A stretch of 64,000 nucleotides of DNA from Edaphobacter sp. 4G125 (lineage in GTDB: Bacteria; Acidobacteriota; Terriglobia; Terriglobales; Acidobacteriaceae), in NCBI RefSeq assembly GCF_014274685.1, contig NZ_CP060393.1, forward strand, positions 2,353,501 to 2,417,500, in the 5' to 3' direction. The notes beneath the pieces are model-generated. The model did not search any database, was not told where the DNA came from, and saw only the letters and a program-made list of their open reading frames with translations. Below, piece by piece: positions 1 through 64,000 of the stretch. Each line of letters starts with the position of its first letter. Position 1 is the first letter of the stretch. The position numbers and the translations under genes were made by a program.

Positions 1-1265
1 ACAGGGTTTTTTGTGCCAGCCTTCTTCATCGATTGAAGAATCTGCCCGGGAAGAGCACCAATGTATGTCCGGCGATGGCCGCGAATTTCGGCTTCATCAC
101 GCACGCCACCCAGCGACATGCGAACAAACTTACGACCGGTTGCCTTGGCAATCGACATCCCGAGAGAGGTTTTTCCAACGCCTGGAGGCCCAACGAAGCA
201 CAGAATGGAGCCTTTCGGGTTCTTCACCAACTGACGGACTGCGAGAAATTCAAGAATGCGTTCCTTGATCTTTTCCAGCCCATAGTGGTCTTCGTTCAGA
301 ATATTTTCTGCATGCTCAATCGAACGAATTTCTTTGGAGCGCTTCTTCCACGGCACGGCCAGAAGCCAATCCAAATAGTTTCGCGAAACCGTAGACTCGG
401 CCGACATGGGAGGCATCGCTTCCAGCTTCTTCAATTCCTGGAGCGACTTCTCCTGAACATCCTTCGGCATACCGGCGGCTTCGATCTTCTTTCGCAGATC
501 GTCAAACTCCGACTTTTCGCCGCGCCCAAGCTCTTTCTGGATAGCCTTAATCTTCTCGTTGAGGTAGTACTCTTTCTGCGCCTTTTCCATCTGGCGCTTT
601 ACGCGCGACTGGATGGTGCGGTCCATGTTCAGCTTTTCGATTGCCAGGTCAAGCACATCGGCCACCCGCGCCAGACGCTGCTCCGGATCAAAGACCTCCA
701 GGAGCTGCTGCTTCTCCTCGATCGGAAGCTGTAGATTGGCAGCGATCGTGTCGGCGAGTTTGGAGGGCTCGTCCAGGCGAACGCTGGCGGCCATCGTCTC
801 ATAGTTCAAAGACTGCTGCAGCTTAACGTACTGCTCGAACAAGGAATGAACCCGCTGCATCAGCTGTTCGACCTGTGGCGTCGCCTCGAGTTGTGTTTTG
901 CCCGTACGAACAGTGGCAACAAAGAAACCGTCGGAGTCATTGACCTCTACAGAGCGGGCTCGCTCGACACCCTCGACCAGAACCTTGATATTGCCGTCGG
1001 GCATCTTGACGCTCTGTACGATGTTACCGATTGTTCCGGTGGCATAAATATCGTCGGCTGTCGGCTCATCGACCGAGGCGTCATGCTGCGTTGCTAAAAA
1101 GATCTTGCGATCCCCGGAGAGCGCTTCTTCCAATGCTCTTACACTGGATTCGCGACCAACGACGAACGGCGTCATCATGTGAGGAAAGATGACCATGTCA
1201 CGGATCGGCATCATCGGAAGTTTCTGGGTGCTGCCGCTGAGAGTTTCTTTGGTTGCGTTGCTCAT
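1..1265 (-). CDS. lon: ATP-dependent protease Lon, N-terminal part (cut by window edge)
   Basis: Lon is a cytoplasmic AAA+ serine protease that degrades misfolded and regulatory proteins. The reading frame opens with an ATG (MSNATKETLSG) and stays open for 421 codons to the first base of the window, so the gene is truncated by the window and not by mutation. Visible parts are the N-terminal LON substrate-binding domain (LPMMPIRDMVIFPHM near residues 17-31), a helical linker containing EYYLNEKIKAIQKELG, and the start of the AAA+ module with a Walker A motif GPPGVGKTSLG near residue 356. Walker B and the Ser-Lys protease domain lie outside. It is downstream of clpX and a methyltransferase gene on the same strand, separated from the latter by about 110 bp that could hold its own promoter. 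Identification is firm. Confidence 0.95.
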   Translation of the reverse strand, partial: MSNATKETLSGSTQKLPMMPIRDMVIFPHMMTPFVVGRESSVRALEEALSGDRKIFLATQHDASVDEPTADDIYATGTIGNIVQSVKMPDGNIKVLVEGVERARSVEVNDSDGFFVATVRTGKTQLEATPQVEQLMQRVHSLFEQYVKLQQSLNYETMAASVRLDEPSKLADTIAANLQLPIEEKQQLLEVFDPEQRLARVADVLDLAIEKLNMDRTIQSRVKRQMEKAQKEYYLNEKIKAIQKELGRGEKSEFDDLRKKIEAAGMPKDVQEKSLQELKKLEAMPPMSAESTVSRNYLDWLLAVPWKKRSKEIRSIEHAENILNEDHYGLEKIKERILEFLAVRQLVKNPKGSILCFVGPPGVGKTSLGMSIAKATGRKFVRMSLGGVRDEAEIRGHRRTYIGALPGQILQSMKKAGTKNP

Positions 1266-1378
1266 TGTCCTCCCGATTAGACGCATAGAGAGATGCAAGG
1301 ATGCATCCCTACAGTATCCGCCTCAGCTGATTGTAACGCCTGATTTTTGGGAGTGTTCAGATTTATAGTGTCCGAATC

Positions 1379-2272
1379 TCAGAAGCTCTTATTTACAACA
1401 CGGAAGTGCGGCGCCGATTTCAGGCGAGCCTCTATTTGTGATACATCCCTCACATAAAGCGTATTGTTTCCTCCCTTATTTTTTGACGGGATTGGAGTGA
1501 GGGAGCGGGTCACAGGATTGTAGGTACAAGGACTAAAGCCATTTGCTGATAGACATTCATGGACAGAGCGTTCATTCTCATTCAATCCGGTTTCAGAACC
1601 ATTCATTTCGACGATGAGGCCGAGTAAAGAGGGATTTTTAAGAGTCAAGGTCGAGCCAGCAATGACCTCTGATTCCCATCCCTCGACGTCTATTTTGATG
1701 AGTTGAGGGACTTTGTTTTGGAGAACCATGTCGAGAGAAGACACCCGAACATTGATCGACGGGCCATCATAGTGAACATCGTCGATTACCTTGTTCATTG
1801 TGTCTCGGCTGGAAGTGAATCGCAAGATGGCTTCTTTGCTGCCAAGTCCAATATTATGAGCTGCAACTTTATCGGAGACACTGTTTATCCGAATATTAGC
1901 GCATAGTTTTTCAAACGTTTGTGGGATCGGTTCCACGGAGATGACCGTTGAGCCAATGGCTCCAGCGGCAAGCACAGTGTAAATTCCAGCATTTGCGCCC
2001 ACATCGACAAAGAGATCGTCAGCTCGTAGCAAGTGAAGAAGAAAGGCACAATCGAAAAAGTCGCTAAGTCCGGTATAGATGTTTTGCGTAACCCCCGTCA
2101 TTCCTGGGGAGGCAATAAAAACGGTGTCGTTGACAAAGGGCACAATAACAGGCCCCGGAACGAGACGACTTCCGACCTGCCACTTTGCATAGCGCAGGAG
2201 GGATCCTCGACGATCTGAATTGTTCAGCGGATGTTGAATAATGTACTGGAGCGTGCCAAGCAATTGCTTCAC
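1379..2272 (-). CDS. FkbM family SAM-dependent methyltransferase
   Basis: A 297-residue class I methyltransferase of the FkbM type, a family that O-methylates sugars or other small hydroxylated substrates; the substrate here cannot be told. The SAM-binding glycine loop is VDVGANAGIYTV near residues 89-100, followed by the acidic residue in VISVEPIPQTFEKL; the FkbM signature IKIDVEGWE lies near residue 193. No signal peptide or membrane segment is seen. It starts about 20 bp after the clpX stop on the same strand, so it may be read through from clpX. Its DNA looks visibly more A/T-rich than the flanking protease genes, and no glycan-biosynthesis gene is nearby, so this may be an acquired gene placed between clpX and lon. 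Confidence 0.85.
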   Translation of the reverse strand: MKQLLGTLQYIIQHPLNNSDRRGSLLRYAKWQVGSRLVPGPVIVPFVNDTVFIASPGMTGVTQNIYTGLSDFFDCAFLLHLLRADDLFVDVGANAGIYTVLAAGAIGSTVISVEPIPQTFEKLCANIRINSVSDKVAAHNIGLGSKEAILRFTSSRDTMNKVIDDVHYDGPSINVRVSSLDMVLQNKVPQLIKIDVEGWESEVIAGSTLTLKNPSLLGLIVEMNGSETGLNENERSVHECLSANGFSPCTYNPVTRSLTPIPSKNKGGNNTLYVRDVSQIEARLKSAPHFRVVNKSF

Positions 2273-2292
2273 TGCTTACTCCATGATCTAGA

Positions 2293-3579
2293 TTACCCAG
2301 CCTTCTCCAGCAACATCGGGACTGTCAGATCGCGATTCTTGACCATCGTCTCGGTAATTGCGATCTCTTTAACCTTTTTGTTTCCCGGAACATGATACAT
2401 CAGGTCGAGCATCAGCTCTTCGATAATCATGCGCAGGCCGCGAGCCCCGACTTTACGCATCAGGGCCTCGCGAGCGATGGCTCGAGCGGCCTCGTCCGTG
2501 AAGGTTACCTTGACACCCTCGAAGTCAAACAGCTTTGCGTACTGTTTCAGGATCGCGTTTTTTGGTTTCGTCAGGATCTCGATCAGTGCCGCTTCATCCA
2601 GTTCGTCCAGAATTCCCATGACGGGGAGCCGTCCGACGAACTCCGGGATCAAGCCATATTTCAGCAGGTCCTGAGGCTCCGCCTGACGTAGCAGCTCAGC
2701 ATCACGCTGGGCGCGAATCGGCATCACGTCGCTTTCCTTCGCCTCAGTTTCCTGCACGGCCTTGAAGCCGAGCGCCTTCTTGCCGACTCGTCTGCCGATG
2801 ACCTTTTCGAGTCCGACAAAGGCCCCACCGCAGATGAAGAGGATATTGGTGGTATCGACCGCCGTGAACTCTTGGTGCGGGTGCTTACGTCCACCCTGCG
2901 GCGGAACGTTGGCGACTGTACCTTCCAGAATCTTCAGAAGCGCTTGCTGCACGCCTTCGCCGGAAACGTCGCGGGTAATTGAGGGATTCTCATCCTTGCG
3001 GCCGATCTTATCGATCTCGTCGATATAGATGATCCCGCATTGGGCACGCGCCACGTCTCCATCAGCGGCTTGTAGCAACTTCAGAATGATGTTCTCCACG
3101 TCTTCACCGACGTAACCGGCCTCGGTTAGCGTGGTGGCGTCGACGATCGCGAAGGGGACGTCCAGCATCTTGGCCAGAGTATGCGCCAGAAGTGTCTTGC
3201 CCGAGCCAGTGGGGCCTACCAGCAGGATATTCGACTTCGCCAGCTCTACATCGTTGCCGCGGGTCTTGTTCATCTGGATGCGCTTGTAATGGTTGTAGAC
3301 CGCGACAGCCAGCTTCTTCTTGGTCGTCTCCTGACCGATCACATACTCATCCAGAAATGCCTTGACCTCCTGCGGTTTGGGCAGGTGGGCAGGAGCCGCT
3401 CCGGGGGCGGCCTCGGTGCGGTCATCTTCCAGAATCGAATTGCAGACCGCAACGCACTCGTCGCAGATGTAGGCTCTGGGGTAATCGGATGGAGATGAGA
3501 TAAGTTTCGCTACGGCATCCTGCGACTTATGGCAAAACGAGCAGCGAAGCGATTCCTCTGAGCCTCGAGAAGTTTTCAT
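2293..3579 (-). CDS. clpX: ATP-dependent Clp protease ATP-binding subunit ClpX
   Basis: ClpX is the hexameric unfoldase that feeds substrates to ClpP. The 428-residue protein has the N-terminal zinc-binding domain (Cys13, Cys16, Cys39, Cys42), a Walker A motif GPTGSGKT at 122-129, Walker B and the following [10 protein letters not shown] segment, the RKHPHQEF pore region, and the GRLPVM sensor region. Length is normal for the family. It follows clpP with a terminator between them, so clpX probably has its own promoter in the gap of about 160 bp. The order tig-clpP-clpX-(lon) is the classical bacterial one, here with an FkbM gene inserted before lon. Confidence 0.98.
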
Positions 3580-3679
3580 AAATGCGACAGCTCCTGTTGG
3601 TACAACACGACCAACCTTCTGTTAATGATTTTACACCGGTTTGGATCGGAGAACGGTTCAGCGAAGGTACCACAGAGGG

Positions 3680-3723
3680 TGCAGAAAAACGAAGGCCCTG
3701 AGCCTGAGGGGGCGGGGCCTTCG
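3680..3723 (-). terminator. Rho-independent terminator after clpP
   Basis: A perfect 9-bp stem pairs 3690-3698 (CGAAGGCCC on the plus strand) with 3715-3723. Read on the minus strand the hairpin is followed by a run of five T. It lies about 20 bp past the clpP stop and would separate clpP transcription from clpX. Confidence 0.8.
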
Positions 3724-3742
3724 CGGGGTGGTATGTGGAGAT

Positions 3743-4333
3743 CTAGGTTCGCGGCCGATCGATGATGTCATCGATAATGCCGTATTCCTTGGCTTGAGGA
3801 GCCGTCATGATGAAGTCGCGCTCCACATCGCGCTCGATCCTCTCCAGCGTCTGACCGGTATTGGCGCTCATCAGCTTGTTGGTGATTTCGCGAATACGCA
3901 GGATTTCGCGCGCGTGAATATCGATATCTGTGGCCTGGCCGCTGAGGCCTCCCATGGAGGGCTGATGAATCAGGATGCGAGAGTTGGGAAGAGCGAACCG
4001 CTTACCCTTTTTACCCGCCATCAGCAGGAATGCGCCCATCGATGCGGCTTGACCGATGCAGAACGTCACTACATCGTTCTTGATGTACTGCATCGTATCG
4101 TAGATCGCCAGACCTGCTGTGATCGATCCGCCAGGAGAGTTGATGTACAGCTGAATGTCCTTCTCCGGGTCTTCGCCGCTGAGGAACAACATCTGCGCAA
4201 TGATGACATTGGCAATGTTGTCGTCAATCGGAGTTCCCAGGAAGATGATGTTGTCACGCAGCAGACGGCTGTAGATGTCGTAGGCGCGTTCGCCCCGGCT
4301 CGTCTGCTCGATCACCATCGGTACAAGTCCCAT
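3743..4333 (-). CDS. clpP: ATP-dependent Clp protease proteolytic subunit ClpP
   Basis: ClpP is the tetradecameric serine peptidase that works with ClpX and ClpC. The protein has 196 residues, a typical length. The catalytic triad is readable: Ser98 in GQAASMGAF, His123 in [10 protein letters not shown] and Asp173 in VERDF; the oxyanion GG lies in NSPGGSI. The chosen start ([15 protein letters not shown]) leaves only a short propeptide-like leader. It lies about 50 bp downstream of tig on the same strand and is followed by a terminator. Only one clpP copy is visible in the window. Confidence 0.98.
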
Positions 4334-4382
4334 AACGCTCTCTTTCTTTTTCAGACCCGCAGTTGAAATCAGAGGTTACGCT

Positions 4383-5810
4383 CTACGAGGCCAACTTTTC
4401 GTAGAGCACGCTTGCAGTCTTCTCGCGTCGCATCTGCTCTCGAATCCGATCGAGGCCACCGTCTTTCGCCAAACGGTCACGGAGTGTCTCCAACGGTTCG
4501 CGAGACTGAAGCGAGAGCATCAAGAGCTCGCGGTCCAAATCTTCCTCGTTGATTGTGACTTTTTCCGCTTCGCCGATCTTATCCAGGATCATCGACGCCT
4601 TGACTTCATTCAGCGCCTGATCGCGCTGAGCGGCGCGCAGACGTTCGAAGTCGAGACGGCGCATCTCTTCCGCCGACATCCCCTGCTGCGCCAGCGCACG
4701 CAGGCCGCGATCCAGACGGGCATCCACTTGCTGCTGCACGAACGATTCGGGAATAGGGAACTGGAACTTCTGCACCAGCTCATCCAGCATCTTGTCGCGA
4801 GTCTGGCTCTCGAGTGCACTCTTCTTGCGGTCCGCAGCCATCTCGCGCAGCTTGGCCTCGAAATCGTCCCAAGTCTCATAGTTTCCGAGCTGCTTGGCAA
4901 ACTCCGCATCCCGCTCCGGATAGGTCTTACGCTTGATGGCCTTAACGGTCACGTCGTAAGCAACTGTCTGACCTGCCAGACGGGGCTCGCCAAACTCAGC
5001 CGGATACGCTACTTCAAAGCTCATCTCCTGACCGGGCTTTGTTCCACGCAGGGCATCATTGAATGCGGGCAGGGTGTTCTTACCGCCAATCTCAACCAGC
5101 ACATCTTCGCCGGTGATGGGTTCGGTCTTCGAAGCGTTCTCGGCGCCTTCTTCTGTCACGGTCTGTGCCAGGTCCTTAACTTCGCCCTTAAACTGAATCT
5201 CGGCCCAGTCGCCGTCGACTAAGGGACGATCTTCCTCAACGGTTTCGACGGTGGCGTGGCTGTCGAGAACACGGCTCAACTCGGCCTGGTATTCATCCTC
5301 GGTCAAAGTCACATCGGGACGGGCGATCTTCACATTGTCGTAGCCGTCGACAGAAAACTCGGGCGCGACCTCAAAGGCTGCCTTGAAGCGCAGCGGCTCA
5401 CCGTCATGGAGCTGCAAATCGAGAAGCTGGGGCTGCGAGATCGGGCTCAGCTTCTGCTCGTCGATGGCCTTGCGGAAACGTTCGGAGACCAGTGTCTCCA
5501 GCACTTCCTGGCGAACCTCTTTGGCAAACTTCGAGCGCACCAGCGACTCGGGAACCTTGCCTGCGCGAAATCCGGGAATCCGCGCCAGCTTCTGGTAGCG
5601 CTTGACGACATTCTTGAATGCTTTGGAAACCTCGTCTGCCTCCACCTCGACCGAAATCTCTTTCGTCAGTTCAGGATTCAGCGTCGGGCCATGCTGATGG
5701 GTGTGGTCATGATCATGGTCGTGGGCGTGCGTGTGGGCCGCCTCGGGGTGCTGCTCGGCAGCATTGTTGGTCTCAGTGGTCTCTGTCGGGGTCAAATCCA
5801 TGCCTTCCAA
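4383..5810 (-). CDS. tig: Trigger factor with His-rich N-terminal extension
   Basis: Trigger factor is the ribosome-associated chaperone and peptidyl-prolyl isomerase that meets nascent chains. The usual N-terminal ribosome-binding domain starts near residue 45 (LTKEISVEVEADEV), with the ribosome-contact signature at GFRAGKVP (family G-F-R-x-G-K-x-P). A central FKBP-like domain (GDWAEIQFKGEV... GTKPGQEMSFEV) and the helical C-terminal chaperone domain follow. The protein is 475 residues, longer than usual (about 430-450), because of an N-terminal extension with nine His between residues 21 and 40, alternating with Asp and Thr. The start could be Met1 or Met4; either keeps the His cluster. It is the first gene of the tig-clpP-clpX-lon cluster. 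Confidence 0.96.
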   Translation of the reverse strand: MEGMDLTPTETTETNNAAEQHPEAAHTHAHDHDHDHTHQHGPTLNPELTKEISVEVEADEVSKAFKNVVKRYQKLARIPGFRAGKVPESLVRSKFAKEVRQEVLETLVSERFRKAIDEQKLSPISQPQLLDLQLHDGEPLRFKAAFEVAPEFSVDGYDNVKIARPDVTLTEDEYQAELSRVLDSHATVETVEEDRPLVDGDWAEIQFKGEVKDLAQTVTEEGAENASKTEPITGEDVLVEIGGKNTLPAFNDALRGTKPGQEMSFEVAYPAEFGEPRLAGQTVAYDVTVKAIKRKTYPERDAEFAKQLGNYETWDDFEAKLREMAADRKKSALESQTRDKMLDELVQKFQFPIPESFVQQQVDARLDRGLRALAQQGMSAEEMRRLDFERLRAAQRDQALNEVKASMILDKIGEAEKVTINEEDLDRELLMLSLQSREPLETLRDRLAKDGGLDRIREQMRREKTASVLYEKLAS

Positions 5811-5922
5811 TCGGTCGCGTGAAAATTGTGCGGCAGCCGCTCACTCGCGCTGCGTGGCACGCGCCTCAGTTATTACTGTACGAGGCTTGGTTGCGGAGGG
5901 TCAAACTGGCTCAACAAGCTGT

Positions 5923-7215
5923 TTATGGTTGGTCCTGCTTTGGGGGATTCAATGAGAAAATCTCCAGACGTATGCTCCACGAGGCTGACTGGCCCGGTTG
6001 CAGGACCGCCATCCCCGTATCTTCATCCTTTGGCCACTCTCTACCAAACGGATCGTCATAGTTGAATCGTGGCTCGAGCATGACAAAATCCCCATTCATA
6101 GGAGATTCCACATGGATGGCCTTAATGGAAGGGCTTAGCATTGTGATCCGCAGCCCATAGTCGTTGATCGGATCACGCATCTCCAGCACAGGGCCGCTAT
6201 CCAGCGGAGCCTGCTTCAAGTGCACGAAGGTATCGTTTAGAGAGAGGTCTTTCAGCGCTGTCCCGGAGCGCGAGCTGAAGTCGTACTTCGATCCCTCCAC
6301 CGATAAAAGACGGCCCGTTGGAAGGCCGGACTTCGAGTCCCGGATCTCTTCCCGCATAGTACTGGGTAACCGCAACAAAATGGCTCCACGATCTCCGTTG
6401 AGTACGGCAAATCTTGGTCTCCAACCAATGCCAACCGGCTCTGGAGCTTGACCCGTATTGGTTGCGATGATCTTCATCTCGAGGGCACGGCTGCTCATCT
6501 GCACGCTGGTACGGATCTGCATATGCGACGGCCACGCACCGTCGAAGTTCCTGGCATCGTAGATTGCCTCAGCTTCTCCACCATCAGGCATGATGTTTGT
6601 CTTCGAACTGGTGGACGGCATCGCTAACAGCAGTCCGCCTGAGGCAATCGAAGTTCTATTTCCGGGTAGGTGAAGAGTTGTGTTTTGCCAGCCTACGTTG
6701 AGAGAGTCTCCCGAGAGCGTTCCAAAGATGTTGCCAGCCCAGGGAGCTTCGATTGCGCCTCCCATGGCGAGACTCGCCGCTCCGTGAACATCGTCGTCTG
6801 TCCCGCTCATGGCTTTCGCGGCATCCGCAAGGGATGGCGAAGCCAGCAAGCTGACCCGACCTTTTTTAGGAAGGATCGCGGTCAGTTGCAGCAGATTCAT
6901 GCCGCGTCCCGGGAGCAGGGTGGCCGATAGAAACTCCGGAACAGTATTGCCTTCAATCGGCAAACGTTCGAGCACCAAGGCATCCTGTCCTCCAGGCTGC
7001 GGAGCCGGTGGTTCGTGAGGCTGGGATGAGTGGCGGAGATTGGATTTGAGCTGAGCAAAACGTCCTCGCGTGTGAGCTCGCCAGCCGATGGCTAGCCCGA
7101 TGACAAGGAGCACGATCACCACAATCGTCAAAGCGCCTGAACGAAGAATCGCCTCTTGCCACAGCCGTCTTAAGGAACCCATCAACCGCTCTCTCACATG
7201 CTCAAAATACATCAT
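5923..7215 (-). CDS. Membrane-anchored aldose 1-epimerase-like (mutarotase-fold) protein
   Basis: A 430-residue protein with one N-terminal membrane segment (LTIVVIVLLVIGLAIGW, about residues 29-45), a Pro-rich linker, and a large extracytoplasmic domain. Several phrases match the galactose mutarotase-like fold: GIGWRPRFAV (compare the GIGWHPYF region), LNDTFVHLK, and near the end ESPMNGDFVMLEPRFNYDDPF, which resembles the family's C-terminal substrate-binding block with its catalytic Glu. Family membership is therefore likely, but sugar epimerase activity is not shown, and the His normally seen in the GIGWHPYF block is Arg here. A shorter start at Met12 is possible. The gene lies upstream of tig on the same strand and divergent from the uracil-DNA glycosylase gene. 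Confidence 0.6.
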   Translation of the reverse strand: MMYFEHVRERLMGSLRRLWQEAILRSGALTIVVIVLLVIGLAIGWRAHTRGRFAQLKSNLRHSSQPHEPPAPQPGGQDALVLERLPIEGNTVPEFLSATLLPGRGMNLLQLTAILPKKGRVSLLASPSLADAAKAMSGTDDDVHGAASLAMGGAIEAPWAGNIFGTLSGDSLNVGWQNTTLHLPGNRTSIASGGLLLAMPSTSSKTNIMPDGGEAEAIYDARNFDGAWPSHMQIRTSVQMSSRALEMKIIATNTGQAPEPVGIGWRPRFAVLNGDRGAILLRLPSTMREEIRDSKSGLPTGRLLSVEGSKYDFSSRSGTALKDLSLNDTFVHLKQAPLDSGPVLEMRDPINDYGLRITMLSPSIKAIHVESPMNGDFVMLEPRFNYDDPFGREWPKDEDTGMAVLQPGQSASWSIRLEIFSLNPPKQDQP

Positions 7216-7272
7216 TCCAAAGTACCACCTGCTAAAGGGGTGAATATTCAGCTAACGTTTCGCGCAGCTATC

Positions 7273-7995
7273 ATGGAAGAAGTGAAACGTTCCACTCAAC
7301 CGGTTCTGCCGCCTGCTCTTCTGCGTGTCCAGCAGGCCATTACCTCCTGTGAGAGATGCACACGCCTCCGCAATTACTGCAAAGGAATTGCCGAGACCAA
7401 GCGTCGTGCCTACCAGGATCAGACTTATTGGGCGCGTCCAGTGGCAGGTTTTGGAGACCCGCGAGCGCGCGTCCTGATCCTCGGCCTTGCGCCAGGGGCC
7501 CACGGAGCTAATCGCACCGGTCGCCCGTTTACAGGAGATGGCTCCGGCTACTTCATGTATCCCGTACTCCATGAAACTGGATTCGCCAACCAGCCCCAGG
7601 GCACTTCCCGCGACGATGGACTGAAGTTGCGCCATGCCTGGATCGCCTCGGTTGTTCGCTGCGCTCCCCCTGGAGACAAGCCCACGCCCCAGGAGATTCG
7701 GAACTGCGCTCCGCATCTCGCTGCCGAAATCGAAGAATTGAAGCAGCTGCGGGTCGTTGTCTGTCTTGGCAAAATCGGCTTTGATGGCTACCTTGCATAC
7801 CTGCTATCAAAAGGAATCATCGAACGCAAATCGGCTTACAAGTTTGCTCACGGAGCGCATTATGTATTGCCGAATGGGATGCACCTGCTATGCAGTTACC
7901 ATCCTTCGTTGCGCAACACGAACACGGGTCGGTTAGATAGCGCGATGTTCACCCGCATTTTCATCCAGGCCAGGGAATTAGCAGGCCTCAAATAA
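7273..7995 (+). CDS. Uracil-DNA glycosylase, family 5 (UdgB-like)
   Basis: Removes uracil and other deaminated bases from DNA. The N-terminal part carries Cys residues (CERCTRLRNYC) expected to ligand a 4Fe-4S cluster, the active-site motif A is GLAPGAHGANRTGRPFTGDGSG in shortened form GLAPGAHGANRTG, and the C-terminal motif is CSYHPSLRN. The Ala in place of the catalytic acid after GLAPGA is the hallmark of family 5. An upstream ATG at 7198 would overlap the divergent membrane-protein gene; the ATG used here gives 240 residues and leaves a normal intergenic space, so it is preferred. Nothing in the neighbourhood suggests a dedicated repair operon. Confidence 0.88.
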   Translation: MEEVKRSTQPVLPPALLRVQQAITSCERCTRLRNYCKGIAETKRRAYQDQTYWARPVAGFGDPRARVLILGLAPGAHGANRTGRPFTGDGSGYFMYPVLHETGFANQPQGTSRDDGLKLRHAWIASVVRCAPPGDKPTPQEIRNCAPHLAAEIEELKQLRVVVCLGKIGFDGYLAYLLSKGIIERKSAYKFAHGAHYVLPNGMHLLCSYHPSLRNTNTGRLDSAMFTRIFIQARELAGLK

Positions 7996-8097
7996 TCTAC
8001 GAAACTCCCGAAAGCCAACCCAGATCCCGATCGTCGAATCCTACCAAGGCAGTGTGAGTTGTAAAGAAAGTAGACATTCCACAAAGAGGAACCCTGC

Positions 8098-8427
8098 ATG
8101 AGTGCGAAAAACTATTGGCTGGCTTTTGGAATCGGGGTCTCGGCGGGTGCGGCAATTGCCTTGCTTTATGCTCCCCAGAGTGGCGCCAGGACGCGCAGAA
8201 AGCTACGCAAAGGCGTCGAAGAAGCGGGAGATTATTTGCAGGATGCGGGCGACTATCTCAAGGCTCAGGCAGAGCGGTTCGGCGACGAAGCCCAGGATGC
8301 GATTAAGCGGGCTCGGAATCAGGCATCACACCTGGTAGACCGGGCAGGCGACAGGGCCAGCGATGTCGTCGGTTCCGTCTCCGAGGTTGTCAACAGCGCA
8401 GTGAAATCGGCTAAGGCGCGCGTCTAA
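8098..8427 (+). CDS. YtxH domain protein
   Basis: A 109-residue small membrane-associated protein. The N-terminus is a single hydrophobic segment with small residues (LAFGIGVSAGAAIALLYAP, residues 8-26), directly followed by SGARTRRKLRKG, the typical YtxH pattern. The rest is a charged amphipathic helix with 11-residue-like periodicity (AGDYLKAQAERFGDEAQDAI), similar to stress-related LEA-like helices. Function is not established for this family; a role in general or envelope stress is often assumed. A GAGGAA-type ribosome site precedes the ATG. The gene ends at a strong terminator. Confidence 0.8.
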   Translation: MSAKNYWLAFGIGVSAGAAIALLYAPQSGARTRRKLRKGVEEAGDYLQDAGDYLKAQAERFGDEAQDAIKRARNQASHLVDRAGDRASDVVGSVSEVVNSAVKSAKARV

Positions 8428-8445
8428 AAGATTGGCAGGAAAACA

Positions 8446-8474
8446 ACAACGCCCCGGTTGTCCCGGGGCGTTGT
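8446..8474. terminator. Terminator hairpin between ytxH and clpC
   Basis: A perfect 12-bp stem pairs 8446-8457 (ACAACGCCCCGG) with 8463-8474, around a 5-nt loop. It lies between two convergent genes (ytxH on plus, clpC on minus) and can act on both. The T-tracts are weak on both strands, so termination efficiency is uncertain. Confidence 0.75.
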
Positions 8475-8496
8475 CGTTGGGTGGTCTGAACCTGAA

Positions 8497-10965
8497 TCAG
8501 ACGGCGGAGAGCGCAAGGCCCGAGATTTTATCCTCGCCGTCGTTCGAGATCGGACGGTAGAACAACTGGTTGTTTTCAAGGTAGACCTCAAGGAATGCCG
8601 GCCGCTGCGGAATGCCGCCAGCGATCAGCGCTTCTGAGAGCGGATCTTCGATGTACTTCTGCAACGCCCTGCGCAGAGGGCGCGCTCCGTACGTGCGGTC
8701 TGAGGCCGTCTTTTCGATGATCCACTTCTTGGCCTCATCGGTCACCGAGATCGTGATCGACTTGTGCACCAGGTTTACGTTCAACTGTTGCACCAGCAGT
8801 TCGAGAATCTGCATCAGGTCCTGATCGTTCAACGAGGTGAAGATGATGATTTCGTCCAGACGGTTCAGGAACTCAGGGTTGAAGGTACGCTTCACCTCGC
8901 CCTTGACGAGCTCTTCCATCTTGTCGAGTACCAGTTCTTCTTTCTCACTCTGGAAGCCCAACCCCTGCCGTTTCTGCAGATGTTTGGCTCCGATGTTCGA
9001 GGTCATGATGATGATCGTGTTCTTGTAGTCGACCGTGTTACCGAGACCGTCGGTCAACTGGCCATCTTCAAAGACCTGCAATAGCAGGTTGAAGACATCC
9101 GGATGAGCCTTCTCGATCTCGTCGAGCAGCACAACGCAGTACGGATTGCGCTTCACACGTTCGGTGAGCTGTCCGCCCTCTTCATAGCCCACATATCCTG
9201 GAGGCGAACCGATGAGCTTGCTCACGGAGTGCTTCTCCATGAACTCCGACATATCGAACCGGATCAGCGCCTTTTCTGAGCCGAAGAGGAACTGCGCCAA
9301 GGTGCGAGCCATCTCCGTCTTGCCGACGCCGGTTGGTCCGAGGAACAGGAAGCTGCCGATCGGCCGGGCCGGATTCTTCAGACCAGCTCGCGAACGGCGA
9401 ATCGCACGTGCCAGGGCAGAGATAGCCTTCTCCTGCGAGATCACGCGCTTGTGCAGTTCTTCTTCTACGCGAAGCAGGCGTTGCGTCTCTTCTTCCTTGA
9501 GCGAAGTGATGGGGACGCCAGTCCACCGGCTGACCACATCTTCAATGTCCTCGCGCGTCACGATGCCTGCCGAGGAGTCGTCGAGGTGATACTTGTCGCG
9601 CAGAGCACGCAGGTTCTCGCGCTCCTTGCGCTCTTCGTCCGAGTAGAACCGTGCTTTCTCGAACTCGTGGTTCGCGATGGCATTCTCCATGCGGTGCACG
9701 ATGAATTTGATCCGCTTCTGGACCTCGGTGATCTCTTCGGGCAGGGAAGTCTGACGCAGCTTCACACGCGCTCCCGCCTCGTCGATCAGATCGATGGCCT
9801 TATCGGGAAGGAAGCGATCAGGGATGTACCGGCTCGAATGCGACACAGAGAACTGGATCGCATCGTCCGTATAACTGACAGCATGAAACTTCTCATACTT
9901 GTCTTTGATCCCCATCATGATCTTGACTGCGTCTTCTTCCGATGGAGGCGGAACTTTTACGGCCTGGAAGCGCCGTTCCAGCGAACGGTCCTTCTCGATC
10001 GACTTCCGATATTCGGCAGGGGTCGTTGCGCCAATGCATTGAATCTCGCCACGGCTCAGCGCAGGCTTCAGGATGTTTGCCGCATCCAGAGAGCCTTCTG
10101 CTGATCCCGCGCCGACCAGCGTGTGCAGTTCGTCGATGAAGACGATAGAGTTCTGGTTTTCCATCAACTCCTTCATGATGGTCTTCAGACGTTCTTCGAA
10201 CTGACCGCGGTACTTTGTGCCTGCGACGATCAGCGAGAGATCGAGCGCCAATACCCGTTTGTCCGCCAGAAAGCTCGGAACCTCACCGTCGGCGATCTTC
10301 TGGGCCAAACCCTCGACGATAGCCGTCTTACCAACGCCCGGCTCACCAATCAGGACTGGATTATTCTTCGTCCGGCGGCAGAGGATCTGGATGACCCGAT
10401 CAACCTCTGTGTCCCGGCCAACTAGGGGATCGAGTTGCTGGTCCATCGCCGCCTGAGTGAGGTCGCGCGAGAACTCTGCCAACATGCTCTGCTCGTTACG
10501 CTGGCTCTTTCCGGACTGAGAAGAAGGGGACTTCTCCTGGGTGGTCCGCTGCAATTCCTCTCGAATAGCAGGCAGCCGCAACCCACGCTCTGTCAGAATC
10601 TCAGCCGCAAAGCATTTCTCCTCCCGTAACAAGCCCAACAACAAGTGTTCCGTCCCGATGTGTTTGTGGGAGAGACGCTCTGCTTCCTCGGCCGCATACG
10701 CCAGCACTCGTTTGCATTCATTCGAAAGCGGAAGATCAACCGAGGTCGACACCTTCTCCCGAATCGTCGTATGTCCTTCAATCTGCTTGCGAATGGACTC
10801 CACCGAGGCATGCGACCGCAGAAAGCGATTCGTCAACGCCTTGTCTTCCCGTAGCAATCCCAGCAGCAGGTGTTCCGTTTCAATATACGGTGACCCGAAC
10901 TGACTTGCTTCGTAGCGGGCAAAGAAGATTACCCGCCGCGCCTTCTCCGTGTAGCGTTCGAACAT
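8497..10965 (-). CDS. clpC: ATP-dependent Clp protease ATP-binding subunit ClpC
   Basis: A class I Clp/Hsp100 unfoldase of 822 residues. In order: two Clp-N repeats (each with [11 protein letters not shown]), AAA+ domain 1 with GEPGVGKT, a short middle domain of ClpC type (coiled segment [17 protein letters not shown]), AAA+ domain 2 with GPTGVGKT and [11 protein letters not shown], and a C-terminal region. The short middle domain distinguishes it from ClpB. ClpC partners with ClpP, whose gene is about 4 kb away. No ctsR, mcsA or mcsB gene is adjacent, unlike in Firmicutes, so adaptor and control proteins must differ or lie elsewhere. The convergent ytxH gene shares its terminator. Confidence 0.96.
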
Positions 10966-11327
10966 GTTCTCCCTTTCGAACCCGGCACCATCTCAGCCTG
11001 TAAGAGCCTTCGATGGGCGCTTATTTCCAACTTCCATTCCCCGCGTCCTGTCTTGCCCGCCTGGAGAACACATTGGGTGCTACCGCCTTATGCGGCGCAT
11101 CCATCCACTGGTACTAGTGTAGTCGCCGCGTCAACTCGTGCCTTATCTCGCAAAAGTTACTGCTTACACTACATCAATACCTATTCGACGCGATATGTGA
11201 AAAATGGGTTCATATGCCGGTAAAGCGGTATCCATCAATAAGTTCATGTCTGTCAAGAGGAAGTCCGCATATACAAAGCGGTATCCGTCGATAAGTTCAC
11301 ATCTCAGATGAAATGCCCAAAGTGCAG
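10966..11327. other. Intergenic region upstream of clpC with a diverged direct repeat
   Basis: No open frame with coding character is seen. The part next to clpC should hold the clpC promoter, though I cannot point to clear -35/-10 boxes or a CIRCE or CtsR operator. The part next to lolD carries the 30-bp direct repeat listed separately. Confidence 0.5.
11222..11304. repeat. 30-bp direct repeat pair downstream of lolD
   Basis: Units at 11222-11251 and 11275-11304 read AAAGCGGTATCC(A/G)TC(A/G)ATAAGTTCA and agree at 26 of 30 positions, 53 bp apart start to start. All four differences are transitions. Only two units are present, so this is not a CRISPR array; it could be a tandem duplication or a pair of protein-binding sites. 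Confidence 0.7.
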
Positions 11328-12068
11328 TTATCGGCACGGAACGTTTTCAAGCCGGCCATTCTTCAATCGAAGCATCCGTCCGCATCTCCCTGCAAAATCA
11401 GTATTATGCGTCACCAGAATGCTGGTAAGCCCATGGGCTCGATGCAGTCCCTGAATCATTTCAAAGACTGCTTCACCGGTCCGGGTATCCAGATCTCCGG
11501 TCGGCTCATCGGCCAGCAGGAGCTTCGGTTCCGTGATCAGGGCCCGTGCCAGGGAGATTCTCTGCTGTTCACCGCCGCTCAGCTCACCGGAACGATGCTG
11601 TCCGCGATCGGCCAGCCCAACCTCTCCGATCCAGAACTCCGCCCGTCGCAGTGCAGCGTCGCGACTCATCCCTCGTGCCAGCAGGGGCATGGCAACGTTC
11701 TCCAGTGCGGTGAATTCTGGCAGCAGATAGTGGAACTGCCACACGTATCCCACATCACGGTTGCGAAATTCCGCCGCCTGCCGCGGAGTGAAGGTACTCA
11801 GTCGCGACTCCCCGCAGAAGACCTCGCCCGCCGTAGGCTTATCCAGCGCAGCCAGCAGATGCAGTAAAGTGCTTTTACCGGCTCCGCTCTCACCCACAAT
11901 GGCGACCATCTCTCCGGCGAGAATTGTCAGGTCCAGTCCGCGAAACAGCTCTACTTCGCCACGCGCTGCTCCTGCAACTGCCGGGTAGACCTTCGTGAGC
12001 CCTTGGGCCTGTAGAACCACTTGTGGACCGTGCGGCGTTGGAAGGGGTTGAAGGGTCGCCTCATTCAT
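11328..12068 (-). CDS. lolD: Lipoprotein-releasing ABC transporter ATPase LolD-like
   Basis: ATP-binding subunit of a MacB/LolD-type transporter that, with a LolC/E permease, extracts lipoproteins from the inner membrane. Walker A is GESGAGKST, the signature is [15 protein letters not shown], Walker B is [12 protein letters not shown], and the switch His is in LVTHN. The start used, MNEATLQP, overlaps the permease stop as ATGAATGA, indicating translational coupling; a longer frame reaching back into the permease gene is not supported. Length from this start is 246 residues. The motif [15 protein letters not shown] is typical for the LolD/FtsE/MacB clade. Export of another substrate class cannot be excluded from sequence alone. 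Confidence 0.88.
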
Positions 12069-13323
12069 ATCGCAACGCCTCCGCCGGCAGGACTTTTGCT
12101 GCGCTTCCACTGGGGTACAGCGTAGCGATCAAGCTAACCCCCAACGACACCGCCGCAACCACTACCCCGTGCCACACACGAGGCGCAAAGGGCAGATAGT
12201 CGATGGAATATACCGATGAATCCAGAGGAAAGTGATAGTGGCCGCCGAACCAGCTCAGTCCATATCCAAGAAGCAGTCCCAGCGCTGTGCCGATCACACT
12301 GATCAGCAACCCTTGCAGCAGAAAAATCCTTCGCACCTGCATCTCTGTCACGCCGAAGCTCATCAGCACAGCAATATCGCGTGTCTTCTCCATCACCATC
12401 ATGGTCAGGGCGATCAGAATATTTAGTGCAGCAACACACACGATTAGAGCAAGCACAATGAAGGTCACAATCTGCTCGAGCTTCAATGCGCGGAACAACT
12501 CACGATTCTGCTCCATCCAACTCGTCGTCTGGAAACCCCCGCCTGCTTCCTGCTCAATCACCTTCGCAATCTGGTCTGCTTTATAAAGATCATCCACTTT
12601 GAAGCTGATCACCGAGATCAGGTCCGGCTCCGAAAACAGCCTCTGCGTATCTTTCAATCGCATAAAGGTGTAGGTGTTGTCGTACTGATAAAAACCTGAC
12701 TTGAAGATTCCCGCCACCTTGCAGCGTTGAACTCGCGGCAGCCAGCCCAGCGGAGTCATCTCACCCAATGGACTTGTAACAACAACGACATCGTCCACCT
12801 TGGCGCCAAGCGTCTCGGCCAGATCCTTGCCAATCACAATTGGCGGCATCGCCTGGCTGATTGGTTGATTCCCTAATTCGCTGTCTGGCGAACTGACGGG
12901 CTCCAGGGCTTCGGCCGATCCCTCGTATATCTTTTGCAGCAGATCTCCCACGGTCTTCTCTTCAGCGGGAATCACTCCCTTGACCAGTCCTCCACCACTC
13001 CTTGCTCCGCGCGAGATCAACACTTGCCCGTAGAGTCCCGGGGCAGCGGCAGTAACATGCGGAGTCTTTCTCAGCCTCTCCAACAACGGTTGCCAGTCTT
13101 TGATGCCATCGGCCGCAATTCGCATCAGGTCGATATGTGCAGTAGATCCCAACAGCCGTGCCTGCATATCCCGCCGCATCCCATTCGTGATCGCCAGGGC
13201 AATGATCAGTGAGGCGACGCCTGCTGCTACTCCAATCACCGAGATGATCGTGATCATGCCGACTACGGCCTGGCGGCGTTTCGCCCTGAGGTACCGCGCC
13301 GCAATAAATAGTTCAAATCGCAT
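12061..13323 (-). CDS. lolC: LolC/LolE-family ABC transporter permease
   Basis: A 420-residue inner-membrane permease of the FtsX/MacB_PCD superfamily. It begins FELFIAARYLRAKRRQ, the conserved LolC/E opening, followed by a membrane segment (about residues 20-45), a large periplasmic domain, and three C-terminal membrane segments (starting IVTFIVLALIVCVAALNILIA, VIGTALGLLLGYGLSWF, and VVVAAVSLGVSLIATLYP). The motif TRDIAVLMSFG between the second and third segments is typical of lipoprotein-releasing permeases. It is followed by lolD with overlapping stop and start. Only one permease gene is present, suggesting a homodimeric LolF/LolC-type complex. Confidence 0.87.
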   Translation of the reverse strand: MRFELFIAARYLRAKRRQAVVGMITIISVIGVAAGVASLIIALAITNGMRRDMQARLLGSTAHIDLMRIAADGIKDWQPLLERLRKTPHVTAAAPGLYGQVLISRGARSGGGLVKGVIPAEEKTVGDLLQKIYEGSAEALEPVSSPDSELGNQPISQAMPPIVIGKDLAETLGAKVDDVVVVTSPLGEMTPLGWLPRVQRCKVAGIFKSGFYQYDNTYTFMRLKDTQRLFSEPDLISVISFKVDDLYKADQIAKVIEQEAGGGFQTTSWMEQNRELFRALKLEQIVTFIVLALIVCVAALNILIALTMMVMEKTRDIAVLMSFGVTEMQVRRIFLLQGLLISVIGTALGLLLGYGLSWFGGHYHFPLDSSVYSIDYLPFAPRVWHGVVVAAVSLGVSLIATLYPSGSAAKVLPAEALRYE

Positions 13324-13433
13324 TCAGTCTCAGCTTACTAGGTTGTAACGATAGACTCTGGTCTGTTCAGCCTCGAGTCCTCACAAAAGCCATTCTGGGT
13401 GAGTCGGAGGGGTCTACGGTTTCTCATTCACCT

Positions 13434-14108
13434 TCACTGCACCATCACTCTCGGCAGATTCCAATGCTGCCACACCGCTACCATTCGTAGCGCAAAGCAC
13501 ACTACAGCTCCGGAGGTCATCACGACCCATCGCGTCAGGTTTAACCGCAGTCCGAGCACAACCACGAACGCTCCGGCAAGCGCGGCAGCTGCATATACAT
13601 CAGCTTGCAACACTCCAGGAACGCGATTGAGCAGAATGTCGCGGATCGTTCCGCCTCCTACAGCGGTGACGGCGCCCATCAGTACAGAGAGCAGGGGATT
13701 GATCCCGAACTCCATTGCCTTTCCCGCGCCTGCAACCGTGAACAAAGCCAGGCCAGCGGCGTCGAGGGTAATCATCAAACCCTGCGGAACCTGTTGAAAG
13801 AGCTGATAGAAGAAGAACACCACACCGCCGCCCAGGAAGGCTGTCGCCGGATACCTCCAGTCGCGCACACTGTTCGGTGGAATGGCCCCGATCATCAGAT
13901 CGCGGAGGAGGCCTCCGCCTAACGCTGTCGTGAAGGCGATGACCAGCAGGCCCAGAATATCCAGCTCGGCCCTGATTGCATCCAGCGCACCCTCGACCGC
14001 GAAGACCGCGACTCCCATCAGATCGACCACAAGCAGCAGAAAGTCCGGATGATAGAGATTGAAGCGGCCTACACCGCGTCGTGTACTCTCTTCGACCCCC
14101 TCCGTCAC
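13434..14108 (-). CDS. TRIC/UPF0126 family membrane protein
   Basis: A 224-residue integral membrane protein of about seven helices in two homologous halves, each with the glycine-rich pattern of the bacterial TRIC (UPF0126, YicG-like) family: ALGGGLLRDLMIGAIPP in the first half and AVGGGTIRDILLNRVPGVL in the second. Bacterial members form trimeric, potassium-permeable channels; the physiological role is poorly known. The start is a GTG that overlaps the stop of the upstream propeller gene (GTGA), so translation is probably coupled. A typical helix turn in the N-terminal half is LGLLVIAFTTALGGG. Confidence 0.85.
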   Translation of the reverse strand: MTEGVEESTRRGVGRFNLYHPDFLLLVVDLMGVAVFAVEGALDAIRAELDILGLLVIAFTTALGGGLLRDLMIGAIPPNSVRDWRYPATAFLGGGVVFFFYQLFQQVPQGLMITLDAAGLALFTVAGAGKAMEFGINPLLSVLMGAVTAVGGGTIRDILLNRVPGVLQADVYAAAALAGAFVVVLGLRLNLTRWVVMTSGAVVCFALRMVAVWQHWNLPRVMVQ

Positions 14109-16327
14109 CGCACGACCGCCTTTACTGCTGCCATGTTCTCGTAGCGGTCGTAAACCCGCACGGCGATCACATGCTCCTTCGCATCGGCAACAGGAGTTGT
14201 CGTCTGCGGAATCTCTGCTGTAAAGTCATACCGCTCCGTCCGAGAATCCGAGACCTGCCCCACCGGCTCCAGGTATTGCCACGGTCCGGCGTCGATGGAA
14301 TACTCCGCATGAGCAATCGGAGAAGTCGCATCAGACGCCTCCAAGGTCGCGTGAATCTTCTGCTTTGAGCCAGCACTCCCCGGAACAAGGGTTGCAGTCA
14401 GCGCACCCGGAACCGGAGGCGTTGTATCCACCACGAAGACCGGGCTGACGCGTTCGCCTTGCAGAGCCTCAGAGTCGGTATGAACCGGAGCGTCACTGGC
14501 GACTACCTTTAGTTCATAACCTCCATCCGGCAGCAGGGAAGAGTCGAAGCTGTAGAAGCGTTCGCTGATCTTGTCCTTCAGCAGTCTCCAGTTCTTCTCT
14601 CCGACGCCGCGATACCAGACCGCGAAGATCAACTCATCGCCATTGTCATCATGAGCCAGCCATCGCGCTGTCACCGAGTTTTTATCTTTTTGTGCCGTCA
14701 AAGGAGCCACGTTTGCATCTGGTTGAAAGCTCATCACCGGCGTCGCACCAGCGGGTTGTGGAAAAGCCACCTGCACCGTCGTATTCTGCGGGGCGCCGCT
14801 CCCTTGTGCAATGCGTGCTCCCGGCTGCACAACAATCTCGTCCACCATTGGGGCGACATTACGCGGAAGATAGTTTAGCCCTACGGCATCGATGCCAGCC
14901 GCAGCTCCAGAATGGAACACAGCCTTCCACTGTGCATACCGTCCAGGAGGTGCAGTCACAGCTCCATCGCTCCCGATTCGCGTCCATTCGCTCCAGCCCA
15001 TCAGTGGACTCGGAACATTTCCGCTTCGCACCCACAACTCATAACTTTGCGGATCGCCTTCGGCTCGCGTTTCGACGCGTCCCCACTTGGAGAAAACCTG
15101 TGTATCCAAGACCTCGCTCGTATAGGTCGACTCCTTGGCCGCAGCATCCGACAGCCGGAACAGTTTGCCGCTGTTGCTCGTCGCGACCAGCAGACTGTCT
15201 CTCGTTACAGCAAACGCCATTCCCTGTGCTGCATCGAGATGCGACACATCCGTAAACTGTCCCGGAGTTGCTATATCCACGCGATAAATTCGTCCGCGAT
15301 TTCCCGTTGCCGCCAGCAGAGCTCCATTTCTGAAAATAAGCGCGTAGACCACATCGTCTTTCATGCTGAGCAGACGCAGGGGCGTTCCATCCTTAGCGAT
15401 TCGGTAGATCTCGCTGCCTTCTGGAATTAGTGTGTTCGACCCAGCAGCACTGGAGGATCCAGGCTGCGCAAAGGTGACTGTGATGCCCACATTTCCCGTT
15501 ACGGGCAAAGGAGGAAGCGGTACCGAGCCCTTCGCTCCGACTCCTGCGGCATATACGTTTCCGCTCTCATCCATCGCCAGCGAGGTGATCTCTCTGCGAG
15601 AAGCCGCATATGCTGCAAAGGGTTTAGCTCCGGCTACCTTCGTGTCGATGCGATAGATCACACCGGCACCATCGGACCCCGCCCACAGCGTTCCATCGGG
15701 AGCCATCAGGAGGCATCGGATGTGTTGATCCGTCGTTTTCAATAAGACTTCGGCCTTGCCCCCGTTTGCAGGCACACGATATACCGCCGCAGGTGCGCCT
15801 GCCGCGACGTACACATCGCCGTTCTTCCCCGTCGCCAATCCCCACAGATACTTCGGCTTCTCCTCAGTAGTCGCTGGATCGAAGATGACCGTTCCCGAAG
15901 CCGCTCCCGCTGGAACGCGATAGACCTTTCCATCAGGCGAAGTCGCCGCCAGTACTGAGCCATCTGGAGCAACAGCGAGCGCCTGCACCGCCAGCTCCTT
16001 CGTCTCCAGAATCTTCTCTGCCTTTCCATCCGCAGCAACGCGCATCACGACGCCGGATCCTGCCGTACTTCCTCCCAGGCCAAGATAGGCATTCCCACTC
16101 CGATCGCTGGCAAGCGACCACGCATAGCTCTTGCCCGAGTCATAGACCTGCGACTTCGCTGGGCCGGCCTCGAGGCGTCCATCGCTTCGGATCGCTACAC
16201 CATCCGCCGTGCCGCGTTCCATCGCGTCATATCGATCGACAGACCAGAGCTTCGTACCCTGCGCCTGCATCGCCCCCGCCAGCACCACCGGCACAAGACA
16301 TCCGAGAACCAAAGACCGTTGCATCAT
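14105..16327 (-). CDS. Secreted beta-propeller protein with C-terminal Fn3-like region
   Basis: A 740-residue exported protein with a signal peptide ending in GAMQAQG (about residue 24). Residues about 30-400 contain repeated blades with the pattern ...AxxxDGxxxAGT/S...G.VYRV (for example VAPDGSVLAATSPDGKVYRV and APDGTLWAGSDGAGVIYRID), pointing to an NHL/YVTN-type propeller. The second half has beta-rich segments, including DDNGDELIFAVWYRG and VVDTTPPVPGAL, of the kind seen in Fn3- or Ig-like modules. No catalytic motif is recognised, so function is unknown; binding or scaffolding in the periplasm or at the surface is plausible. The stop overlaps the start of the TRIC gene. Confidence 0.65.
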   Translation of the reverse strand: MMQRSLVLGCLVPVVLAGAMQAQGTKLWSVDRYDAMERGTADGVAIRSDGRLEAGPAKSQVYDSGKSYAWSLASDRSGNAYLGLGGSTAGSGVVMRVAADGKAEKILETKELAVQALAVAPDGSVLAATSPDGKVYRVPAGAASGTVIFDPATTEEKPKYLWGLATGKNGDVYVAAGAPAAVYRVPANGGKAEVLLKTTDQHIRCLLMAPDGTLWAGSDGAGVIYRIDTKVAGAKPFAAYAASRREITSLAMDESGNVYAAGVGAKGSVPLPPLPVTGNVGITVTFAQPGSSSAAGSNTLIPEGSEIYRIAKDGTPLRLLSMKDDVVYALIFRNGALLAATGNRGRIYRVDIATPGQFTDVSHLDAAQGMAFAVTRDSLLVATSNSGKLFRLSDAAAKESTYTSEVLDTQVFSKWGRVETRAEGDPQSYELWVRSGNVPSPLMGWSEWTRIGSDGAVTAPPGRYAQWKAVFHSGAAAGIDAVGLNYLPRNVAPMVDEIVVQPGARIAQGSGAPQNTTVQVAFPQPAGATPVMSFQPDANVAPLTAQKDKNSVTARWLAHDDNGDELIFAVWYRGVGEKNWRLLKDKISERFYSFDSSLLPDGGYELKVVASDAPVHTDSEALQGERVSPVFVVDTTPPVPGALTATLVPGSAGSKQKIHATLEASDATSPIAHAEYSIDAGPWQYLEPVGQVSDSRTERYDFTAEIPQTTTPVADAKEHVIAVRVYDRYENMAAVKAVVR

Positions 16328-16365
16328 CGTTGACCTGAGTCTAAAGCAGGGAAGCCTCTCAAAAA

Positions 16366-16392
16366 AATACGAGAGCCTAATGCTCTCGTATT
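16366..16392 (-). terminator. Rho-independent terminator after the alcohol dehydrogenase gene
   Basis: An 11-bp perfect stem (16366-16376 with 16382-16392, loop CTAAT) is followed on the minus strand by seven T. It sits 35 bp past the stop of the dehydrogenase and insulates it from the propeller gene downstream. Confidence 0.88.
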
Positions 16393-16426
16393 CATTCGTA
16401 CGTTCCGTGAAAATCAGCGGTCGTTC

Positions 16427-17434
16427 TCAGTTCGTCAGAACTGCACGATACCGCACCTGGTTCTTCTTGACTCGAGCCACAGCTTCATTGGCTTTTGCCA
16501 TATCAAAGGACTCTGTAATCGCCCTTACGCCATGACGGGCAGCGACATCCAGCATCTCGTAGAGGTCCTTTGGGCTTCCCGTCGATGAACCCGAAACCGT
16601 CCGCTGCCCTCCAATCAGAATCGGCACTTGCAGCTGCATCGCCGACGGCGGAGCGCCTAGCATACACAGCACCCCATTCGGACGTAGTGCTTGAAGATAC
16701 GCGGACCAATCTTGCTCTGCATTCACGGTCGAAAGTAGCAGGTCAAAGCCCCCGGCGACCTTCTTGAGGGCCCCTGTGTCCCGTGTATTCACAAAGTGAT
16801 GGGCCCCGAGCTCTCGGGCCTCAACCTCTTTATCTTTCGAGGAGGAGAACGCTGTCACCTCGGCTCCAAACGTTCGTGCAAACTGGATGCCCAGATGGCC
16901 CAGGCCGCCGATTCCGATGATGCCTATCCGAGACGAAGGCCGAACCCCATAGTTGCGCAAAGGGGCATAAACCGTAATCCCGGCGCACAGCAGGGGAGCT
17001 ACATTCTCTCCGTCCAGATTTTTCGGCAGAGGAATGGCAAACCTCCAGTTCACGCGAATCTTGTCGGCAAAGCCTCCATTCCGTCCTACGCAAGTCGGCT
17101 GCGCTAGGGGACACATATGCTCGTTGCCGCTTCTGCACCACTCGCAGATCCCGCAGCTGTCCGCCTGCCAGCCTACCCCGGCCCGCTGCCCCACTGAGAG
17201 GTTGCGCACTTCCGTGCCAACGGCAATCACCGTACCGACGATCTCGTGTCCTGGAATAAACGGATACTGACTGGTTCCCCAGTCGTTGTTAATCAGGTGA
17301 AGATCGCTGTGACATACCCCACAGTGCGAGATCCTGATCTCCACCTCATTGGCTTTCAGCTCGCCCGGATCGAACTTGTATGGCAACAATTGCGCGCCAG
17401 CCGCATGCACAGCGAGGCCTTGAATCTCACTCAT
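16427..17434 (-). CDS. Zinc-dependent alcohol dehydrogenase
   Basis: A 335-residue medium-chain dehydrogenase that oxidises alcohols or reduces aldehydes with NAD(P). The catalytic zinc region is CGVCHSDLH with PGHEIVGTV, the structural zinc site has the four-Cys lobe CGICEWCRSGNEHMC, and the Rossmann fold glycine motif is GIGGLGHLGIQFA. The lobe and the CHSDLH signature fit the AdhA/CAD-like branch. Substrate is not predictable. The gene stands alone, with its own terminator downstream and an upstream space of about 140 bp for a promoter. Confidence 0.9.
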   Translation of the reverse strand: MSEIQGLAVHAAGAQLLPYKFDPGELKANEVEIRISHCGVCHSDLHLINNDWGTSQYPFIPGHEIVGTVIAVGTEVRNLSVGQRAGVGWQADSCGICEWCRSGNEHMCPLAQPTCVGRNGGFADKIRVNWRFAIPLPKNLDGENVAPLLCAGITVYAPLRNYGVRPSSRIGIIGIGGLGHLGIQFARTFGAEVTAFSSSKDKEVEARELGAHHFVNTRDTGALKKVAGGFDLLLSTVNAEQDWSAYLQALRPNGVLCMLGAPPSAMQLQVPILIGGQRTVSGSSTGSPKDLYEMLDVAARHGVRAITESFDMAKANEAVARVKKNQVRYRAVLTN

Positions 17435-17576
17435 TCAGAGTCCGTATCCTTTTCGCGCACGGCTTCTGCGCCGCGCAGTGGTTTGATGCTACATCATCGC
17501 TGTATGGAAAAGCGTTTTCTCAGCACCTTCTCGATAGATTCGAAGTGAATCTCTATAAGCACTTAGCGAATATATC

Positions 17577-19469
17577 CTACCGAATCGTAAGATGCAGGAT
17601 CTGGGCCCCGCTCACTGCGTCTCCTGTAGTTACAGAAGCAGCCTCAACGACGCTCTCTCCATTCAGATTAATCCGCTGCGAATCCTTGAGCGGACCCAGC
17701 ACATTCGCCATCGACAGAGGAATTCCCGGCAGCGTGGCTCCTTCTAAAGCTGCCTGCGCTTCTTGGCTGAGTAACGTTACATAGATTCGATTGTTCGCGT
17801 GAAGCCGATTCATCTGGTCGATCGCATCCGCGAGTCCAACCGAACGATTTGCAGAGCTGCTGGAAGCAAGCAGACGATCCACGGTCGCGCCATCACTCAC
17901 CAGCACCCGAAGCGTCCCGCGATTCAGGTCGGCAGGCAACTTAACCTTCAGGCGTACCAGCCTCGGCTCAGCCTGGTACGGTCGCAAGGTCACTTCGGTG
18001 TCGATGGTATCGCCCGCACGAGCTTCCAGAACTCCCAGCCTCGCAGATTCCAGTACGGCCGTCCTGCGTTCCGAAACCCCTTCCATCTTCAGCTTCACGC
18101 CTGTAATCGTTGGTTGATCGAGTGGGTTTCCATAAACCTTGCTGAAGCGGTCGTTCACGAACAGTGCGGCATTGATGGCAGCGGGATTCAGATCGCTCTG
18201 CGTAATCATTCCGTCCAGATGAACGGGAACATGTCCTGCAACGCCGATCTCGCCGGTCAGCCGGTAGCTCATTTCCGCTGCAGCGGAGTTTGTTCCCTGA
18301 AGACTCTGGTACACCGAAACCAGCATCGCTGAAGGAGTCAGCTGGCGATTATCCAGCACCTCGAAGTGAAAGTTTTTTTGCTTCGTCGTCGAGACCGCTG
18401 TTCCAGATGTAGCAGGTTGCTCAATCTCAACCGACACTGGAATCATCCGCGCCTTCTCACCAAACCGGCCCATAATCGCCGATGCGCGGTCCTCCGTAAA
18501 CGCTCCTACAGTCTCTGTCGTATTCACGATCTTGAAGGCATTCAGCGGAGAGGGAAGTGTTGCCACCACAGTCGCCTTTGTCATCGGCATGTCTACCGGG
18601 CCGTACTGCGTAATCGGATGTCCGCAGGCCAACAGCCTCGTCGAATCGACGTACGTCACCGTGCACGTGCCTGCAACCGATAGATCACCCCGCACCAGCA
18701 CGGCACTTACTGCCGAACCCGGCACCAGAGGCTCAGGCTGCGCCGCCGTTGTGTCCGCGCTCCCCAGCCCCGCCACCGGGGTCATCCCCATCTCGCGGAA
18801 CCGGTCTCCAAACAGTTGGACCGTCTCCTGGCTGAACCCACTGAAGACCAGCGGCGTTTCCATCGCCTGCATCTGCAAGTCGTTGCTCGCATTGATGGCA
18901 GGCTTGTCTGCCATGCTCGCCGATGTGTCGTTCTGCCTTGCACCTCGGGCCGATGCAGGAAGCACTGCGCCATCCCTGACTTCCAGCATCTGCTCAATGG
19001 GTGTGATTCCGGCGATCGGCTCTTTACTGAATTGCCCGATCCGGTAGCTCAACGCGCCAACCAGTCTGCCGTCGATGTATACCGGACTTCCGCTCATTCC
19101 GGCCACCACCCCGGTAAACTCCGGCTTCGTTCCGTGCAAGCGCGCCAGAATCATGTCGCGTCCTGGCCCGAGTGAGTCCTTCAAGACCCCCAGTATCTCA
19201 ACCCGCATCGGCTCCGGGTTGACCCCCTCAAAGACGGTATAGGCGACTCCCCACATCCCCTTCTTGAGGTCCGCTAAAGGAAAGATCTTCGTCTCGCCCG
19301 ATCCTCCCATTGCAGCAGCTGCTGTTGGCGGCAGTGGAGCAGTCTCCGTCGCCGCAATTGCAGCAGTTGAACTTGTGCTCTGGGCAGAAACAGGTAAACC
19401 GGCACCGATCGCCCAACCCACCACTCCAAGACCAATCGGCAGCCAACGCGTCTTTCTCTTCTTCATCAC
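17577..19469 (-). CDS. SpoIVB-like S55 peptidase domain protein
   Basis: A 630-residue exported protein with a signal peptide (IGLGVVGWAIGAGLPVSAQ). The block FPLADLKKGMWGVAYTVFEG near residue 63 and GMSGSPVYIDGRLVGAL at 124-140 match the serine region of the SpoIVB (S55) family; the candidate nucleophile is Ser126. A second block, GTCTVTYVDSTRLLACGHP with His284, resembles the histidine region of that family. In Bacillus SpoIVB, as I recall, the His precedes the Ser, whereas here the order is reversed. No PDZ domain is obvious. The C-terminal 300 residues are beta-rich and unassigned. Peptidase activity is inferred only; the role in this non-sporulating lineage is unknown. One frame shift from the divergent VWFA gene by about 170 bp. 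Confidence 0.7.
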   Translation of the reverse strand: MMKKRKTRWLPIGLGVVGWAIGAGLPVSAQSTSSTAAIAATETAPLPPTAAAAMGGSGETKIFPLADLKKGMWGVAYTVFEGVNPEPMRVEILGVLKDSLGPGRDMILARLHGTKPEFTGVVAGMSGSPVYIDGRLVGALSYRIGQFSKEPIAGITPIEQMLEVRDGAVLPASARGARQNDTSASMADKPAINASNDLQMQAMETPLVFSGFSQETVQLFGDRFREMGMTPVAGLGSADTTAAQPEPLVPGSAVSAVLVRGDLSVAGTCTVTYVDSTRLLACGHPITQYGPVDMPMTKATVVATLPSPLNAFKIVNTTETVGAFTEDRASAIMGRFGEKARMIPVSVEIEQPATSGTAVSTTKQKNFHFEVLDNRQLTPSAMLVSVYQSLQGTNSAAAEMSYRLTGEIGVAGHVPVHLDGMITQSDLNPAAINAALFVNDRFSKVYGNPLDQPTITGVKLKMEGVSERRTAVLESARLGVLEARAGDTIDTEVTLRPYQAEPRLVRLKVKLPADLNRGTLRVLVSDGATVDRLLASSSSANRSVGLADAIDQMNRLHANNRIYVTLLSQEAQAALEGATLPGIPLSMANVLGPLKDSQRINLNGESVVEAASVTTGDAVSGAQILHLTIR

Positions 19470-19636
19470 GTCTACAAGACTAGAGCTTGCTCTCCGGCAA
19501 TGCCAGCGGAGATCAGGTTCAAGACTTTACCCTTCAACATGAGGTTCCGTTCGTTCGACGTTTGGCCGTCTTGGAGGTTCTTCTCATCTTCCCTATGGCC
19601 TGCGGCATCGTCCAAAAGAACGGAGTACATTTGCAG

Positions 19637-20815
19637 ATGATGAACTCTTTGGCTCGAACTCTTCGTAAAGCTCCTATTCTGCTTGTCTTCCTGGGTTTAC
19701 TGTTCACATCAGGGGTAACGTTTGCACAAGCCAGCCAGCAGCAGACTCCGCCATCGCAACAGCCCGCCGATGACTCTGCTGGCCCACAGACCGACTCTGG
19801 ACCTATCGTTATCAAAAAGAAGAAGGAAGGCGAAGAACCTCCCCCTGCTCCAGTCGCCCCTCCTGAGCCCAAGATCAAGAATCCCAATAACGAGACCTAC
19901 TCGTTACGGGTCGATGTTCCCATCGTCAATCTCGATGTCAATGTCATCCTGGACAAAACCCATCAGTTCGTCCCCGGACTTAAGAGCGGAAACTTCCTGG
20001 TTCTGGAAGACGGCGTTCCTCAAACGATTACCAGCGTTCGCATGGCCCAGACTCCAATCACTGCTGTGATGCTGCTTGAGTTTGCCGCGAACAGCTACTA
20101 TTTCATCCGCGACATGCAGAACGCCTCCGTCAGCTTCTTCAATACGCTGCGTCCGGATGACTACATCGCCGTCATCACTTACGACCTCCGTACCCACATC
20201 CTCACTGACTTCACCAATAACAGACAGGTCGTTGGTGATGCGCTCTCCTCGTTGATCATTCCAGGCTTCTCCGATACCAACGTCTTCGACGCGCTGTACG
20301 AAACCCTTGACCGTGTCAGCCGTATTGAAGGTCGCAAATACATCATCCTGATTGGGACCGGCCGCGACACCTTCTCCAAGATCACCCTCGACAAGATGCT
20401 TGCCAAGATCAAGGCGACTCCCAACGTCACGATCTTCACCATCGGAACCGGTGCCCTGGTCCGCGAACTTGCCGATGCGCGGGGCTACATGGGCCCCATC
20501 ACCCGCATGGATTATCTCCAGGCGGAAAACCAGATGAAGACCTTCGCCCAGATGACCGGAGGCCTCAGCTTCAACCCAATGTTCCAGGGGGCTCTGCCTG
20601 ACATCTTCTCTCAGATCAACGACTCCATCCGTAACGAGTACGTCCTGACCTATCGGCCGACCAACACGAAAAACGACGGTTCCTACCGGCACATCCAGGT
20701 CAAGCTGGTCGACAACGAAGGCCACCCATTACAGATGCAGGACGAAAAGCATAAATCGCTCAAGTACTCTGTCATCGCCCGCGACGGCTACCAGGCTAAG
20801 CGCGAAGTGGAGTAG
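19637..20815 (+). CDS. Secreted VWFA-related domain protein (acidobacterial type)
   Basis: A 392-residue exported protein belonging to the VWFA-related family that is expanded in Acidobacteriota. The start is taken at MMNSLARTLRK because a clean signal peptide (APILLVFLGLLFTSGVTFAQA) follows; an in-frame upstream extension has no such character. A Pro/Gln-rich linker is followed by SLRVDVPIVNLDVNVIL, FLVLEDGVPQTI and a von Willebrand A fold with FNTLRPDDYIAVITYD and IILIGTGRDTFS. The metal-site loop that normally reads DxSxS is LLEFAANSYYF here, so divalent metal binding is probably lost. The family may mediate protein-protein contacts in the periplasm; function is unproven. Confidence 0.82.
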   Translation: MMNSLARTLRKAPILLVFLGLLFTSGVTFAQASQQQTPPSQQPADDSAGPQTDSGPIVIKKKKEGEEPPPAPVAPPEPKIKNPNNETYSLRVDVPIVNLDVNVILDKTHQFVPGLKSGNFLVLEDGVPQTITSVRMAQTPITAVMLLEFAANSYYFIRDMQNASVSFFNTLRPDDYIAVITYDLRTHILTDFTNNRQVVGDALSSLIIPGFSDTNVFDALYETLDRVSRIEGRKYIILIGTGRDTFSKITLDKMLAKIKATPNVTIFTIGTGALVRELADARGYMGPITRMDYLQAENQMKTFAQMTGGLSFNPMFQGALPDIFSQINDSIRNEYVLTYRPTNTKNDGSYRHIQVKLVDNEGHPLQMQDEKHKSLKYSVIARDGYQAKREVE

Positions 20816-20876
20816 GCCACTTACAAGCCGCTACGACAGTGGATCGAGCCGTACGACAACAGTGGATCTAGAAAAG

Positions 20877-20942
20877 TGTCATCCTGAGCGAAGTTTGAGC
20901 GCGTTCTTTAGCGCTCCAAACGAAGTCGAAGGATCTGCGGTT
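20877..20942 (+). repeat. Dispersed CTGAGCGAAG-type repeat, copy 1
   Basis: Reads TGTCATCCTGAGCGAAG, a variable inverted-repeat core (GAGCGCGTTCTTTAGCGCTC), then GAAGTCGAAGGATCTGC. The same ends occur on the minus strand at 52917-52970 with a different core, and related forms lie at 20967 and 21992. It is non-coding and probably a REP-like element. Confidence 0.75.
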
Positions 20943-20966
20943 CAAAACCACCGAACTTCTTACCCG

Positions 20967-21034
20967 TGTCATCTCGACCGAAGGCCGGACTAGCACGCCC
21001 CGAGCGAGTCGAGTGGGGAGAAATCCTCGTATTT
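20967..21034 (+). repeat. Dispersed repeat, related variant
   Basis: Reads TGTCATCTCGACCGAAGGCC then GAGTGGGGAGAAATCC, a variant of the preceding repeat type with a different end sequence. It lies 24 bp after copy 1, so the gap between the VWFA gene and dinB is mostly repeats. Confidence 0.55.
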
Positions 21035-21044
21035 CTTGCGCGCC

Positions 21045-21226
21045 GTCAAGTCGTTATTCTTATAAGTGCCATCAAGTCAATCACTTCTAAATGCAGATTC
21101 TTATCTCTAGCTTGTTAAAATAGAAATAGGGAAGTTCTGAGCGATCTTAAAACCTCCCTTGCAATGAAGTACGAGCCTAAGTCATATCTTTCGAATACTT
21201 TGCGCAGTAAACGGGGGAGGGGGCTA
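21045..21226 (+). repeat. Multi-block 3' element, copy A
   Basis: One of three copies in the window. Blocks in order: GTCAAG (21045), TGCAGA (21092), TTAAAATAGAAATAG (21115), GAAGTACGAGCCTAA (21166), GAATACTTTGCGCAGTAA (21193), and a G-rich end GGGGGAGGGGG (21213) followed by the CTA that is the dinB stop codon on the other strand. Spacing is 47, 23, 51, 27 and 20 bp. It lies downstream of the VWFA gene in sense orientation. It encodes nothing convincing; structured RNA or mobile repeat are both possible. Confidence 0.8.
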
Positions 21227-21718
21227 CCGGGGCCTCGGCATCGTCAGATCCAGATCGGTCCGGCACATTTGTTTGGTCAGCAGAATGATCTGCCCTACAT
21301 GCTGCTGCACGTGCCCCACTACCTGGTAGATTGCATCGAGCTTCGTTACGTCCCGCCCCTGCGGAGTTGTCCTCTCGACCAGCTTCTCTGGAGGAAGTGA
21401 ATCGATAATTCCACGAGCCTCCTGCACGGTCTCGTTCCATAAACGAAGTAGCTCGGCACCGGTCGTACCGCCATCGGCGCTGAACTCTTGGTCGCGGGTG
21501 CGAACGTCCGCCACTCCGCCGACGCCATGCATGATCCACTGCCGCATATTGCCGCAGAGATGCAGAACCAGATTGCCGACTGCGTTCTCATGCGCCCCGT
21601 GCCGCTCCCAGATTTGCTCGTCTGAAAGTCGGTTCATACAGTTTGTAAGATAACCACTCATCTGCTCGAGTTTTGTGCTCGAGTGGCGAAGAAACAAAAT
21701 ACCGATCTCGTTGCTCAT
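21224..21718 (-). CDS. DinB superfamily protein (DUF1572-like)
   Basis: A 164-residue four-helix-bundle protein of the DinB/YfiT-like superfamily, which often holds a divalent metal through three His. Candidate ligands are His in NLVLHLCGN near residue 54 and the His pair in VVGHVQQHVGQI near residues 139-143. Members include bacillithiol- or mycothiol-dependent transferases, but no such activity can be assigned here. The start MSNEIGILF is chosen over a GTG/ATG eight codons upstream because it matches the family's N-terminus better. Its stop codon abuts the G-rich end of repeat element copy A. Confidence 0.8.
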   Translation of the reverse strand: MSNEIGILFLRHSSTKLEQMSGYLTNCMNRLSDEQIWERHGAHENAVGNLVLHLCGNMRQWIMHGVGGVADVRTRDQEFSADGGTTGAELLRLWNETVQEARGIIDSLPPEKLVERTTPQGRDVTKLDAIYQVVGHVQQHVGQIILLTKQMCRTDLDLTMPRPR

Positions 21719-21843
21719 GTGTGCATTGTAGATCGCAAACATTGACCGAAACGCGCGCAGCCCTTACACTCAAAAGAGTTGGAAGTCAGCACGGAATTGC
21801 AGCCTAAAGGCAGGCGAATCGTGCGACTCCTTCGCTAACCTGT

Positions 21844-21917
21844 TGCCCCCTCGTTCAATGGTAGGACAGTCGGCTCTGAACCGATCAATCGGGGTTCGAA
21901 TCCCTGGGGGGCAACCA
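21844..21917 (+). tRNA. tRNA-Gln (anticodon CTG)
   Basis: A complete 74-nt cloverleaf including an encoded CCA. The acceptor stem pairs TGCCCCC with GGGGGCA, the anticodon stem-loop is GTCGG-CTCTGAA-CCGAT with CTG at positions 34-36, and the T arm is CGGGG-TTCGAAT-CCCTG. It reads CAG codons. It stands alone between dinB and the peptide-binding lipoprotein gene, which are on the minus strand. Confidence 0.93.
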
Positions 21918-21944
21918 TAAATGATTGGCGCGCGGTATTCGTCA

Positions 21945-21965
21945 GGGGTTCGAATCCCTGGGCAA
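21945..21965 (+). repeat. Partial duplicate of the tRNA-Gln 3' end
   Basis: GGGGTTCGAATCCCTGGG at 21945-21962 is identical to 21891-21908 inside the tRNA (T stem-loop and start of the 3' acceptor strand) and is followed by CAA as in the tRNA end, minus three G. No D or anticodon arm accompanies it, so it is a remnant and not a tRNA gene. Confidence 0.8.
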
Positions 21966-21991
21966 TCGATCAAATCTTCAGAACCAATGCC

Positions 21992-22086
21992 GTCATTCTG
22001 AGCCGAGCATCGCGAAAGTGAAAAATCCCTGTTTTGTCTTCGGTTGTCATACCGCACCCGAGCGACTCCGAGGGTAAGGGATCTGC
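21992..22086. repeat. Degenerate dispersed repeat cluster
   Basis: Contains GTCATTCTGAGCCGAGCATCGCG and then TGTCATACC...GGGATCTGC, diverged relatives of the CTGAGCGAAG repeats. It ends 3 bp from the stop codon of the peptide-binding lipoprotein gene. Confidence 0.5.
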
Positions 22087-22088
22087 TT

Positions 22089-23627
22089 TTACTGCTTCAC
22101 CGTAACCTCGCGCAGATAATCAAAGGTGCCTGAACCCTTCGGCTTTACGCCCTCGATCCGCCGCGAATGAACGACTTCGTTGTTTGGATACCACAGCGGA
22201 ATCCCCGGCAGGTCTTCCGCCAGGATCTGCTGTACCTCGACATACTCCGCTCGACGCTTAGCCTGGTCCGTCTCTGCTGCGGCAGCTTTCAACAAAGCAT
22301 CGACACGAGGATTGGAATAACGTCCTCGGTTCGCTCCCTTTGGCGGGAATGCGCTCGACCCATAGGTGTAGCGGAAGATATCGGGATCCTCATTAGATCC
22401 GATCCAGCGCAGTGCATACATCTGGAACGCGCCGCGCGTCACATCCGAATAGAACGTCCCGAACTCCGCCGAGCGAAGCTCAAGCCGGATTCCGGCCGAA
22501 CGAAGTTGCTGTTGCAACACCGTGGCCATGAGCCGTGTCGTCTCGTCCGTTGAGGTCTTCAGCGTAATGCGCAGGCGAACACCATCTGCTCCGCGATGAA
22601 ACCCAGCTTCGTCAAGCAGCTTTTCGGCGCGTGCCACATTATGCGGATACTGTGCGAGCTCGTTTCCCTTGGCTGCGGCCCAATGCTCTGCCGGTAGCAA
22701 CGTGTCCGCCAGCTTCGCCTGCCCACGCCAGATCGCATCCACGATCGCCTGTCGGTCCATAGCACAGGCAATCGCCTGGCGCACTCTTCGGTCGTGCAGC
22801 ACCGGATCGGTGACGTTGAAGTTTGTATAGATCACAACCGAGCTTTGTCCCGATTCGATCTTCAAATTTGGAGCTTGTTCCAACGAATGGAGCTGATCGA
22901 AGGTTAGTACATTGCTCGCAAGGTCAGCCGACCCCTTTCGCAGTTCAAGCGCGCTGGTAATCGCATCCGGAACCACCGTGAACCGTACTCCCGCGATCTT
23001 CGGCGCTCCGGCCCAATAATCAGGGTTGCGAGCAACGATGACTTCCTTGTCCTGCACCGCACTCACAAAGCGAAACGGTCCCGAACCGATGGGACGCAAA
23101 CCAAAGTCTCGCCCTGCTCCTCGCGGAACAACGCCAAACAGGCCATCGCTCATATTGAAGAGCAGACCCGCATCAGGATGCTTCAGATGAATCGTCAGCG
23201 TGAGCCTGTCGCGTACATCGACGCGATCGACCGAGGAGAAAGCACCTGCCTTGGCAGTGATCAGCGTTCCGTCGATCATGCTGCGGATCGTCCAGGCAAC
23301 GTCCTCTGCCTCCAGCGGACGTCCATCATGGAATCGCACACCATCGCGCAGATGAATCACCAGCGTGACAGGGTCAAGTTGTTCCCAGCTTGTAGCGAGC
23401 CAGGGCTGCAAATTGTAGTGATCGTCCTTCTTAACCAGAGCATCGAAGATCAGGCCGCCCACGCGTTCGGACTGTGCATCCGTTCCTTGGCGCAGATCGA
23501 GGTTATTCGGGCTGCTCTCGATGATCATCACAACAGTCTGTGGGTCTTCAACACGGCGATGACACCCTGTCAGAAATCCTGCGAGGATCAACACAAGCAG
23601 GAAGGGATGGAGGCGTGGTCCGCTCAT
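22089..23627 (-). CDS. Peptide/oligopeptide ABC transporter substrate-binding lipoprotein
   Basis: A 512-residue extracellular solute-binding protein of family 5 (OppA/DppA/MppA/NikA). The N-terminus is a lipoprotein signal with lipobox LTGC (Cys at about residue 22). Family landmarks include LDPVTLVIHLRDGVRFHDGRPLEAEDV, FNVTDPVLHDRRVRQAIACAMDR and IPLWYPNNEVV. Ligands would be peptides or similar small molecules, delivered to an ABC permease that is not encoded here. Its start overlaps the anmK stop (ATGA), so it belongs to a mutS-anmK operon. That context suggests a role in uptake of cell-wall peptides, similar to MppA, but this is inference. Confidence 0.88.
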   Translation of the reverse strand: MSGPRLHPFLLVLILAGFLTGCHRRVEDPQTVVMIIESSPNNLDLRQGTDAQSERVGGLIFDALVKKDDHYNLQPWLATSWEQLDPVTLVIHLRDGVRFHDGRPLEAEDVAWTIRSMIDGTLITAKAGAFSSVDRVDVRDRLTLTIHLKHPDAGLLFNMSDGLFGVVPRGAGRDFGLRPIGSGPFRFVSAVQDKEVIVARNPDYWAGAPKIAGVRFTVVPDAITSALELRKGSADLASNVLTFDQLHSLEQAPNLKIESGQSSVVIYTNFNVTDPVLHDRRVRQAIACAMDRQAIVDAIWRGQAKLADTLLPAEHWAAAKGNELAQYPHNVARAEKLLDEAGFHRGADGVRLRITLKTSTDETTRLMATVLQQQLRSAGIRLELRSAEFGTFYSDVTRGAFQMYALRWIGSNEDPDIFRYTYGSSAFPPKGANRGRYSNPRVDALLKAAAAETDQAKRRAEYVEVQQILAEDLPGIPLWYPNNEVVHSRRIEGVKPKGSGTFDYLREVTVKQ

Positions 23628-24802
23628 CCACGCGTTACCTTACCCAGAATGACTGGTCGGGGAGCACCCGTAGCACTCGGCACATTCCCCGACAGGCCAT
23701 TCCAGGTCAACCACGCCATCAACGCGAACGCCACGCCTTCCTTGGCTTGTGTTGGTATGCCAAGTTCTTCGGTGGTGCGGATGCGGACTCCCAGCGGCTC
23801 GAGCCCCGAGCGCAACATCGTCATCAGGGTTTCATTCTTTGCTCCGCCACCTGCAACGACATACTCTACGCCGCGCGCCATTGGAGCCTTCTGGCCAAGA
23901 TGTGGCCACACAAATCTCCGGTACGCATCGAGGATCGACTCCGCTGACAGCGCCGTTGCAGTGGCGATGATATCGGCATCTTTCGCACCAACCTTACGGC
24001 ACAACGAAATGAAGTGATTCACGAATTTTTCGCCGTATTCCTCTCGTCCACAGCTCTTTGGCGGCAGGGCAGAGAAGTAAGGTTGCTTAAGAAACGGATG
24101 GATCACCTGCTGGATAACTTTGCCACGCTTCGCTATAGCGCCGTTACGGTCGAAGGGCTTGCCGTAAAAACGCTCCATGCAGGCATCGATCACCATATTC
24201 GATGGGCCGGAATCGAAGGCAAGCAGGTCGTCGATGGAAGCTCCTGCCGGAATCGCTGTCATATTTGCAATACCGCCGAGATTCTGAAGCACGCGATTGA
24301 CCTTCTCCGAGCGAAACATCACGTAGTCGAGAATCGGAACCAGCGGTGCGCCTTGTCCTCCCGCAGCAAGATCCGCGGGACGGAAGTCGCTGACAACGGG
24401 AACTCGCAGTTTCTCGGCAATCACCGATGCCTCGCCAAGTTGCCATGTACACCGTATTGGTCTGCCGAGGTACTTCAAAGCCGCGCCCTGATGATAGATC
24501 GTCTGTCCATGGCAACCGACAAGAGCAACCTTAATCCCGAACTGTTGAGCAGCGCGTTCGACTGCGCCGGCGTACACTTCGCCGAGTCGCCAATTGAGTC
24601 GCGATAGATCTGCAACCGAGGCGTCCTTCGCATCCATCACAGCCAGTACTGCATTGCGCAAAGGCTTGGGATAGCGAAATCCGGCAGCTCCGATCAGCTT
24701 GATGCGTGGTGTTCCGTTCTTCTTCGCTGAAGGCATAATCCGGCAGAGTGCAACGTCCACACCATCGGCAGAGGTCCCGCTCATGACGCCAGCCACGATC
24801 AT
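23624..24802 (-). CDS. anmK: Anhydro-N-acetylmuramic acid kinase
   Basis: AnmK opens the anhydro ring of 1,6-anhydro-MurNAc and phosphorylates it to MurNAc-6-phosphate during peptidoglycan recycling in the cytoplasm. The 392-residue protein starts with the signature GVMSGTSADGVDVALC (ATP-binding phosphate loop of the sugar-kinase/Hsp70 fold), has VGCHGQTIYHQ and the catalytic region VVSDFRPADLAAGGQGAPLVP, and FDSGPSNMVIDACM. Length is near the E. coli enzyme (369). Start and stop both overlap neighbours by ATGA (mutS upstream, solute-binding protein downstream). No murQ or nagZ is in the window. Confidence 0.95.
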   Translation of the reverse strand: MIVAGVMSGTSADGVDVALCRIMPSAKKNGTPRIKLIGAAGFRYPKPLRNAVLAVMDAKDASVADLSRLNWRLGEVYAGAVERAAQQFGIKVALVGCHGQTIYHQGAALKYLGRPIRCTWQLGEASVIAEKLRVPVVSDFRPADLAAGGQGAPLVPILDYVMFRSEKVNRVLQNLGGIANMTAIPAGASIDDLLAFDSGPSNMVIDACMERFYGKPFDRNGAIAKRGKVIQQVIHPFLKQPYFSALPPKSCGREEYGEKFVNHFISLCRKVGAKDADIIATATALSAESILDAYRRFVWPHLGQKAPMARGVEYVVAGGGAKNETLMTMLRSGLEPLGVRIRTTEELGIPTQAKEGVAFALMAWLTWNGLSGNVPSATGAPRPVILGKVTRG

Positions 24803-27471
24803 CCCTTGAGCTCCTTTTGCAGTTCGGCTAACAGGTTCAGCGCTTCGCGCGGAGTCAGGTCATCGACAGCAATCTCAGCGATGCGATCAACGATCCGCTG
24901 CGAGAGCGGAGTAAACATCGTCATCTGCAATGCGGGGGAGTGATCAGAAGCCGCTTCACGCACTTGTTGGCTCTCGGCCCTCTCATGGAGCTTCAAAACC
25001 TCGCGGGCCCGCGAGATGACTGCCGCAGGAAGGCCGGCAAGTCGCGCCACCTCGATACCATAGCTCTTGTTCGCTGGTCCTGCCTCGACCGAGTGCAGAA
25101 AGACGATGCCTCCTGCGGTCTCTTTAACCGTGACTCGCAGGTTCTTCAGCCGCTCGAGCTTGTCAGCGAGCAGTGTCAGTTCGTGATAGTGCGTAGCAAA
25201 CAGCGTGCGTGCGCCGATACGGTCATGTAGATGCTCGACCGTGGCCCAGGCGAGCGACAGTCCGTCGTAAGTCGCGGTTCCTCGTCCCATCTCGTCCAGC
25301 AGAACGAGTGATCGGTTTGTCGCAGAGTTCAAGATGGCCGCTGTCTCGGTCATTTCGACCATAAAGGTTGAACGACCTCGAGCTACATTGTCACTCGCGC
25401 CGATGCGCGTGTAGATGCGATCCACCAATCCCAGACGCATCTGTTCGGCCGGAACGAAGCATCCGCACTGCGCCATGATGACGAGCAGCGCCGTCTGCCG
25501 CAGATAGGTGCTCTTACCTCCCATGTTCGGACCGGTGATCAGCAGCACGGAAGGACCAGCATCGGCATCTAGATGCACGGAGTTGGGAACAAACCTGCCT
25601 ACACCGGATTCCTCCAATCGTTGTTCAACTACGGGATGGCGCGCTCCGATGAATTCCAACAAACCACTTGTTTCGACAGCGGGGCGTACCCATCCACGCA
25701 GAGAAGCGAGATGCGCAAAACAAGTCAGCAGATCGATCTCCGCCACACGTCGCGCTGTTTCTCTCATTCGAGGAGCAGCATCCAGAAGCTGACGGCGCAG
25801 CTCATTGAAGAGTCTTCGCTCGATCTCACCGCTTCGCTCCTGAGCAGTCAGAATCTTCGTCTCGTAGTCCTTCAGTTCCGGTGTCGTAAATCGCTCAGCG
25901 TTGACGAGAGTTTGTTTGCGCTCGTAATCCGAGGGCACAGCCTTCGCGTTTGCCTTGGTAACCTCGATGTAATAACCGAAGACATTATTGAACCGTACCT
26001 TGAGCGAACTGATGCCTGTGCGTTGTCGCTCTCGCTCCTCGATAGCCGCCAAAGCCTGTCGTCCGCTGCGGCTCAGTTCACGCAGCTCATCCAGATCGGC
26101 ATTCACTCCGGAGCGAATGACTCCTCCGTCGGCCAGCGAAACCGGTGGTTCATCAGCGATTGTTTTGGCGATCAATGTGTGAAGGTCTTCAAGGGTGTCG
26201 AAGCCATTAGCCAGCGCACTCCATTTTGGAGCCTTAAATTGCTTCACCGAAGTAAGCAAGCCTGGAAGGCACTGGAGTGTCGCTCCCAGGGAAACGACTT
26301 CGCGCGGCCCCGCCGAGTCCAAAGCAATCCGTCCTAATAATCGCTCCAGGTCGAGCAGACCATTCATAGCCTGTCGCACATCTTCACGCCGCCGAAGGTC
26401 GCTTACCGCCTCTGCTACCGCCTCAAGTCGCGCCTCAATCTCAGTCAGATCGCTGGATGGTCGAAGTAGCGTCGCACGTAGCAGCCGTTTGCCCATCGGA
26501 GTGCAACAGGCATCCAACGTGTAGAAGAGCGTCGTCTGCTGCGTCTCTCCAGAAAAGAGTGGCTCGACCAGCTCCAGATTACGAACACTTACCGCATCCA
26601 GTTCCAGACAAGACGACCGCTCGTAATAGCGCAGGCCGTCAACATGCTCCAAACCGCCCTGTTTCGTCGCACGCATGTAGTGCAACAGAGCGCCTGCCGC
26701 GATTCCGGCCATTTCGTGACCCGCGAGTCCTAATCCATCGAGAGAATGAACACGGAAGTGATTACGCAACAAAGGAAGAGCATGATCCGATGTGAAGACC
26801 CACGCCTCAAGTGGCGTTTTCGTCCGGATAGCCTCAAGCGTCCCGGAGCTTTCTTCAACAGCCTCCCCTGCAAGATTGACTCCTCCAAACAGCCCCGAGC
26901 CATAAAGCAGCTCAACCGGCTTTACGCGGCCAAGCTCATCGGAGGCCTGGAGCCATGCATTTGCGCCGGAAAACTCGGTCGCACGAAACTCACCGGTTGA
27001 AAGATCGAGTAGAGCGATGCCGCAAACGGTAGAAGCATTCAATCCTGTTACGGCGATGCTGGCCAGATAGTTACTCTGTTCGGCTCCAAGAGAAGGATCG
27101 AGCGCGGTTCCCGGAGTCAAAACGCGGGTCACCTCGCGTTTGACCACTCCTTTGGCCTGCTTAGGGTCCTCCATCTGGTCGCACATGGCCACCCGATAGC
27201 CCTTGCGCAGCAGCCGTTGAACATAACCCTCTGCCGCGTGGTAAGGAACTCCACACATGGGGACGCTCTTGGCCTTATCCCGTGCCGTCAGGGCTAGTTG
27301 CAGCTCGCGGGCGGCAACCACGGCATCTTCAAAAAAGAGCTCATAGAAGTCGCCCATGCGGAAGAAGAGCAGAGTATCCGGATGTGCTTCCTTTGCTGTG
27401 CGATACTGCCGCATTGCCGGCGTAAGGGTCGCCAGGTCTGCACTCAACGCTTGTACTGTCTCCTGTGTCAT
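24799..27471 (-). CDS. mutS: DNA mismatch repair protein MutS
   Basis: MutS recognises base mismatches and small loops and starts methyl-independent repair with MutL. The 890-residue protein has the mismatch-binding domain with the Phe-x-Glu motif in FFRMGDFYELF, connector and core domains, and the ABC ATPase domain with Walker A GPNMGGKST near residue 645, followed by VLLDEMGRGTATYDG and FATHYHEL. The ATG used is MTQETVQAL; an upstream GTG would add eight residues. No mutL is adjacent. It overlaps anmK by ATGA, so it is the first gene of that operon, and it is divergent from the ccsA-like gene with only about 80 bp between them. Confidence 0.97.
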   Translation of the reverse strand: MTQETVQALSADLATLTPAMRQYRTAKEAHPDTLLFFRMGDFYELFFEDAVVAARELQLALTARDKAKSVPMCGVPYHAAEGYVQRLLRKGYRVAMCDQMEDPKQAKGVVKREVTRVLTPGTALDPSLGAEQSNYLASIAVTGLNASTVCGIALLDLSTGEFRATEFSGANAWLQASDELGRVKPVELLYGSGLFGGVNLAGEAVEESSGTLEAIRTKTPLEAWVFTSDHALPLLRNHFRVHSLDGLGLAGHEMAGIAAGALLHYMRATKQGGLEHVDGLRYYERSSCLELDAVSVRNLELVEPLFSGETQQTTLFYTLDACCTPMGKRLLRATLLRPSSDLTEIEARLEAVAEAVSDLRRREDVRQAMNGLLDLERLLGRIALDSAGPREVVSLGATLQCLPGLLTSVKQFKAPKWSALANGFDTLEDLHTLIAKTIADEPPVSLADGGVIRSGVNADLDELRELSRSGRQALAAIEERERQRTGISSLKVRFNNVFGYYIEVTKANAKAVPSDYERKQTLVNAERFTTPELKDYETKILTAQERSGEIERRLFNELRRQLLDAAPRMRETARRVAEIDLLTCFAHLASLRGWVRPAVETSGLLEFIGARHPVVEQRLEESGVGRFVPNSVHLDADAGPSVLLITGPNMGGKSTYLRQTALLVIMAQCGCFVPAEQMRLGLVDRIYTRIGASDNVARGRSTFMVEMTETAAILNSATNRSLVLLDEMGRGTATYDGLSLAWATVEHLHDRIGARTLFATHYHELTLLADKLERLKNLRVTVKETAGGIVFLHSVEAGPANKSYGIEVARLAGLPAAVISRAREVLKLHERAESQQVREAASDHSPALQMTMFTPLSQRIVDRIAEIAVDDLTPREALNLLAELQKELKG

Positions 27472-27551
27472 TCGAGAAGGCTCAGGATATCGCACCCCGG
27501 CCCCTCGGGCCTTTCCACAACCCGATATACTGAAGATTCAGGCTTTCCATT

Positions 27552-28364
27552 ATGTCGTTGCTCTGGCTCAGGATCGCAGTTTTGCTCTACGGTGTTGCCG
27601 CGCTCGCGGTATTGCCGGCTGCTCTCTATGACCGGCCACGGTGGAACAAGATCGCCATCCCGGCAGCGATAACCGGGTTGTTTTTTCACTTTGTTTCCCT
27701 GGTCGAAATGCTGAATGCCGCCCATCATCGGCTGCCAGTCGATACTCACGAGACACAGGGAATGCTCGGGCTGCTGCTGGCAGGAGCATTTTTGCTGGTC
27801 TACTGGCGTTACCGAACCGTCTCGCTTGGCGTCTTTGTCCTGCCGATCTCCTTTTTGCTTGGCCTGGTTCCCGCGTTTCGTCCCGGTCAAGAGGCTGCGC
27901 CTTTTCCGCAGTTTCATACGATCTGGATCTTTCTACACATCGCACTGCTGCTCGCGGCCTATGCAGCGCTGCTGCTCTCTCTCCTGTCTTCAGTGCTGTA
28001 TCTCATTCAGGAACGGGCCCTGAAATCCAAGCACACTCCGGGAGCATCCTGGTTGCCGCCGCTCGAAACCACGGATCAGATCGCACTTCGCTCGTTGCTC
28101 TTCGGTTTGCCTTGCATGACAGCTGGCTTGTTGATCGGTTCGCTGATCGCACAACAGACAATCGGCCCATCGTACTTCCTCGATCCCAAAGTGCTGCTCT
28201 CCTTCGCTATGTGGCTGGCTTATGTCGCCATGATCTATATCCGGCGGCACTCCGGTCTGCGCGGACGTCGGGCGATTTACCTCTCCGGTTTTGTTTTTCT
28301 TGTTGTCCTCGCCGTATGGTCGGCGAATCAATTCTCTGTAGTCCACAGGTTCACGACGCCATGA
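27552..28364 (+). CDS. Cytochrome c assembly (CcsA/HemX-like) membrane protein
   Basis: A 270-residue integral membrane protein with about eight hydrophobic segments, of the cytochrome c biogenesis CcsA/CcmF superfamily and most like HemX. Conserved-looking features include the His in GLFFHFVSL, HETQGMLGLLLAG and WIFLHIALLLAAYAALLLSLLSSVLYL, where His residues could ligate heme. The classical WWD loop (WGxWWxWD) of heme exporters is not seen, consistent with HemX-type members, which often precede hemA and influence glutamyl-tRNA reductase levels. Its stop overlaps the hemA start by ATGA, supporting joint expression. Confidence 0.82.
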   Translation: MSLLWLRIAVLLYGVAALAVLPAALYDRPRWNKIAIPAAITGLFFHFVSLVEMLNAAHHRLPVDTHETQGMLGLLLAGAFLLVYWRYRTVSLGVFVLPISFLLGLVPAFRPGQEAAPFPQFHTIWIFLHIALLLAAYAALLLSLLSSVLYLIQERALKSKHTPGASWLPPLETTDQIALRSLLFGLPCMTAGLLIGSLIAQQTIGPSYFLDPKVLLSFAMWLAYVAMIYIRRHSGLRGRRAIYLSGFVFLVVLAVWSANQFSVVHRFTTP

Positions 28365-29626
28365 GCCAGAACCAAAATCTCGTGTTGATTGGCGTAAACC
28401 ACACAACTGCTCCCGTCGAGGTTCGGGAGCGATTAGCGATTCCGGCCGGTCGGTTGGCTGATGCGATACGGAGCCTTGTTCACCACCCGGGAATCCGCGA
28501 AGGGATCATCCTCTCAACCTGCAACCGTGTCGAACTGTTGACCGTGCAGGAGAATGGCTCAACAACTCAAGCGAACCTGCTTCAGTTCCTTCAGGACTAC
28601 TTTGCTGTTCCACCGGCATCCATTACGCCTCATCTTTATGAATACCGCGAGCGAGAGGCCGTGCGGCATCTCTTTCGCGTTGCCAGTTCGTTGGACTCGA
28701 TGGTCGTTGGCGAACCACAGATCCTTGGCCAAGTGAAAGAGTCTTACACTGTCGCCCGCGAAGTAGGAGCCGTTTCCAACTCGCTTGACCCGTTGATTCA
28801 ACGTGCCTTTACCGTCGCCAAGAAGATTCGCTCCGAGACGCAGATCGGATCCAGCTCGGTTTCCATTGCCTCAGTCGCGGTCGACCTTGCGCGAAAAATC
28901 TTTGGCACACTTCAGGGGAAAACGGTCCTTCTGGTCGGGGCAGGAAAAATGTCGGAGCTTGCCGCCCGCCATCTGATCCAGCAGGGCGCTTCCAACATCC
29001 TGGTCACCAACCGGACCTTCGAGAGAGCTGAGAGAATCGCGCAGCTGTTCGACGGACAAGCCATCCCTTTCGAGACACTCTACGAGCAGGCTGCGCGGGC
29101 AGACATCGTAATCACCTCTACGGGCGCCCCTCAGAAACTCTTTCTTCGCTCTCACGGACAACAGTTTCTATATACCCGTCGAAATCGGCCCATGTTCTTC
29201 ATTGATATCGCTGTGCCTCGCGATATTGATCCGAAGATGAATGAGATCGAAGGCTGTTTTGTTTACGATATCGACGATCTTCAACAGGTTGCCGCCGCCA
29301 ACCTGGCAGACCGCAGCCGTGAAGCCGCAGCAGCGGAGACGATTGTTACTCAGGAAGTGGAGAAGTACGAGCAGCGCGTTCAATCTCGCGGTGCTGTTCC
29401 CGCTATCCTCGCTCTGCAACAGAATGCCGAGGTGATACGCGAGGCGGAGATGGCTCGTGCCGCCAAACGCCTCAATGGATTGACCGATGAGCAGCGGGAA
29501 GCTGTCGAGGCGCTCACGCGTTCACTGACTGCCAAACTGCTGCATCCTCAGTTGACCGCGTTGCGACAGGCTGCTAAATCCCGCGAAATTCCGGAAGAGA
29601 ATGGCAACAGTCAAGCCTCGAAGTGA
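28361..29626 (+). CDS. hemA: Glutamyl-tRNA reductase
   Basis: First committed enzyme of C5-pathway tetrapyrrole synthesis; reduces glutamyl-tRNA(Glu) to glutamate-1-semialdehyde with NADPH. The 421-residue protein starts MSQNQNLVLIGVNH, has the catalytic Cys54 in LSTCNRVELL, DSMVVGEPQILGQVK, the NADPH-binding VLLVGAGKMSELAARHL with NRTFERAERIA, and a C-terminal helical dimerisation region. An in-frame extension upstream exists but lies inside the ccsA-like gene and is not used. Regulation at the N-terminus by Lon/ClpAP, known in enterobacteria, cannot be judged here. hemL is not in the window. Confidence 0.97.
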   Translation: MSQNQNLVLIGVNHTTAPVEVRERLAIPAGRLADAIRSLVHHPGIREGIILSTCNRVELLTVQENGSTTQANLLQFLQDYFAVPPASITPHLYEYREREAVRHLFRVASSLDSMVVGEPQILGQVKESYTVAREVGAVSNSLDPLIQRAFTVAKKIRSETQIGSSSVSIASVAVDLARKIFGTLQGKTVLLVGAGKMSELAARHLIQQGASNILVTNRTFERAERIAQLFDGQAIPFETLYEQAARADIVITSTGAPQKLFLRSHGQQFLYTRRNRPMFFIDIAVPRDIDPKMNEIEGCFVYDIDDLQQVAAANLADRSREAAAAETIVTQEVEKYEQRVQSRGAVPAILALQQNAEVIREAEMARAAKRLNGLTDEQREAVEALTRSLTAKLLHPQLTALRQAAKSREIPEENGNSQASK

Positions 29627-29744
29627 CAACACGAAAAATAGAGGATTGTTGCGGTAGTCAAACCCGGATAAGTCTTTTATTACCATTACTTACACATGTA
29701 TCTTTCAACCATGTTGAGCGTCTAATCCCTAGAGGTTTAAGAAT

Positions 29745-30704
29745 ATGCCACGGTTGAAAACATCTCTACTCTCCTTGGCGACCCTGGGTGCACTCTCCTT
29801 TGGTCAGATTCTGTATGGACAAAATGTAAATACGGCTGGTCCAGGGACATTGAATTACATCGAGGGGCAGGTCAATATCGATGGCCAGCAACTTGATTCC
29901 CAGTCTGTAGGAAAGACACAGCTCACGAATAACCAGTCGATCTCGACCGAAAACGGCAAGGCGGAGATTCTGCTTACACCGGGAGTCTTTCTACGGCTTG
30001 GAGCAAACAGCACAGTGGAGATGATCTCTCCATCTCTTACAAAGACTGAAGTCAGGTTGGTGCAGGGGCGGGTCAATGTTGAAGTCGATCAGCTCTATCC
30101 GCAGAACCTTCTTTTGATCGACGTGCCCAATGGTCAGGCGCACCTGACGAAGAAGGGCCTCTACGGCTTCGATACGGGGAACTCCACCATCCGTGTCTTC
30201 GACGGCGAAGCCCAGGTCTATCCCGGCGCTGATCTCAACACCAATATCAAACCAATCACAGTGAAGGGCGGGCGGGAGCTTGCGTTGGACGGAGAACCCG
30301 GCAAAACGCAGAAGTTCGATCGAGATAGTGCCAAAGATGACCTTTACAACTGGAGCAGTCTGCGTTCGCAGTATCTAGGTGAAGCCAACGCAAATTTGGC
30401 AGAATCGTATGCCGCTTCCGCCAGCTTTTACCCGGGCTGGTATTGGGCAGGATGGCCTTACGGCTATACATGGCTTCCGGGGAGCGGTCTATACTCGAGC
30501 CCATTCGGATATGGCTTCTACTCGCCGTACTACTACCGCGTGTATGGTCCGGGCTTCTACGGTTCTCCTTACGGATGGTACGGAAGACCCTATGGCGGTA
30601 GTTACCGTGGAGGTGTAGTGGTCACCCGTCCTTCAGGCGGCTTCAGCGGTGGAGTCGGTGGGTTCCATGGCGGTGGTGGTTTCCACACCGGCGGACGTCG
30701 TTAG
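29745..30704 (+). CDS. Secreted FecR-domain protein with Gly/Tyr-rich tail
   Basis: A 319-residue exported protein. A signal peptide ends around GQILYGQ (residue 26). Residues about 35-190 form a FecR-type beta fold: LNYIEGQVNIDGQQ, GKAEILLTPGVFLRLGANSTVEM and VRLVQGRVNVEV. Without the transmembrane and regulator parts of true FecR it is probably a structural periplasmic protein. The C-terminal 100 residues are low in complexity (Tyr, Gly, Pro, Trp), ending in GGFHGGGGFHTGGRR, and could be surface or cell-wall associated. It lies between hemA and hemC with its own gap of about 120 bp and ends at a strong terminator. Confidence 0.72.
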   Translation: MPRLKTSLLSLATLGALSFGQILYGQNVNTAGPGTLNYIEGQVNIDGQQLDSQSVGKTQLTNNQSISTENGKAEILLTPGVFLRLGANSTVEMISPSLTKTEVRLVQGRVNVEVDQLYPQNLLLIDVPNGQAHLTKKGLYGFDTGNSTIRVFDGEAQVYPGADLNTNIKPITVKGGRELALDGEPGKTQKFDRDSAKDDLYNWSSLRSQYLGEANANLAESYAASASFYPGWYWAGWPYGYTWLPGSGLYSSPFGYGFYSPYYYRVYGPGFYGSPYGWYGRPYGGSYRGGVVVTRPSGGFSGGVGGFHGGGGFHTGGRR

Positions 30705-30727
30705 ATTCATTGTGCTCTGTAAGGAAA

Positions 30728-30756
30728 GAAGGCGAGCTAAGCTCGCCTTCTTTTTT
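30728..30756 (+). terminator. Rho-independent terminator after the FecR-domain gene
   Basis: Stem GAAGGCGAG (30728-30736) pairs with CTCGCCTTC (30742-30750) around CTAAG, followed by six T (30751-30756). It separates the FecR-domain gene from hemC. Confidence 0.92.
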
Positions 30757-30801
30757 GTGCGGCACAATTCTCACCGCAAAATCTCGTATTCTTAAAGAGC
30801 A

Positions 30802-31755
30802 ATGTCTACCCCCATCCGGATCGGTTCCCGCGGCTCCCAGTTAGCGCTCTGGCAGGCCAATCATATTCTCGAAGCACTACGCTCTGCCGGGCATGACGCT
30901 GAGATTGAAGTCATTCGAACGACGGGTGACCGCATGCAGCAGGCGAGCTTTGTTCCTCCAGCGAATGTGGACGGGAAAGGCATCTTTATCAAGGAGATTG
31001 AAGAGGCCTTGGCTGAGGGACGAATCGATATTGCAGTGCACTCCCTCAAAGACCTTCCAACTAAGATTTCTCCGCGTTTTACCCTCGCAGCGATCCCAAA
31101 GCGGGCCGACGCTCGCGACGTTTGGGTCTGCGAGACCTACTGGGCGCTTCACACGCTTCCGCTGGGCGGACGTATCGGGACCACCAGTCCACGCCGCAAG
31201 GCGCAGCTGTTGGCGATGCGGCCCGATGTGGAGTTTGTGGATGTGCGAGGCAATATCGATACACGTCTGAAGAAGCTTGCAGCCGGGGAGTGCGACGCTC
31301 TCGTGCTTGCGGCCGCAGGATTGGATCGGCTCGATCGCGCGGAGTGGGTTCATCACAGGTTCTCTCCCGATGAGCTCTGTCCGGCTCCCGGACAGGGCGC
31401 TCTCGCCATTGAAACCCGCAGCGAATCGCATCCTCTGGATGAAGCCAGGGATCGCATGATCCGGCAAACCATCGCCATGCTGAATCATGTTGAGACTCGC
31501 TTCTGCGTCGAAGCCGAACGGATCGCTCTCGATGCTCTCGGCGGCGGATGTTCGCTTCCCATTGGTGTGCATTGTGTCCCGGAGTTCGAGCGTTGGCGTG
31601 CCTTCGCTCAGGTCATTGCTCCAGACGGAGAATCCATGGTGCAAATCGACACTGAAATGCCACTCTCCACGGACGCCGAAACGCTCGGGCAGTGGATTGC
31701 CGATGATCTCAAATCGCGAGGAGCCATGGAGCTGCTTGCCTCTTCTACTTTCTAA
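30802..31755 (+). CDS. hemC: Hydroxymethylbilane synthase (porphobilinogen deaminase)
   Basis: Joins four porphobilinogen molecules into hydroxymethylbilane using a dipyrromethane cofactor. The 317-residue protein has IRIGSRGSQLALWQA at the N-terminus, the catalytic Asp84 in HSLKDLP, substrate Arg residues in GTTSPRRKAQLL and VRGNIDTRLKKL, and the cofactor-binding Cys250 in GGGCSLPIGVH. Length is normal. It begins 45 bp after the terminator of the FecR gene, so a promoter must lie in that short interval or readthrough occurs. hemD is 6 kb further on, separated by a decarboxylase and three signalling genes. Confidence 0.97.
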   Translation: MSTPIRIGSRGSQLALWQANHILEALRSAGHDAEIEVIRTTGDRMQQASFVPPANVDGKGIFIKEIEEALAEGRIDIAVHSLKDLPTKISPRFTLAAIPKRADARDVWVCETYWALHTLPLGGRIGTTSPRRKAQLLAMRPDVEFVDVRGNIDTRLKKLAAGECDALVLAAAGLDRLDRAEWVHHRFSPDELCPAPGQGALAIETRSESHPLDEARDRMIRQTIAMLNHVETRFCVEAERIALDALGGGCSLPIGVHCVPEFERWRAFAQVIAPDGESMVQIDTEMPLSTDAETLGQWIADDLKSRGAMELLASSTF

Positions 31756-31859
31756 TTTTTAGGGCAGCATCCGTTGTTTTCAAAACCTTGGTGGATGTTT
31801 GACATTCTTGTGCGTCAAATCGCTATACACTGCTTAATCGTTGGGGTTGTGAGGTCGAG

Positions 31860-34277
31860 TTGAACGAAGGTCGCTGGGTACTGTTGATTGCAAGTGAAGT
31901 GGGTGGAACGGATTCGGTCTCGGACCGCGCAATGGAGCGTCTGGTCGATGCCATCCGCGAAGAAGGCTACGAGGTGATCCGGACCTCCACGCCTGAGGAT
32001 GGTCTGTCTCTTGTGACCTCCGATCCTTCGTATTCGGCCATTTTGCTCGATTGGGATCTCGAAGGCGAAGGGCAGTTCGACGAGCGCGTCGCCCTGATGG
32101 TGTTGCGCGCCGTGCGCCATCGCAACAAGAAGGTCCCGATCTTCCTGATTGCCGACCGTACTCTCGTCAGCGAGCTTCCCCTCGAAGTGGTCAAGCAGGT
32201 TCACGAATACATCCACCTCTTCGGTGATACTCCTGCCTTCATCGCCAACCGCGTCGACTTCGCCGTCGAGCGCTATCACGAGCAACTTCTTCCGCCGTAC
32301 TTCCGTGAGTTGAAGAAGTACACCGACCAGGGAGCTTACTCCTGGGACGCACCCGGTCACATGGGCGGCGTAGCTTACCTGAAGCATCCCGTCGGCATGG
32401 AGTTCCAGCGCTTCTTCGGAGAGAACCTTCTTCGCTCGGATCTTGGTATCTCCACAGCCCAGCTTGGCTCATGGCTCGATCACCTCGGGCCTCCAGGAGA
32501 GTCCGAACGCAATGCCGCGCGTATCTTTGGAGCAGACTGGACCTTCTACGTTCTCAGCGGTTCTTCGACTTCGAATCAGATCGTCGGCCACGGCGTTATC
32601 GCGCAGGATGATATCGTTCTCGCCGATGCCAACTGCCATAAGTCCATCTGCCACTCACTAACCGTTACCGGAGCGCGACCTGTCTATATGAAGCCCACCC
32701 GGAACGGCTACGGTATGATCGGCCTCGTTCCCCTGAAGCGCTTCAGCCCAGAGTTCATTCGTGGTCTCATCGATCGCAGCCCGCTGACGAAAGGTGTCGA
32801 GAACCAGAATCCGACCTACGCTGTCGTCACCAACTCCACGTACGATGGCCTCTGTTACGACGTCAATCGTGTCGTCGAGGAGCTTTCGAAGTCCGTGCCT
32901 CGTGTTCACTTTGACGAAGCCTGGTATGCCTACGCGAAGTTCCACAAGATCTACCGTGGCCGCTTTGCGATGGACGTTCCTGACGACATGCCCGACCGCC
33001 CAACGATCTTCTCGGTTCAGTCAACCCACAAGATGCTGGCGGCGTTCTCGATGGGCTCGATGGTTCATATCAAGCTCAGCCCACGGGCTCCATTGGAATT
33101 CGACCAGTTCAATGAATCCTTCATGATGCACGGTACGACCTCGCCGTTCTATCCACTCATTGCATCGCTCGATGTCGCCGCAGCCATGATGGACGAACCC
33201 GCCGGGCCCACCTTGATGTACGAAACCATTCAGGATGCCATCAGCTTCCGCAAAGCGATGAGCTCAGTGGCCCATCGCCTGCGTTCCGCTGAAAACGGCG
33301 ACGGATGGTTCTTTCGCCTCTTCCAGCCCGATATGGTTACCGATCCAGCTACCGGAGAGAAGTATGTCTTTGAAGAGACACCAGACGAGCTCCTCGGCTC
33401 AAATCCCGGTTACTGGACACTGAAGCCAGGCGAAGACTGGCACGGCTTCCAGGACGACGATATCGCCGACGGATACTGCATGCTTGACCCCACCAAGGTC
33501 ACGATCCTGATGCCGGGTGTGAACGCACAGGGAACCGTTAGCGAGTGGGGGATCCCCGCCGCCATTCTCACAGAGTTCCTCGACTCCCGCCGCGTCGAGA
33601 TCGCACGTACCGGTGACTACACCGTCCTTGTGCTCTTCTCTGTCGGCACCTCGAAAGGAAAGTGGGGATCTCTGCTCGAAAACCTCTTCGAGTTCAAGCG
33701 CCTCTACGACAGCGAGGCCCCACTCGAAGAAGCTCTGCCGGAACTGGTTGCTAAGTATCCTCAACGCTATCGCAACGCTACCCTCAAAGAGCTCTCTGAC
33801 GAGATGCACGCTGCGATGATCGAGCTCAACCTGCCTACGCTCGTAGGCGAGGCCTGCGACGAGGACTTCGATCCTGTCCTCACCCCCTCGCAGACCTATC
33901 AGAAGCTGCTCCGTAACGAGACAGAGAAGATTCGCTTTACCCAGATGCCCGGTCGAATCGGTGCTGTCATGCTCGTTCCGTATCCTCCGGGAATCCCCAT
34001 GTGTATGCCAGGCGAACGGCTCGGTGGACCGGAAAGCCCGGTCATCCGTCTCATCCTCGCCACCGAACAGTTCGGCAAGCGCTTTCCCGGATTCGAACGC
34101 GAGGTCCACGGTATCGAAGTCGACGAGCAGGGCAACTATTGGATGAGGGCTGTCATCGAAACTCCTGGCCAGGTACGCAATGGGAACAGCAACGGAAATG
34201 GAAAGGTGCATCCTCCTAGCGCGGCTCCGCCCGTAAAAAAGTCCCGGCGCTCTCAACCGCGGCAAAACTCAGAGTAG
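31860..34277 (+). CDS. Orn/Lys/Arg decarboxylase, large type with N-terminal wing domain
   Basis: A PLP-dependent fold-I decarboxylase of 805 residues, acting on a basic amino acid; sequence alone does not settle which. The N-terminal 130 residues form the response-regulator-like wing domain (ILLDWDLEGEG... VPIFLIADR). The PLP domain has QGAYSWDAPGHMGG, SGSSTSNQIV, FDEAWYAYAKFH and the Schiff-base Lys391 in STHKMLAAF. Start is a TTG preceded by GTGAGGTCGAG, a reasonable ribosome site. The last 35 residues (NGNSNGNGKVHPP... RRSQPRQ) are an added low-complexity basic tail. Such enzymes make polyamines or consume protons in acid, which would fit an acidophilic lineage, but no antiporter gene is adjacent. 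Confidence 0.9.
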   Translation: MNEGRWVLLIASEVGGTDSVSDRAMERLVDAIREEGYEVIRTSTPEDGLSLVTSDPSYSAILLDWDLEGEGQFDERVALMVLRAVRHRNKKVPIFLIADRTLVSELPLEVVKQVHEYIHLFGDTPAFIANRVDFAVERYHEQLLPPYFRELKKYTDQGAYSWDAPGHMGGVAYLKHPVGMEFQRFFGENLLRSDLGISTAQLGSWLDHLGPPGESERNAARIFGADWTFYVLSGSSTSNQIVGHGVIAQDDIVLADANCHKSICHSLTVTGARPVYMKPTRNGYGMIGLVPLKRFSPEFIRGLIDRSPLTKGVENQNPTYAVVTNSTYDGLCYDVNRVVEELSKSVPRVHFDEAWYAYAKFHKIYRGRFAMDVPDDMPDRPTIFSVQSTHKMLAAFSMGSMVHIKLSPRAPLEFDQFNESFMMHGTTSPFYPLIASLDVAAAMMDEPAGPTLMYETIQDAISFRKAMSSVAHRLRSAENGDGWFFRLFQPDMVTDPATGEKYVFEETPDELLGSNPGYWTLKPGEDWHGFQDDDIADGYCMLDPTKVTILMPGVNAQGTVSEWGIPAAILTEFLDSRRVEIARTGDYTVLVLFSVGTSKGKWGSLLENLFEFKRLYDSEAPLEEALPELVAKYPQRYRNATLKELSDEMHAAMIELNLPTLVGEACDEDFDPVLTPSQTYQKLLRNETEKIRFTQMPGRIGAVMLVPYPPGIPMCMPGERLGGPESPVIRLILATEQFGKRFPGFEREVHGIEVDEQGNYWMRAVIETPGQVRNGNSNGNGKVHPPSAAPPVKKSRRSQPRQNSE

Positions 34278-34317
34278 GCCTGCTCCGGCTGCTTGATTGG
34301 AACAATAAACGGACCGC

Positions 34318-35748
34318 ATGAAATCAAGGCCCAGTCGGCTCCTCATCCCTGCGCTTCTCGTGCTTGCTGCCATCGTGGTGGCGCTTAATGCGTGGTTCGG
34401 CTTTCGTGCCATCCAATCATTGCACGATAGCGAATACTGGGTAGCGCATACCTGGCAGGACATCAACCAGGTCGAAAGCATCATGGGCTCTGTCAAAGAT
34501 GCGGAGACAGGAAGCCGCGGCTATCTCATCAGCGGCGACGAGGCTTATCTTGAGCCCTATACGATCGCTACTCGCGAGCTGCCCGAAAAACTGAATTACT
34601 TCGCTGAACTGACTTCAGACAATCCCTCTCAGGGGCAACGTCTGGTAGAGATGCGTGCTGTTTTAGAGGAACGACTTAACCTGTTGCAGCAAGGAATCGA
34701 TCTTCGTCATCAGAGTGACCGCGAAACCGTTCGCACGTTGGTGCTTAGCGGAACGGGAAAAGCTGAGATGGATCACCTGCGTCGCATCGCCGATGACATG
34801 GAAGGCGAAGAGCGCAGGCTTCTTGCGATTCGTACCGCAACAGTAGACGACGACAACCGGCGCGCGCACTACATCATCGCTCTTGCCAGCGCGCTCGACC
34901 TTCTCTTCATCGTCTTCCTCTTCCGCAGCTTCGCCATTGAACGACAGATGCGATATGTTGCCGAACTCGATGCAGAGCGCCTGACGCTTGCGCAAGCCGA
35001 AGCCGAACGACATGCCGAAGAATCCAGAATTTTGAACGAGACGCTGGAGCAGCGAGTGAAGGACCGCACCAGGGAACTCGAGTCCATCAATCATGAACTC
35101 GAGGCGTTCAGCTACTCTGTCTCGCACGATCTGCGAGCACCTCTTCGTACGATCGACGGTTTTTCATTGGCTCTTGAAGAGGACTATCGGGATGCCGTCG
35201 ACGCAACGGGAAGGGACTATATCCAGCGCATCCGCAGCGGTGTTCAGCGCATGGGCCAGTTGATCGATGCGTTGCTCCAGCTTTCGCGCATCACCCGCGC
35301 CGAGATTACTCGCCAGTCATTCAATATCAGCTATCTTGCAGAATCGGTCGCATCCGCCCTGGTCGAAGAGAACAGTGGCAACAGGATTACATTTCAGATT
35401 GAGCCTGATCTTCAGGCCGAAGGTGATCCCAGGCTGGTGCGTATCGCACTCGAAAATCTCCTGGGGAATGCGGTGAAGTTCAGTTCGAAGAAGCCGGAGA
35501 TTGCAATCCAGTTTGGCCGGGATCGTGAAAAGAACGCGTGGTTCATCCGCGATAACGGAGCCGGGTTCGACATGTCCTATGCCGACAAGCTCTTCAATGC
35601 ATTCAACCGCCTTCACGGCGACAAGGATTTTCGCGGTTCGGGAATTGGCCTTGCAACTGTCGCTCGTATCATCCATCGCCATCACGGCAGGGTCTGGGCA
35701 CACAGCGAGGTCGGCAATGGCGCGACCTTCTGGTTTACGCTAGGATGA
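34318..35748 (+). CDS. CHASE3 sensor histidine kinase
   Basis: A 476-residue membrane sensor kinase. Two membrane segments (LLIPALLVLAAIVVALNAW, residues about 6-24, and ALASALDLLFIVFLF near 190) flank a helical periplasmic CHASE3 domain (GSVKDAETGSRGYLISGDEAYLEPY). A coiled region leads to HisKA with the phospho-acceptor His270 in SYSVSHDLRAPLRTI, then HATPase with N box GNAVKFSS, G1 DNGAGFD and G2 GSGIGLATVARIIHRHHG. The HisKA sequence is of the phytochrome-like type. Its stop overlaps the start of the next response regulator gene by ATGA, making that protein its likely partner. The signal sensed is unknown. Confidence 0.9.
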   Translation: MKSRPSRLLIPALLVLAAIVVALNAWFGFRAIQSLHDSEYWVAHTWQDINQVESIMGSVKDAETGSRGYLISGDEAYLEPYTIATRELPEKLNYFAELTSDNPSQGQRLVEMRAVLEERLNLLQQGIDLRHQSDRETVRTLVLSGTGKAEMDHLRRIADDMEGEERRLLAIRTATVDDDNRRAHYIIALASALDLLFIVFLFRSFAIERQMRYVAELDAERLTLAQAEAERHAEESRILNETLEQRVKDRTRELESINHELEAFSYSVSHDLRAPLRTIDGFSLALEEDYRDAVDATGRDYIQRIRSGVQRMGQLIDALLQLSRITRAEITRQSFNISYLAESVASALVEENSGNRITFQIEPDLQAEGDPRLVRIALENLLGNAVKFSSKKPEIAIQFGRDREKNAWFIRDNGAGFDMSYADKLFNAFNRLHGDKDFRGSGIGLATVARIIHRHHGRVWAHSEVGNGATFWFTLG

Positions 35749-36182
35749 TGGGGATGACAGATGCAACCAAGTTGATTCTTCTTGTGGAAGACGATCCCGA
35801 TCACGAGTTGCTGGCCATTCGGGCGCTCCGCAAATCGAATATCGCAAATGACATTCGAGTCGCGCGAGACGGAGAAGAGGCGATTGAACTACTTTTTGGC
35901 GAAAGTGCCATCTCTCCGCAGGTTATTCTGCTCGACCTCAAGCTTCCCAAGCTCGATGGGCTTGAGGTGCTGCGCCGAATTCGAGAGGGAGAAGCAACCC
36001 GTTATCTTCCTGTTGTGATCCTCACCTCTTCCGATGAAGAGCGGGACCTCGTGCGGAGTTATCAGCTCGGTGTCAATAGTTACATTCGCAAGCCGGTCAA
36101 TTTCAACGACTTTGCTGAAGCTACCCGGCAGCTTGGCATGTACTGGCTGGTACTGAACGAATGTGCGCCGCAAATCACATAG
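35745..36182 (+). CDS. Single-domain response regulator (Rcp1-like)
   Basis: A 145-residue receiver domain with no output domain. Acidic pocket in VEDDPDHELLA, phospho-acceptor Asp64 in ILLDLKLPKLDG, switch Thr94 in ILTSSDEE and Lys116 in YIRKPVNF. The FxxA-like C-terminal stretch (FNDFAEATRQLGMYWLVLNE) is typical of Rcp1-like regulators paired with phytochrome-type kinases. It overlaps the CHASE3 kinase gene at its start and the hybrid kinase gene at its end, so the three form one unit and this protein probably carries phosphate between them. Confidence 0.9.
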   Translation: MMGMTDATKLILLVEDDPDHELLAIRALRKSNIANDIRVARDGEEAIELLFGESAISPQVILLDLKLPKLDGLEVLRRIREGEATRYLPVVILTSSDEERDLVRSYQLGVNSYIRKPVNFNDFAEATRQLGMYWLVLNECAPQIT

Positions 36183-37738
36183 CTTCAAACCGACTTCGCG
36201 TTCTCCTCGTCGAAGATAATCCAGATGACGCCTTCCTGCTGGATCGTCATCTCAGACGGAATGGCTATGCCCCAGAGATGATCCGCGTCGAAACCGAGCC
36301 TGAGATGCTGCAACAGCTTCAGCAGGTTGAGCTTCCCGATATCGTTCTTGCGGATTACAACCTTCCCAGTTTCAGCGGCCCTGCCGCGCTCAAGCTGCTT
36401 CACTCTACCGGATTCGATATTCCTTTCATCATGTTCTCCGGTGCCGTCTCTGAGGAAACGGCCGTTAACTCCATGCGCTCCGGTGCCCATGACTATGTCT
36501 CCAAGCAGAATCTTGCTCGCCTGATCCCCGCTATCGAGCGCGAACTGGCTGAGGCGGCAACCCGCAGAAACAGTCGAATCGCGGAACGCGCTCTCAAAGC
36601 GAGCGAAAACAGATTTCGCTCCCTGGTCGAAGCGCTCCCCCTGGGACTGCTCATCAGCGATGCCTCCGGTAAGATCGTCTATGCCAACCGTGCGATCGAA
36701 CGTCTCCTGGGGCAGATCAATGGCAAGCCGCTGCTGCACGAGCTTACTCTCTCCGATATCTCTCCCTTGCTTTCCGAGCACCTCAAAAGCCTCGTCTTCA
36801 CTCCGGTAAACTCAGAACCTTTTGAGGTCTCTTTTTCTCGTGCTGACGGTGCGTCGGTCGAAGCGCTCATCGGAATGTCGGTACTCGATCCTGAGTCGAC
36901 CAACGGAGATCGCCAGATCGCGATCTTTGTTGCGGACCTTTCCTTGCAAAAGAGAAGCGAAGAGATCATCCGTCAGACCGAGAAGCTAGCCGTCGCAGGC
37001 CGCCTTGCGGCCTCCATCTCGCATGAAATCAACAACCCTCTTGAGGCAGTAACAAATTGCCTCTACCTGCTCGCCCAGTCCGATCTCCCCGGCGATGCCC
37101 GCCACTATCTCGACCTCGCCCAGCAGGAGCTCAACCGCGTCAGCCAGATCACTGTTCAAACCCTGCGGTTCTATCGCTCCTCTACCCGGCCTGCCCAGGT
37201 CGATCTGCATGAACTGGTTGATACCGTCCTTCTTCTCCTTGATTCGCGCATCCGCCAGATGGAGATTCGAGTGGTCTGCGATCTCCGCGCCAGCTCCACC
37301 CTCATGGCGCATGACGGCGAACTCCGACAGGTCATCGCCAATCTCATCAGCAATGCGATGGATGCCATCTCCGATGGAGGACAAATCACAATTCGAAGCC
37401 GTTCCACGAGGAACTGGTATCTCAATCGCGAGGGCATCTCACTCACCATCGCCGATAACGGTATCGGAATCGGAGAATCTATCCGCAATCGGATCTTCGA
37501 ACCATTCTTCTCAACCAAAGGCATCACAGGTACCGGTCTCGGACTGTGGATCTCGAAAGAGATTATTGCCAAGCATCATGGCAGCATTCAGGTTCGCTCC
37601 CGATGTATGGCTTCCGGCCGCCCCACAGGCACAGTCTTTCGTATCTTTATTCCCATCCAGCAGGATGCCTCCCCAGACCGTGCCGTCCCGGAAGAGAACC
37701 ATTGCAAGCTCGAAGGTCTTCGTTCACTCTCCGGTTAA
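36161..37738 (+). CDS. Hybrid histidine kinase: receiver-PAS-HisKA-HATPase
   Basis: A 525-residue cytoplasmic kinase. An N-terminal receiver (acidic residues in VEDNPDDAF, Asp65 in IVLADYNLPS, Lys115 in DYVSKQNL) is followed by a PAS domain (about residues 148-250, LVEALPLGLLISDASG), HisKA with His288 in SISHEINNPLEAV, and HATPase with NLISNAMDAI, DNGIGIGES and GTGLGLWISKEI. The start used overlaps the upstream regulator gene by 22 bp; no better in-frame start is seen. Output would go to another regulator, as none with a DNA-binding domain is nearby. The cluster seems to be a phosphorelay between the CHASE3 kinase and this protein. Confidence 0.88.
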   Translation: MCAANHIASNRLRVLLVEDNPDDAFLLDRHLRRNGYAPEMIRVETEPEMLQQLQQVELPDIVLADYNLPSFSGPAALKLLHSTGFDIPFIMFSGAVSEETAVNSMRSGAHDYVSKQNLARLIPAIERELAEAATRRNSRIAERALKASENRFRSLVEALPLGLLISDASGKIVYANRAIERLLGQINGKPLLHELTLSDISPLLSEHLKSLVFTPVNSEPFEVSFSRADGASVEALIGMSVLDPESTNGDRQIAIFVADLSLQKRSEEIIRQTEKLAVAGRLAASISHEINNPLEAVTNCLYLLAQSDLPGDARHYLDLAQQELNRVSQITVQTLRFYRSSTRPAQVDLHELVDTVLLLLDSRIRQMEIRVVCDLRASSTLMAHDGELRQVIANLISNAMDAISDGGQITIRSRSTRNWYLNREGISLTIADNGIGIGESIRNRIFEPFFSTKGITGTGLGLWISKEIIAKHHGSIQVRSRCMASGRPTGTVFRIFIPIQQDASPDRAVPEENHCKLEGLRSLSG

Positions 37739-37774
37739 TCGCAATAGCCCTCCGTCTGTGCCTACAATAACGGT

Positions 37775-38545
37775 GTGAGTTCTAAGAACACATTGGCAGG
37801 GAAGCGAGTCTTAGTGACTCGTGCCTCAGGACGGGTATCCGAACTGGCTGCTTTGCTTACCGAAGAGGGCGCAACTGTCATCTCCCTTCCGACCATCCAG
37901 ATCATCCCTCCGGAGTCCTACGCTGCTCTCGATACAGCTCTCGAACAGCTCGACCGCTTCGACTGGATCGTGTTTACCAGCATTCATGCGGTTGAGGTCT
38001 TTCTCAGTCGCAGGAATCCAGCCATCGCTCCCGGACAGATCGCTGTGATCGGACCGGCTACTGCAAAGGCTGTGGAGCAGGCAGGTCTTTCTGTATCCCT
38101 TCTGCCACCTCGCTACATCGCCGAATCTCTGGCTGAGGCCCTTGTCCCCAGGGTCGCGGGCGGACGTATTCTAATGATCCGTGCAGCCGAGGCTCGCGAC
38201 ATCATCCCCGCCGCCCTGATTCAGGCGGGAGCAGAGGTCACCCTGGCCGAGGCTTACCGAAACCAGATTCCCCCGGATGCTTTGGCAAATCTCAAGCAAA
38301 TCTTCCAATTTCCTGCGGATCGGCCAGATATCATTACATTTACCAGCGCGTCTACAGCGCGGAACCTAGCTACGCTGCTCGAAACCGCTCAATTGTCCAT
38401 TCCATCGCACGTCATCCTGGCTTCCATCGGCCCCATCACCTCCCAGACGATGCGCGATCGCGGTATGGAGCCTGATGTAGAGGCAAGCGAAGCGACGATC
38501 CCTGCACTCGTCCGGACGATCTCCAACTACTTTGCGACTCGATGA
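37775..38545 (+). CDS. hemD: Uroporphyrinogen-III synthase
   Basis: Cyclises hydroxymethylbilane to uroporphyrinogen III with inversion of ring D. The 256-residue protein has the family's loose hallmarks: KRVLVTRASGRVSELAALL at the start, FDWIVFTSIHAVEVF, VIGPATAKAVEQAG, and ITFTSASTARNL in the second lobe. Start is a GTG. The gene is on the same strand as hemC but is separated from it by four genes, and its immediate upstream neighbour is the hybrid kinase (36 bp apart). Repeat element copy B starts 5 bp after its stop. Confidence 0.9.
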   Translation: MSSKNTLAGKRVLVTRASGRVSELAALLTEEGATVISLPTIQIIPPESYAALDTALEQLDRFDWIVFTSIHAVEVFLSRRNPAIAPGQIAVIGPATAKAVEQAGLSVSLLPPRYIAESLAEALVPRVAGGRILMIRAAEARDIIPAALIQAGAEVTLAEAYRNQIPPDALANLKQIFQFPADRPDIITFTSASTARNLATLLETAQLSIPSHVILASIGPITSQTMRDRGMEPDVEASEATIPALVRTISNYFATR

Positions 38546-38549
38546 CGCT

Positions 38550-38810
38550 GTCAAGTCTAGAACTGGCCTAAACCGCAGAATCCAAATGAGATTCAGGATG
38601 CAGAAGGTCGGTAGGCATTTTGTTAAAATAGAAATAGAGCCACAAAAACGGCTACGACTCTGCCTAAGGCCTGAGTGGAGTCCGGAGGACAAAGCGACCA
38701 TTGATATGGTCACCCTATCGCATATATTGCTAAGCCTTAGAGGAAAACGAAGTACGAACCTAAATCACAAAGATTGAATACTTTGCGCAATATATGGCGG
38801 GGAGGGGTTA
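38550..38810 (+). repeat. Multi-block 3' element, copy B (with insert)
   Basis: Same block order as copies A and C: GTCAAG (38550), TGCAGA (38599), TTAAAATAGAAATAG (38623), GAAGTACGAACCTAA (38749), GAATACTTTGCGCAATAT (38776) and GCGGGGAGGGG (38797) followed by TTA, which is the nth stop codon on the minus strand. The gap between the third and fourth blocks is 126 bp, against 51-53 in the other copies, so about 74 bp are extra here. It begins 5 bp downstream of hemD, in sense orientation. Confidence 0.8.
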
Positions 38811-39503
38811 GTCGGGGTGGGAGGTCCACGTCTTGTCCGCTGAGTAACAAAGCTTCTCCAGTGTGCAGTCGGCGCAGCGTGGCTTTCTGGCGATACAGAC
38901 CTGTCTTCCATGGTGGATCAGCTCATGTGAAAAATTGATCCAGCGATTCTGCGGGATGATCTTCATCAGGTCTTTCTCGATCTTCTCCGGCTTCGTCTCC
39001 TGGGTCAGCTCCAACCTCCGGGACAGTCGCATGACATGCGTATCCACAACGACGCCCACTGCAATGCCGTACCAGGAGCCGAGCACAACATTGGCAGTTT
39101 TGCGGGCCACTCCTGGAAGACGAAGAATCTCTTCCATGGTTTGCGGAACCTTCCCGCCGAATTCATTGACGAGAATCTTAGCGGCTCCTTGAATGGACTT
39201 TGCCTTGTTGCGAAAGAATCCGGTCGTGCGGATTAGCTCCTCAATCTCCGACAGGGAAGCAGCAGCCATGGCCTTCGGAGTTGGGAATGCTTTGAACAAA
39301 GCTGGTGTGACTAGATTGACCCGCACATCAGTGCACTGCGCCGACAGAATGGTCGCGACAGTAAGCTCCCACGCATTGCAGTGATGCAACGCGCAGACAA
39401 CTCCCGGATAAGTTTTGGCCAGGATGTTTAGGATCGCTTCAATTCGCTTCGGATCAAGCGGATTCCGAGCCACACGCTTCCTGACTGTTTTTGCGATTGC
39501 CAT
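38808..39503 (-). CDS. nth: Endonuclease III
   Basis: Bifunctional DNA glycosylase/AP lyase that removes oxidised pyrimidines. The 231-residue protein has the helix-hairpin-helix LPGVARKTANVVLG with the catalytic Lys, the Asp in VVDTHVMRLSRRL, and a C-terminal 4Fe-4S cluster ligated by four Cys spaced C-x6-C-x2-C-x5-C (CIARKPRCADCTLEKLC). A 15-residue basic N-terminal extension (KTVRKRVARNPLDPKR) precedes the core. It is followed by the convergent element copy B, whose G-rich end overlaps the stop codon. Confidence 0.96.
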   Translation of the reverse strand: MAIAKTVRKRVARNPLDPKRIEAILNILAKTYPGVVCALHHCNAWELTVATILSAQCTDVRVNLVTPALFKAFPTPKAMAAASLSEIEELIRTTGFFRNKAKSIQGAAKILVNEFGGKVPQTMEEILRLPGVARKTANVVLGSWYGIAVGVVVDTHVMRLSRRLELTQETKPEKIEKDLMKIIPQNRWINFSHELIHHGRQVCIARKPRCADCTLEKLCYSADKTWTSHPD

Positions 39504-39506
39504 CGA

Positions 39507-40310
39507 TTAGCCCAGGCGATCCAGCATCTCCTCGGCAGAAACACGCACACAGCTGAAGATCGGCGTGTCCTTGAGCGTGTACATGCTGGCTTCCGTCTCG
39601 CGAAGCTGCTGCACTAAGTCGAGGAAATCTTCAGGGAAGTTTGTCTCGAACGCGACAACAAACTCCTGATCATCGAGACCGAACGAGTAGGTTGTATTCA
39701 GCTTGACCCGAGGATAGGACAGGCCGACGCGGATATGCTCGTCCATCAGCCGCTTGCGCTCATCCATCGGCAGCAGATACCACGGGCGGGTCTTCCAGAA
39801 GGGATAGATGAAGATGTACTTCTGTCCGCCGGGACGAATCGCTCCGCGGCCCTCACCCTCGCTCTCATCGGGCCGGTCGATCTGGTATTGCGAGCGTTTC
39901 GTCATCGCCAGGAAGTTATGCGGAGCAGTTAGGTATCCCCCTAGAGGAGTAGCCAGCAACTCGCTACGCATCTTATTCATCTCGTCGACGGCATAGCCGA
40001 TCGACCAGACGCACATATCAACATCTCCACGTGTGCCCACGGTTGAGTAGGTCAGCGAAAGAAACTCGCCGGGCTTGCTCCACTTTGCCAGAACTGCTGC
40101 AAAAGCCGCCTTGTGCGCAGAGCGCTCTTCGGCAGGGAGACGCTTCCACTCCGGCATGATTTTGTAAAAGCTGAAGGCCACAATTTGACGCTTGACGGGC
40201 TTCGAGGGATCATGCGGCTGTGCGCCATAGCTCGAAGCGGGGCGCCCCGAGCCCTGCGGCGCGGCGGATGAATGTGCACTTTTCTCTGGAACGACAGCGG
40301 TCTCTGACAT
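39507..40310 (-). CDS. hemQ: Coproheme decarboxylase HemQ (chlorite dismutase-like fold)
   Basis: HemQ converts Fe-coproporphyrin III to heme b in the coproporphyrin-dependent pathway. The start MSETAVVPEK is preceded by AGGAGA at good spacing, so the longer upstream frame is not used. Residues 1-45 are a flexible Ser/Pro-rich leader, then VAFSFYKIMPEWKRLP and the hallmark FWKTRPWYLLPMDERKRLM followed by DEH, whose His is the expected proximal heme ligand. The related chlorite dismutases share the fold, but no distal Arg in a chlorite-dismutase context is apparent, and its presence near hemACD fits heme synthesis. It is transcribed with nth (3 bp apart). Confidence 0.87.
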   Translation of the reverse strand: MSETAVVPEKSAHSSAAPQGSGRPASSYGAQPHDPSKPVKRQIVAFSFYKIMPEWKRLPAEERSAHKAAFAAVLAKWSKPGEFLSLTYSTVGTRGDVDMCVWSIGYAVDEMNKMRSELLATPLGGYLTAPHNFLAMTKRSQYQIDRPDESEGEGRGAIRPGGQKYIFIYPFWKTRPWYLLPMDERKRLMDEHIRVGLSYPRVKLNTTYSFGLDDQEFVVAFETNFPEDFLDLVQQLRETEASMYTLKDTPIFSCVRVSAEEMLDRLG

Positions 40311-40385
40311 CTTCAAACTCTCCTGAACACTTTTAATGCTAACGCAAGCAGCCGGTTGCCGCTCGACCGCTATACTCAAAGCTGT

Positions 40386-41024
40386 ATGTCCGAGAAGATC
40401 CTTGCTACTCTTGCTGGCTTTATCATTGCCGTCATCTCCGCTGGAGGATACGCCGGCGTTGCATTGCTGATGGGCATTGAGTCAGCGTGTATCCCGCTAC
40501 CTTCTGAAATCATCATGCCCTTTGCGGGGTACCTCGTGTACACCGGCCAACTCAAGCTCTTCTGGGTAGCAACCGCCGGAGCCATCGGCTGTAACCTCGG
40601 CTCCATCCCGGCCTACTGGCTCGGCGCCATTGGAGGTCGCCCGGCGATTGAGCGCTTCGGCCGCTATGTTCTGCTCAGCCGACACGATCTTGATCGCACG
40701 GAACATTTCTTCCAACGTTTCGGTGGAATCACCGTCCTGATTGCCCGTTTGCTGCCGGTCGTTCGCACCTTCATTGCTCTACCTGCCGGCATTGCGCGTA
40801 TGCCACAGCTCCGATTCCATATCTACACCTTCGTTGGCTCTTGGCCGTGGTGCTATGCGCTTGCTTATGTGGGAATGAAGCTGGGAGATCATTGGGAGAA
40901 CGATCCGCGCTTCAAAGAGATCTTCCATCGTTTCCACCTGGCGGTGGAGGTGGTTCTCCTGGCCGGCATTCTCTTCTTCGTCTACACCCATTGGAAGAAC
41001 CGAATTAAGACTGAAGAAGCATAA
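40386..41024 (+). CDS. DedA family membrane protein
   Basis: A 212-residue integral membrane protein of the DedA/SNARE-associated (VTT) family, whose members act in lipid scrambling and envelope homeostasis. Landmarks are the re-entrant region ESACIPLPSEIIMPFAGYLV with its conserved acidic residue, GCNLGSIPAYWLGAIGGRP, and FGGITVLIARLLPVVRTFIALPAGIARMP with the essential Arg. The ATG used (MSEKILATL) avoids overlap with hemQ; divergent promoters would share about 75 bp. Two C-terminal membrane segments follow. Confidence 0.92.
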   Translation: MSEKILATLAGFIIAVISAGGYAGVALLMGIESACIPLPSEIIMPFAGYLVYTGQLKLFWVATAGAIGCNLGSIPAYWLGAIGGRPAIERFGRYVLLSRHDLDRTEHFFQRFGGITVLIARLLPVVRTFIALPAGIARMPQLRFHIYTFVGSWPWCYALAYVGMKLGDHWENDPRFKEIFHRFHLAVEVVLLAGILFFVYTHWKNRIKTEEA

Positions 41025-41209
41025 TTTTTCTATTTTTACTTTCTTACTTTACTCAATCTTGACTGATATTCATTTCGCTCGAGATAGCGGCCAAAACGCG
41101 TTACCGCTAAAGCATCTTTAGCGTTTACTCCTGAAGAATTGGACGCTTTATTTGCATCCTCTTCGGTGCTTCTCCATACTGAGCCTGCCGTTATACGGAA
41201 AATCGGAAT

Positions 41210-42574
41210 ATGGAAGGGTACTCGCGAGGCATGTCTACGACACAAGCTGAGAATAAGGAAGCAACATCCAGCATTAAACCGGCACAAGGAAAATTAGGCG
41301 TCATGATTCCCGGCATGGGGGCCGTTGCTACAACCCTGATCGCTGGGGTTGAGGCAGTCCGCCGCGGGATGGCTCTCCCCATTGGTTCTACGTCGCAGAT
41401 GGGAACCATCCGCCTGGGAAAACGGACAGATTCGCGTAGCCCCCTTATAAAGGATTTTGTCCCTCTCGCTCCTCTCGATGATCTGGTTTTTACTGGCTGG
41501 GACATTTTTGGCGGAAATCTTTATGACGCCGCCAAAACAGCGCAGGTTCTCGATAATGACCAGCTTCAGCAGATGCGACCTTTTCTTGAGTCCATTGAAC
41601 CGATGCCCGCAGCCTTCAACCAGCACTATGTAAAACGTCTCGAAGGCAAGAAGGTTAAGACTGGAAAGAACAAATGTGACCTTGCCAATCAGATTCGCAA
41701 TGATATCGCTGAGTTCAAGACCAAAACAGATCGACAGGTGATGATCTGGTGTGGATCGACTGAGATCTTTATGGAGCAGGCGCCAGTTCACCAAACCCTT
41801 GCTGCTTTTGAGAAAGGGCTTGTTGAAGACGACCCGGCAATCACGCCTTCCATGCTCTACGCGTGGGCCGCGCTGAAGGAGGGAATACCATTCATCAATG
41901 GAGCGCCGAACCTCACGGTAGATATCCCCGCACTCAACGAACTCTCGCGCAAGATGAACGCTCCGATTGCAGGCAAGGACTTCAAAACCGGCCAGACCTT
42001 CATCAAGACAGTGCTCGCGCCTGCGTTCAAGGTTCGTAATTTAGGGGTCTCCGGATGGTACTCGACCAACATCCTTGGAAATCGTGACGGAGAGGTTCTT
42101 GACGATCCTGAGTCGTTCAAGACTAAAGAGGTCTCGAAGCTCGGCGTACTTGAGTACATCTTCCAGCCCGAGCTTCATCCAGAGCTTTATAAGGACCTCT
42201 ACCACAAGGTGCGGATCAACTACTATCCACCGCGTGGAGACAACAAGGAGGGTTGGGACAACATCGACATCTTTGGTTGGCTGGGCTATCCCATGCAACT
42301 CAAGGTCGATTTCCTCTGTCGTGACTCTATTCTGGCGGCTCCGCTCGCACTCGATCTTATCCTCTTTATGGATCTTGCAGCGCGCACGCCATCGCTTCGC
42401 GGTCTTGGAATTCAAGAGTGGCTCAGCTTCTACTTCAAAGACCCCGATTCTGCTCCAGGTGTCTATCCAGAGCACGATCTCTTTATCCAGAATATGAAAC
42501 TGAAGAATACGCTTCGCCACATTATGGGGGAAGACTTAATCACGCACCTGGGGCTGGATTACTACGGCGATTAG
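41210..42574 (+). CDS. Inositol-3-phosphate synthase
   Basis: Converts glucose-6-phosphate to 1L-myo-inositol-1-phosphate through an NAD-bound redox cycle. The 454-residue protein has a Rossmann segment KLGVMIPGMGAVATTLIAGVEA near residue 25, the KTGQTFIKTVLAPAFKVRNLGVSGWYSTNILGNRDGE substrate region (split here: FKTGQTFIKTVLAPAF then GWYSTNILGNRDG), and a C-terminal dimer domain with LGIQEWLSFYFKDP. It belongs to the actinobacterial/archaeal-like inositol-phosphate synthase group. Start could also be Met8. The product could serve phospholipids or compatible solutes; no other inositol gene is adjacent. Confidence 0.9.
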   Translation: MEGYSRGMSTTQAENKEATSSIKPAQGKLGVMIPGMGAVATTLIAGVEAVRRGMALPIGSTSQMGTIRLGKRTDSRSPLIKDFVPLAPLDDLVFTGWDIFGGNLYDAAKTAQVLDNDQLQQMRPFLESIEPMPAAFNQHYVKRLEGKKVKTGKNKCDLANQIRNDIAEFKTKTDRQVMIWCGSTEIFMEQAPVHQTLAAFEKGLVEDDPAITPSMLYAWAALKEGIPFINGAPNLTVDIPALNELSRKMNAPIAGKDFKTGQTFIKTVLAPAFKVRNLGVSGWYSTNILGNRDGEVLDDPESFKTKEVSKLGVLEYIFQPELHPELYKDLYHKVRINYYPPRGDNKEGWDNIDIFGWLGYPMQLKVDFLCRDSILAAPLALDLILFMDLAARTPSLRGLGIQEWLSFYFKDPDSAPGVYPEHDLFIQNMKLKNTLRHIMGEDLITHLGLDYYGD

Positions 42575-42588
42575 ATGTTTCCTTAATC

Positions 42589-42630
42589 ATCCAAAAGCGG
42601 TTCGCGAGATCTTCGCAGCCGCTTTTGGAT
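42589..42630. terminator. Bidirectional terminator hairpin between inositol synthase and flgJ
   Basis: Perfect 12-bp stem pairing ATCCAAAAGCGG (42589-42600) with CCGCTTTTGGAT (42619-42630) around an 18-nt loop. It sits between convergent genes. T-tracts are short on both sides, so the call rests mainly on the stem and position. Confidence 0.7.
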
Positions 42631-42650
42631 TTGCAATCAACCTTTACGAA

Positions 42651-42956
42651 TCATCGGTTGTTTTTCTCATGTTCTGATATGACCTGTTGAATCACTTTCC
42701 GAGCAATGCCGAGACCGCCACTTTTTGAGATTGCAGTTGCAACAGCTTCTACGCCAAAACTGTTGATGGTATCTGCTCCGCTATCAGCGTCTGTATTACC
42801 GCTCCAATAGTTTTGTTCATCGTTGGAACGCATCGGCTTCAACAGTTCCTGAAGAAGCATTCCTTCAAACTGTTGCGCTGCGTCCACCAGCTTGCGGTCT
42901 TCTGCCCCTTGGCTACGAGCAAGGGTTGAATGTGTCGTAATATTTTGAACAATCAT
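42651..42956 (-). CDS. flgJ: Flagellar rod-binding protein FlgJ (rod-cap domain only)
   Basis: A 101-residue protein equivalent to the N-terminal rod-binding half of FlgJ: RKLVDAAQQFEGMLLQELLKPMR, then a segment SGADTINSFGVEAVATAISKSGGLGIA. The C-terminal muramidase domain of enterobacterial FlgJ is absent, as in several other phyla, so peptidoglycan must be opened by another enzyme. Its start overlaps the flgI stop (ATGA). It is the last gene of the flagellar operon. Confidence 0.88.
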   Translation of the reverse strand: MIVQNITTHSTLARSQGAEDRKLVDAAQQFEGMLLQELLKPMRSNDEQNYWSGNTDADSGADTINSFGVEAVATAISKSGGLGIARKVIQQVISEHEKNNR

Positions 42957-44095
42957 TGGACCTCTATCTCAGCTTCCAGTGCTCCTGCGGATTTCATCGC
43001 CTGCAAGATCGAAATCACGTCTCTTGCGGACGCTCCAATAGCCTGGAGGCTACGCACAAGATCATCGACTGTGGCGCCTTGTTTTAAGTCAATACGATTG
43101 ACGGGCTTATCCAAAGCGTCGACACTCGTTTGCTGTATAACTTCTGTCCGTCCTCTCGAAAATGGGCCGGGTTGGGAAACCTGAAATTCATTGACAACAT
43201 TAACTGCGAGTCCGCCGTGAAGAATGGATACAGGTTGTAGTACTACGGTTCCGCCGATCACGACTGTCCCCGTCCGTTCATTAACGATGACTTTGGCTCG
43301 CGGATAGATGGGGACCTCAATCGATTCGACTTGTGCCAGAAATGAGGGGATCTCTTCGCCAGGATTTGCAGTGAGGACGATTCGTCGACTGTCGATCGGA
43401 TGCGCTACAGCACGGTTCAAGGTGCGGTTGATCGCAGTAGCGACTGCTTCAGCGCTGCGAAAATCCGCATCATTGAGAAGCAGGGAAAACTGAGCCTTAT
43501 CCGCTATGTCCAGCGGAACTGCTCGCTCCACAATCGCTCCGAAGGGGATTCTGGCGGTGTTGGGATGGTTCATCTGTTTGGTATTTCCATTTGCAGTAAT
43601 TGCGTATCCACCAACAACGAGAGGCCCCTGGGCCTGGGCGTAGATCTTTCCGTCCGCTCCGTAAAGCGGAGTCATCAGCAGAAGGCCGCCTTCCAAGCTG
43701 CGTGCATCTCCAGCAGAAGAGACCGTAACATCGAGCTTCGTTCCAGAGCGCGAGAAGGGAGGCAGCGTGGCGGAGACAAAGACTGCTGCGAGATTCTGCA
43801 CCCGGATCGAGCCTGCAGGAACGCTTACCCCCATCCGCAAAAGCGTAGACACCAGCGTCTGAATCGGGAAGGTGGTTTGCTGACTATCTCCTGTGCCTTG
43901 CAGGCCGACGACGATTCCATAACCGACGAGTTGGTTATCCCGGATGCCTTCAATCGAAGCAATGTCTTTCACTCTTGCCAGTTTCTGTCCTGTCGCAGAG
44001 TCAAAGGCAAACAGCGGCCCCGTAAGAACTAATAGGCACGATATGAAGAGCGTTTTGCGCAGAAGCAGCCTCTTCTTTGTCTGTATCACTTCCAT
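42953..44095 (-). CDS. flgI: Flagellar P-ring protein FlgI
   Basis: Forms the periplasmic P ring around the flagellar rod within peptidoglycan. The 380-residue precursor has a signal peptide (LLVLTGPLFAFD), then VKDIASIEGIRDNQLVGYGIVVGLQGTGD, TRIPFGAIVERAVP... (here ARIPFGAIVERAVP), RAKVIVNERTGTVVIGG and a C-terminal LVRSLQAIGASARDVISILQAMKSAGALEAE. All are characteristic of FlgI, and length is standard. Together with flgH and flgA it shows a diderm-type flagellum. Confidence 0.97.
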   Translation of the reverse strand: MEVIQTKKRLLLRKTLFISCLLVLTGPLFAFDSATGQKLARVKDIASIEGIRDNQLVGYGIVVGLQGTGDSQQTTFPIQTLVSTLLRMGVSVPAGSIRVQNLAAVFVSATLPPFSRSGTKLDVTVSSAGDARSLEGGLLLMTPLYGADGKIYAQAQGPLVVGGYAITANGNTKQMNHPNTARIPFGAIVERAVPLDIADKAQFSLLLNDADFRSAEAVATAINRTLNRAVAHPIDSRRIVLTANPGEEIPSFLAQVESIEVPIYPRAKVIVNERTGTVVIGGTVVLQPVSILHGGLAVNVVNEFQVSQPGPFSRGRTEVIQQTSVDALDKPVNRIDLKQGATVDDLVRSLQAIGASARDVISILQAMKSAGALEAEIEVQ

Positions 44096-44113
44096 TCAGC
44101 AATCTCTTTTCAG

Positions 44114-44863
44114 TTAGAAGATCAATGCCTTTTGCAACAGCCTGACGATAACGTTGGGGCGATGGGTGTAATCGGTAATAATTCCTTTGCCTCGGACCTC
44201 TAACTCCAAGCTGGATATCGCGGTAGAACGAATCTGATTCTGCTGAGAGATATCTTCTGGGCGAACAACGCCACGCAGAACGATGGTCTGTGTCTGTTGG
44301 CTGAACTCGACCTGGCGAGCAGCTTCGATCACGAGCATTCCGTTGGGAAGAACCTCAACAACGTGTCCACCGAGGATCGTGCTAAGACTGGAGTTCGTTG
44401 CGCTGGTGCCTTGTGCATTCAACCCAGAGGAAGAGTTCTGGTTGACGAGATTCTGTAGCGCATTGCCAGCGTGCAGGTTCCCGAAGAGACCGGAAACCTG
44501 TGAGTTGGCATTGGACGCTCGTGAGTTCTTTACAGTTCCGTCAGTAGATGCTGCAAGGTTTTCGTCTACGATGACAGAGATCAGATCGTGCGGACGCATC
44601 GCTCGGACATCGGCCATCATTCGTGTTAGACGGCCACTTTCAATCCAGATTGACCCCTGCGCTGCCTGTACTGCGGAGTTTTCAGCGCGGACCCGTGCAA
44701 GATAGGTTTCGAGCGATGCTTCAGCAACATTAGTCTTCGTGCGAGCCTGGCCCTTCTCGTTGAGCGGTTGTCCGATAAAAGGCAGAGCAGAAAACATGGC
44801 GAGCAGAAAGATGGTGGCGTTTTTCCATACGCCAAGTCGCTTCGAATTAATGAATACCTTCAT
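44114..44863 (-). CDS. flgH: Flagellar L-ring protein FlgH
   Basis: Builds the outer-membrane L ring. The 249-residue protein has an N-terminal hydrophobic segment (IFLLAMFSALPFIG) without a clear Cys lipobox, a coiled region, and the core motifs RPHDLISVIVDENLAAST, HVVEVLPNGMLVIEAARQVEFSQQTQTIVLRGVVRPEDI and GKGIITDYTH. FlgH is normally a lipoprotein; I see no lipidation Cys after the hydrophobic stretch, so anchoring may differ. Start overlaps the flgA stop (ATGA). Confidence 0.94.
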   Translation of the reverse strand: MKVFINSKRLGVWKNATIFLLAMFSALPFIGQPLNEKGQARTKTNVAEASLETYLARVRAENSAVQAAQGSIWIESGRLTRMMADVRAMRPHDLISVIVDENLAASTDGTVKNSRASNANSQVSGLFGNLHAGNALQNLVNQNSSSGLNAQGTSATNSSLSTILGGHVVEVLPNGMLVIEAARQVEFSQQTQTIVLRGVVRPEDISQQNQIRSTAISSLELEVRGKGIITDYTHRPNVIVRLLQKALIF

Positions 44864-45393
44864 GGAACCAACTCCACGTTTCGTGGACCGCGAACAACTC
44901 CTAGCATCGTCTGTTCGCGTCCAGTGTCGAAGCCAGATCGGAGCAGCCTCACACGTATTCTGTTGCCGACCGCGCCGTTCTGTTCGGCTCTGCCGGCAAT
45001 CTCAACGTGAAGGTTCTGATCCTGTCCCCATAGCTGCACGAGATCTCCGGCATGTACCACAGGAAACGGCAAGAGGCTCGTCGCACGAAACTGCGAAGAG
45101 ATTGTCTCTCGGTCTGGCTTTGATATCGCGAAGCTGATCGAAGGATGTTCGGGGTGATCGCAGCTTGAAATGACGGCCCAACGTTGATTCAATACAGGAT
45201 CCCATCGTGTTGCAATCACTCGATAGTTTTCTCCATGCTCCAACATCGTTGATGTGCTCGACGGGAGGGCCATCTGAGCAGCCAAATCAGCCGGACTATT
45301 ACAGACAGACTCTCCTGCAAATGCAATCGAAGCGCTTCCAACTGTCATTACAACGATCAGGAAACTTGTCGAAACTATCGATGGGAATTTCAT
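44860..45393 (-). CDS. flgA: Flagella basal body P-ring formation protein FlgA
   Basis: Periplasmic chaperone for P-ring assembly. A signal peptide (FLIVVMTVGSASIAFAG) precedes 155 mature residues; the C-terminal SAF-like part VVHAGDLVQLWGQDQNLHVEIAGRAEQNGAVG, followed by NRIRVRLLRSG, is diagnostic. The N-terminal part is divergent. It lies between flgG and flgH, matching the flgF-G-A-H-I-J order seen in several non-enteric bacteria. Confidence 0.85.
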   Translation of the reverse strand: MKFPSIVSTSFLIVVMTVGSASIAFAGESVCNSPADLAAQMALPSSTSTMLEHGENYRVIATRWDPVLNQRWAVISSCDHPEHPSISFAISKPDRETISSQFRATSLLPFPVVHAGDLVQLWGQDQNLHVEIAGRAEQNGAVGNRIRVRLLRSGFDTGREQTMLGVVRGPRNVELVP

Positions 45394-45399
45394 GACGAT

Positions 45400-46188
45400 C
45401 TACCGAACCAGTCCATTGATCTGCGAGTACATATCGTCGGCGACGTGCACAACCTTTGAATTACTCTCGTAGGCGCGCTGAGCAAGAATCATCTGCACGA
45501 ACTCGGCAACGACATCGACGTTCGAGCCCTCAAGGTATCCCTGCTGCAAAGTCCCCATACCGGTGTTGCCGCCTGGGGTATCTGCAATGGGAACGCCCGA
45601 AGCATCCGTCTGAAGGAAGAGGTTTCCGCCGATTGATTGCAGTCCGCCTGGGTTGGCAAAGGTGGCCAACTGAATGGTCCCTAGTTGCGTCGGAGTCGCC
45701 TGTCCAGGAATGGTCGCAGAGACAATGCCGTACTGCGAGATCATGACGTCTTTGGCATTTGAAGGAATCGTGATGGAAGGGATTACCGGATCGCCGTCTG
45801 CGGTGACAAGCTGACCCTGATTCGTGGGATGGAAGTTTCCTGCACGCGTATACGCGATGCTCCCATCGGGGCGTGATACCTGGAAGAATCCACTCCCCTG
45901 AATCGCAATGTCATAAGTATTTGACGTTTGATTGTAATCTCCCTGCGTCATGATGACCTCAGTTGCAGCCGAACGCGTTCCCAGGCCGACCTGCAGGCCA
46001 GCGGAGGTTGTCTGCTGAGTCTGCGGAGATCCAGGAGTGATCATGTTCTGATAGATCATGTCCTCGAACTGGAGTCGCCTGCGACGAAAGCCTGCGGTTG
46101 CTGAGTTTGCGAGGTTATTCGCTACGGTATCCAGATTGGCCTGCTGGGCACTCATGCCGCTCGCTGCTGTATAAAGTGCTCGAATCAT
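45400..46188 (-). CDS. flgG: Flagellar distal rod protein FlgG
   Basis: Builds the distal rod of the flagellar axle. The 262-residue protein starts with MIRALYTAASGMSAQQANLD followed by VANNLANSATAGFRRR, the rod-family N-terminal motif, and ends with GYLEGSNVDVVAEFVQMILAQRAYESNSKV, the C-terminal flg_bbr motif. The DIAIQGSGFFQV segment lies between. Length is typical (260). Confidence 0.97.
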   Translation of the reverse strand: MIRALYTAASGMSAQQANLDTVANNLANSATAGFRRRRLQFEDMIYQNMITPGSPQTQQTTSAGLQVGLGTRSAATEVIMTQGDYNQTSNTYDIAIQGSGFFQVSRPDGSIAYTRAGNFHPTNQGQLVTADGDPVIPSITIPSNAKDVMISQYGIVSATIPGQATPTQLGTIQLATFANPGGLQSIGGNLFLQTDASGVPIADTPGGNTGMGTLQQGYLEGSNVDVVAEFVQMILAQRAYESNSKVVHVADDMYSQINGLVR

Positions 46189-46204
46189 CGTTTTCTCCTT
46201 AGGG

Positions 46205-46957
46205 TCATACGCGTGACAGCTCTGTCGCGGTTTTGTCGAACTCGTTATTGAAAACGCTGAGCGCTTTCTGCATCATCTCGGCTTGTCGTTGCACAAGCAC
46301 AAGCTGCATCGAGCCATGAATCGCATCCTGGTTGGCTCCTTCAATGGCACCTTGCTCGATCGTTCCTTTTGCTGCCAGGGGAGTTTCATCGTTCGCGACG
46401 AAGCGGTTTGCTCCTTCTGCCGTCAACGCATATCGGTTTTTGAAATCGAAGATCGCGATTCGGTCAACAAGAACGCTTCCTTGCGGAGTCGATACCGAGA
46501 CGTTTCCATCCGGAGAGATATGGACATCTCCTGATGGAATGGTGATGGGTTGGCTTCTGGCATCGAGCACCGGCTCGCCGAGGCTGGTTTCGAGAACGCC
46601 CGTAGAAGAGCGTCGAAAATTTCCATCGCGTGTATAACGAATGCCATTGGCCGTTTTAATAGCGAAGAATCCGTCGCCTTGGATCGCCAGATCGAGCGGG
46701 TTTCCCGTTGCGACGATCTCTCCCTGCCCCAGATCGATTGCGTTTCCACCCAGAATGCCGAAGTCGTTTACCGTGCGGCCGACCTGGGAATCCGCAGAGG
46801 AGTTTGGCCAGAGGCTATCGACCAAAACGCCGCGAAAAAAATCGCGTTGAGCGCGAAATCCATTCGTCCCTGCATTGGAGAGATTATTGGCTGCAGTATC
46901 GAGTGCTTGGGTGCGGGCCATCAGCCCGGTATATGCCGCATAGAGTCCGCTATCCAT
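46205..46957 (-). CDS. flgF: Flagellar proximal rod protein FlgF
   Basis: Proximal rod component. The start MDSGLYAAYTGLMARTQ is chosen because rod proteins open in this way; an upstream in-frame extension of 47 residues has no rod-protein character and would overlap the divergent cheY gene. The protein is 250 residues, with TAANNLSNAGTNGFRAQ near the N-terminus, LDLAIQGDGFFAIKT, and a C-terminal GAIEGANQDAIHGSMQLVLVQRQAEMM. It heads the flagellar operon. Confidence 0.92.
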   Translation of the reverse strand: MDSGLYAAYTGLMARTQALDTAANNLSNAGTNGFRAQRDFFRGVLVDSLWPNSSADSQVGRTVNDFGILGGNAIDLGQGEIVATGNPLDLAIQGDGFFAIKTANGIRYTRDGNFRRSSTGVLETSLGEPVLDARSQPITIPSGDVHISPDGNVSVSTPQGSVLVDRIAIFDFKNRYALTAEGANRFVANDETPLAAKGTIEQGAIEGANQDAIHGSMQLVLVQRQAEMMQKALSVFNNEFDKTATELSRV

Positions 46958-47028
46958 ACCAGCGAGTGAAGCAGCTGGTTTGCCAAAACGAGGATATCCA
47001 AGGTTAGAGAGAGTTAAGCATCCTCCGC

Positions 47029-47056
47029 TCAAGCCTTGCTGCGATTCGGCCGATAG
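47029..47056 (+). promoter_or_regulatory. Candidate flagellar sigma-28 promoter for cheY
   Basis: GCCGATAG (47049-47056) matches seven of eight bases of the FliA -10 consensus GCCGATAA; TCAAGCCT (47029-47036) partly matches TAAAGTTT at a 12-bp spacing (canonical 11). It lies 33 bp before the cheY GTG in the divergent flgF/cheY region. Unproven. Confidence 0.4.
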
Positions 47057-47088
47057 AGGTTCCAGAGCAACAGAGATGTGGAGGGGAA

Positions 47089-47478
47089 GTGCGAGCACTC
47101 ATTATTGACGATTCAGCAGTGATGCGAAAAGTGATTGAACGGGCTTTGCGTCAGTCCGGTATAGAGATTCATGAAGTCTTGGAGGCTTCTAATGGGGAAG
47201 AAGCCCTGGAGGTTTTGCGCAAGGAATCTGGAAACCCGGCAAAGATTGGGCTGATTATCAGTGATATCAATATGCCCATAATGGATGGGCTCCAATTTCT
47301 GGAGGCCCGGCGGGACCAGCAACTGGCCGTTGGAGTCCCGGTTGTGATGATCACGACGGAGGGGAGCGAGCCCTTTGTGCTCCGAGCCATCGCAGCAGGA
47401 GCGCAAGGATACATCTGCAAACCTTTTACCGCAGAACAGGTCAAAGCGCGAGTGCTGCCTCTGATCGAAGCAGCTTGA
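47089..47478 (+). CDS. CheY-like chemotaxis response regulator
   Basis: A 129-residue single receiver domain. Acidic pair in LIIDDSAVMRKV, phospho-acceptor Asp in ISDINMPIMDGLQFL near residue 63, Thr/Ser in VVMITTEGSEPFVL and Lys in GYICKPFTAEQVKARV. The pattern SAVMRKVIERALRQSG and the KPFTAEQ segment are of the chemotaxis CheY type. The start is a GTG directly after GGAGGGGAA, a strong ribosome site. It diverges from the flagellar rod operon, which supports motor control, and ends at a strong terminator. Confidence 0.88.
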   Translation: MRALIIDDSAVMRKVIERALRQSGIEIHEVLEASNGEEALEVLRKESGNPAKIGLIISDINMPIMDGLQFLEARRDQQLAVGVPVVMITTEGSEPFVLRAIAAGAQGYICKPFTAEQVKARVLPLIEAA

Positions 47479-47503
47479 TTTGGGTCGGCGATTGGGCAAA
47501 ATT

Positions 47504-47530
47504 AAAAAGGGTGCGGTCAGCACCCTTTTT
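47504..47530. terminator. Bidirectional terminator between cheY and a secreted-protein gene
   Basis: AAAAAGGGTGC (47504-47514) pairs perfectly with GCACCCTTTTT (47520-47530) around GGTCA. The T5/A5 flanks give a T-run on both strands, serving two convergent genes. Confidence 0.92.
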
Positions 47531-47550
47531 AGCAAGTTGAGAGAATGTCG

Positions 47551-48498
47551 TTAGCGAACGACCGATTGGAAGAGTGGAGAAGTCAGCAGGCTGGCGAACT
47601 GACTATCCGAAGAGGAGTAGGAGACCGTCAAAGTACCAGAGTTTGAATCGATTGTTGTTTGATCGAGTGCGCTCTTCTCGAGCGGATTCCCCTGGGTCTT
47701 CTTCAACAATGACACCCCTTTGAGCAGGGTAGCGCAGGTGGCTGCGGTCATTGTGTCGCTCATGACAACAGCCATGTCGAACTTGACCCCATTCTGAAAG
47801 TCCATCGTATAGCGCGAGCTCTTCATTCTGTTACGAACCGTGTCGTAATCTGCCAGCTGCGAAGCTTCTCCCAGAACGGAGCGCATCATGGTTTGTGTGC
47901 CTTTTTGATCCAGAAGACTCCAGACTGCCTTTTGATCGACGGATCCCATCTCATCGACCATATCGCTGTTCGAAAGGAAGTTTGGCGTCAGACCATCTCG
48001 CGCATCCAGAGCTGCCTGAAGCGCACTCTGGTCTCCGAAGACCATCGTTGTCTGATTCAGAAAGACCACGTTCATGCCATTTGCGCCCATCGGGTAGACG
48101 CTGTTATTCCGCAGCATCGTGGGCTTTACCTTGTTCTTCGCAAAATGGTTCATAATCTCGCGGGTATGGAACTGTCCCTGGGCGACGCCCAGAATGCGGG
48201 AACCTTCGGAGGAGCCGTTGCGGAAGGCTGCAAAGGTCAGGACATCTGCATCCTGGTCGACCTTCAAACCAGACGTCTTCAACGCATTTTCCAGACGCTT
48301 CAGCTCCGGAGGAAGGACCCGGTTTTTCAGTTCCATCGCGGCGCTCGAGTTCTGCATCGCGCGGTAGTCGACGGAGATAATCTGCTGAACATCGCGCGGA
48401 ATGGATGACTTGGCATCACTTGAAAGCTGCGCAGCGAGACAGATGTTTGCCGAAAGCGCAATGGTGGTGAGGGGGAGAACGAACTTCGATATCTGCAA
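47551..48498 (-). CDS. Secreted protein of unknown function
   Basis: A 315-residue exported protein I do not recognise. The start is taken as a TTG (giving MQISKFVLPLTTIALSANICLA) because AAGGAG lies at the right distance upstream and a signal peptide follows; a longer ATG frame would put this signal internally. The mature part has repeated motifs of mixed alpha/beta character: IPRDVQQIISVDYRAMQNSSAA, FAAFRNGSSEGSRILGVAQG, and VFGDQSALQAALDARDG. No catalytic motif is visible. It resembles unannotated periplasmic proteins described as hypothetical in acidobacteria, but this is memory, not search. Confidence 0.6.
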   Translation of the reverse strand: MQISKFVLPLTTIALSANICLAAQLSSDAKSSIPRDVQQIISVDYRAMQNSSAAMELKNRVLPPELKRLENALKTSGLKVDQDADVLTFAAFRNGSSEGSRILGVAQGQFHTREIMNHFAKNKVKPTMLRNNSVYPMGANGMNVVFLNQTTMVFGDQSALQAALDARDGLTPNFLSNSDMVDEMGSVDQKAVWSLLDQKGTQTMMRSVLGEASQLADYDTVRNRMKSSRYTMDFQNGVKFDMAVVMSDTMTAATCATLLKGVSLLKKTQGNPLEKSALDQTTIDSNSGTLTVSYSSSDSQFASLLTSPLFQSVVR

Positions 48499-48682
48499 CG
48501 GAAACTCCTTAGCCCGAACCGGCTGGGCTGGCCGGAAGAACAACCGGCCTTCTTTATTCTTTCCTGATTCAAAGATGCCTTGCAAGCCTTGAATTCTAGG
48601 TCTTTGGACGAAATCCAGGTCAAAACGTCTGTTGAATATTACCTGTGATATCAATCAGTTTCTGGAAACCAACGAAATGCAA

Positions 48683-49609
48683 TTACACCCCGGCAACAGG
48701 CCAATCGAGAGGATTTTCAAGACGGCGTTCGACCACCTTGAGTTCGGGGGTGAAGTTTGGAATCCGTGTGATCCATTCCGCGCCCTCCTCGTAGGAATTC
48801 TCCGGAATCAGACCGATCAGTTCGCTGTCGTCGAGCTCTGCGCTGTGACGGGCAGCCAGTTCTTTCAAACGTACATAGACCTTCGTCATCGGAGTCGTCA
48901 GGTGATCCGTAATGTTCATGCTGACCTGTGCGCGGCCATTGGCGAGCACGCCCAGGGCCTTCACGCCATGCAGACCGCCGTTGGAGGCGCGGATGTCGCG
49001 GGCGATTGCACGCGCCGCAGTAATGTCCGGATGACGCAGATGAACGTTATATGCAATCAGAAAGCTACGTGATCCAACAACAGATGCGCCGGCAGTTTCG
49101 TGCAACTCCGGTCCGCCTATGTCTGGCCTTCGGGAGGCGTCTCGATGAACTGCATCGCGAAGGCCTTCGAACTGTCCTCGTCGAACGTCCTCAAGGTGAA
49201 CTCGATCCGGACGCGCAGCGGAGGCACCGTAGAAGTAGATCGGCACACCATACCGACGCCAGATGTGCAGTCCAGCCTGGCGGGCCAGCAGGGCGCACTC
49301 CGCCAGGGTTGCACCCCTGACCGGAATGAAGGGGACAACGTCGGCAGCACCGATGCGGGGATGTACCCCTTTCTGACGCGTCAGGTCAATAAGCTCGGCG
49401 GCTTTACCCGCGCCGCGTACTGCAGACTCCATTACAGCTTCCGGCTGCCCGGCGATGGTAACGACGGAACGATTGTGTGCGGTATCGAGCGACCAGTCCA
49501 GAAGGCTGACGCCAGGGACCTGCATTGCCTGCACGATGCGGCTGACCTTCCCGGGGTCCGTTCCCTCAGAAAAATTGGGAACGCACTCGATGATGGATTC
49601 GGAGTTCAT
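48683..49609 (-). CDS. ftcD: Glutamate formimidoyltransferase
   Basis: Transfers the formimino group from formiminoglutamate to tetrahydrofolate in histidine breakdown (or formyl transfer in a related reaction). The 308-residue protein corresponds to the transferase half of FtcD, opening IIECVPNFSEG; the catalytic His lies in GVHPRIGAADVVPFIPV; VGSRSFLIAYNVHL and VSMNITDHLTTPMTKVYV are further family signatures. The cyclodeaminase half is absent, as in stand-alone bacterial enzymes. No hut genes are adjacent. Confidence 0.93.
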   Translation of the reverse strand: MNSESIIECVPNFSEGTDPGKVSRIVQAMQVPGVSLLDWSLDTAHNRSVVTIAGQPEAVMESAVRGAGKAAELIDLTRQKGVHPRIGAADVVPFIPVRGATLAECALLARQAGLHIWRRYGVPIYFYGASAARPDRVHLEDVRRGQFEGLRDAVHRDASRRPDIGGPELHETAGASVVGSRSFLIAYNVHLRHPDITAARAIARDIRASNGGLHGVKALGVLANGRAQVSMNITDHLTTPMTKVYVRLKELAARHSAELDDSELIGLIPENSYEEGAEWITRIPNFTPELKVVERRLENPLDWPVAGV

Positions 49610-49645
49610 CTTAATCAGTCCTGAGCTATTGGGAGCCCGATGTTG

Positions 49646-50377
49646 TTACTTCCACCAGGTATAGCCAACAGAGAATTGTATGCTCGCGTTGACTCCAGGG
49701 TTTTTGTCGCCCAATGAGGCGGAGGAGATATGGATTGCATTCGCTCCGAAATCGACAGAACGTTGGGGACTGAGGAAGTAGTGAAGGCCCACGCCAAACT
49801 GTGGCGTGAAGTTCCACACGCTGGTGTTGGCAGCTGGACCGTCGTTTACCTCGTTATATGGAGGACCACCGATGCCTGGGTATTTGTGGTTGGTCCAGAT
49901 CATTCCGCCCCCACCCTGCGCCCAGGGAACCAATTTCCTGTGTCCTGATCCGGTAAAGTTCCAGCGGAGCAGAATTGGAGTGATGGAGATTCCGGTATAG
50001 GCGCCTCCGGTTTTATACGGAGCCGAGCAGGCTCCTGGCGCAGTACAGGTGCGACGCTGAATCGTTGGCGTGTAGGACTGCCAGAACGGAAAGACCTGAA
50101 TGCCATACTCGAAGTTGCCGTGCAGAAGGCCGGGGCCAATATCAGAGGTCAGAACCTTTCCTGCCTGACCACCGAGCATGAGAAAGCTGAAGTCGTTGCG
50201 GTCTTCCGTCAGCCCCACTCCGCCCTGGGCAAGCACCCCGAATTCCAGCGGCCGATGTGTCGGCGTGAAAGCCGACGGAGAAGCGGCTGCAGCCTGCGAG
50301 AGAGCCGGGGTCGAAGAGAGAAAGGTAGCAAGCGAAAGCGCGCAGAGGGAGAAGAGACTTCTTACAATCCTGGTCAC
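49646..50377 (-). CDS. PagL-like acyloxyacyl hydrolase outer-membrane barrel
   Basis: A 243-residue precursor with a signal peptide ending near PALSQAAA. Beta strands alternate hydrophobic residues to the end, closing with VGYTWWK, an outer-membrane C-terminus with a Trp. The segment GANAIHISSASLGDKN resembles the PagL active site (His-x-Ser-x-Ala-Ser), an enzyme that removes 3-O-acyl chains from lipid A. I do not see an acidic residue at the place of the PagL catalytic Glu (Asn is there by my count), so activity is uncertain. The start is a GTG chosen to give a clean signal peptide; a longer frame exists. Confidence 0.6.
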   Translation of the reverse strand: MTRIVRSLFSLCALSLATFLSSTPALSQAAAASPSAFTPTHRPLEFGVLAQGGVGLTEDRNDFSFLMLGGQAGKVLTSDIGPGLLHGNFEYGIQVFPFWQSYTPTIQRRTCTAPGACSAPYKTGGAYTGISITPILLRWNFTGSGHRKLVPWAQGGGGMIWTNHKYPGIGGPPYNEVNDGPAANTSVWNFTPQFGVGLHYFLSPQRSVDFGANAIHISSASLGDKNPGVNASIQFSVGYTWWK

Positions 50378-50421
50378 TCGTGAGACTCCGTTCCAAAGAT
50401 AAAGATGCAGGTACAGAAGAA

Positions 50422-50441
50422 AAGCCGCCAAAGTCGGCGGC
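50422..50441 (-). terminator. Terminator after yebC
   Basis: GCCGCC (50424-50429) pairs with GGCGGC (50436-50441). On the minus strand the stem is followed by TTTTCTT. It lies 27 bp past the yebC stop. Confidence 0.75.
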
Positions 50442-50467
50442 CTTTCCAGAAGAATAGACCGCTTCGG

Positions 50468-51208
50468 TCAGCTGGCTACGGCAGCCTCGTCCATATCGAA
50501 GTTTGAGTAGACGTTTTGCGTGTCGTCGAGGTCTTCAAGCGTCTCGAGGAGGCGGATCATAGCATTGGCTTGGGATCCCTCAAGCTTGGTGTAGGTCGAG
50601 GCGATTTTGGTGACCTCGGCGGTCTCAGGAGTAATTCCAGAAGCCTTGATGGCATTGGAGACAGCTTCGAAATCCTTGGGGTCGGTAAGAATCTCCCAGT
50701 TCTCGCCCTGATCGGAGAGATCTTCGGCTCCGGCGTCGAGGACGATCTCAGTGAGTTTCTCTTCGTCAGATGCCGATTTGGGGACGGTGATGACCCCCTT
50801 GGTGGTGAACATCCAAGAGACGGCACCTTCAGCGCCGAGGTTACCGCCGTTCTTTGAGAAGGCGTGGCGAATTTCGCTGACGGCCCGGTTCTTGTTGTCG
50901 GTGAGGACATCGACGATGATGGCGACGCCGCCGGGGCCGTAGCCCTCGTAGGTGATCTCTTCGTAGCTGGCGCCTTCGAGCTCGCCGGTACCGCGCTGGA
51001 TGGCACGCTTGATGTTGTCATTCGGCATGTTCTCAGCTTTGGCGGCGGCGATAGCGCTACGCAAACGCGGGTTGCCGTCGGGGTCGCCTCCACCGAGCTT
51101 GGCTGCGATGGTGATTTCCTTGATCAGGCGGGTAAAGATCTTGCCGCGCTTGGCGTCGAGGGCGCCCTTCTTGTGCTTAATTGTCGCCCATTTTGAGTGG
51201 CCGGACAT
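50468..51208 (-). CDS. YebC/PmpR family protein
   Basis: A 246-residue conserved bacterial protein, formerly seen as a transcription regulator and more recently linked to relief of ribosome stalling. It starts with the invariant [22 protein letters not shown], then [64 protein letters not shown] and the C-terminal domain ending [13 protein letters not shown]. Length is typical. No ruv genes adjoin, as they do in some bacteria. A terminator follows; repeat element copy C lies just upstream. Confidence 0.95.
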
Positions 51209-51263
51209 TTACAACCTCTACTTTGATTTCTGATTACTGCGACCTTGCGATTTTAGCATGTTC

Positions 51264-51459
51264 GACGGGAACCCCCTCCCCCCGGGCTTAATTGCGCAAA
51301 GTATTCAAAGAAAGCGCTTTAGGCCCGTACTTCGTTTCCCCGGAAGGATGTGTTTTCTGGTTCAGAAATGTCTATTTCTATTATAGCCAGCGATTGGGGG
51401 TGGATCTGCAATGAGGAACGATCCTGTTTTGTTAGAGATGGAGGGGAAAGGGGCTTGAC
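51264..51459 (-). repeat. Multi-block 3' element, copy C
   Basis: Read on the minus strand: GTCAAG (from 51459), TGCAGA (51410), CTATAATAGAAATAG (51386), GAAGTACGGGCCTAA (51333), GAATACTTTGCGCAATTA (51306), then GGGGGGAGGGGG. Spacings 49, 24, 53 and 27 bp match copies A and B. It follows lysA in sense orientation, 125 bp past the stop, and fills most of the lysA-yebC gap. The remaining DNA of this gap shows no gene. Confidence 0.8.
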
Positions 51460-51584
51460 AGGGTTCAGAAGCAGGTTTCCCACCTTGCAGCAGATGTGGC
51501 CCGTCTGCTGCTTTACAGTCGGTGACGCGATGCAAGCAAGACTGCGCCACATTGCTCAGGGATGACACAGTATTGGGCAAGGTG

Positions 51585-52892
51585 TCAGAGGACTTCGGGT
51601 GCGAGTTGGTCACGCATCGTTTCGCGGCGGCGGGCGAGAGATACTTTCTTGCCTTCGACCAAAACTTCAGCGGGACGTGGGCGGGAGTTGTAGTTTGAGG
51701 AGAGGCTCATGCCGTAGGCTCCGGCGTCGAGGATAGCGACGAGGTCACCGGGTCTAACCTGCGCAATAGCGCGATCACGAGCGAAGAAATCTCCGGACTC
51801 GCAAACGGGACCGACAACATCGGCAGTGATGGTCCCTTTGCTCGACGACTGACGGACGGGAATGATCTCGTGGTGAGCATGGTAGAGAGCAGGGCGGATG
51901 AGATCGTTCATCGCGGCGTCGGTGATAACAAAGGTCTTCGAACCGTTCTTTTTGATGACGACGACGCGAGTTAGAAGCGCACCTGCCTGAGCGACGAGGA
52001 AACGACCGGGTTCAAGAAGAAGATGCGCCGTCTCGTTTGCAAGACCTTTAGCGAGCGCGGCGGTGTAGCGCTCCACCTGATGCGCTGGATCGAAGGGAGC
52101 GTCGGAATAGTCGATGCCGAGACCGCCGCCCGCATCGATGGTGCGGATATTGTGGCCATCGCGGCGAAGCTCAGCAACAAGTGAGGTGACGCGCTCAAGG
52201 GCGGAGGCAAAGGGATCGACCTTGCGAATCTGAGAACCGATGTGAACGGAGACGCCGTAGGGCTCGAGCCACTTTGACTTCGCTGCGCGGCGATAAATGG
52301 CGCGGGCTATCTTAATGTCGATGCCGAACTTATGTTCAGACAGTCCCGTCGAGATATAAGGGTGGGTTTCGGCGAAGACGTCGGGATTGACGCGCAGAGC
52401 GAAGCGGGCACGGACCTTGAGTGCCTGGGCACGGGCCGCGACGAGGCCGAGTTCCTGTTCGGATTCGATGTTGAACTGGAGGATGCCGGCTTTGAGAGCG
52501 GCGTCGATCTCCCATGCTTGCTTGCCGACTCCGGAGAAGACGACTTTCTTGAGTGCAGGTTTGTGAGCGCGACGGACGCGTTCCAACTCGCCGCCGGAGA
52601 CGATATCGAAGCCAGCACCTTGGCGTCCGAGGAGCCGAAGGATCGCAAGGGAGGGATTGGCTTTGACTGCGTAGCAGACCGTGTGTGGGCGGTCTTGAAA
52701 TGCCTGCTGGAAGAGCTGGAAGCGCTCAGAGATCTGGGTGGCAGAGTAGACGTACAGAGGAGTTCCATACTGCTCTGCCAGAGAAGAAAGAGGGACGGAA
52801 TCACAGAGAAGGGTGCGGTTCTTATAGATAAAAGGGCGGGCGGGCGGAATGCTCTTTGATGTTGCTTTCTTCTTCAAAATTCTGACGCTCAC
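51585..52892 (-). CDS. lysA: Diaminopimelate decarboxylase
   Basis: Last enzyme of lysine synthesis: decarboxylates meso-diaminopimelate to L-lysine with PLP. The alanine-racemase-like barrel opens with YGTPLYVYSATQI and holds the PLP Lys in VCYAVKANPSLAILRLL; GSGGELERVRRA (SGGELERV here), GVSVHIGSQI and TIDAGGGLGIDY give the phosphate loop, and CESGDFFARDR the dimer-contributed Cys. The start is placed at a GTG (VSVRILKKK), giving 435 residues. A frame beginning 27 codons earlier lies inside a dispersed repeat and is not credible; a downstream TTG is also possible. Confidence 0.92.
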   Translation of the reverse strand: MSVRILKKKATSKSIPPARPFIYKNRTLLCDSVPLSSLAEQYGTPLYVYSATQISERFQLFQQAFQDRPHTVCYAVKANPSLAILRLLGRQGAGFDIVSGGELERVRRAHKPALKKVVFSGVGKQAWEIDAALKAGILQFNIESEQELGLVAARAQALKVRARFALRVNPDVFAETHPYISTGLSEHKFGIDIKIARAIYRRAAKSKWLEPYGVSVHIGSQIRKVDPFASALERVTSLVAELRRDGHNIRTIDAGGGLGIDYSDAPFDPAHQVERYTAALAKGLANETAHLLLEPGRFLVAQAGALLTRVVVIKKNGSKTFVITDAAMNDLIRPALYHAHHEIIPVRQSSSKGTITADVVGPVCESGDFFARDRAIAQVRPGDLVAILDAGAYGMSLSSNYNSRPRPAEVLVEGKKVSLARRRETMRDQLAPEVL

Positions 52893-52916
52893 ATGGTTGG
52901 TTTTGCTGAGGCGGTA

Positions 52917-52970
52917 AACCACAGATCCTTCGACTACGGGACCCTTTGGGTCCCTTCGCTCAGGATGACA
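52917..52970 (-). repeat. Dispersed CTGAGCGAAG-type repeat, copy 2
   Basis: On the minus strand it reads TGTCATCCTGAGCGAAG then GGGACCCAAAGGGTCCC (a hairpin) and GTCGAAGGATCTG. Ends are the same as copy 1 at 20877; the core differs. It lies just upstream of lysA and creates a spurious 5' extension of that reading frame. Confidence 0.8.
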
Positions 52971-53015
52971 CATTTCAAGATAGGACGTGAAGGATGCCTG
53001 GACTATGCGGGAACG

Positions 53016-53330
53016 CTAGACGGGATTCGAAGGGATCGCATAGGGCTCTTCGGGAATGATGATCCAGGCGACGAGATAGGCCAGGGCGCCGGCGCCGCTA
53101 AGACAGATGAGGGCCGCAATGATGCGAACGACGGTTACGTCCCATCCATAGCGAAGAGCGAAGGCGGCACACACCCCGGCGATCATTCGGTTATTTCGTG
53201 GGCGAACGAGACGATCAACGGCAAAGGGTGGAGGAACTGAAGAGGTGGCGCCTCCATTGATGGGGGCTCCGCAGGAGGAGCAGAAGCGGGAGGAGGGGTC
53301 CAACTTTGATCCGCAACGGGTACAGAACAT
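53016..53330 (-). CDS. Zinc-ribbon plus PspC-domain membrane protein
   Basis: A 104-residue protein with an N-terminal zinc ribbon (CTRCGSKLDPSSRFCSSCG, four Cys) and a PspC domain (RMIAGVCAAFALRYGWDVTVVRIIAALICL), then a membrane segment ending VAWIIIPEEP. PspC proteins sense or counteract membrane stress in the phage-shock response. The start MFCTRCG follows GGAGA at 5 bp; an upstream ATG is weaker. No pspA is nearby. Confidence 0.85.
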   Translation of the reverse strand: MFCTRCGSKLDPSSRFCSSCGAPINGGATSSVPPPFAVDRLVRPRNNRMIAGVCAAFALRYGWDVTVVRIIAALICLSGAGALAYLVAWIIIPEEPYAIPSNPV

Positions 53331-53449
53331 AGGAGATTCTCCGAAGGCCTTCATTTTACATAACTGGTCTAAGCCAGCCGACTGTTTCCTGACGAAGATA
53401 TACGGTGAGATGGCAGGAACAGTTCCGAGTAAGATCTTGCCGGAGAGAA

Positions 53450-54688
53450 CTACTTTCCTACATATGGCGTTCTGAGGTATTTGCGGGCAGCATCGGCCTG
53501 GGACTGATCGCCTCCACCGGCTGAAGCCAGTTTGTATTGCTCAACGGCCTTGTCACGCTGGCGAAGCAGGTCAAACATCTGTCCGGCGTTGAGCTGCGCA
53601 CGTCGCTTGAGCCAGTCGCTGCATTTCGGCTGGGAGGCGGCGTTAAGGTAGTTCTGCGCCGCGTCGGCAATCATATTTTGTCCGCGCTGAGTATCGGCCA
53701 GGCCGAAATACGTCATCTGAAGGCGAGCGTCGATGAAATAGCCAGGCTTGCGGGCATCGTCAAGGACCCGTTTGTAGACTGCGATGGCGGCCAGGCCCTC
53801 GCCCTTGTCCTTGGTGAGGTTGGCTTCTTCCAGCTGAAAGAGATAGTCGTGAGGGAATTCCTGGGCAAGTCCACGCTGGACGGTGAGAGCTTCGGCGTAG
53901 CGAGCATCATGGCGGAGGAACAGGGAGAGAGCTGTACGGCACTCAACACGGTTAACGACCCCCTGCGCGGCGCATTGGCGCAACAGGTCGAGACCTTTTT
54001 CCTTATTGCCGGTGACTCCCGTGATGCCAATCATGATGCGAAGAAAACGAGGCAGGGAAGCGACAGCAAACTGCTGGATGCCGACGGCCATCTTAGCGTC
54101 CGCGTAGTTTGGGTCGATGCGAAGAGCTTCCTCGCTGTCGGATCGGGAGGCAAATCCCTGACGAGCAGCCGCAACATAGCTGTGGTCGACGAGAGTGATG
54201 AATGCGGAGTGCATGCCGCGTGCATAGCCGCGAGCAAAATAGGCGTCCGCGTTATTAGGATTGGCCTTAATCTGCTGATCGCACATATCGATGACTGAAT
54301 TGGTCAGTTGCTCGATGCGATCACGCGTTGCTTGGGGAACGGGAACGTCACGTTTTGAGCTCAGAAAGGAATTATGCGCGTAGTAGGTGGTGTCGAGGAG
54401 ATCCTGATGGTAGAGCTCGCGAAAGACGAGTGTAAAGAGAATGTAGTTCGACGCCATGGGGTTCTGAGGGTTTGCCCGCTGGATGGCTTCGAAGCGAGAG
54501 AGTGCTCCATCGTAGTCGAGGTTATAGAACAGCACATGAGCTTCGCGGACCTCGGGGGTGAGGTTCAGGGGATTTGTATGGGCTGTGGCGGGCTGGGCAA
54601 AGAGGGATGGAAGAAGAAAGACAAGCAACAGAGGAAGGGCAGCCATGCGTCGCAGTATGGAGGGAGTGGCGGGGTGAGTATGCATCAT
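53450..54688 (-). CDS. Secreted TPR-type protein of unknown function
   Basis: A 412-residue exported protein with a signal peptide (ALPLLLVFLLPSLFAQPATA). Helical repeats of TPR type follow: EAHVLFYNLDYDGALSRFEAIQRANPQNP, then NNADAYFARGYARGMHSAF, and ending DKAVEQYKLASAGGGDQSQADAARKYL. No catalytic site is visible. TPR proteins usually mediate complex assembly; the partner is unknown. The start can be MMHTH or the second Met; both precede the signal peptide. Confidence 0.7.
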   Translation of the reverse strand: MMHTHPATPSILRRMAALPLLLVFLLPSLFAQPATAHTNPLNLTPEVREAHVLFYNLDYDGALSRFEAIQRANPQNPMASNYILFTLVFRELYHQDLLDTTYYAHNSFLSSKRDVPVPQATRDRIEQLTNSVIDMCDQQIKANPNNADAYFARGYARGMHSAFITLVDHSYVAAARQGFASRSDSEEALRIDPNYADAKMAVGIQQFAVASLPRFLRIMIGITGVTGNKEKGLDLLRQCAAQGVVNRVECRTALSLFLRHDARYAEALTVQRGLAQEFPHDYLFQLEEANLTKDKGEGLAAIAVYKRVLDDARKPGYFIDARLQMTYFGLADTQRGQNMIADAAQNYLNAASQPKCSDWLKRRAQLNAGQMFDLLRQRDKAVEQYKLASAGGGDQSQADAARKYLRTPYVGK

Positions 54689-54811
54689 GCGAGTTCTACA
54701 GAATGGTATAAAAGCCACTCCTGATGTTTTAGACGCCTCTGACCGTAGACTATAACCTCACTGACCGAAGATGGGTGGTCTACAAAGATTTTGTTGGGAT
54801 TGAGGGCAGGT

Positions 54812-55228
54812 ATGACACGGTTGGAATTGTTACGAGTTCTCGTGGGGCAGGCACACTCGAACGGGTTTCCATTTAAGAAATGGTACGTGTCTCGCCTGGG
54901 AGTGCCTTGGATCAGCTCGGATGCAGCCCTGGAGCTACTTTCGACCCAGAGGCGCTATTATGCGTTGCTGTTCTCCCATGAGTTTGCGCAGAACTTCTGG
55001 AAGGCAGGAGAGCTGATGACCTTCCAGGTGCCGACGCAGACATTTTCGCGCGCGATGCCCGACGGGAGTGTCCGCGTGGTAACGCGGAAGTCCTACACAA
55101 GACGCAGCGCAAGAGAAGATGTCTGGCGATATCACCTGGGGGAGATGGCTGTCGCGGAAGATCCTCTGCGGTACATTCGGCGATTCTTACGGGTCGCTGA
55201 AGACATGGATGAAGAGGTAGAGAGCTAG
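54812..55228 (+). CDS. Conserved hypothetical protein
   Basis: A 138-residue soluble protein I do not recognise. The start ATG (MTRLELLRV) follows GAGGGCAGG. Features: aromatic-rich N-terminus (FPFKKWYVSRLGVPWISS), a helix with FSHEFAQNFWKAGE, and a long charged C-terminal helix with Glu/Arg pairs (DPLRYIRRFLRVAEDMDEEVES). The composition is normal for a coding gene. Its stop overlaps the tail of the convergent DinB-type gene by 4 bp. Confidence 0.6.
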   Translation: MTRLELLRVLVGQAHSNGFPFKKWYVSRLGVPWISSDAALELLSTQRRYYALLFSHEFAQNFWKAGELMTFQVPTQTFSRAMPDGSVRVVTRKSYTRRSAREDVWRYHLGEMAVAEDPLRYIRRFLRVAEDMDEEVES

Positions 55229-55764
55229 ATGTGATATTCACGCCGGATGGAGAGGACCTGGCGGAGGTGGTGGCGCCCGTGAATCAGGTGGAAGCGTCGC
55301 CATTGCTGAATGGTCAGCGGCCCAAAGGCAAAGTGAGAAAAGCATGGGGTGGAGTGGAACTGTTGCTCGGCTCTGTCCAGAAGCAGGTCCAACGAGCTGA
55401 GATCCGCAGAGATTGCTGAACTGAGGGTGGCCCCATCGAATAGCGCGGTTGGGGATTCGGTCTGCGGGAGAGTGATGGAGGGTGCTTCGCGTCCACTAGG
55501 GAGATAGCCCAAGGTAATGACGACGAAGCGTGCCAATCGCTGGGATGGGGTTGCAGAGACGCGTGTGGGATACCCCTTGGCCAAGCGGTCTTCAAGAGAA
55601 GAAACGGTAGAGGAGTAGCTAAGCAGAAGATGCTCGACGATCTGATGGATATTCCAGCGGGAGGGATTCTCGCACGGATGCAACAAGGTCTGGGGCGCGT
55701 GGAGTCCGTGAAGCGCCTGGGAGCATTCGTCTCGCAGGGTATGGAGAAGGGGATTCACCAACAA
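55225..55764 (-). CDS. DinB superfamily protein (DUF1569-like)
   Basis: A 179-residue putative metal-binding four-helix protein. Candidate His ligands are in WNIHQIVEHLLLSY near residues 40-45 and FHLIHGRHHLRQVL near the C-terminus, the usual DinB pattern. The start is a TTG with no strong ribosome site; a following TTG or GTG is equally possible. The upstream space is short and shared with a divergent small gene. Function is unassigned. Confidence 0.75.
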   Translation of the reverse strand: MLVNPLLHTLRDECSQALHGLHAPQTLLHPCENPSRWNIHQIVEHLLLSYSSTVSSLEDRLAKGYPTRVSATPSQRLARFVVITLGYLPSGREAPSITLPQTESPTALFDGATLSSAISADLSSLDLLLDRAEQQFHSTPCFSHFAFGPLTIQQWRRFHLIHGRHHLRQVLSIRREYHI

Positions 55765-55783
55765 TCAAGGTACACTCAGAGAC

Positions 55784-56020
55784 ATGGTGGAAGGTATCCG
55801 GTTTCTTTGGCGCGCGACGCAAGGATACAGACTGCGGCCATGGCGAAGCCCCTATCTGAGGTGGCGTCTGGAGACGTACTCAGGAAAGAAGGCCGAGACT
55901 GTGCAGGTAAAGGACTTCTGGGCATTGGCCTGGGGCGAGCGTGGCCAGGCGTTGCGCTTTCTTCGCTGGGTGGGGGAGATGCGGAGATACGCAGAAGGAA
56001 CATCTGAGCGGCAGCTTTGA
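55784..56020 (+). CDS. Small conserved-looking protein of unknown function
   Basis: A 78-residue basic, Trp- and Arg-rich protein ([20 protein letters not shown], then [33 protein letters not shown]). The rhythm of Trp/Arg/Leu and the clean start suggest a real gene and not a shadow frame. I recall similar small frames in acidobacterial genomes but cannot search. It starts 19 bp from the divergent DinB-like gene and precedes rpsO by about 150 bp. Confidence 0.5.
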
Positions 56021-56174
56021 CTGCGGGTGCTTCCATGGGGCGGAGCCTGAACCTGAGAATGCACAGATTTTTATGCTACTTCGCGGGCTATCTCATTGCT
56101 CCTTAGAGGGAACATGCTATCCTAATCGAGACACGAAGAGTGGACTAGAGAAGAATCAGGAGTATACGAAAGCT

Positions 56175-56441
56175 GTGCTAGCACCTGCCAAAAAGACTGA
56201 CATTATTGCGAAATTTCGCACCCACGATTCCGACACCGGAAGCCCTGAAGTTCAGATTGCGATTCTGAGCGAGCGTATCGGGGAGCTGACGGAGCACTTC
56301 AAGACACACAAGAAGGATCACGGATCGCGCCGCGGCCTGCTGATGCTGGTCAGCAAGCGTCGTCGTCTGCTGGATTACCTGAAGAAGTGCGATGCCGACC
56401 GCTACCGCGATGTGATCGGTAAGTTGGGGATCCGCAAGTAA
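56175..56441 (+). CDS. rpsO: 30S ribosomal protein S15
   Basis: Primary 16S rRNA-binding protein of the small subunit platform. From a GTG start the protein has 88 residues ([14 protein letters not shown]), the usual length, with the invariant [38 protein letters not shown] and RLLDYLKK segments. AGGAG lies 12 bp before the GTG, a somewhat long spacing. It is followed by pnp, the classical rpsO-pnp arrangement. Confidence 0.95.
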
Positions 56442-56776
56442 CCCGCATCTCCGGAGACATCATTTCAACCATGGAAGCATGCTCGGCCTGCTCTATTCCG
56501 GCAGCAGATTCCGCTGAGGGCTGCAAATGCCCCTATCGCTGGAGCCTCTGATGAAATCACTCGTGGCAAGCGGAATGATTGCCATGAAGGCTGGACGATA
56601 CGAGCCGGCGGAAGCCGAATCATCCCATGAAGAAATCTACAGAGTGCAGCCTGCCTACGGTCTGAAGTTAGAACGGACCGCAGGTAGACTGCGCTCTTTT
56701 TCGTGTATGCGGAGCAGATATCCGTTATGACGCGAACGAACAAGTTCCAATACGACGAGAGAAGAGAGAAAACACT
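56442..56776 (+). promoter_or_regulatory. rpsO-pnp intergenic leader with terminator-like hairpin
   Basis: A 335-bp spacer with no convincing gene. Near its end 56646-56663 pairs with 56675-56692 (GCAGCCTGCCTACGGTCT against GGACCGCAGGTAGACTGC; two mismatches, two G-U), followed by a T-rich run CTCTTTTTC at 56694-56702. This can act as terminator or attenuator and could be a processing site, as RNase III cleaves the rpsO-pnp leader in E. coli. The function here is inferred. Confidence 0.6.
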
Positions 56777-59176
56777 ATGAAGCAAGATGTGACTGTAGAG
56801 CTTGCCGGTGGCAAGCAGATTAAATTTGAGACGGGGCGTATGGCCAAGCAGGCTTCCGGCGCCGCGCTGACATCGAGCGGCGATAACGTTATTCTGGCGA
56901 CGGCAGTTGCTGCACCGGATCCAAAAGAAGGGATCGACTTCTTCCCGTTGACCGTTGAGTATCGCGAGTTCACCTACGCTGGCGGACGCATCCCCGGCGG
57001 CTTTATCAAGCGTGAGGGCCGACCGAGCGAGAAGGAGATCCTAACCAGCCGTCAGATCGATCGTCCGATCCGCCCTCTGTTCCCGGAAGCCTTCCGTAAC
57101 GAGACGCAGGTGGTTGCGTTTGTTTACTCCGCGGACAAGGAGAATGATCCAGATGTTCTCGGTATCAATGGTGCAAGCTGCGCGCTGGCATTGAGTGATA
57201 TTCCATTCCACGGCCCGGTTGGCGCGGTACGCATCGGTATTGTCGATGACCAGTTCATTGTGAATCCAACTTATGCGGAGCGCGAGAAGAGCAAGCTGAA
57301 CATTATGGTTGTCGGCACAAAAGACGGCATTGTGATGATCGAGTCCGGCGCACGCGAGATTACGGAAGAGCGCGTGGTCGATGCGATTGAGTTTGCCCAT
57401 GGTGAGATCAAGAAGATCTGCACCGCAATTGAGGACCTGGTTGCACGTGCAGGCAAGACGAAGCGCCTAGTAACGGCCGTTGAGACGGACAACGAATACA
57501 TGAGTGCTCTGAAGTCGAAGATCGGCGCGAAGCTAGCTGACGCACTCGACACAAAGAAGCACCCGAAGTTCGAGAGTTATGCGAAGGTCAAAGAGATTAA
57601 AGACGAGCTGAAGAGGGAGCTCCCGGAGGGCGATGCCGAAGCGGCCAAGAAGCTGAGCAAGTATTACGAGCTGCTGCGCGAGAACATATTCCGCGAGCAG
57701 GTGCTGAACGACCGCATCCGTCCCGACCACCGCGCGTTCGATGAGATTCGTGCGATCGCTATCGAAGTCGGCGTACTTCCACGTGTCCATGGTTCGGCGC
57801 TGTTTACCCGCGGCGAGACGCAAGCGCTGGTTTCAGCCACGCTCGGCGTGGCCGATGACGCACAACGTATTGAGACATACGAGGGTGAGCAGAAGCGTCG
57901 GTTCATGCTGCACTACAATTTCCCGCCGTTTTCGGTGGGTGAGGTTGGCAGGATGAGCGGCGTAGGACGCCGCGAAATCGGTCACGGCGCGCTGGCATCA
58001 AGGGCGATTGAAGCTGTGCTTCCGCCCGAGGACGAGTCGCCATACACGTTACGCGTTGTCTCGGACATTCTGGAGTCGAACGGCTCATCGTCGATGGCGA
58101 CGGTGTGCGGCGCTTCACTGTCGCTAATGCAAGCAGGAATTGCTCTGAAGGGCGCAGTTGCCGGAGTGGCGATGGGGCTGGTGAAGGAGGGCGACAAGTA
58201 CGCCATCCTGACCGACATCGCGGGCGCTGAGGACCACTACGGCGATATGGACTTCAAGGTGGCTGGTACGCGCAATGGCATTACCGCGCTACAGATGGAC
58301 ATCAAGATCATGGGGATTACGCCACAGATCATGCGCGAGGCGCTGGAGCAGGCTCGTCGTGGTCGCTTGTTCCTGTTGGACGAAATGGATGCTGTGATCG
58401 CAAGTGCGAAAGAGGAGAAGTCCAAGTTCGCTCCGCGTATCCACACAATGCAGATTCCCACGGATAAGATCCGCGATCTAATTGGGCCTGGTGGGAAGGT
58501 CATCCGTGGAATTGTCGATGCCACGGGAGTGAAGATCGATGTGGACGACTCCGGCAGAGTCAATGTTGCCTCCAGTGATGCTGATGGTTTGGAGCGCGCA
58601 ATTCAGATGATTACCGATCTGACAGCAGTTCCAGAGGTCGGCAAGACCTATCTCGGCAAGGTCGTCCGGCTGGCAGAGTTCGGCGCCTTCGTCGAGATTT
58701 TCCCCGGAACCGACGGACTGCTTCATGTCTCGGAGATTGCAGAGCATCGCGTCAAGGAAGTGAAGGACGAGTTGCGCGAAGGCGATCAGATTCTGGTGAA
58801 GGTCCTGGCCATCGAAGGCAACCGCATCAAACTCTCTCGCAAGGCCGTGCTCCGGGAGCAACGCGCTAAGCTGGGCCTGCCTGATCCTGCTCCGCAGGGT
58901 GGTGGCGACCACGAGGGACGTGGCCGCAGCCAGCAGCCAGCAACCACGGAGCCCGAAGGCCTCGATGATGAGGACGATGATTTCGACGGCGCCGAGGAGG
59001 AGGGGGAAGGCGAAGGAGAGCCCAACTTCAATCGCGCTGAGGGATCTCCTCAGGGAGCACCTCGTCAGGGAGGTGGACAAGGTCCATCAGGCCAGCGTCG
59101 TGGCGGTAACCGCAGGCGTCGTGGACGTCGTGGTGGTTCGGGTGGTGGCAGCTCCAATCAGGGCGGAAACCACTAA
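56777..59176 (+). CDS. pnp: Polyribonucleotide nucleotidyltransferase
   Basis: PNPase, a 3'-5' phosphorolytic exoribonuclease of RNA decay. The 799-residue protein has two RNase PH domains (EYREFTYAGGRIPGGFIKREGRPSEKE in short GGRIPGGFIKREGRPSE; second domain with RGETQALVSATLG), the KH domain near residue 555 (IGPGGKVIRGIVDATG) and the S1 domain about 621-693 (GKVVRLAEFGAFVEIFPG). After S1 a tail of about 105 residues has an acidic block (EGLDDEDDDFDGAEEEGE) and then an Arg/Gly block (RRGGNRRRRGRRGG), beyond the typical ending. A leader hairpin precedes it and a terminator follows. Confidence 0.96.
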   Translation: MKQDVTVELAGGKQIKFETGRMAKQASGAALTSSGDNVILATAVAAPDPKEGIDFFPLTVEYREFTYAGGRIPGGFIKREGRPSEKEILTSRQIDRPIRPLFPEAFRNETQVVAFVYSADKENDPDVLGINGASCALALSDIPFHGPVGAVRIGIVDDQFIVNPTYAEREKSKLNIMVVGTKDGIVMIESGAREITEERVVDAIEFAHGEIKKICTAIEDLVARAGKTKRLVTAVETDNEYMSALKSKIGAKLADALDTKKHPKFESYAKVKEIKDELKRELPEGDAEAAKKLSKYYELLRENIFREQVLNDRIRPDHRAFDEIRAIAIEVGVLPRVHGSALFTRGETQALVSATLGVADDAQRIETYEGEQKRRFMLHYNFPPFSVGEVGRMSGVGRREIGHGALASRAIEAVLPPEDESPYTLRVVSDILESNGSSSMATVCGASLSLMQAGIALKGAVAGVAMGLVKEGDKYAILTDIAGAEDHYGDMDFKVAGTRNGITALQMDIKIMGITPQIMREALEQARRGRLFLLDEMDAVIASAKEEKSKFAPRIHTMQIPTDKIRDLIGPGGKVIRGIVDATGVKIDVDDSGRVNVASSDADGLERAIQMITDLTAVPEVGKTYLGKVVRLAEFGAFVEIFPGTDGLLHVSEIAEHRVKEVKDELREGDQILVKVLAIEGNRIKLSRKAVLREQRAKLGLPDPAPQGGGDHEGRGRSQQPATTEPEGLDDEDDDFDGAEEEGEGEGEPNFNRAEGSPQGAPRQGGGQGPSGQRRGGNRRRRGRRGGSGGGSSNQGGNH

Positions 59177-59195
59177 ACAATCCGTATTAAATCAA

Positions 59196-59230
59196 TCAGG
59201 CCACACATCGCTGTGTGGCCTGATTTTTTT
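59196..59230 (+). terminator. Rho-independent terminator after pnp
   Basis: TCAGGCCACACA (59196-59207) pairs perfectly with TGTGTGGCCTGA (59212-59223) around TCGC, followed by seven T. Confidence 0.95.
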
Positions 59231-59280
59231 GTGCTGTCATGTATCCGAAGACAAGATAGAGAGAACTACGATCTCGCTGA

Positions 59281-60723
59281 TCAGTTCTGTGGGAGCAAGC
59301 TGGTATTCCACCCGCCTCCAAGAGCAATCTGAAGCCTGGCACTAGATACGATCCGTTCTGTAACTAATGCAGCGGCTGCACGCTCATTAGTTAGCTCGAT
59401 CGTCTGGTTGGTCAGGACTTCGAGATAGGGAACAAGACCTCGTTTGTAGCGCAGAGTAGATAGTTCTGTACTCCTTTTTGCGGCCTGGACCGCACGATCC
59501 TGAACAGTCGCTTCGTCTTCGAGAACGCGAAGAGCAGAGAGTTGGTCTTCAACGTCACGAAAAGCAGACAGCACCTGATCACGATAGAGAGCAGTCACCT
59601 GCTCTCGCTGTGCGATGGCCTGATCCACTTGGGCTTTTCGTCGGCCAGCATCGAATAGGAGCTCGTTGGCGGTGGGGCCAGCATTCCAGCCGGTGCTTCC
59701 CGTATTAAAGAGCTGATCGATCTGGCTGCTTTCTACGCTCCCACTTGCTCCCAGAATAATCGTGGGGAAATATGCCGATTTTGCGACACCAATGAGTGCA
59801 TTCGCAGAAGCGACACGCTTTTCTGCGGCGGCAATGTCCGGTCTCCGTTGAAGAACTTCCGAAGGGATTCCGGTGGGGATACTTGGAGGTTCACCGCTTA
59901 GAGGCTTTTCAGCAATATGGAAGCCTGTGGCCGGAACTCCAACAAGAACGGCGATAGCATGCTCCAGTTGAGCACGGCCCACACCCAAGTCAATCAGCTG
60001 AGCCCGGGTCTGTTCCAGTTGCGCTGTAGCTTGCTCGACGTCGCTCTCGGTGCTGAGACCACCACGAAAGCGGTCCTGAGTTAGCTTGAGCGCTTGCGAA
60101 TACGCGTCAAGAGTGTTGCGCAGCAACTGTGCCTGAAGATCGACGCCACGCAGCTGAAGGAAGCTGACGGCGAGCATCCCCTGCAAACTTAGCTTTGTGT
60201 TTGCCAGGTCTGCGGCCGATGCCTGCGCTGAAGCAGAGCTGGATTCGATTTGCCTGCGGACCCGTCCCCACAGATCCGGCTCCCATGAGATGTTCAACGG
60301 GATAAGAAAGTCCCAATAGCTCTGGGCTGCATTGGACGGACGCAACGGTCGCGTAGCCGAGATGCGATTCCGGTTTGCAGAGGCTCCGATGGAGACCGTG
60401 GGATAGAGCGACGACCTATTCTGTCGCACGAGATCATGTGCCTGTTCGTAGGCATGGAGCGCGGCAGCTATGCTTTGATTTGCATTGGCGCATCGCTGCT
60501 CCAGATCATTCAACTCAGCGTCACCATAAATTGTCCACCATGCTCCGCGGTCTGTTTCGTCGGCAGGCTTGGCCGAAGCCCAGTTGCCGTTGTGTCCGTC
60601 TTCACTATAAGCAGGCGGTGCAGGGACAGCGGGCGCTTTGTAGTTCGGCCCTACCCGGCATCCAGACAGAAGAAACACTGCCCCCGTGAAGGCGGCCGCT
60701 TTAAAGATTGCGGCTGACTTCAT
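59281..60723 (-). CDS. RND efflux outer-membrane lipoprotein (NodT/OprM family)
   Basis: Outer-membrane channel of a tripartite efflux pump. The 480-residue precursor carries a lipobox (FLLSGC, Cys at about residue 22), then VGPNYKAPAVPAPPAY, two structurally repeated OEP domains, and characteristic ELNDLEQRCANANQSIAAALHAYEQA and RRPDIAAAEKRVASANALIGVAKSAYFPTI (here RRPDIAAAEKRVASANA). Last gene of the operon after the permease and adaptor; its start overlaps the adaptor stop (ATGA). Confidence 0.93.
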   Translation of the reverse strand: MKSAAIFKAAAFTGAVFLLSGCRVGPNYKAPAVPAPPAYSEDGHNGNWASAKPADETDRGAWWTIYGDAELNDLEQRCANANQSIAAALHAYEQAHDLVRQNRSSLYPTVSIGASANRNRISATRPLRPSNAAQSYWDFLIPLNISWEPDLWGRVRRQIESSSASAQASAADLANTKLSLQGMLAVSFLQLRGVDLQAQLLRNTLDAYSQALKLTQDRFRGGLSTESDVEQATAQLEQTRAQLIDLGVGRAQLEHAIAVLVGVPATGFHIAEKPLSGEPPSIPTGIPSEVLQRRPDIAAAEKRVASANALIGVAKSAYFPTIILGASGSVESSQIDQLFNTGSTGWNAGPTANELLFDAGRRKAQVDQAIAQREQVTALYRDQVLSAFRDVEDQLSALRVLEDEATVQDRAVQAAKRSTELSTLRYKRGLVPYLEVLTNQTIELTNERAAAALVTERIVSSARLQIALGGGWNTSLLPQN

Positions 60724-62000
60724 CGGTGAGCCTCCGTTGGAGGATTCGACTCATGCTGCTCCGGCGTAACCACACGCACTTCTTGGTTTTCAGTGAGGGA
60801 ATCGGGCGGATTGGATATTACAGCCTGCCCAGGTTCAAGACCACTCAGGATCTCCATTGTCGAACCAAAATCGCGCCCGGAAGTGACACTCAGGATGTGC
60901 GCTCGATTGTTGCTATCGACCGTGGCGACATGGAGCCCGTCTGCTTTGAGGATGACAGCGCCTACCGAAACGATGAGGGCTGGCGCGGCTCGCGAGACAT
61001 TGAGATGCACCTGGGTGTAACTTCCAGGCAGCAGCTCTCCGGAGCGGTTTTCTACATCAATTTCAGCCAGAAGTGTTCTGGTCACGGGGTCGACCGCATT
61101 GGCTGTACGCACCAACTTTCCTTTGAAAGTACGGCCAGGATATTGTGGCAACGTGAGGCTGGCCGTTACGCCTTTCTTCGCATCCGGAGCGTATATCTGC
61201 GGTACATTGACGAAGACTCTCAAAGTATCGATGGCCGAGATATCGAAGATTTCTCGACTGCTTCGGATTGTTCCTGCGCCTGCTGTCGTTGTACTTCCGT
61301 CTGCGCTGATGAGTTGTCCGATATCGAGATTGCGTGCTGTGATGACTCCATCAAAAGGAGCGACAACGCGTTCGAACGAAACCAATTCTTCCAACCTACG
61401 AACGTTCGCTGAGGCGGAGGCGACCTCTGAATTCCGTGCCTGCAAAAGGCTGACGGCATTGTCGGTATCCTGCTGACTCACAGCATTGCTTCCTACAAGA
61501 TCTTTGTAGCGATCTGCAGTCACCTTTGCGAGGTTTGCATTTTGAATTGCCGTGGCCAGATCTGCCTTTGCAGAGGCGAGTTGCTGATCCAATTCTGGCG
61601 TCTCAATTACGGCAAGCAACTCTCCCTTGCGTACACGCGAGCCAATGTCGTGGTACCAAGCCTTCACATAGCCCGTCGTTCTTGCATAGATCGGTGCCAG
61701 GGTATAGGCCTGCATGTTGCCAGGGAGCACAATCTCTGTGGCGTTCTGTTGCAGCTTGGGTGTCTCCAGGGCTACTGGAGGCGCAGAGCTTGCAGCGGTG
61801 TATTTCTCAAGCTCAGTACTGGCATGTTTGCGACGAAGAATGCCAAAGACACCTAACACGACTGCTATCAGTAGAACGATTACAACGACGATCAGAAGAG
61901 ACCCGCGAGAAACAGGAGGAGGCTCATGCTTCAGCGCATTTGGCTTATGTGCATCTGGAATCGAGTGCGCGTTCGTTCCTTGTTGTGTTTCACCGCTCAT
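60720..62000 (-). CDS. RND efflux periplasmic adaptor (membrane fusion protein)
   Basis: Bridges the inner-membrane pump and outer-membrane channel. The 426-residue protein has a cytoplasmic tail, an inner-membrane anchor (LLIVVVIVLLIAVVLGVFGIL, about residues 34-54), barrel-sandwich hybrid with TTGYVKAWYHDIGSRVRKGELLAVIETPELDQQLA (short core YHDIGSRVRKGELLA), a long alpha-hairpin, lipoyl-like RVVAPFDGVITARN and a beta-barrel domain. No lipobox is seen. About 30 bp downstream of the permease. Confidence 0.93.
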   Translation of the reverse strand: MSGETQQGTNAHSIPDAHKPNALKHEPPPVSRGSLLIVVVIVLLIAVVLGVFGILRRKHASTELEKYTAASSAPPVALETPKLQQNATEIVLPGNMQAYTLAPIYARTTGYVKAWYHDIGSRVRKGELLAVIETPELDQQLASAKADLATAIQNANLAKVTADRYKDLVGSNAVSQQDTDNAVSLLQARNSEVASASANVRRLEELVSFERVVAPFDGVITARNLDIGQLISADGSTTTAGAGTIRSSREIFDISAIDTLRVFVNVPQIYAPDAKKGVTASLTLPQYPGRTFKGKLVRTANAVDPVTRTLLAEIDVENRSGELLPGSYTQVHLNVSRAAPALIVSVGAVILKADGLHVATVDSNNRAHILSVTSGRDFGSTMEILSGLEPGQAVISNPPDSLTENQEVRVVTPEQHESNPPTEAHR

Positions 62001-62033
62001 CGAGTCTCTCCCTCTATGTTCGTGCCCAAGGTG

Positions 62034-64000
62034 TCATAAATAAGCTTCATTGGCGTCGTCCTCCTGCCGAGTGAGCGGCGGATCATTGCGATGCATGAAG
62101 GCAAAAAATGTTGGTACAAAAGTTAGCGTTCCAAAGGTTGCCAGTAATAAGCCGCCAATCACAGCGCGGCCCAGGGGAGCGTTCTGCTCTCCGCCGTCTC
62201 CCAGTCCCAGCGCCATTGGAACCATGCCAATAATCATGGCGAGTGCCGTCATAATGACCGGACGGAATCGGGTGAAGCCTGCGGCCAGAGCCGCCTCGGT
62301 AGAGTTCATCCCTTCTTCCATCTGTTCCTTGGCAAAGCTGACCACAAGAATGGAGTTGGCTGTTGCTACGCCGACGCACATGATGGATCCGGTTAGAGCC
62401 GGAACGCTGATATGAGTTCCGGTCAAAAAGAGCATCCACACAATGCCTGCAAGCGCTCCGGGCAGAGCAACGATGATGATGAAAGGATCAAGCCAGCTTT
62501 GGAAGTTGACCACGATCAGGGCATACACCAGAACGATGGAAAAGAGCAGTCCACCGATGAGACCGACGAACGAAGTGCGCATCGTTTCAATCTGGCCACG
62601 AACGTAGACCTCTGTGCCACGGGGAAGCTTTGACTTACTGTCCTCAACGATCTTGTCGAGCTTACGAGCTACGGTTGCCAGATCTGTTCCGTCAACCGCG
62701 CCGTAGATGTCGATCACAGGACGGGCGTTATAGTGGCTGACTGTGCCTTGCTCCACGCCCCGTTCAATCGAAGCCAGGTTACCCAGAATCTGCGGAGGGG
62801 TACTTCCTGTGGAGGTAATCGGGAAGTTCTGAAGCTCCTGCAGGTTCTTTACGTCGTATTGTGGAGTCTGTACGACGATGTTGTAGCTGACATTATTTTG
62901 CGGATTGAGGAAGAAACCTGGCGACGTCTGAAAGCTGCCACTCAGCGCAACCAGAAGATTACCTGCGACATCCCGCTGGCTATAGCCCACCTGCTGGGCT
63001 CGTGTGCGATCGACATTGACTTCCCACTTTGGCAGGTTGAATGGTTGTTGAATACGCAGATCCGTAGTTCCCGCGATATGGCTGATCTGTTCCATCATTC
63101 CCTCAGCCAGTTCACGGTTCTTCTCCAGCTCTTGCCCCACAAACTGAATGTCGATCTGTGCAGGCAGACCAAAGTTCAGGATCTGGCTGACCATGTCTGT
63201 CGGCAGATAGTAGAACTGCGTTCCCGGGAATTGCGTGGTGAGCTTATCTCGTAACAGGCGCATATACTCAGCGGTTGGCCGATGCCCTTCGTTGAGAGAT
63301 ACGAGGATATCCGCGTCTCCCGTACCTACCGGAGCAGAGTTGGAATAGGAAAGATTGATACCGGAGTAGGGAAGACCAACATTGTCGATGATGGTTCCTA
63401 GTTCGGCAGCAGGAATCTCTTTACGGATGACCGCTTCAATGCGATCGCAAAGTGCGGCGGTATCTTCGATTCGGGTTCCTGTATGCGCTCGCACATGCAA
63501 CTTGAATTGGCCACCATCAACAGAAGGGAAGAAGTCCTGCCCCAACCATGGATAAAGAAGTCCGATGGACAAAACCCAGAAAGCCACAATGGCCAACAAG
63601 AACACGGTTCTGTGGTGCAAACAGAGATTCAAAACTCCGTAGTACCAATTGCGTAGCTTTTCAAAGTAGTGCTCAAAGAGGAGTTGGAAACGAACAAAAG
63701 GGTTCCGGCTCTTCCGGGCTCTTTCTGCGCTGTCGTGCTCATGGCCTTTTAACAGGTACTTCGCCATCGTGGGCACGATGGTTCGAGAGAGAAAGTAAGA
63801 GGCCAGCATGGCGAAGACTACGGCTTCCGCCAGAGGAACAAAGAGATACCGCGCGACTCCTCCCAGAAAGAACATGGGAACGAAGACGATACAGATGGAG
63901 AGCGTAGAGACAAAGGCTGGGACAGCAATCTGAGCGGCACCATCCAGAATGGCCTGCTCGACTTCTTTGCCCTCTTCAAGGTTGCGGTTAATATTTTCGA
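62034..64000 (-). CDS. RND efflux transporter permease, C-terminal part (cut by window edge)
   Basis: Inner-membrane pump, the motor of the operon. The frame stays open from the window end to the TGA; about 655 codons are visible, with the N-terminal third missing. It contains the large second periplasmic loop, GQDFFPSVDGGQFKLHVRAHTGTRIEDT, TM8-12, and RFRPVIMTALAMIIGMVPMALGLGDGGEQNAPLG, the RND signature at TM11. In TM10 the position of the AcrB proton-relay Lys (VGLSAKNAIL in AcrB) reads VGVATANSIL here. Substrates cannot be named. Order permease-adaptor-channel on the minus strand. Confidence 0.93.
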   Translation of the reverse strand, partial: ENINRNLEEGKEVEQAILDGAAQIAVPAFVSTLSICIVFVPMFFLGGVARYLFVPLAEAVVFAMLASYFLSRTIVPTMAKYLLKGHEHDSAERARKSRNPFVRFQLLFEHYFEKLRNWYYGVLNLCLHHRTVFLLAIVAFWVLSIGLLYPWLGQDFFPSVDGGQFKLHVRAHTGTRIEDTAALCDRIEAVIRKEIPAAELGTIIDNVGLPYSGINLSYSNSAPVGTGDADILVSLNEGHRPTAEYMRLLRDKLTTQFPGTQFYYLPTDMVSQILNFGLPAQIDIQFVGQELEKNRELAEGMMEQISHIAGTTDLRIQQPFNLPKWEVNVDRTRAQQVGYSQRDVAGNLLVALSGSFQTSPGFFLNPQNNVSYNIVVQTPQYDVKNLQELQNFPITSTGSTPPQILGNLASIERGVEQGTVSHYNARPVIDIYGAVDGTDLATVARKLDKIVEDSKSKLPRGTEVYVRGQIETMRTSFVGLIGGLLFSIVLVYALIVVNFQSWLDPFIIIVALPGALAGIVWMLFLTGTHISVPALTGSIMCVGVATANSILVVSFAKEQMEEGMNSTEAALAAGFTRFRPVIMTALAMIIGMVPMALGLGDGGEQNAPLGRAVIGGLLLATFGTLTFVPTFFAFMHRNDPPLTRQEDDANEAYL

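Follow-up and report, generated by a model that had tools for sequence, protein, structure and literature searches.

The closest described relative of the protein analysed here is the spore-signalling protease SpoIVB (MEROPS S55, PF05580, TIGR02860, PDB 9lnf). In the B. subtilis enzyme His236 comes first and Ser378 follows 142 residues later (PMC12502668 and the sequence of 9lnf), in agreement with the preliminary description of our locus, which had put a His region ahead of GMSGSP by about 140 residues. The accessible part of the same report places Asp363 about 24 Å from His236 and suggests Thr393 as the third catalytic residue. The S55 peptidase SpoIVB is listed as widely detected in acidobacteria in the accessible text of PMC8841776. 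According to the part available of Antunes 2016 (PMC5007114), the outer-membrane gene cluster of Negativicutes and Halanaerobiales contains three conserved proteins of no assigned function that monoderm Firmicutes lack. Vpar_0521 of Veillonella parvula, a species described as genetically tractable (PMC10665443, in part), is said to have been flagged in that work as possibly related to the outer membrane in diderm Firmicutes, and is reported to combine an N-terminal SpoIVB domain with a C-terminal DUF1090; it is listed as a putative outer-membrane protein, was present in all three outer-membrane extracts, and its role is given as not known in the accessible part of that report (PMC5491611). A SpoIVB-domain protein and its outer-membrane link in Firmicutes have already been noticed in print. 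In the mainly open-access literature that we searched, which left aside bioRxiv preprints and most subscription journals, we found no mention of the swapped order described below, nor of the tie to other phyla or the pairing with a beta-propeller protein.

The gene studied, termed here S55p, lies in a window of 64,000 nucleotides (the whole stretch of DNA that was analysed) of Edaphobacter sp. 4G125, whose 4.25-Mb genome is a single contig with one S55p copy as its sole PF05580 match (Table 1). Reading of the 630-residue frame confirmed the order and distance noted beforehand: Ser126, in GMSGSP, precedes His284, in ACGHP, by exactly 158 residues. Standard annotation sees half a domain, since Pfam reports the Ser half alone (PF05580 Peptidase_S55 at residues 78-143, corresponding to profile positions 127-193 of 210, with 32.5 bits against a gathering cut-off of 25), the SpoIVB equivalog TIGR02860 gives 24.5 bits, far below its cut-off of 305, and the PDB sequence search links residues 67-155 to the SpoIVB crystal structure 9lnf without significance (E 0.15). 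The permuted copy of Propionispora also stays below the TIGR02860 cut-off, with 55.7 bits. PF05580 was matched at E 1 or better in all 30 members of set A1. By Pfam at E 1, the window protein contained neither a trypsin-family domain nor a PDZ domain; among 30 family members scanned, one gave a weak match to Trypsin_2 (E 0.005), one a weak match to PDZ (E 0.02), and three weak matches to MG2 (best E 0.0044). The database label 'SpoIVB peptidase' is derived from half a domain, and it would conceal that a trypsin-fold protease has had its halves exchanged in nature.

Table 1. Features of the S55p locus, in positions of the window
Feature	Coordinates	Strand	Remarks
Beta-propeller protein, 740 aa	14105..16327	-	Pfam DUF6923 and Reg_prop above cut-offs; N-terminus signal-like by eye
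Zinc alcohol dehydrogenase gene	16427..17434	-	Between S55p and the propeller gene; same by coordinates in L160 and L168
Permuted S55 peptidase-like gene (S55p)	17577..19469	-	630-aa ORF; start GTG at 19469, ATG directly after; N-terminus signal-like by eye
Ser half, residues 60-166	18972..19292	-	Equivalent of the SpoIVB/HtrA C-terminal barrel by PF05580, hhalign and VIA-align
Ser126 codon	19092..19094	-	Predicted nucleophile, in GMSGSP
His half, residues 245-376	18342..18737	-	Matches the SpoIVB His region (hhalign); model mostly beta strands; fold match to trypsin-fold proteins weak
His284 codon	18618..18620	-	Predicted general base, in GHP; aligned to SpoIVB His236
Asp327 codon	18489..18491	-	Candidate third catalytic residue (putative role); 43 residues past His284, at a strand end in the model
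Asp262 codon	18684..18686	-	Conserved; pairs by eye with SpoIVB Asp213 (Asp in 34/36)
C-terminal region, residues 400-630	17580..18272	-	Modelled as strands plus helices; nothing matched in Pfam

Comparison of profiles placed both halves of S55p on SpoIVB, in reversed order. The family profile comprised 183 aligned sequences including that of the window (L124 was left out, its frame being a neighbouring one), the SpoIVB sequence was verified against PDB 9lnf over residues 101-426, and the hhalign E-values refer to a single pairwise comparison. Against four SpoIVB sequences, the Ser half (residues 66-165) aligned with SpoIVB 318-415 (E 2.7e-11) and the His half (264-373) with SpoIVB 214-345 (E 2.6e-4), His284 falling on the catalytic His236 rather than in a non-peptidase domain. 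The His-half score was 40.4, compared with a mean of 14.0 (sd 2.3, maximum 20.5) for 300 column-shuffled SpoIVB profiles and 16.9 for a reversed-profile control. With 36 SpoIVB sequences the match of the Ser half improved (E 3.7e-14, on SpoIVB 318-417), that of the His half weakened (E 0.0025, with a score of 34.6 vs 18.2 for the third match), and the alignment continued, weakly, into SpoIVB 141-213. Rotating the blocks of the family profile merged the two local matches into one alignment of 181 columns spanning SpoIVB 214-415, which scored 107.1; the native order scored 90.5, a control in which the C-terminal region replaced the His half scored 92.3, and the deeper SpoIVB set gave 126.2, 115.7 and 118.0, respectively. 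For single sequences, hmmsearch with the SpoIVB profile ranked the rotated order above the native one in 138 of 183 cases, with a median gain of just 0.6 bits. We also noticed that chain A of PDB 9lnf reads GMAGAP where the SpoIVB query has GMSGSP, that is, two changes in an entry titled S378A.

These alignments suggest that the two halves of the SpoIVB protease core very probably sit in swapped order in S55p, a circular permutation within family S55 as the preliminary description had proposed. S55p shares with SpoIVB the serine of a GMSGSP-type motif in a homologous barrel, a His region with a G-H motif whose histidine is homologous to His236, and secretion. It differs in that the His region follows the Ser region (in the window protein and in the complete members aligned), in showing no clear PDZ domain, in having about 230 additional residues at the C-terminus and in its gene neighbours. 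It is improbable, in our opinion, that kinship with S55 is limited to the Ser half and that the GHP domain, a beta domain of other origin, resembles the G-H motif by chance, with no permutation at all. The Pfam match confined to the Ser half, the weak fold matches of the His half alone and its modest E-value with the deeper SpoIVB set would fit such an explanation; the His-half score far above all shuffled and reversed controls, the superposition of His284 on His236, the invariance of this histidine, the coupling between the halves (see below) and the single continuous alignment obtained by rotation argue against it.

The AlphaFold2 model of the window protein, based on this sequence and 75 relatives, had a pLDDT of 87.6 and a pTM of 0.85. 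In a VIA-align search with the full model, residues ~47-170 were superposed on HtrA-type proteases with Z of about 10. HtrA, DegP and DegS are, like the proposed S55p, envelope proteases, and they have the usual His-Asp-Ser order, unlike S55p, together with PDZ domains. The Ser half was superposed on residues 304-416 of SpoIVB 9lnf with Z 9.4 and rmsd 2.5 over 110 aligned residues, so that in the model it corresponds to the SpoIVB/HtrA C-terminal barrel bearing the predicted nucleophile, as would be expected of clan PA. The His half modelled on its own (residues 196-400) had a pLDDT of 90.8 and consisted mostly of strands. Its VIA-align matches were weak (best Z 5.9), with 48 of the 50 rows listed being trypsin-fold proteases or their relatives and the other two umbrella-toxin particles; the ranges covered in these weak matches resembled the C-barrel more than the N-barrel, and SpoIVB 9lnf was absent from the rows listed, which is uninformative either way. 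Foldseek returned no match below E 0.001 for the full or the His-half model.

Couplings between positions were calculated by the mean-field method from 276 rows (Neff 235), and inside each half they agreed with the predicted hairpins. Pairs joining the two halves, which make up 52% of all pairs, occurred 31 times in the top L/2; 12 within-cluster row shuffles gave 4.7 on average and never more than 7, and 12 full shuffles gave none. The strongest were V164-A331, A123-V265 and Y131-A253, while T156-P285 ranked lower in the list; A123 sits three residues ahead of Ser126, and P285 adjoins His284. The coupling near the Ser and the His favours contact of the halves and fits an active site that they may share, in one chain or across a dimer. 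The latter arrangement, in which a domain swap completes the active site, or a related one in which residues 166-195 are cut to give a two-chain enzyme, appears hardly more than a slight chance: this linker is poorly conserved and modelled with low confidence, self-cleavage has been reported for SpoIVB (PMC12502668, accessible part) and coevolution cannot separate contacts within a chain from those between chains, but no direct sign of cutting or of a dimer was found.

The preliminary description had also judged both blocks to be conserved, and this was borne out in 199 loci (198 distinct) found by whole-protein or profile search with no motif filter, where Ser and His, Ser first, were each present in 198, Asp327 in 198 and Asp262 in 194. 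The lone locus without Ser and His, L322, is a contig fragment covering neither. A larger set, obtained with the filter and comprising 276 rows (265 distinct sequences, some genes occurring twice), gave counts of 276 for Ser, 276 for His, 275 for Asp327 and 271 for Asp262. We prefer the unfiltered count because the first motif filter missed an AMSGSP variant, which keeps Ser and His and was found by protein search in 6 of 109 acidobacterial loci. Of the other alignments, A2 comprised 85 of 104 sequences and A3 the window protein with 75 of 80 loci, omitting L124, whose frame was wrong, the short L177 and L190, L178 with its over-long frame, and L191, a near copy of L184. Ser, His and Asp327 are near-invariant although identity to the window protein falls to 26% among the first 104 sequences, which speaks against a permuted fold that has no peptidase function and serves as a structural or chaperone-like envelope protein. 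We regard the latter as unlikely; it would agree with the Veillonella protein, which outer-membrane extracts contained and to which the accessible text assigns no role (PMC5491611), and with the absence of any known activity. S55p is probably an active peptidase.

Asp327 is the likely third catalytic residue, on the evidence of its conservation and position. In chymotrypsin, Asp102 lies 45 residues after His57. Two SpoIVB residues are candidate counterparts of Asp327: a profile score over gap placements prefers Glu280 (27.0 bits vs 21.7 for Asn290), with 22 of the 36 SpoIVB sequences having Glu or Asp there, while Asn290 is attractive because Asn is kept there in 35 of 36. Thr393 is invariant in the 36 SpoIVB sequences, and the position aligned with it in the permuted family (141) has 166 Ala, 97 Ser, 12 Gly and a single Thr among the 276 rows; since it is mostly Ala or Ser, the role suggested for Thr393 would not be common to the permuted family. 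Asp262, the counterpart of SpoIVB Asp213, is conserved, yet it lies ahead of the His and is not favoured as the third residue. The permuted family may in this way also be relevant to the search for a third catalytic residue in SpoIVB.

The permuted relative of SpoIVB is real and widespread. Among 149 genomes taken from across Acidobacteriota, 139 had an S55p match (129 of the 132 of good quality, 94 of 97 genera), with close relatives such as L160, an Acidobacteriaceae assembly, being 59% identical. By assembly labels, which may err, the matches listed with permuted order came from Acidobacteriota with Aminicenantes, Planctomycetota, Latescibacterota, Poribacteria, Gemmatimonadota, Myxococcales, KSB1, Eisenbacteria, WOR-3, Hebobacteria and Bacillota, so that the family spans some ten phyla; it is large, and most of its occurrences are in bacteria that possess an outer membrane. 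In one assembly labelled Acidimicrobiia (L123) the S55p-propeller pair is like those of Acidobacteriota, and the label may be wrong. A tree of Ser halves split 36 SpoIVB from 276 permuted rows (265 distinct) cleanly, with support 1.0; within it, 33 permuted rows of Bacillota (31 distinct) formed a group of 34 with L185 (support 0.91). The suggestion that the permuted form belongs to a lineage that does not sporulate holds for the genome studied, where S55p is the only PF05580 match, but not for the family, since three Bacillota genomes each carry one normal SpoIVB and, elsewhere in the genome, one permuted gene. Searches with the window protein gave no match in plasmids, and none of 86 pattern matches in viral contigs was confirmed. 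Two records labelled plasmids, L032 (Sedimentibacter) and L033 (Monoglobus), have core genes beside spoIVB (recN and spo0A in the former, dpsA and spo0A in the latter) and may be pieces of chromosomes. None of the neighbours scanned in the window was spo0A.

In the Bacillota sampled, the permuted gene tracks Omp85. Among 199 genomes, with a permuted match counted at E below 1e-40, S55p was present in 50 and Omp85 in 49; both occurred in 47, S55p alone in 3, Omp85 alone in 2 and neither in 147. The Fisher value of this pairing, 2e-39, ignores shared ancestry and therefore overstates independence. The best Omp85 match lay on the S55p contig, 1-12 kb away, in 38 of the 47 genomes. The five exceptions are G187, G229, G257, G291 and G345, and in the three that have S55p alone the matches are partial, with frames of 366, 443 and 389 aa. 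The outer-membrane link is not general, since other diderms are without S55p: PF05580 was found in none of the seven control genomes, out of 14, that have Omp85, and S55p in 30 of 95 genomes (a further match of 19 bits was excluded) and 27 of 99 genomes of two other phyla searched. In Propionispora (L193) the gene order is ChapFlgA-FlgH-FlgI-NAGPA-S55p-MlaE-ABC ATPase-MlaD, which surrounds S55p with outer-membrane and flagellar ring genes. The numbering of Vpar_0521 between DUF2233 (0519) and TolC (0525) fits the order NAGPA-S55p-MlaE; this protein resembles S55p in its reported SpoIVB domain, its conservation in diderm Firmicutes and its presence in outer-membrane extracts, and from annotation and gene order it is a candidate member of the permuted family. 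The DUF1090 reported at its C-terminus (PMC5491611) was not seen in the S55p members scanned. Tracking with Omp85 in the Bacillota sample offers a testable role for a gene of the outer-membrane cluster with no assigned function. The chances of an outer-membrane role for S55p seem evenly balanced.

Outside Bacillota, S55p is mostly accompanied by a beta-propeller gene. In 61 loci of a set of 80 (62 by a looser first count), such a gene directly followed S55p in the same orientation; these loci are the best 80 of at least 310 confirmed by a pattern scan with GMSGSP in one pattern, so that the set is no census and its motif counts are biased; five of the 19 loci without the propeller had a flank shorter than 600 bases. 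Propeller matches elsewhere in the 80 loci numbered three, among them L130, where the match is also downstream, in an over-long frame. Within flanks of ~1.5 kb, the downstream propeller was found in 19 of the 29 loci from Acidobacteriota, in 25 of 30 loci of the phylum of G152 (labelled Myxococcales) and in 22 of 28 of that of G153 (labelled Planctomycetota); in Bacillota it was found in none of 30 loci within ~1.5 kb and was absent also from the three longer loci. Homologues of the alcohol dehydrogenase were found downstream of S55p in seven other loci.

We consider S55p to be, with good probability, a secreted serine peptidase with a permuted trypsin fold (clan PA) that acts in the diderm envelope and is a homologue of the SpoIVB catalytic domain. 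The chain would run from the Ser barrel through the linker to the His region and then to a C-terminal region absent from SpoIVB, with Ser126 predicted to attack, His284 to act as the base and Asp327 to be the likely third residue. In most loci outside Bacillota the co-encoded secreted beta-propeller would be a likely partner that may help to bind substrates or to regulate the enzyme, and S55p would most likely cut periplasmic or outer-membrane clients in biogenesis, quality control or signalling. A broader reading, which we put forward only tentatively, is that of an old, largely vertical envelope peptidase of diderms, propeller-paired outside Bacillota and placed in the outer-membrane cluster of diderm Bacillota, which a single ancient rearrangement would have separated from SpoIVB, making the spore-signalling protease and the outer-membrane protease sister families; the Ser-His-Asp327 triad would have been kept, and its SpoIVB counterpart would be Glu280 or Asn290, neither of them being Asp363 or Thr393.

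On the other side of the gene, a minus-strand neighbour family occurs upstream of S55p in 14 loci. In the window, a VWA protein of the acidobacterial TIGR03436 type (141 bits) is encoded at 19487-20815 on the plus strand, opposite to S55p, its start being 18 bases from that of S55p.
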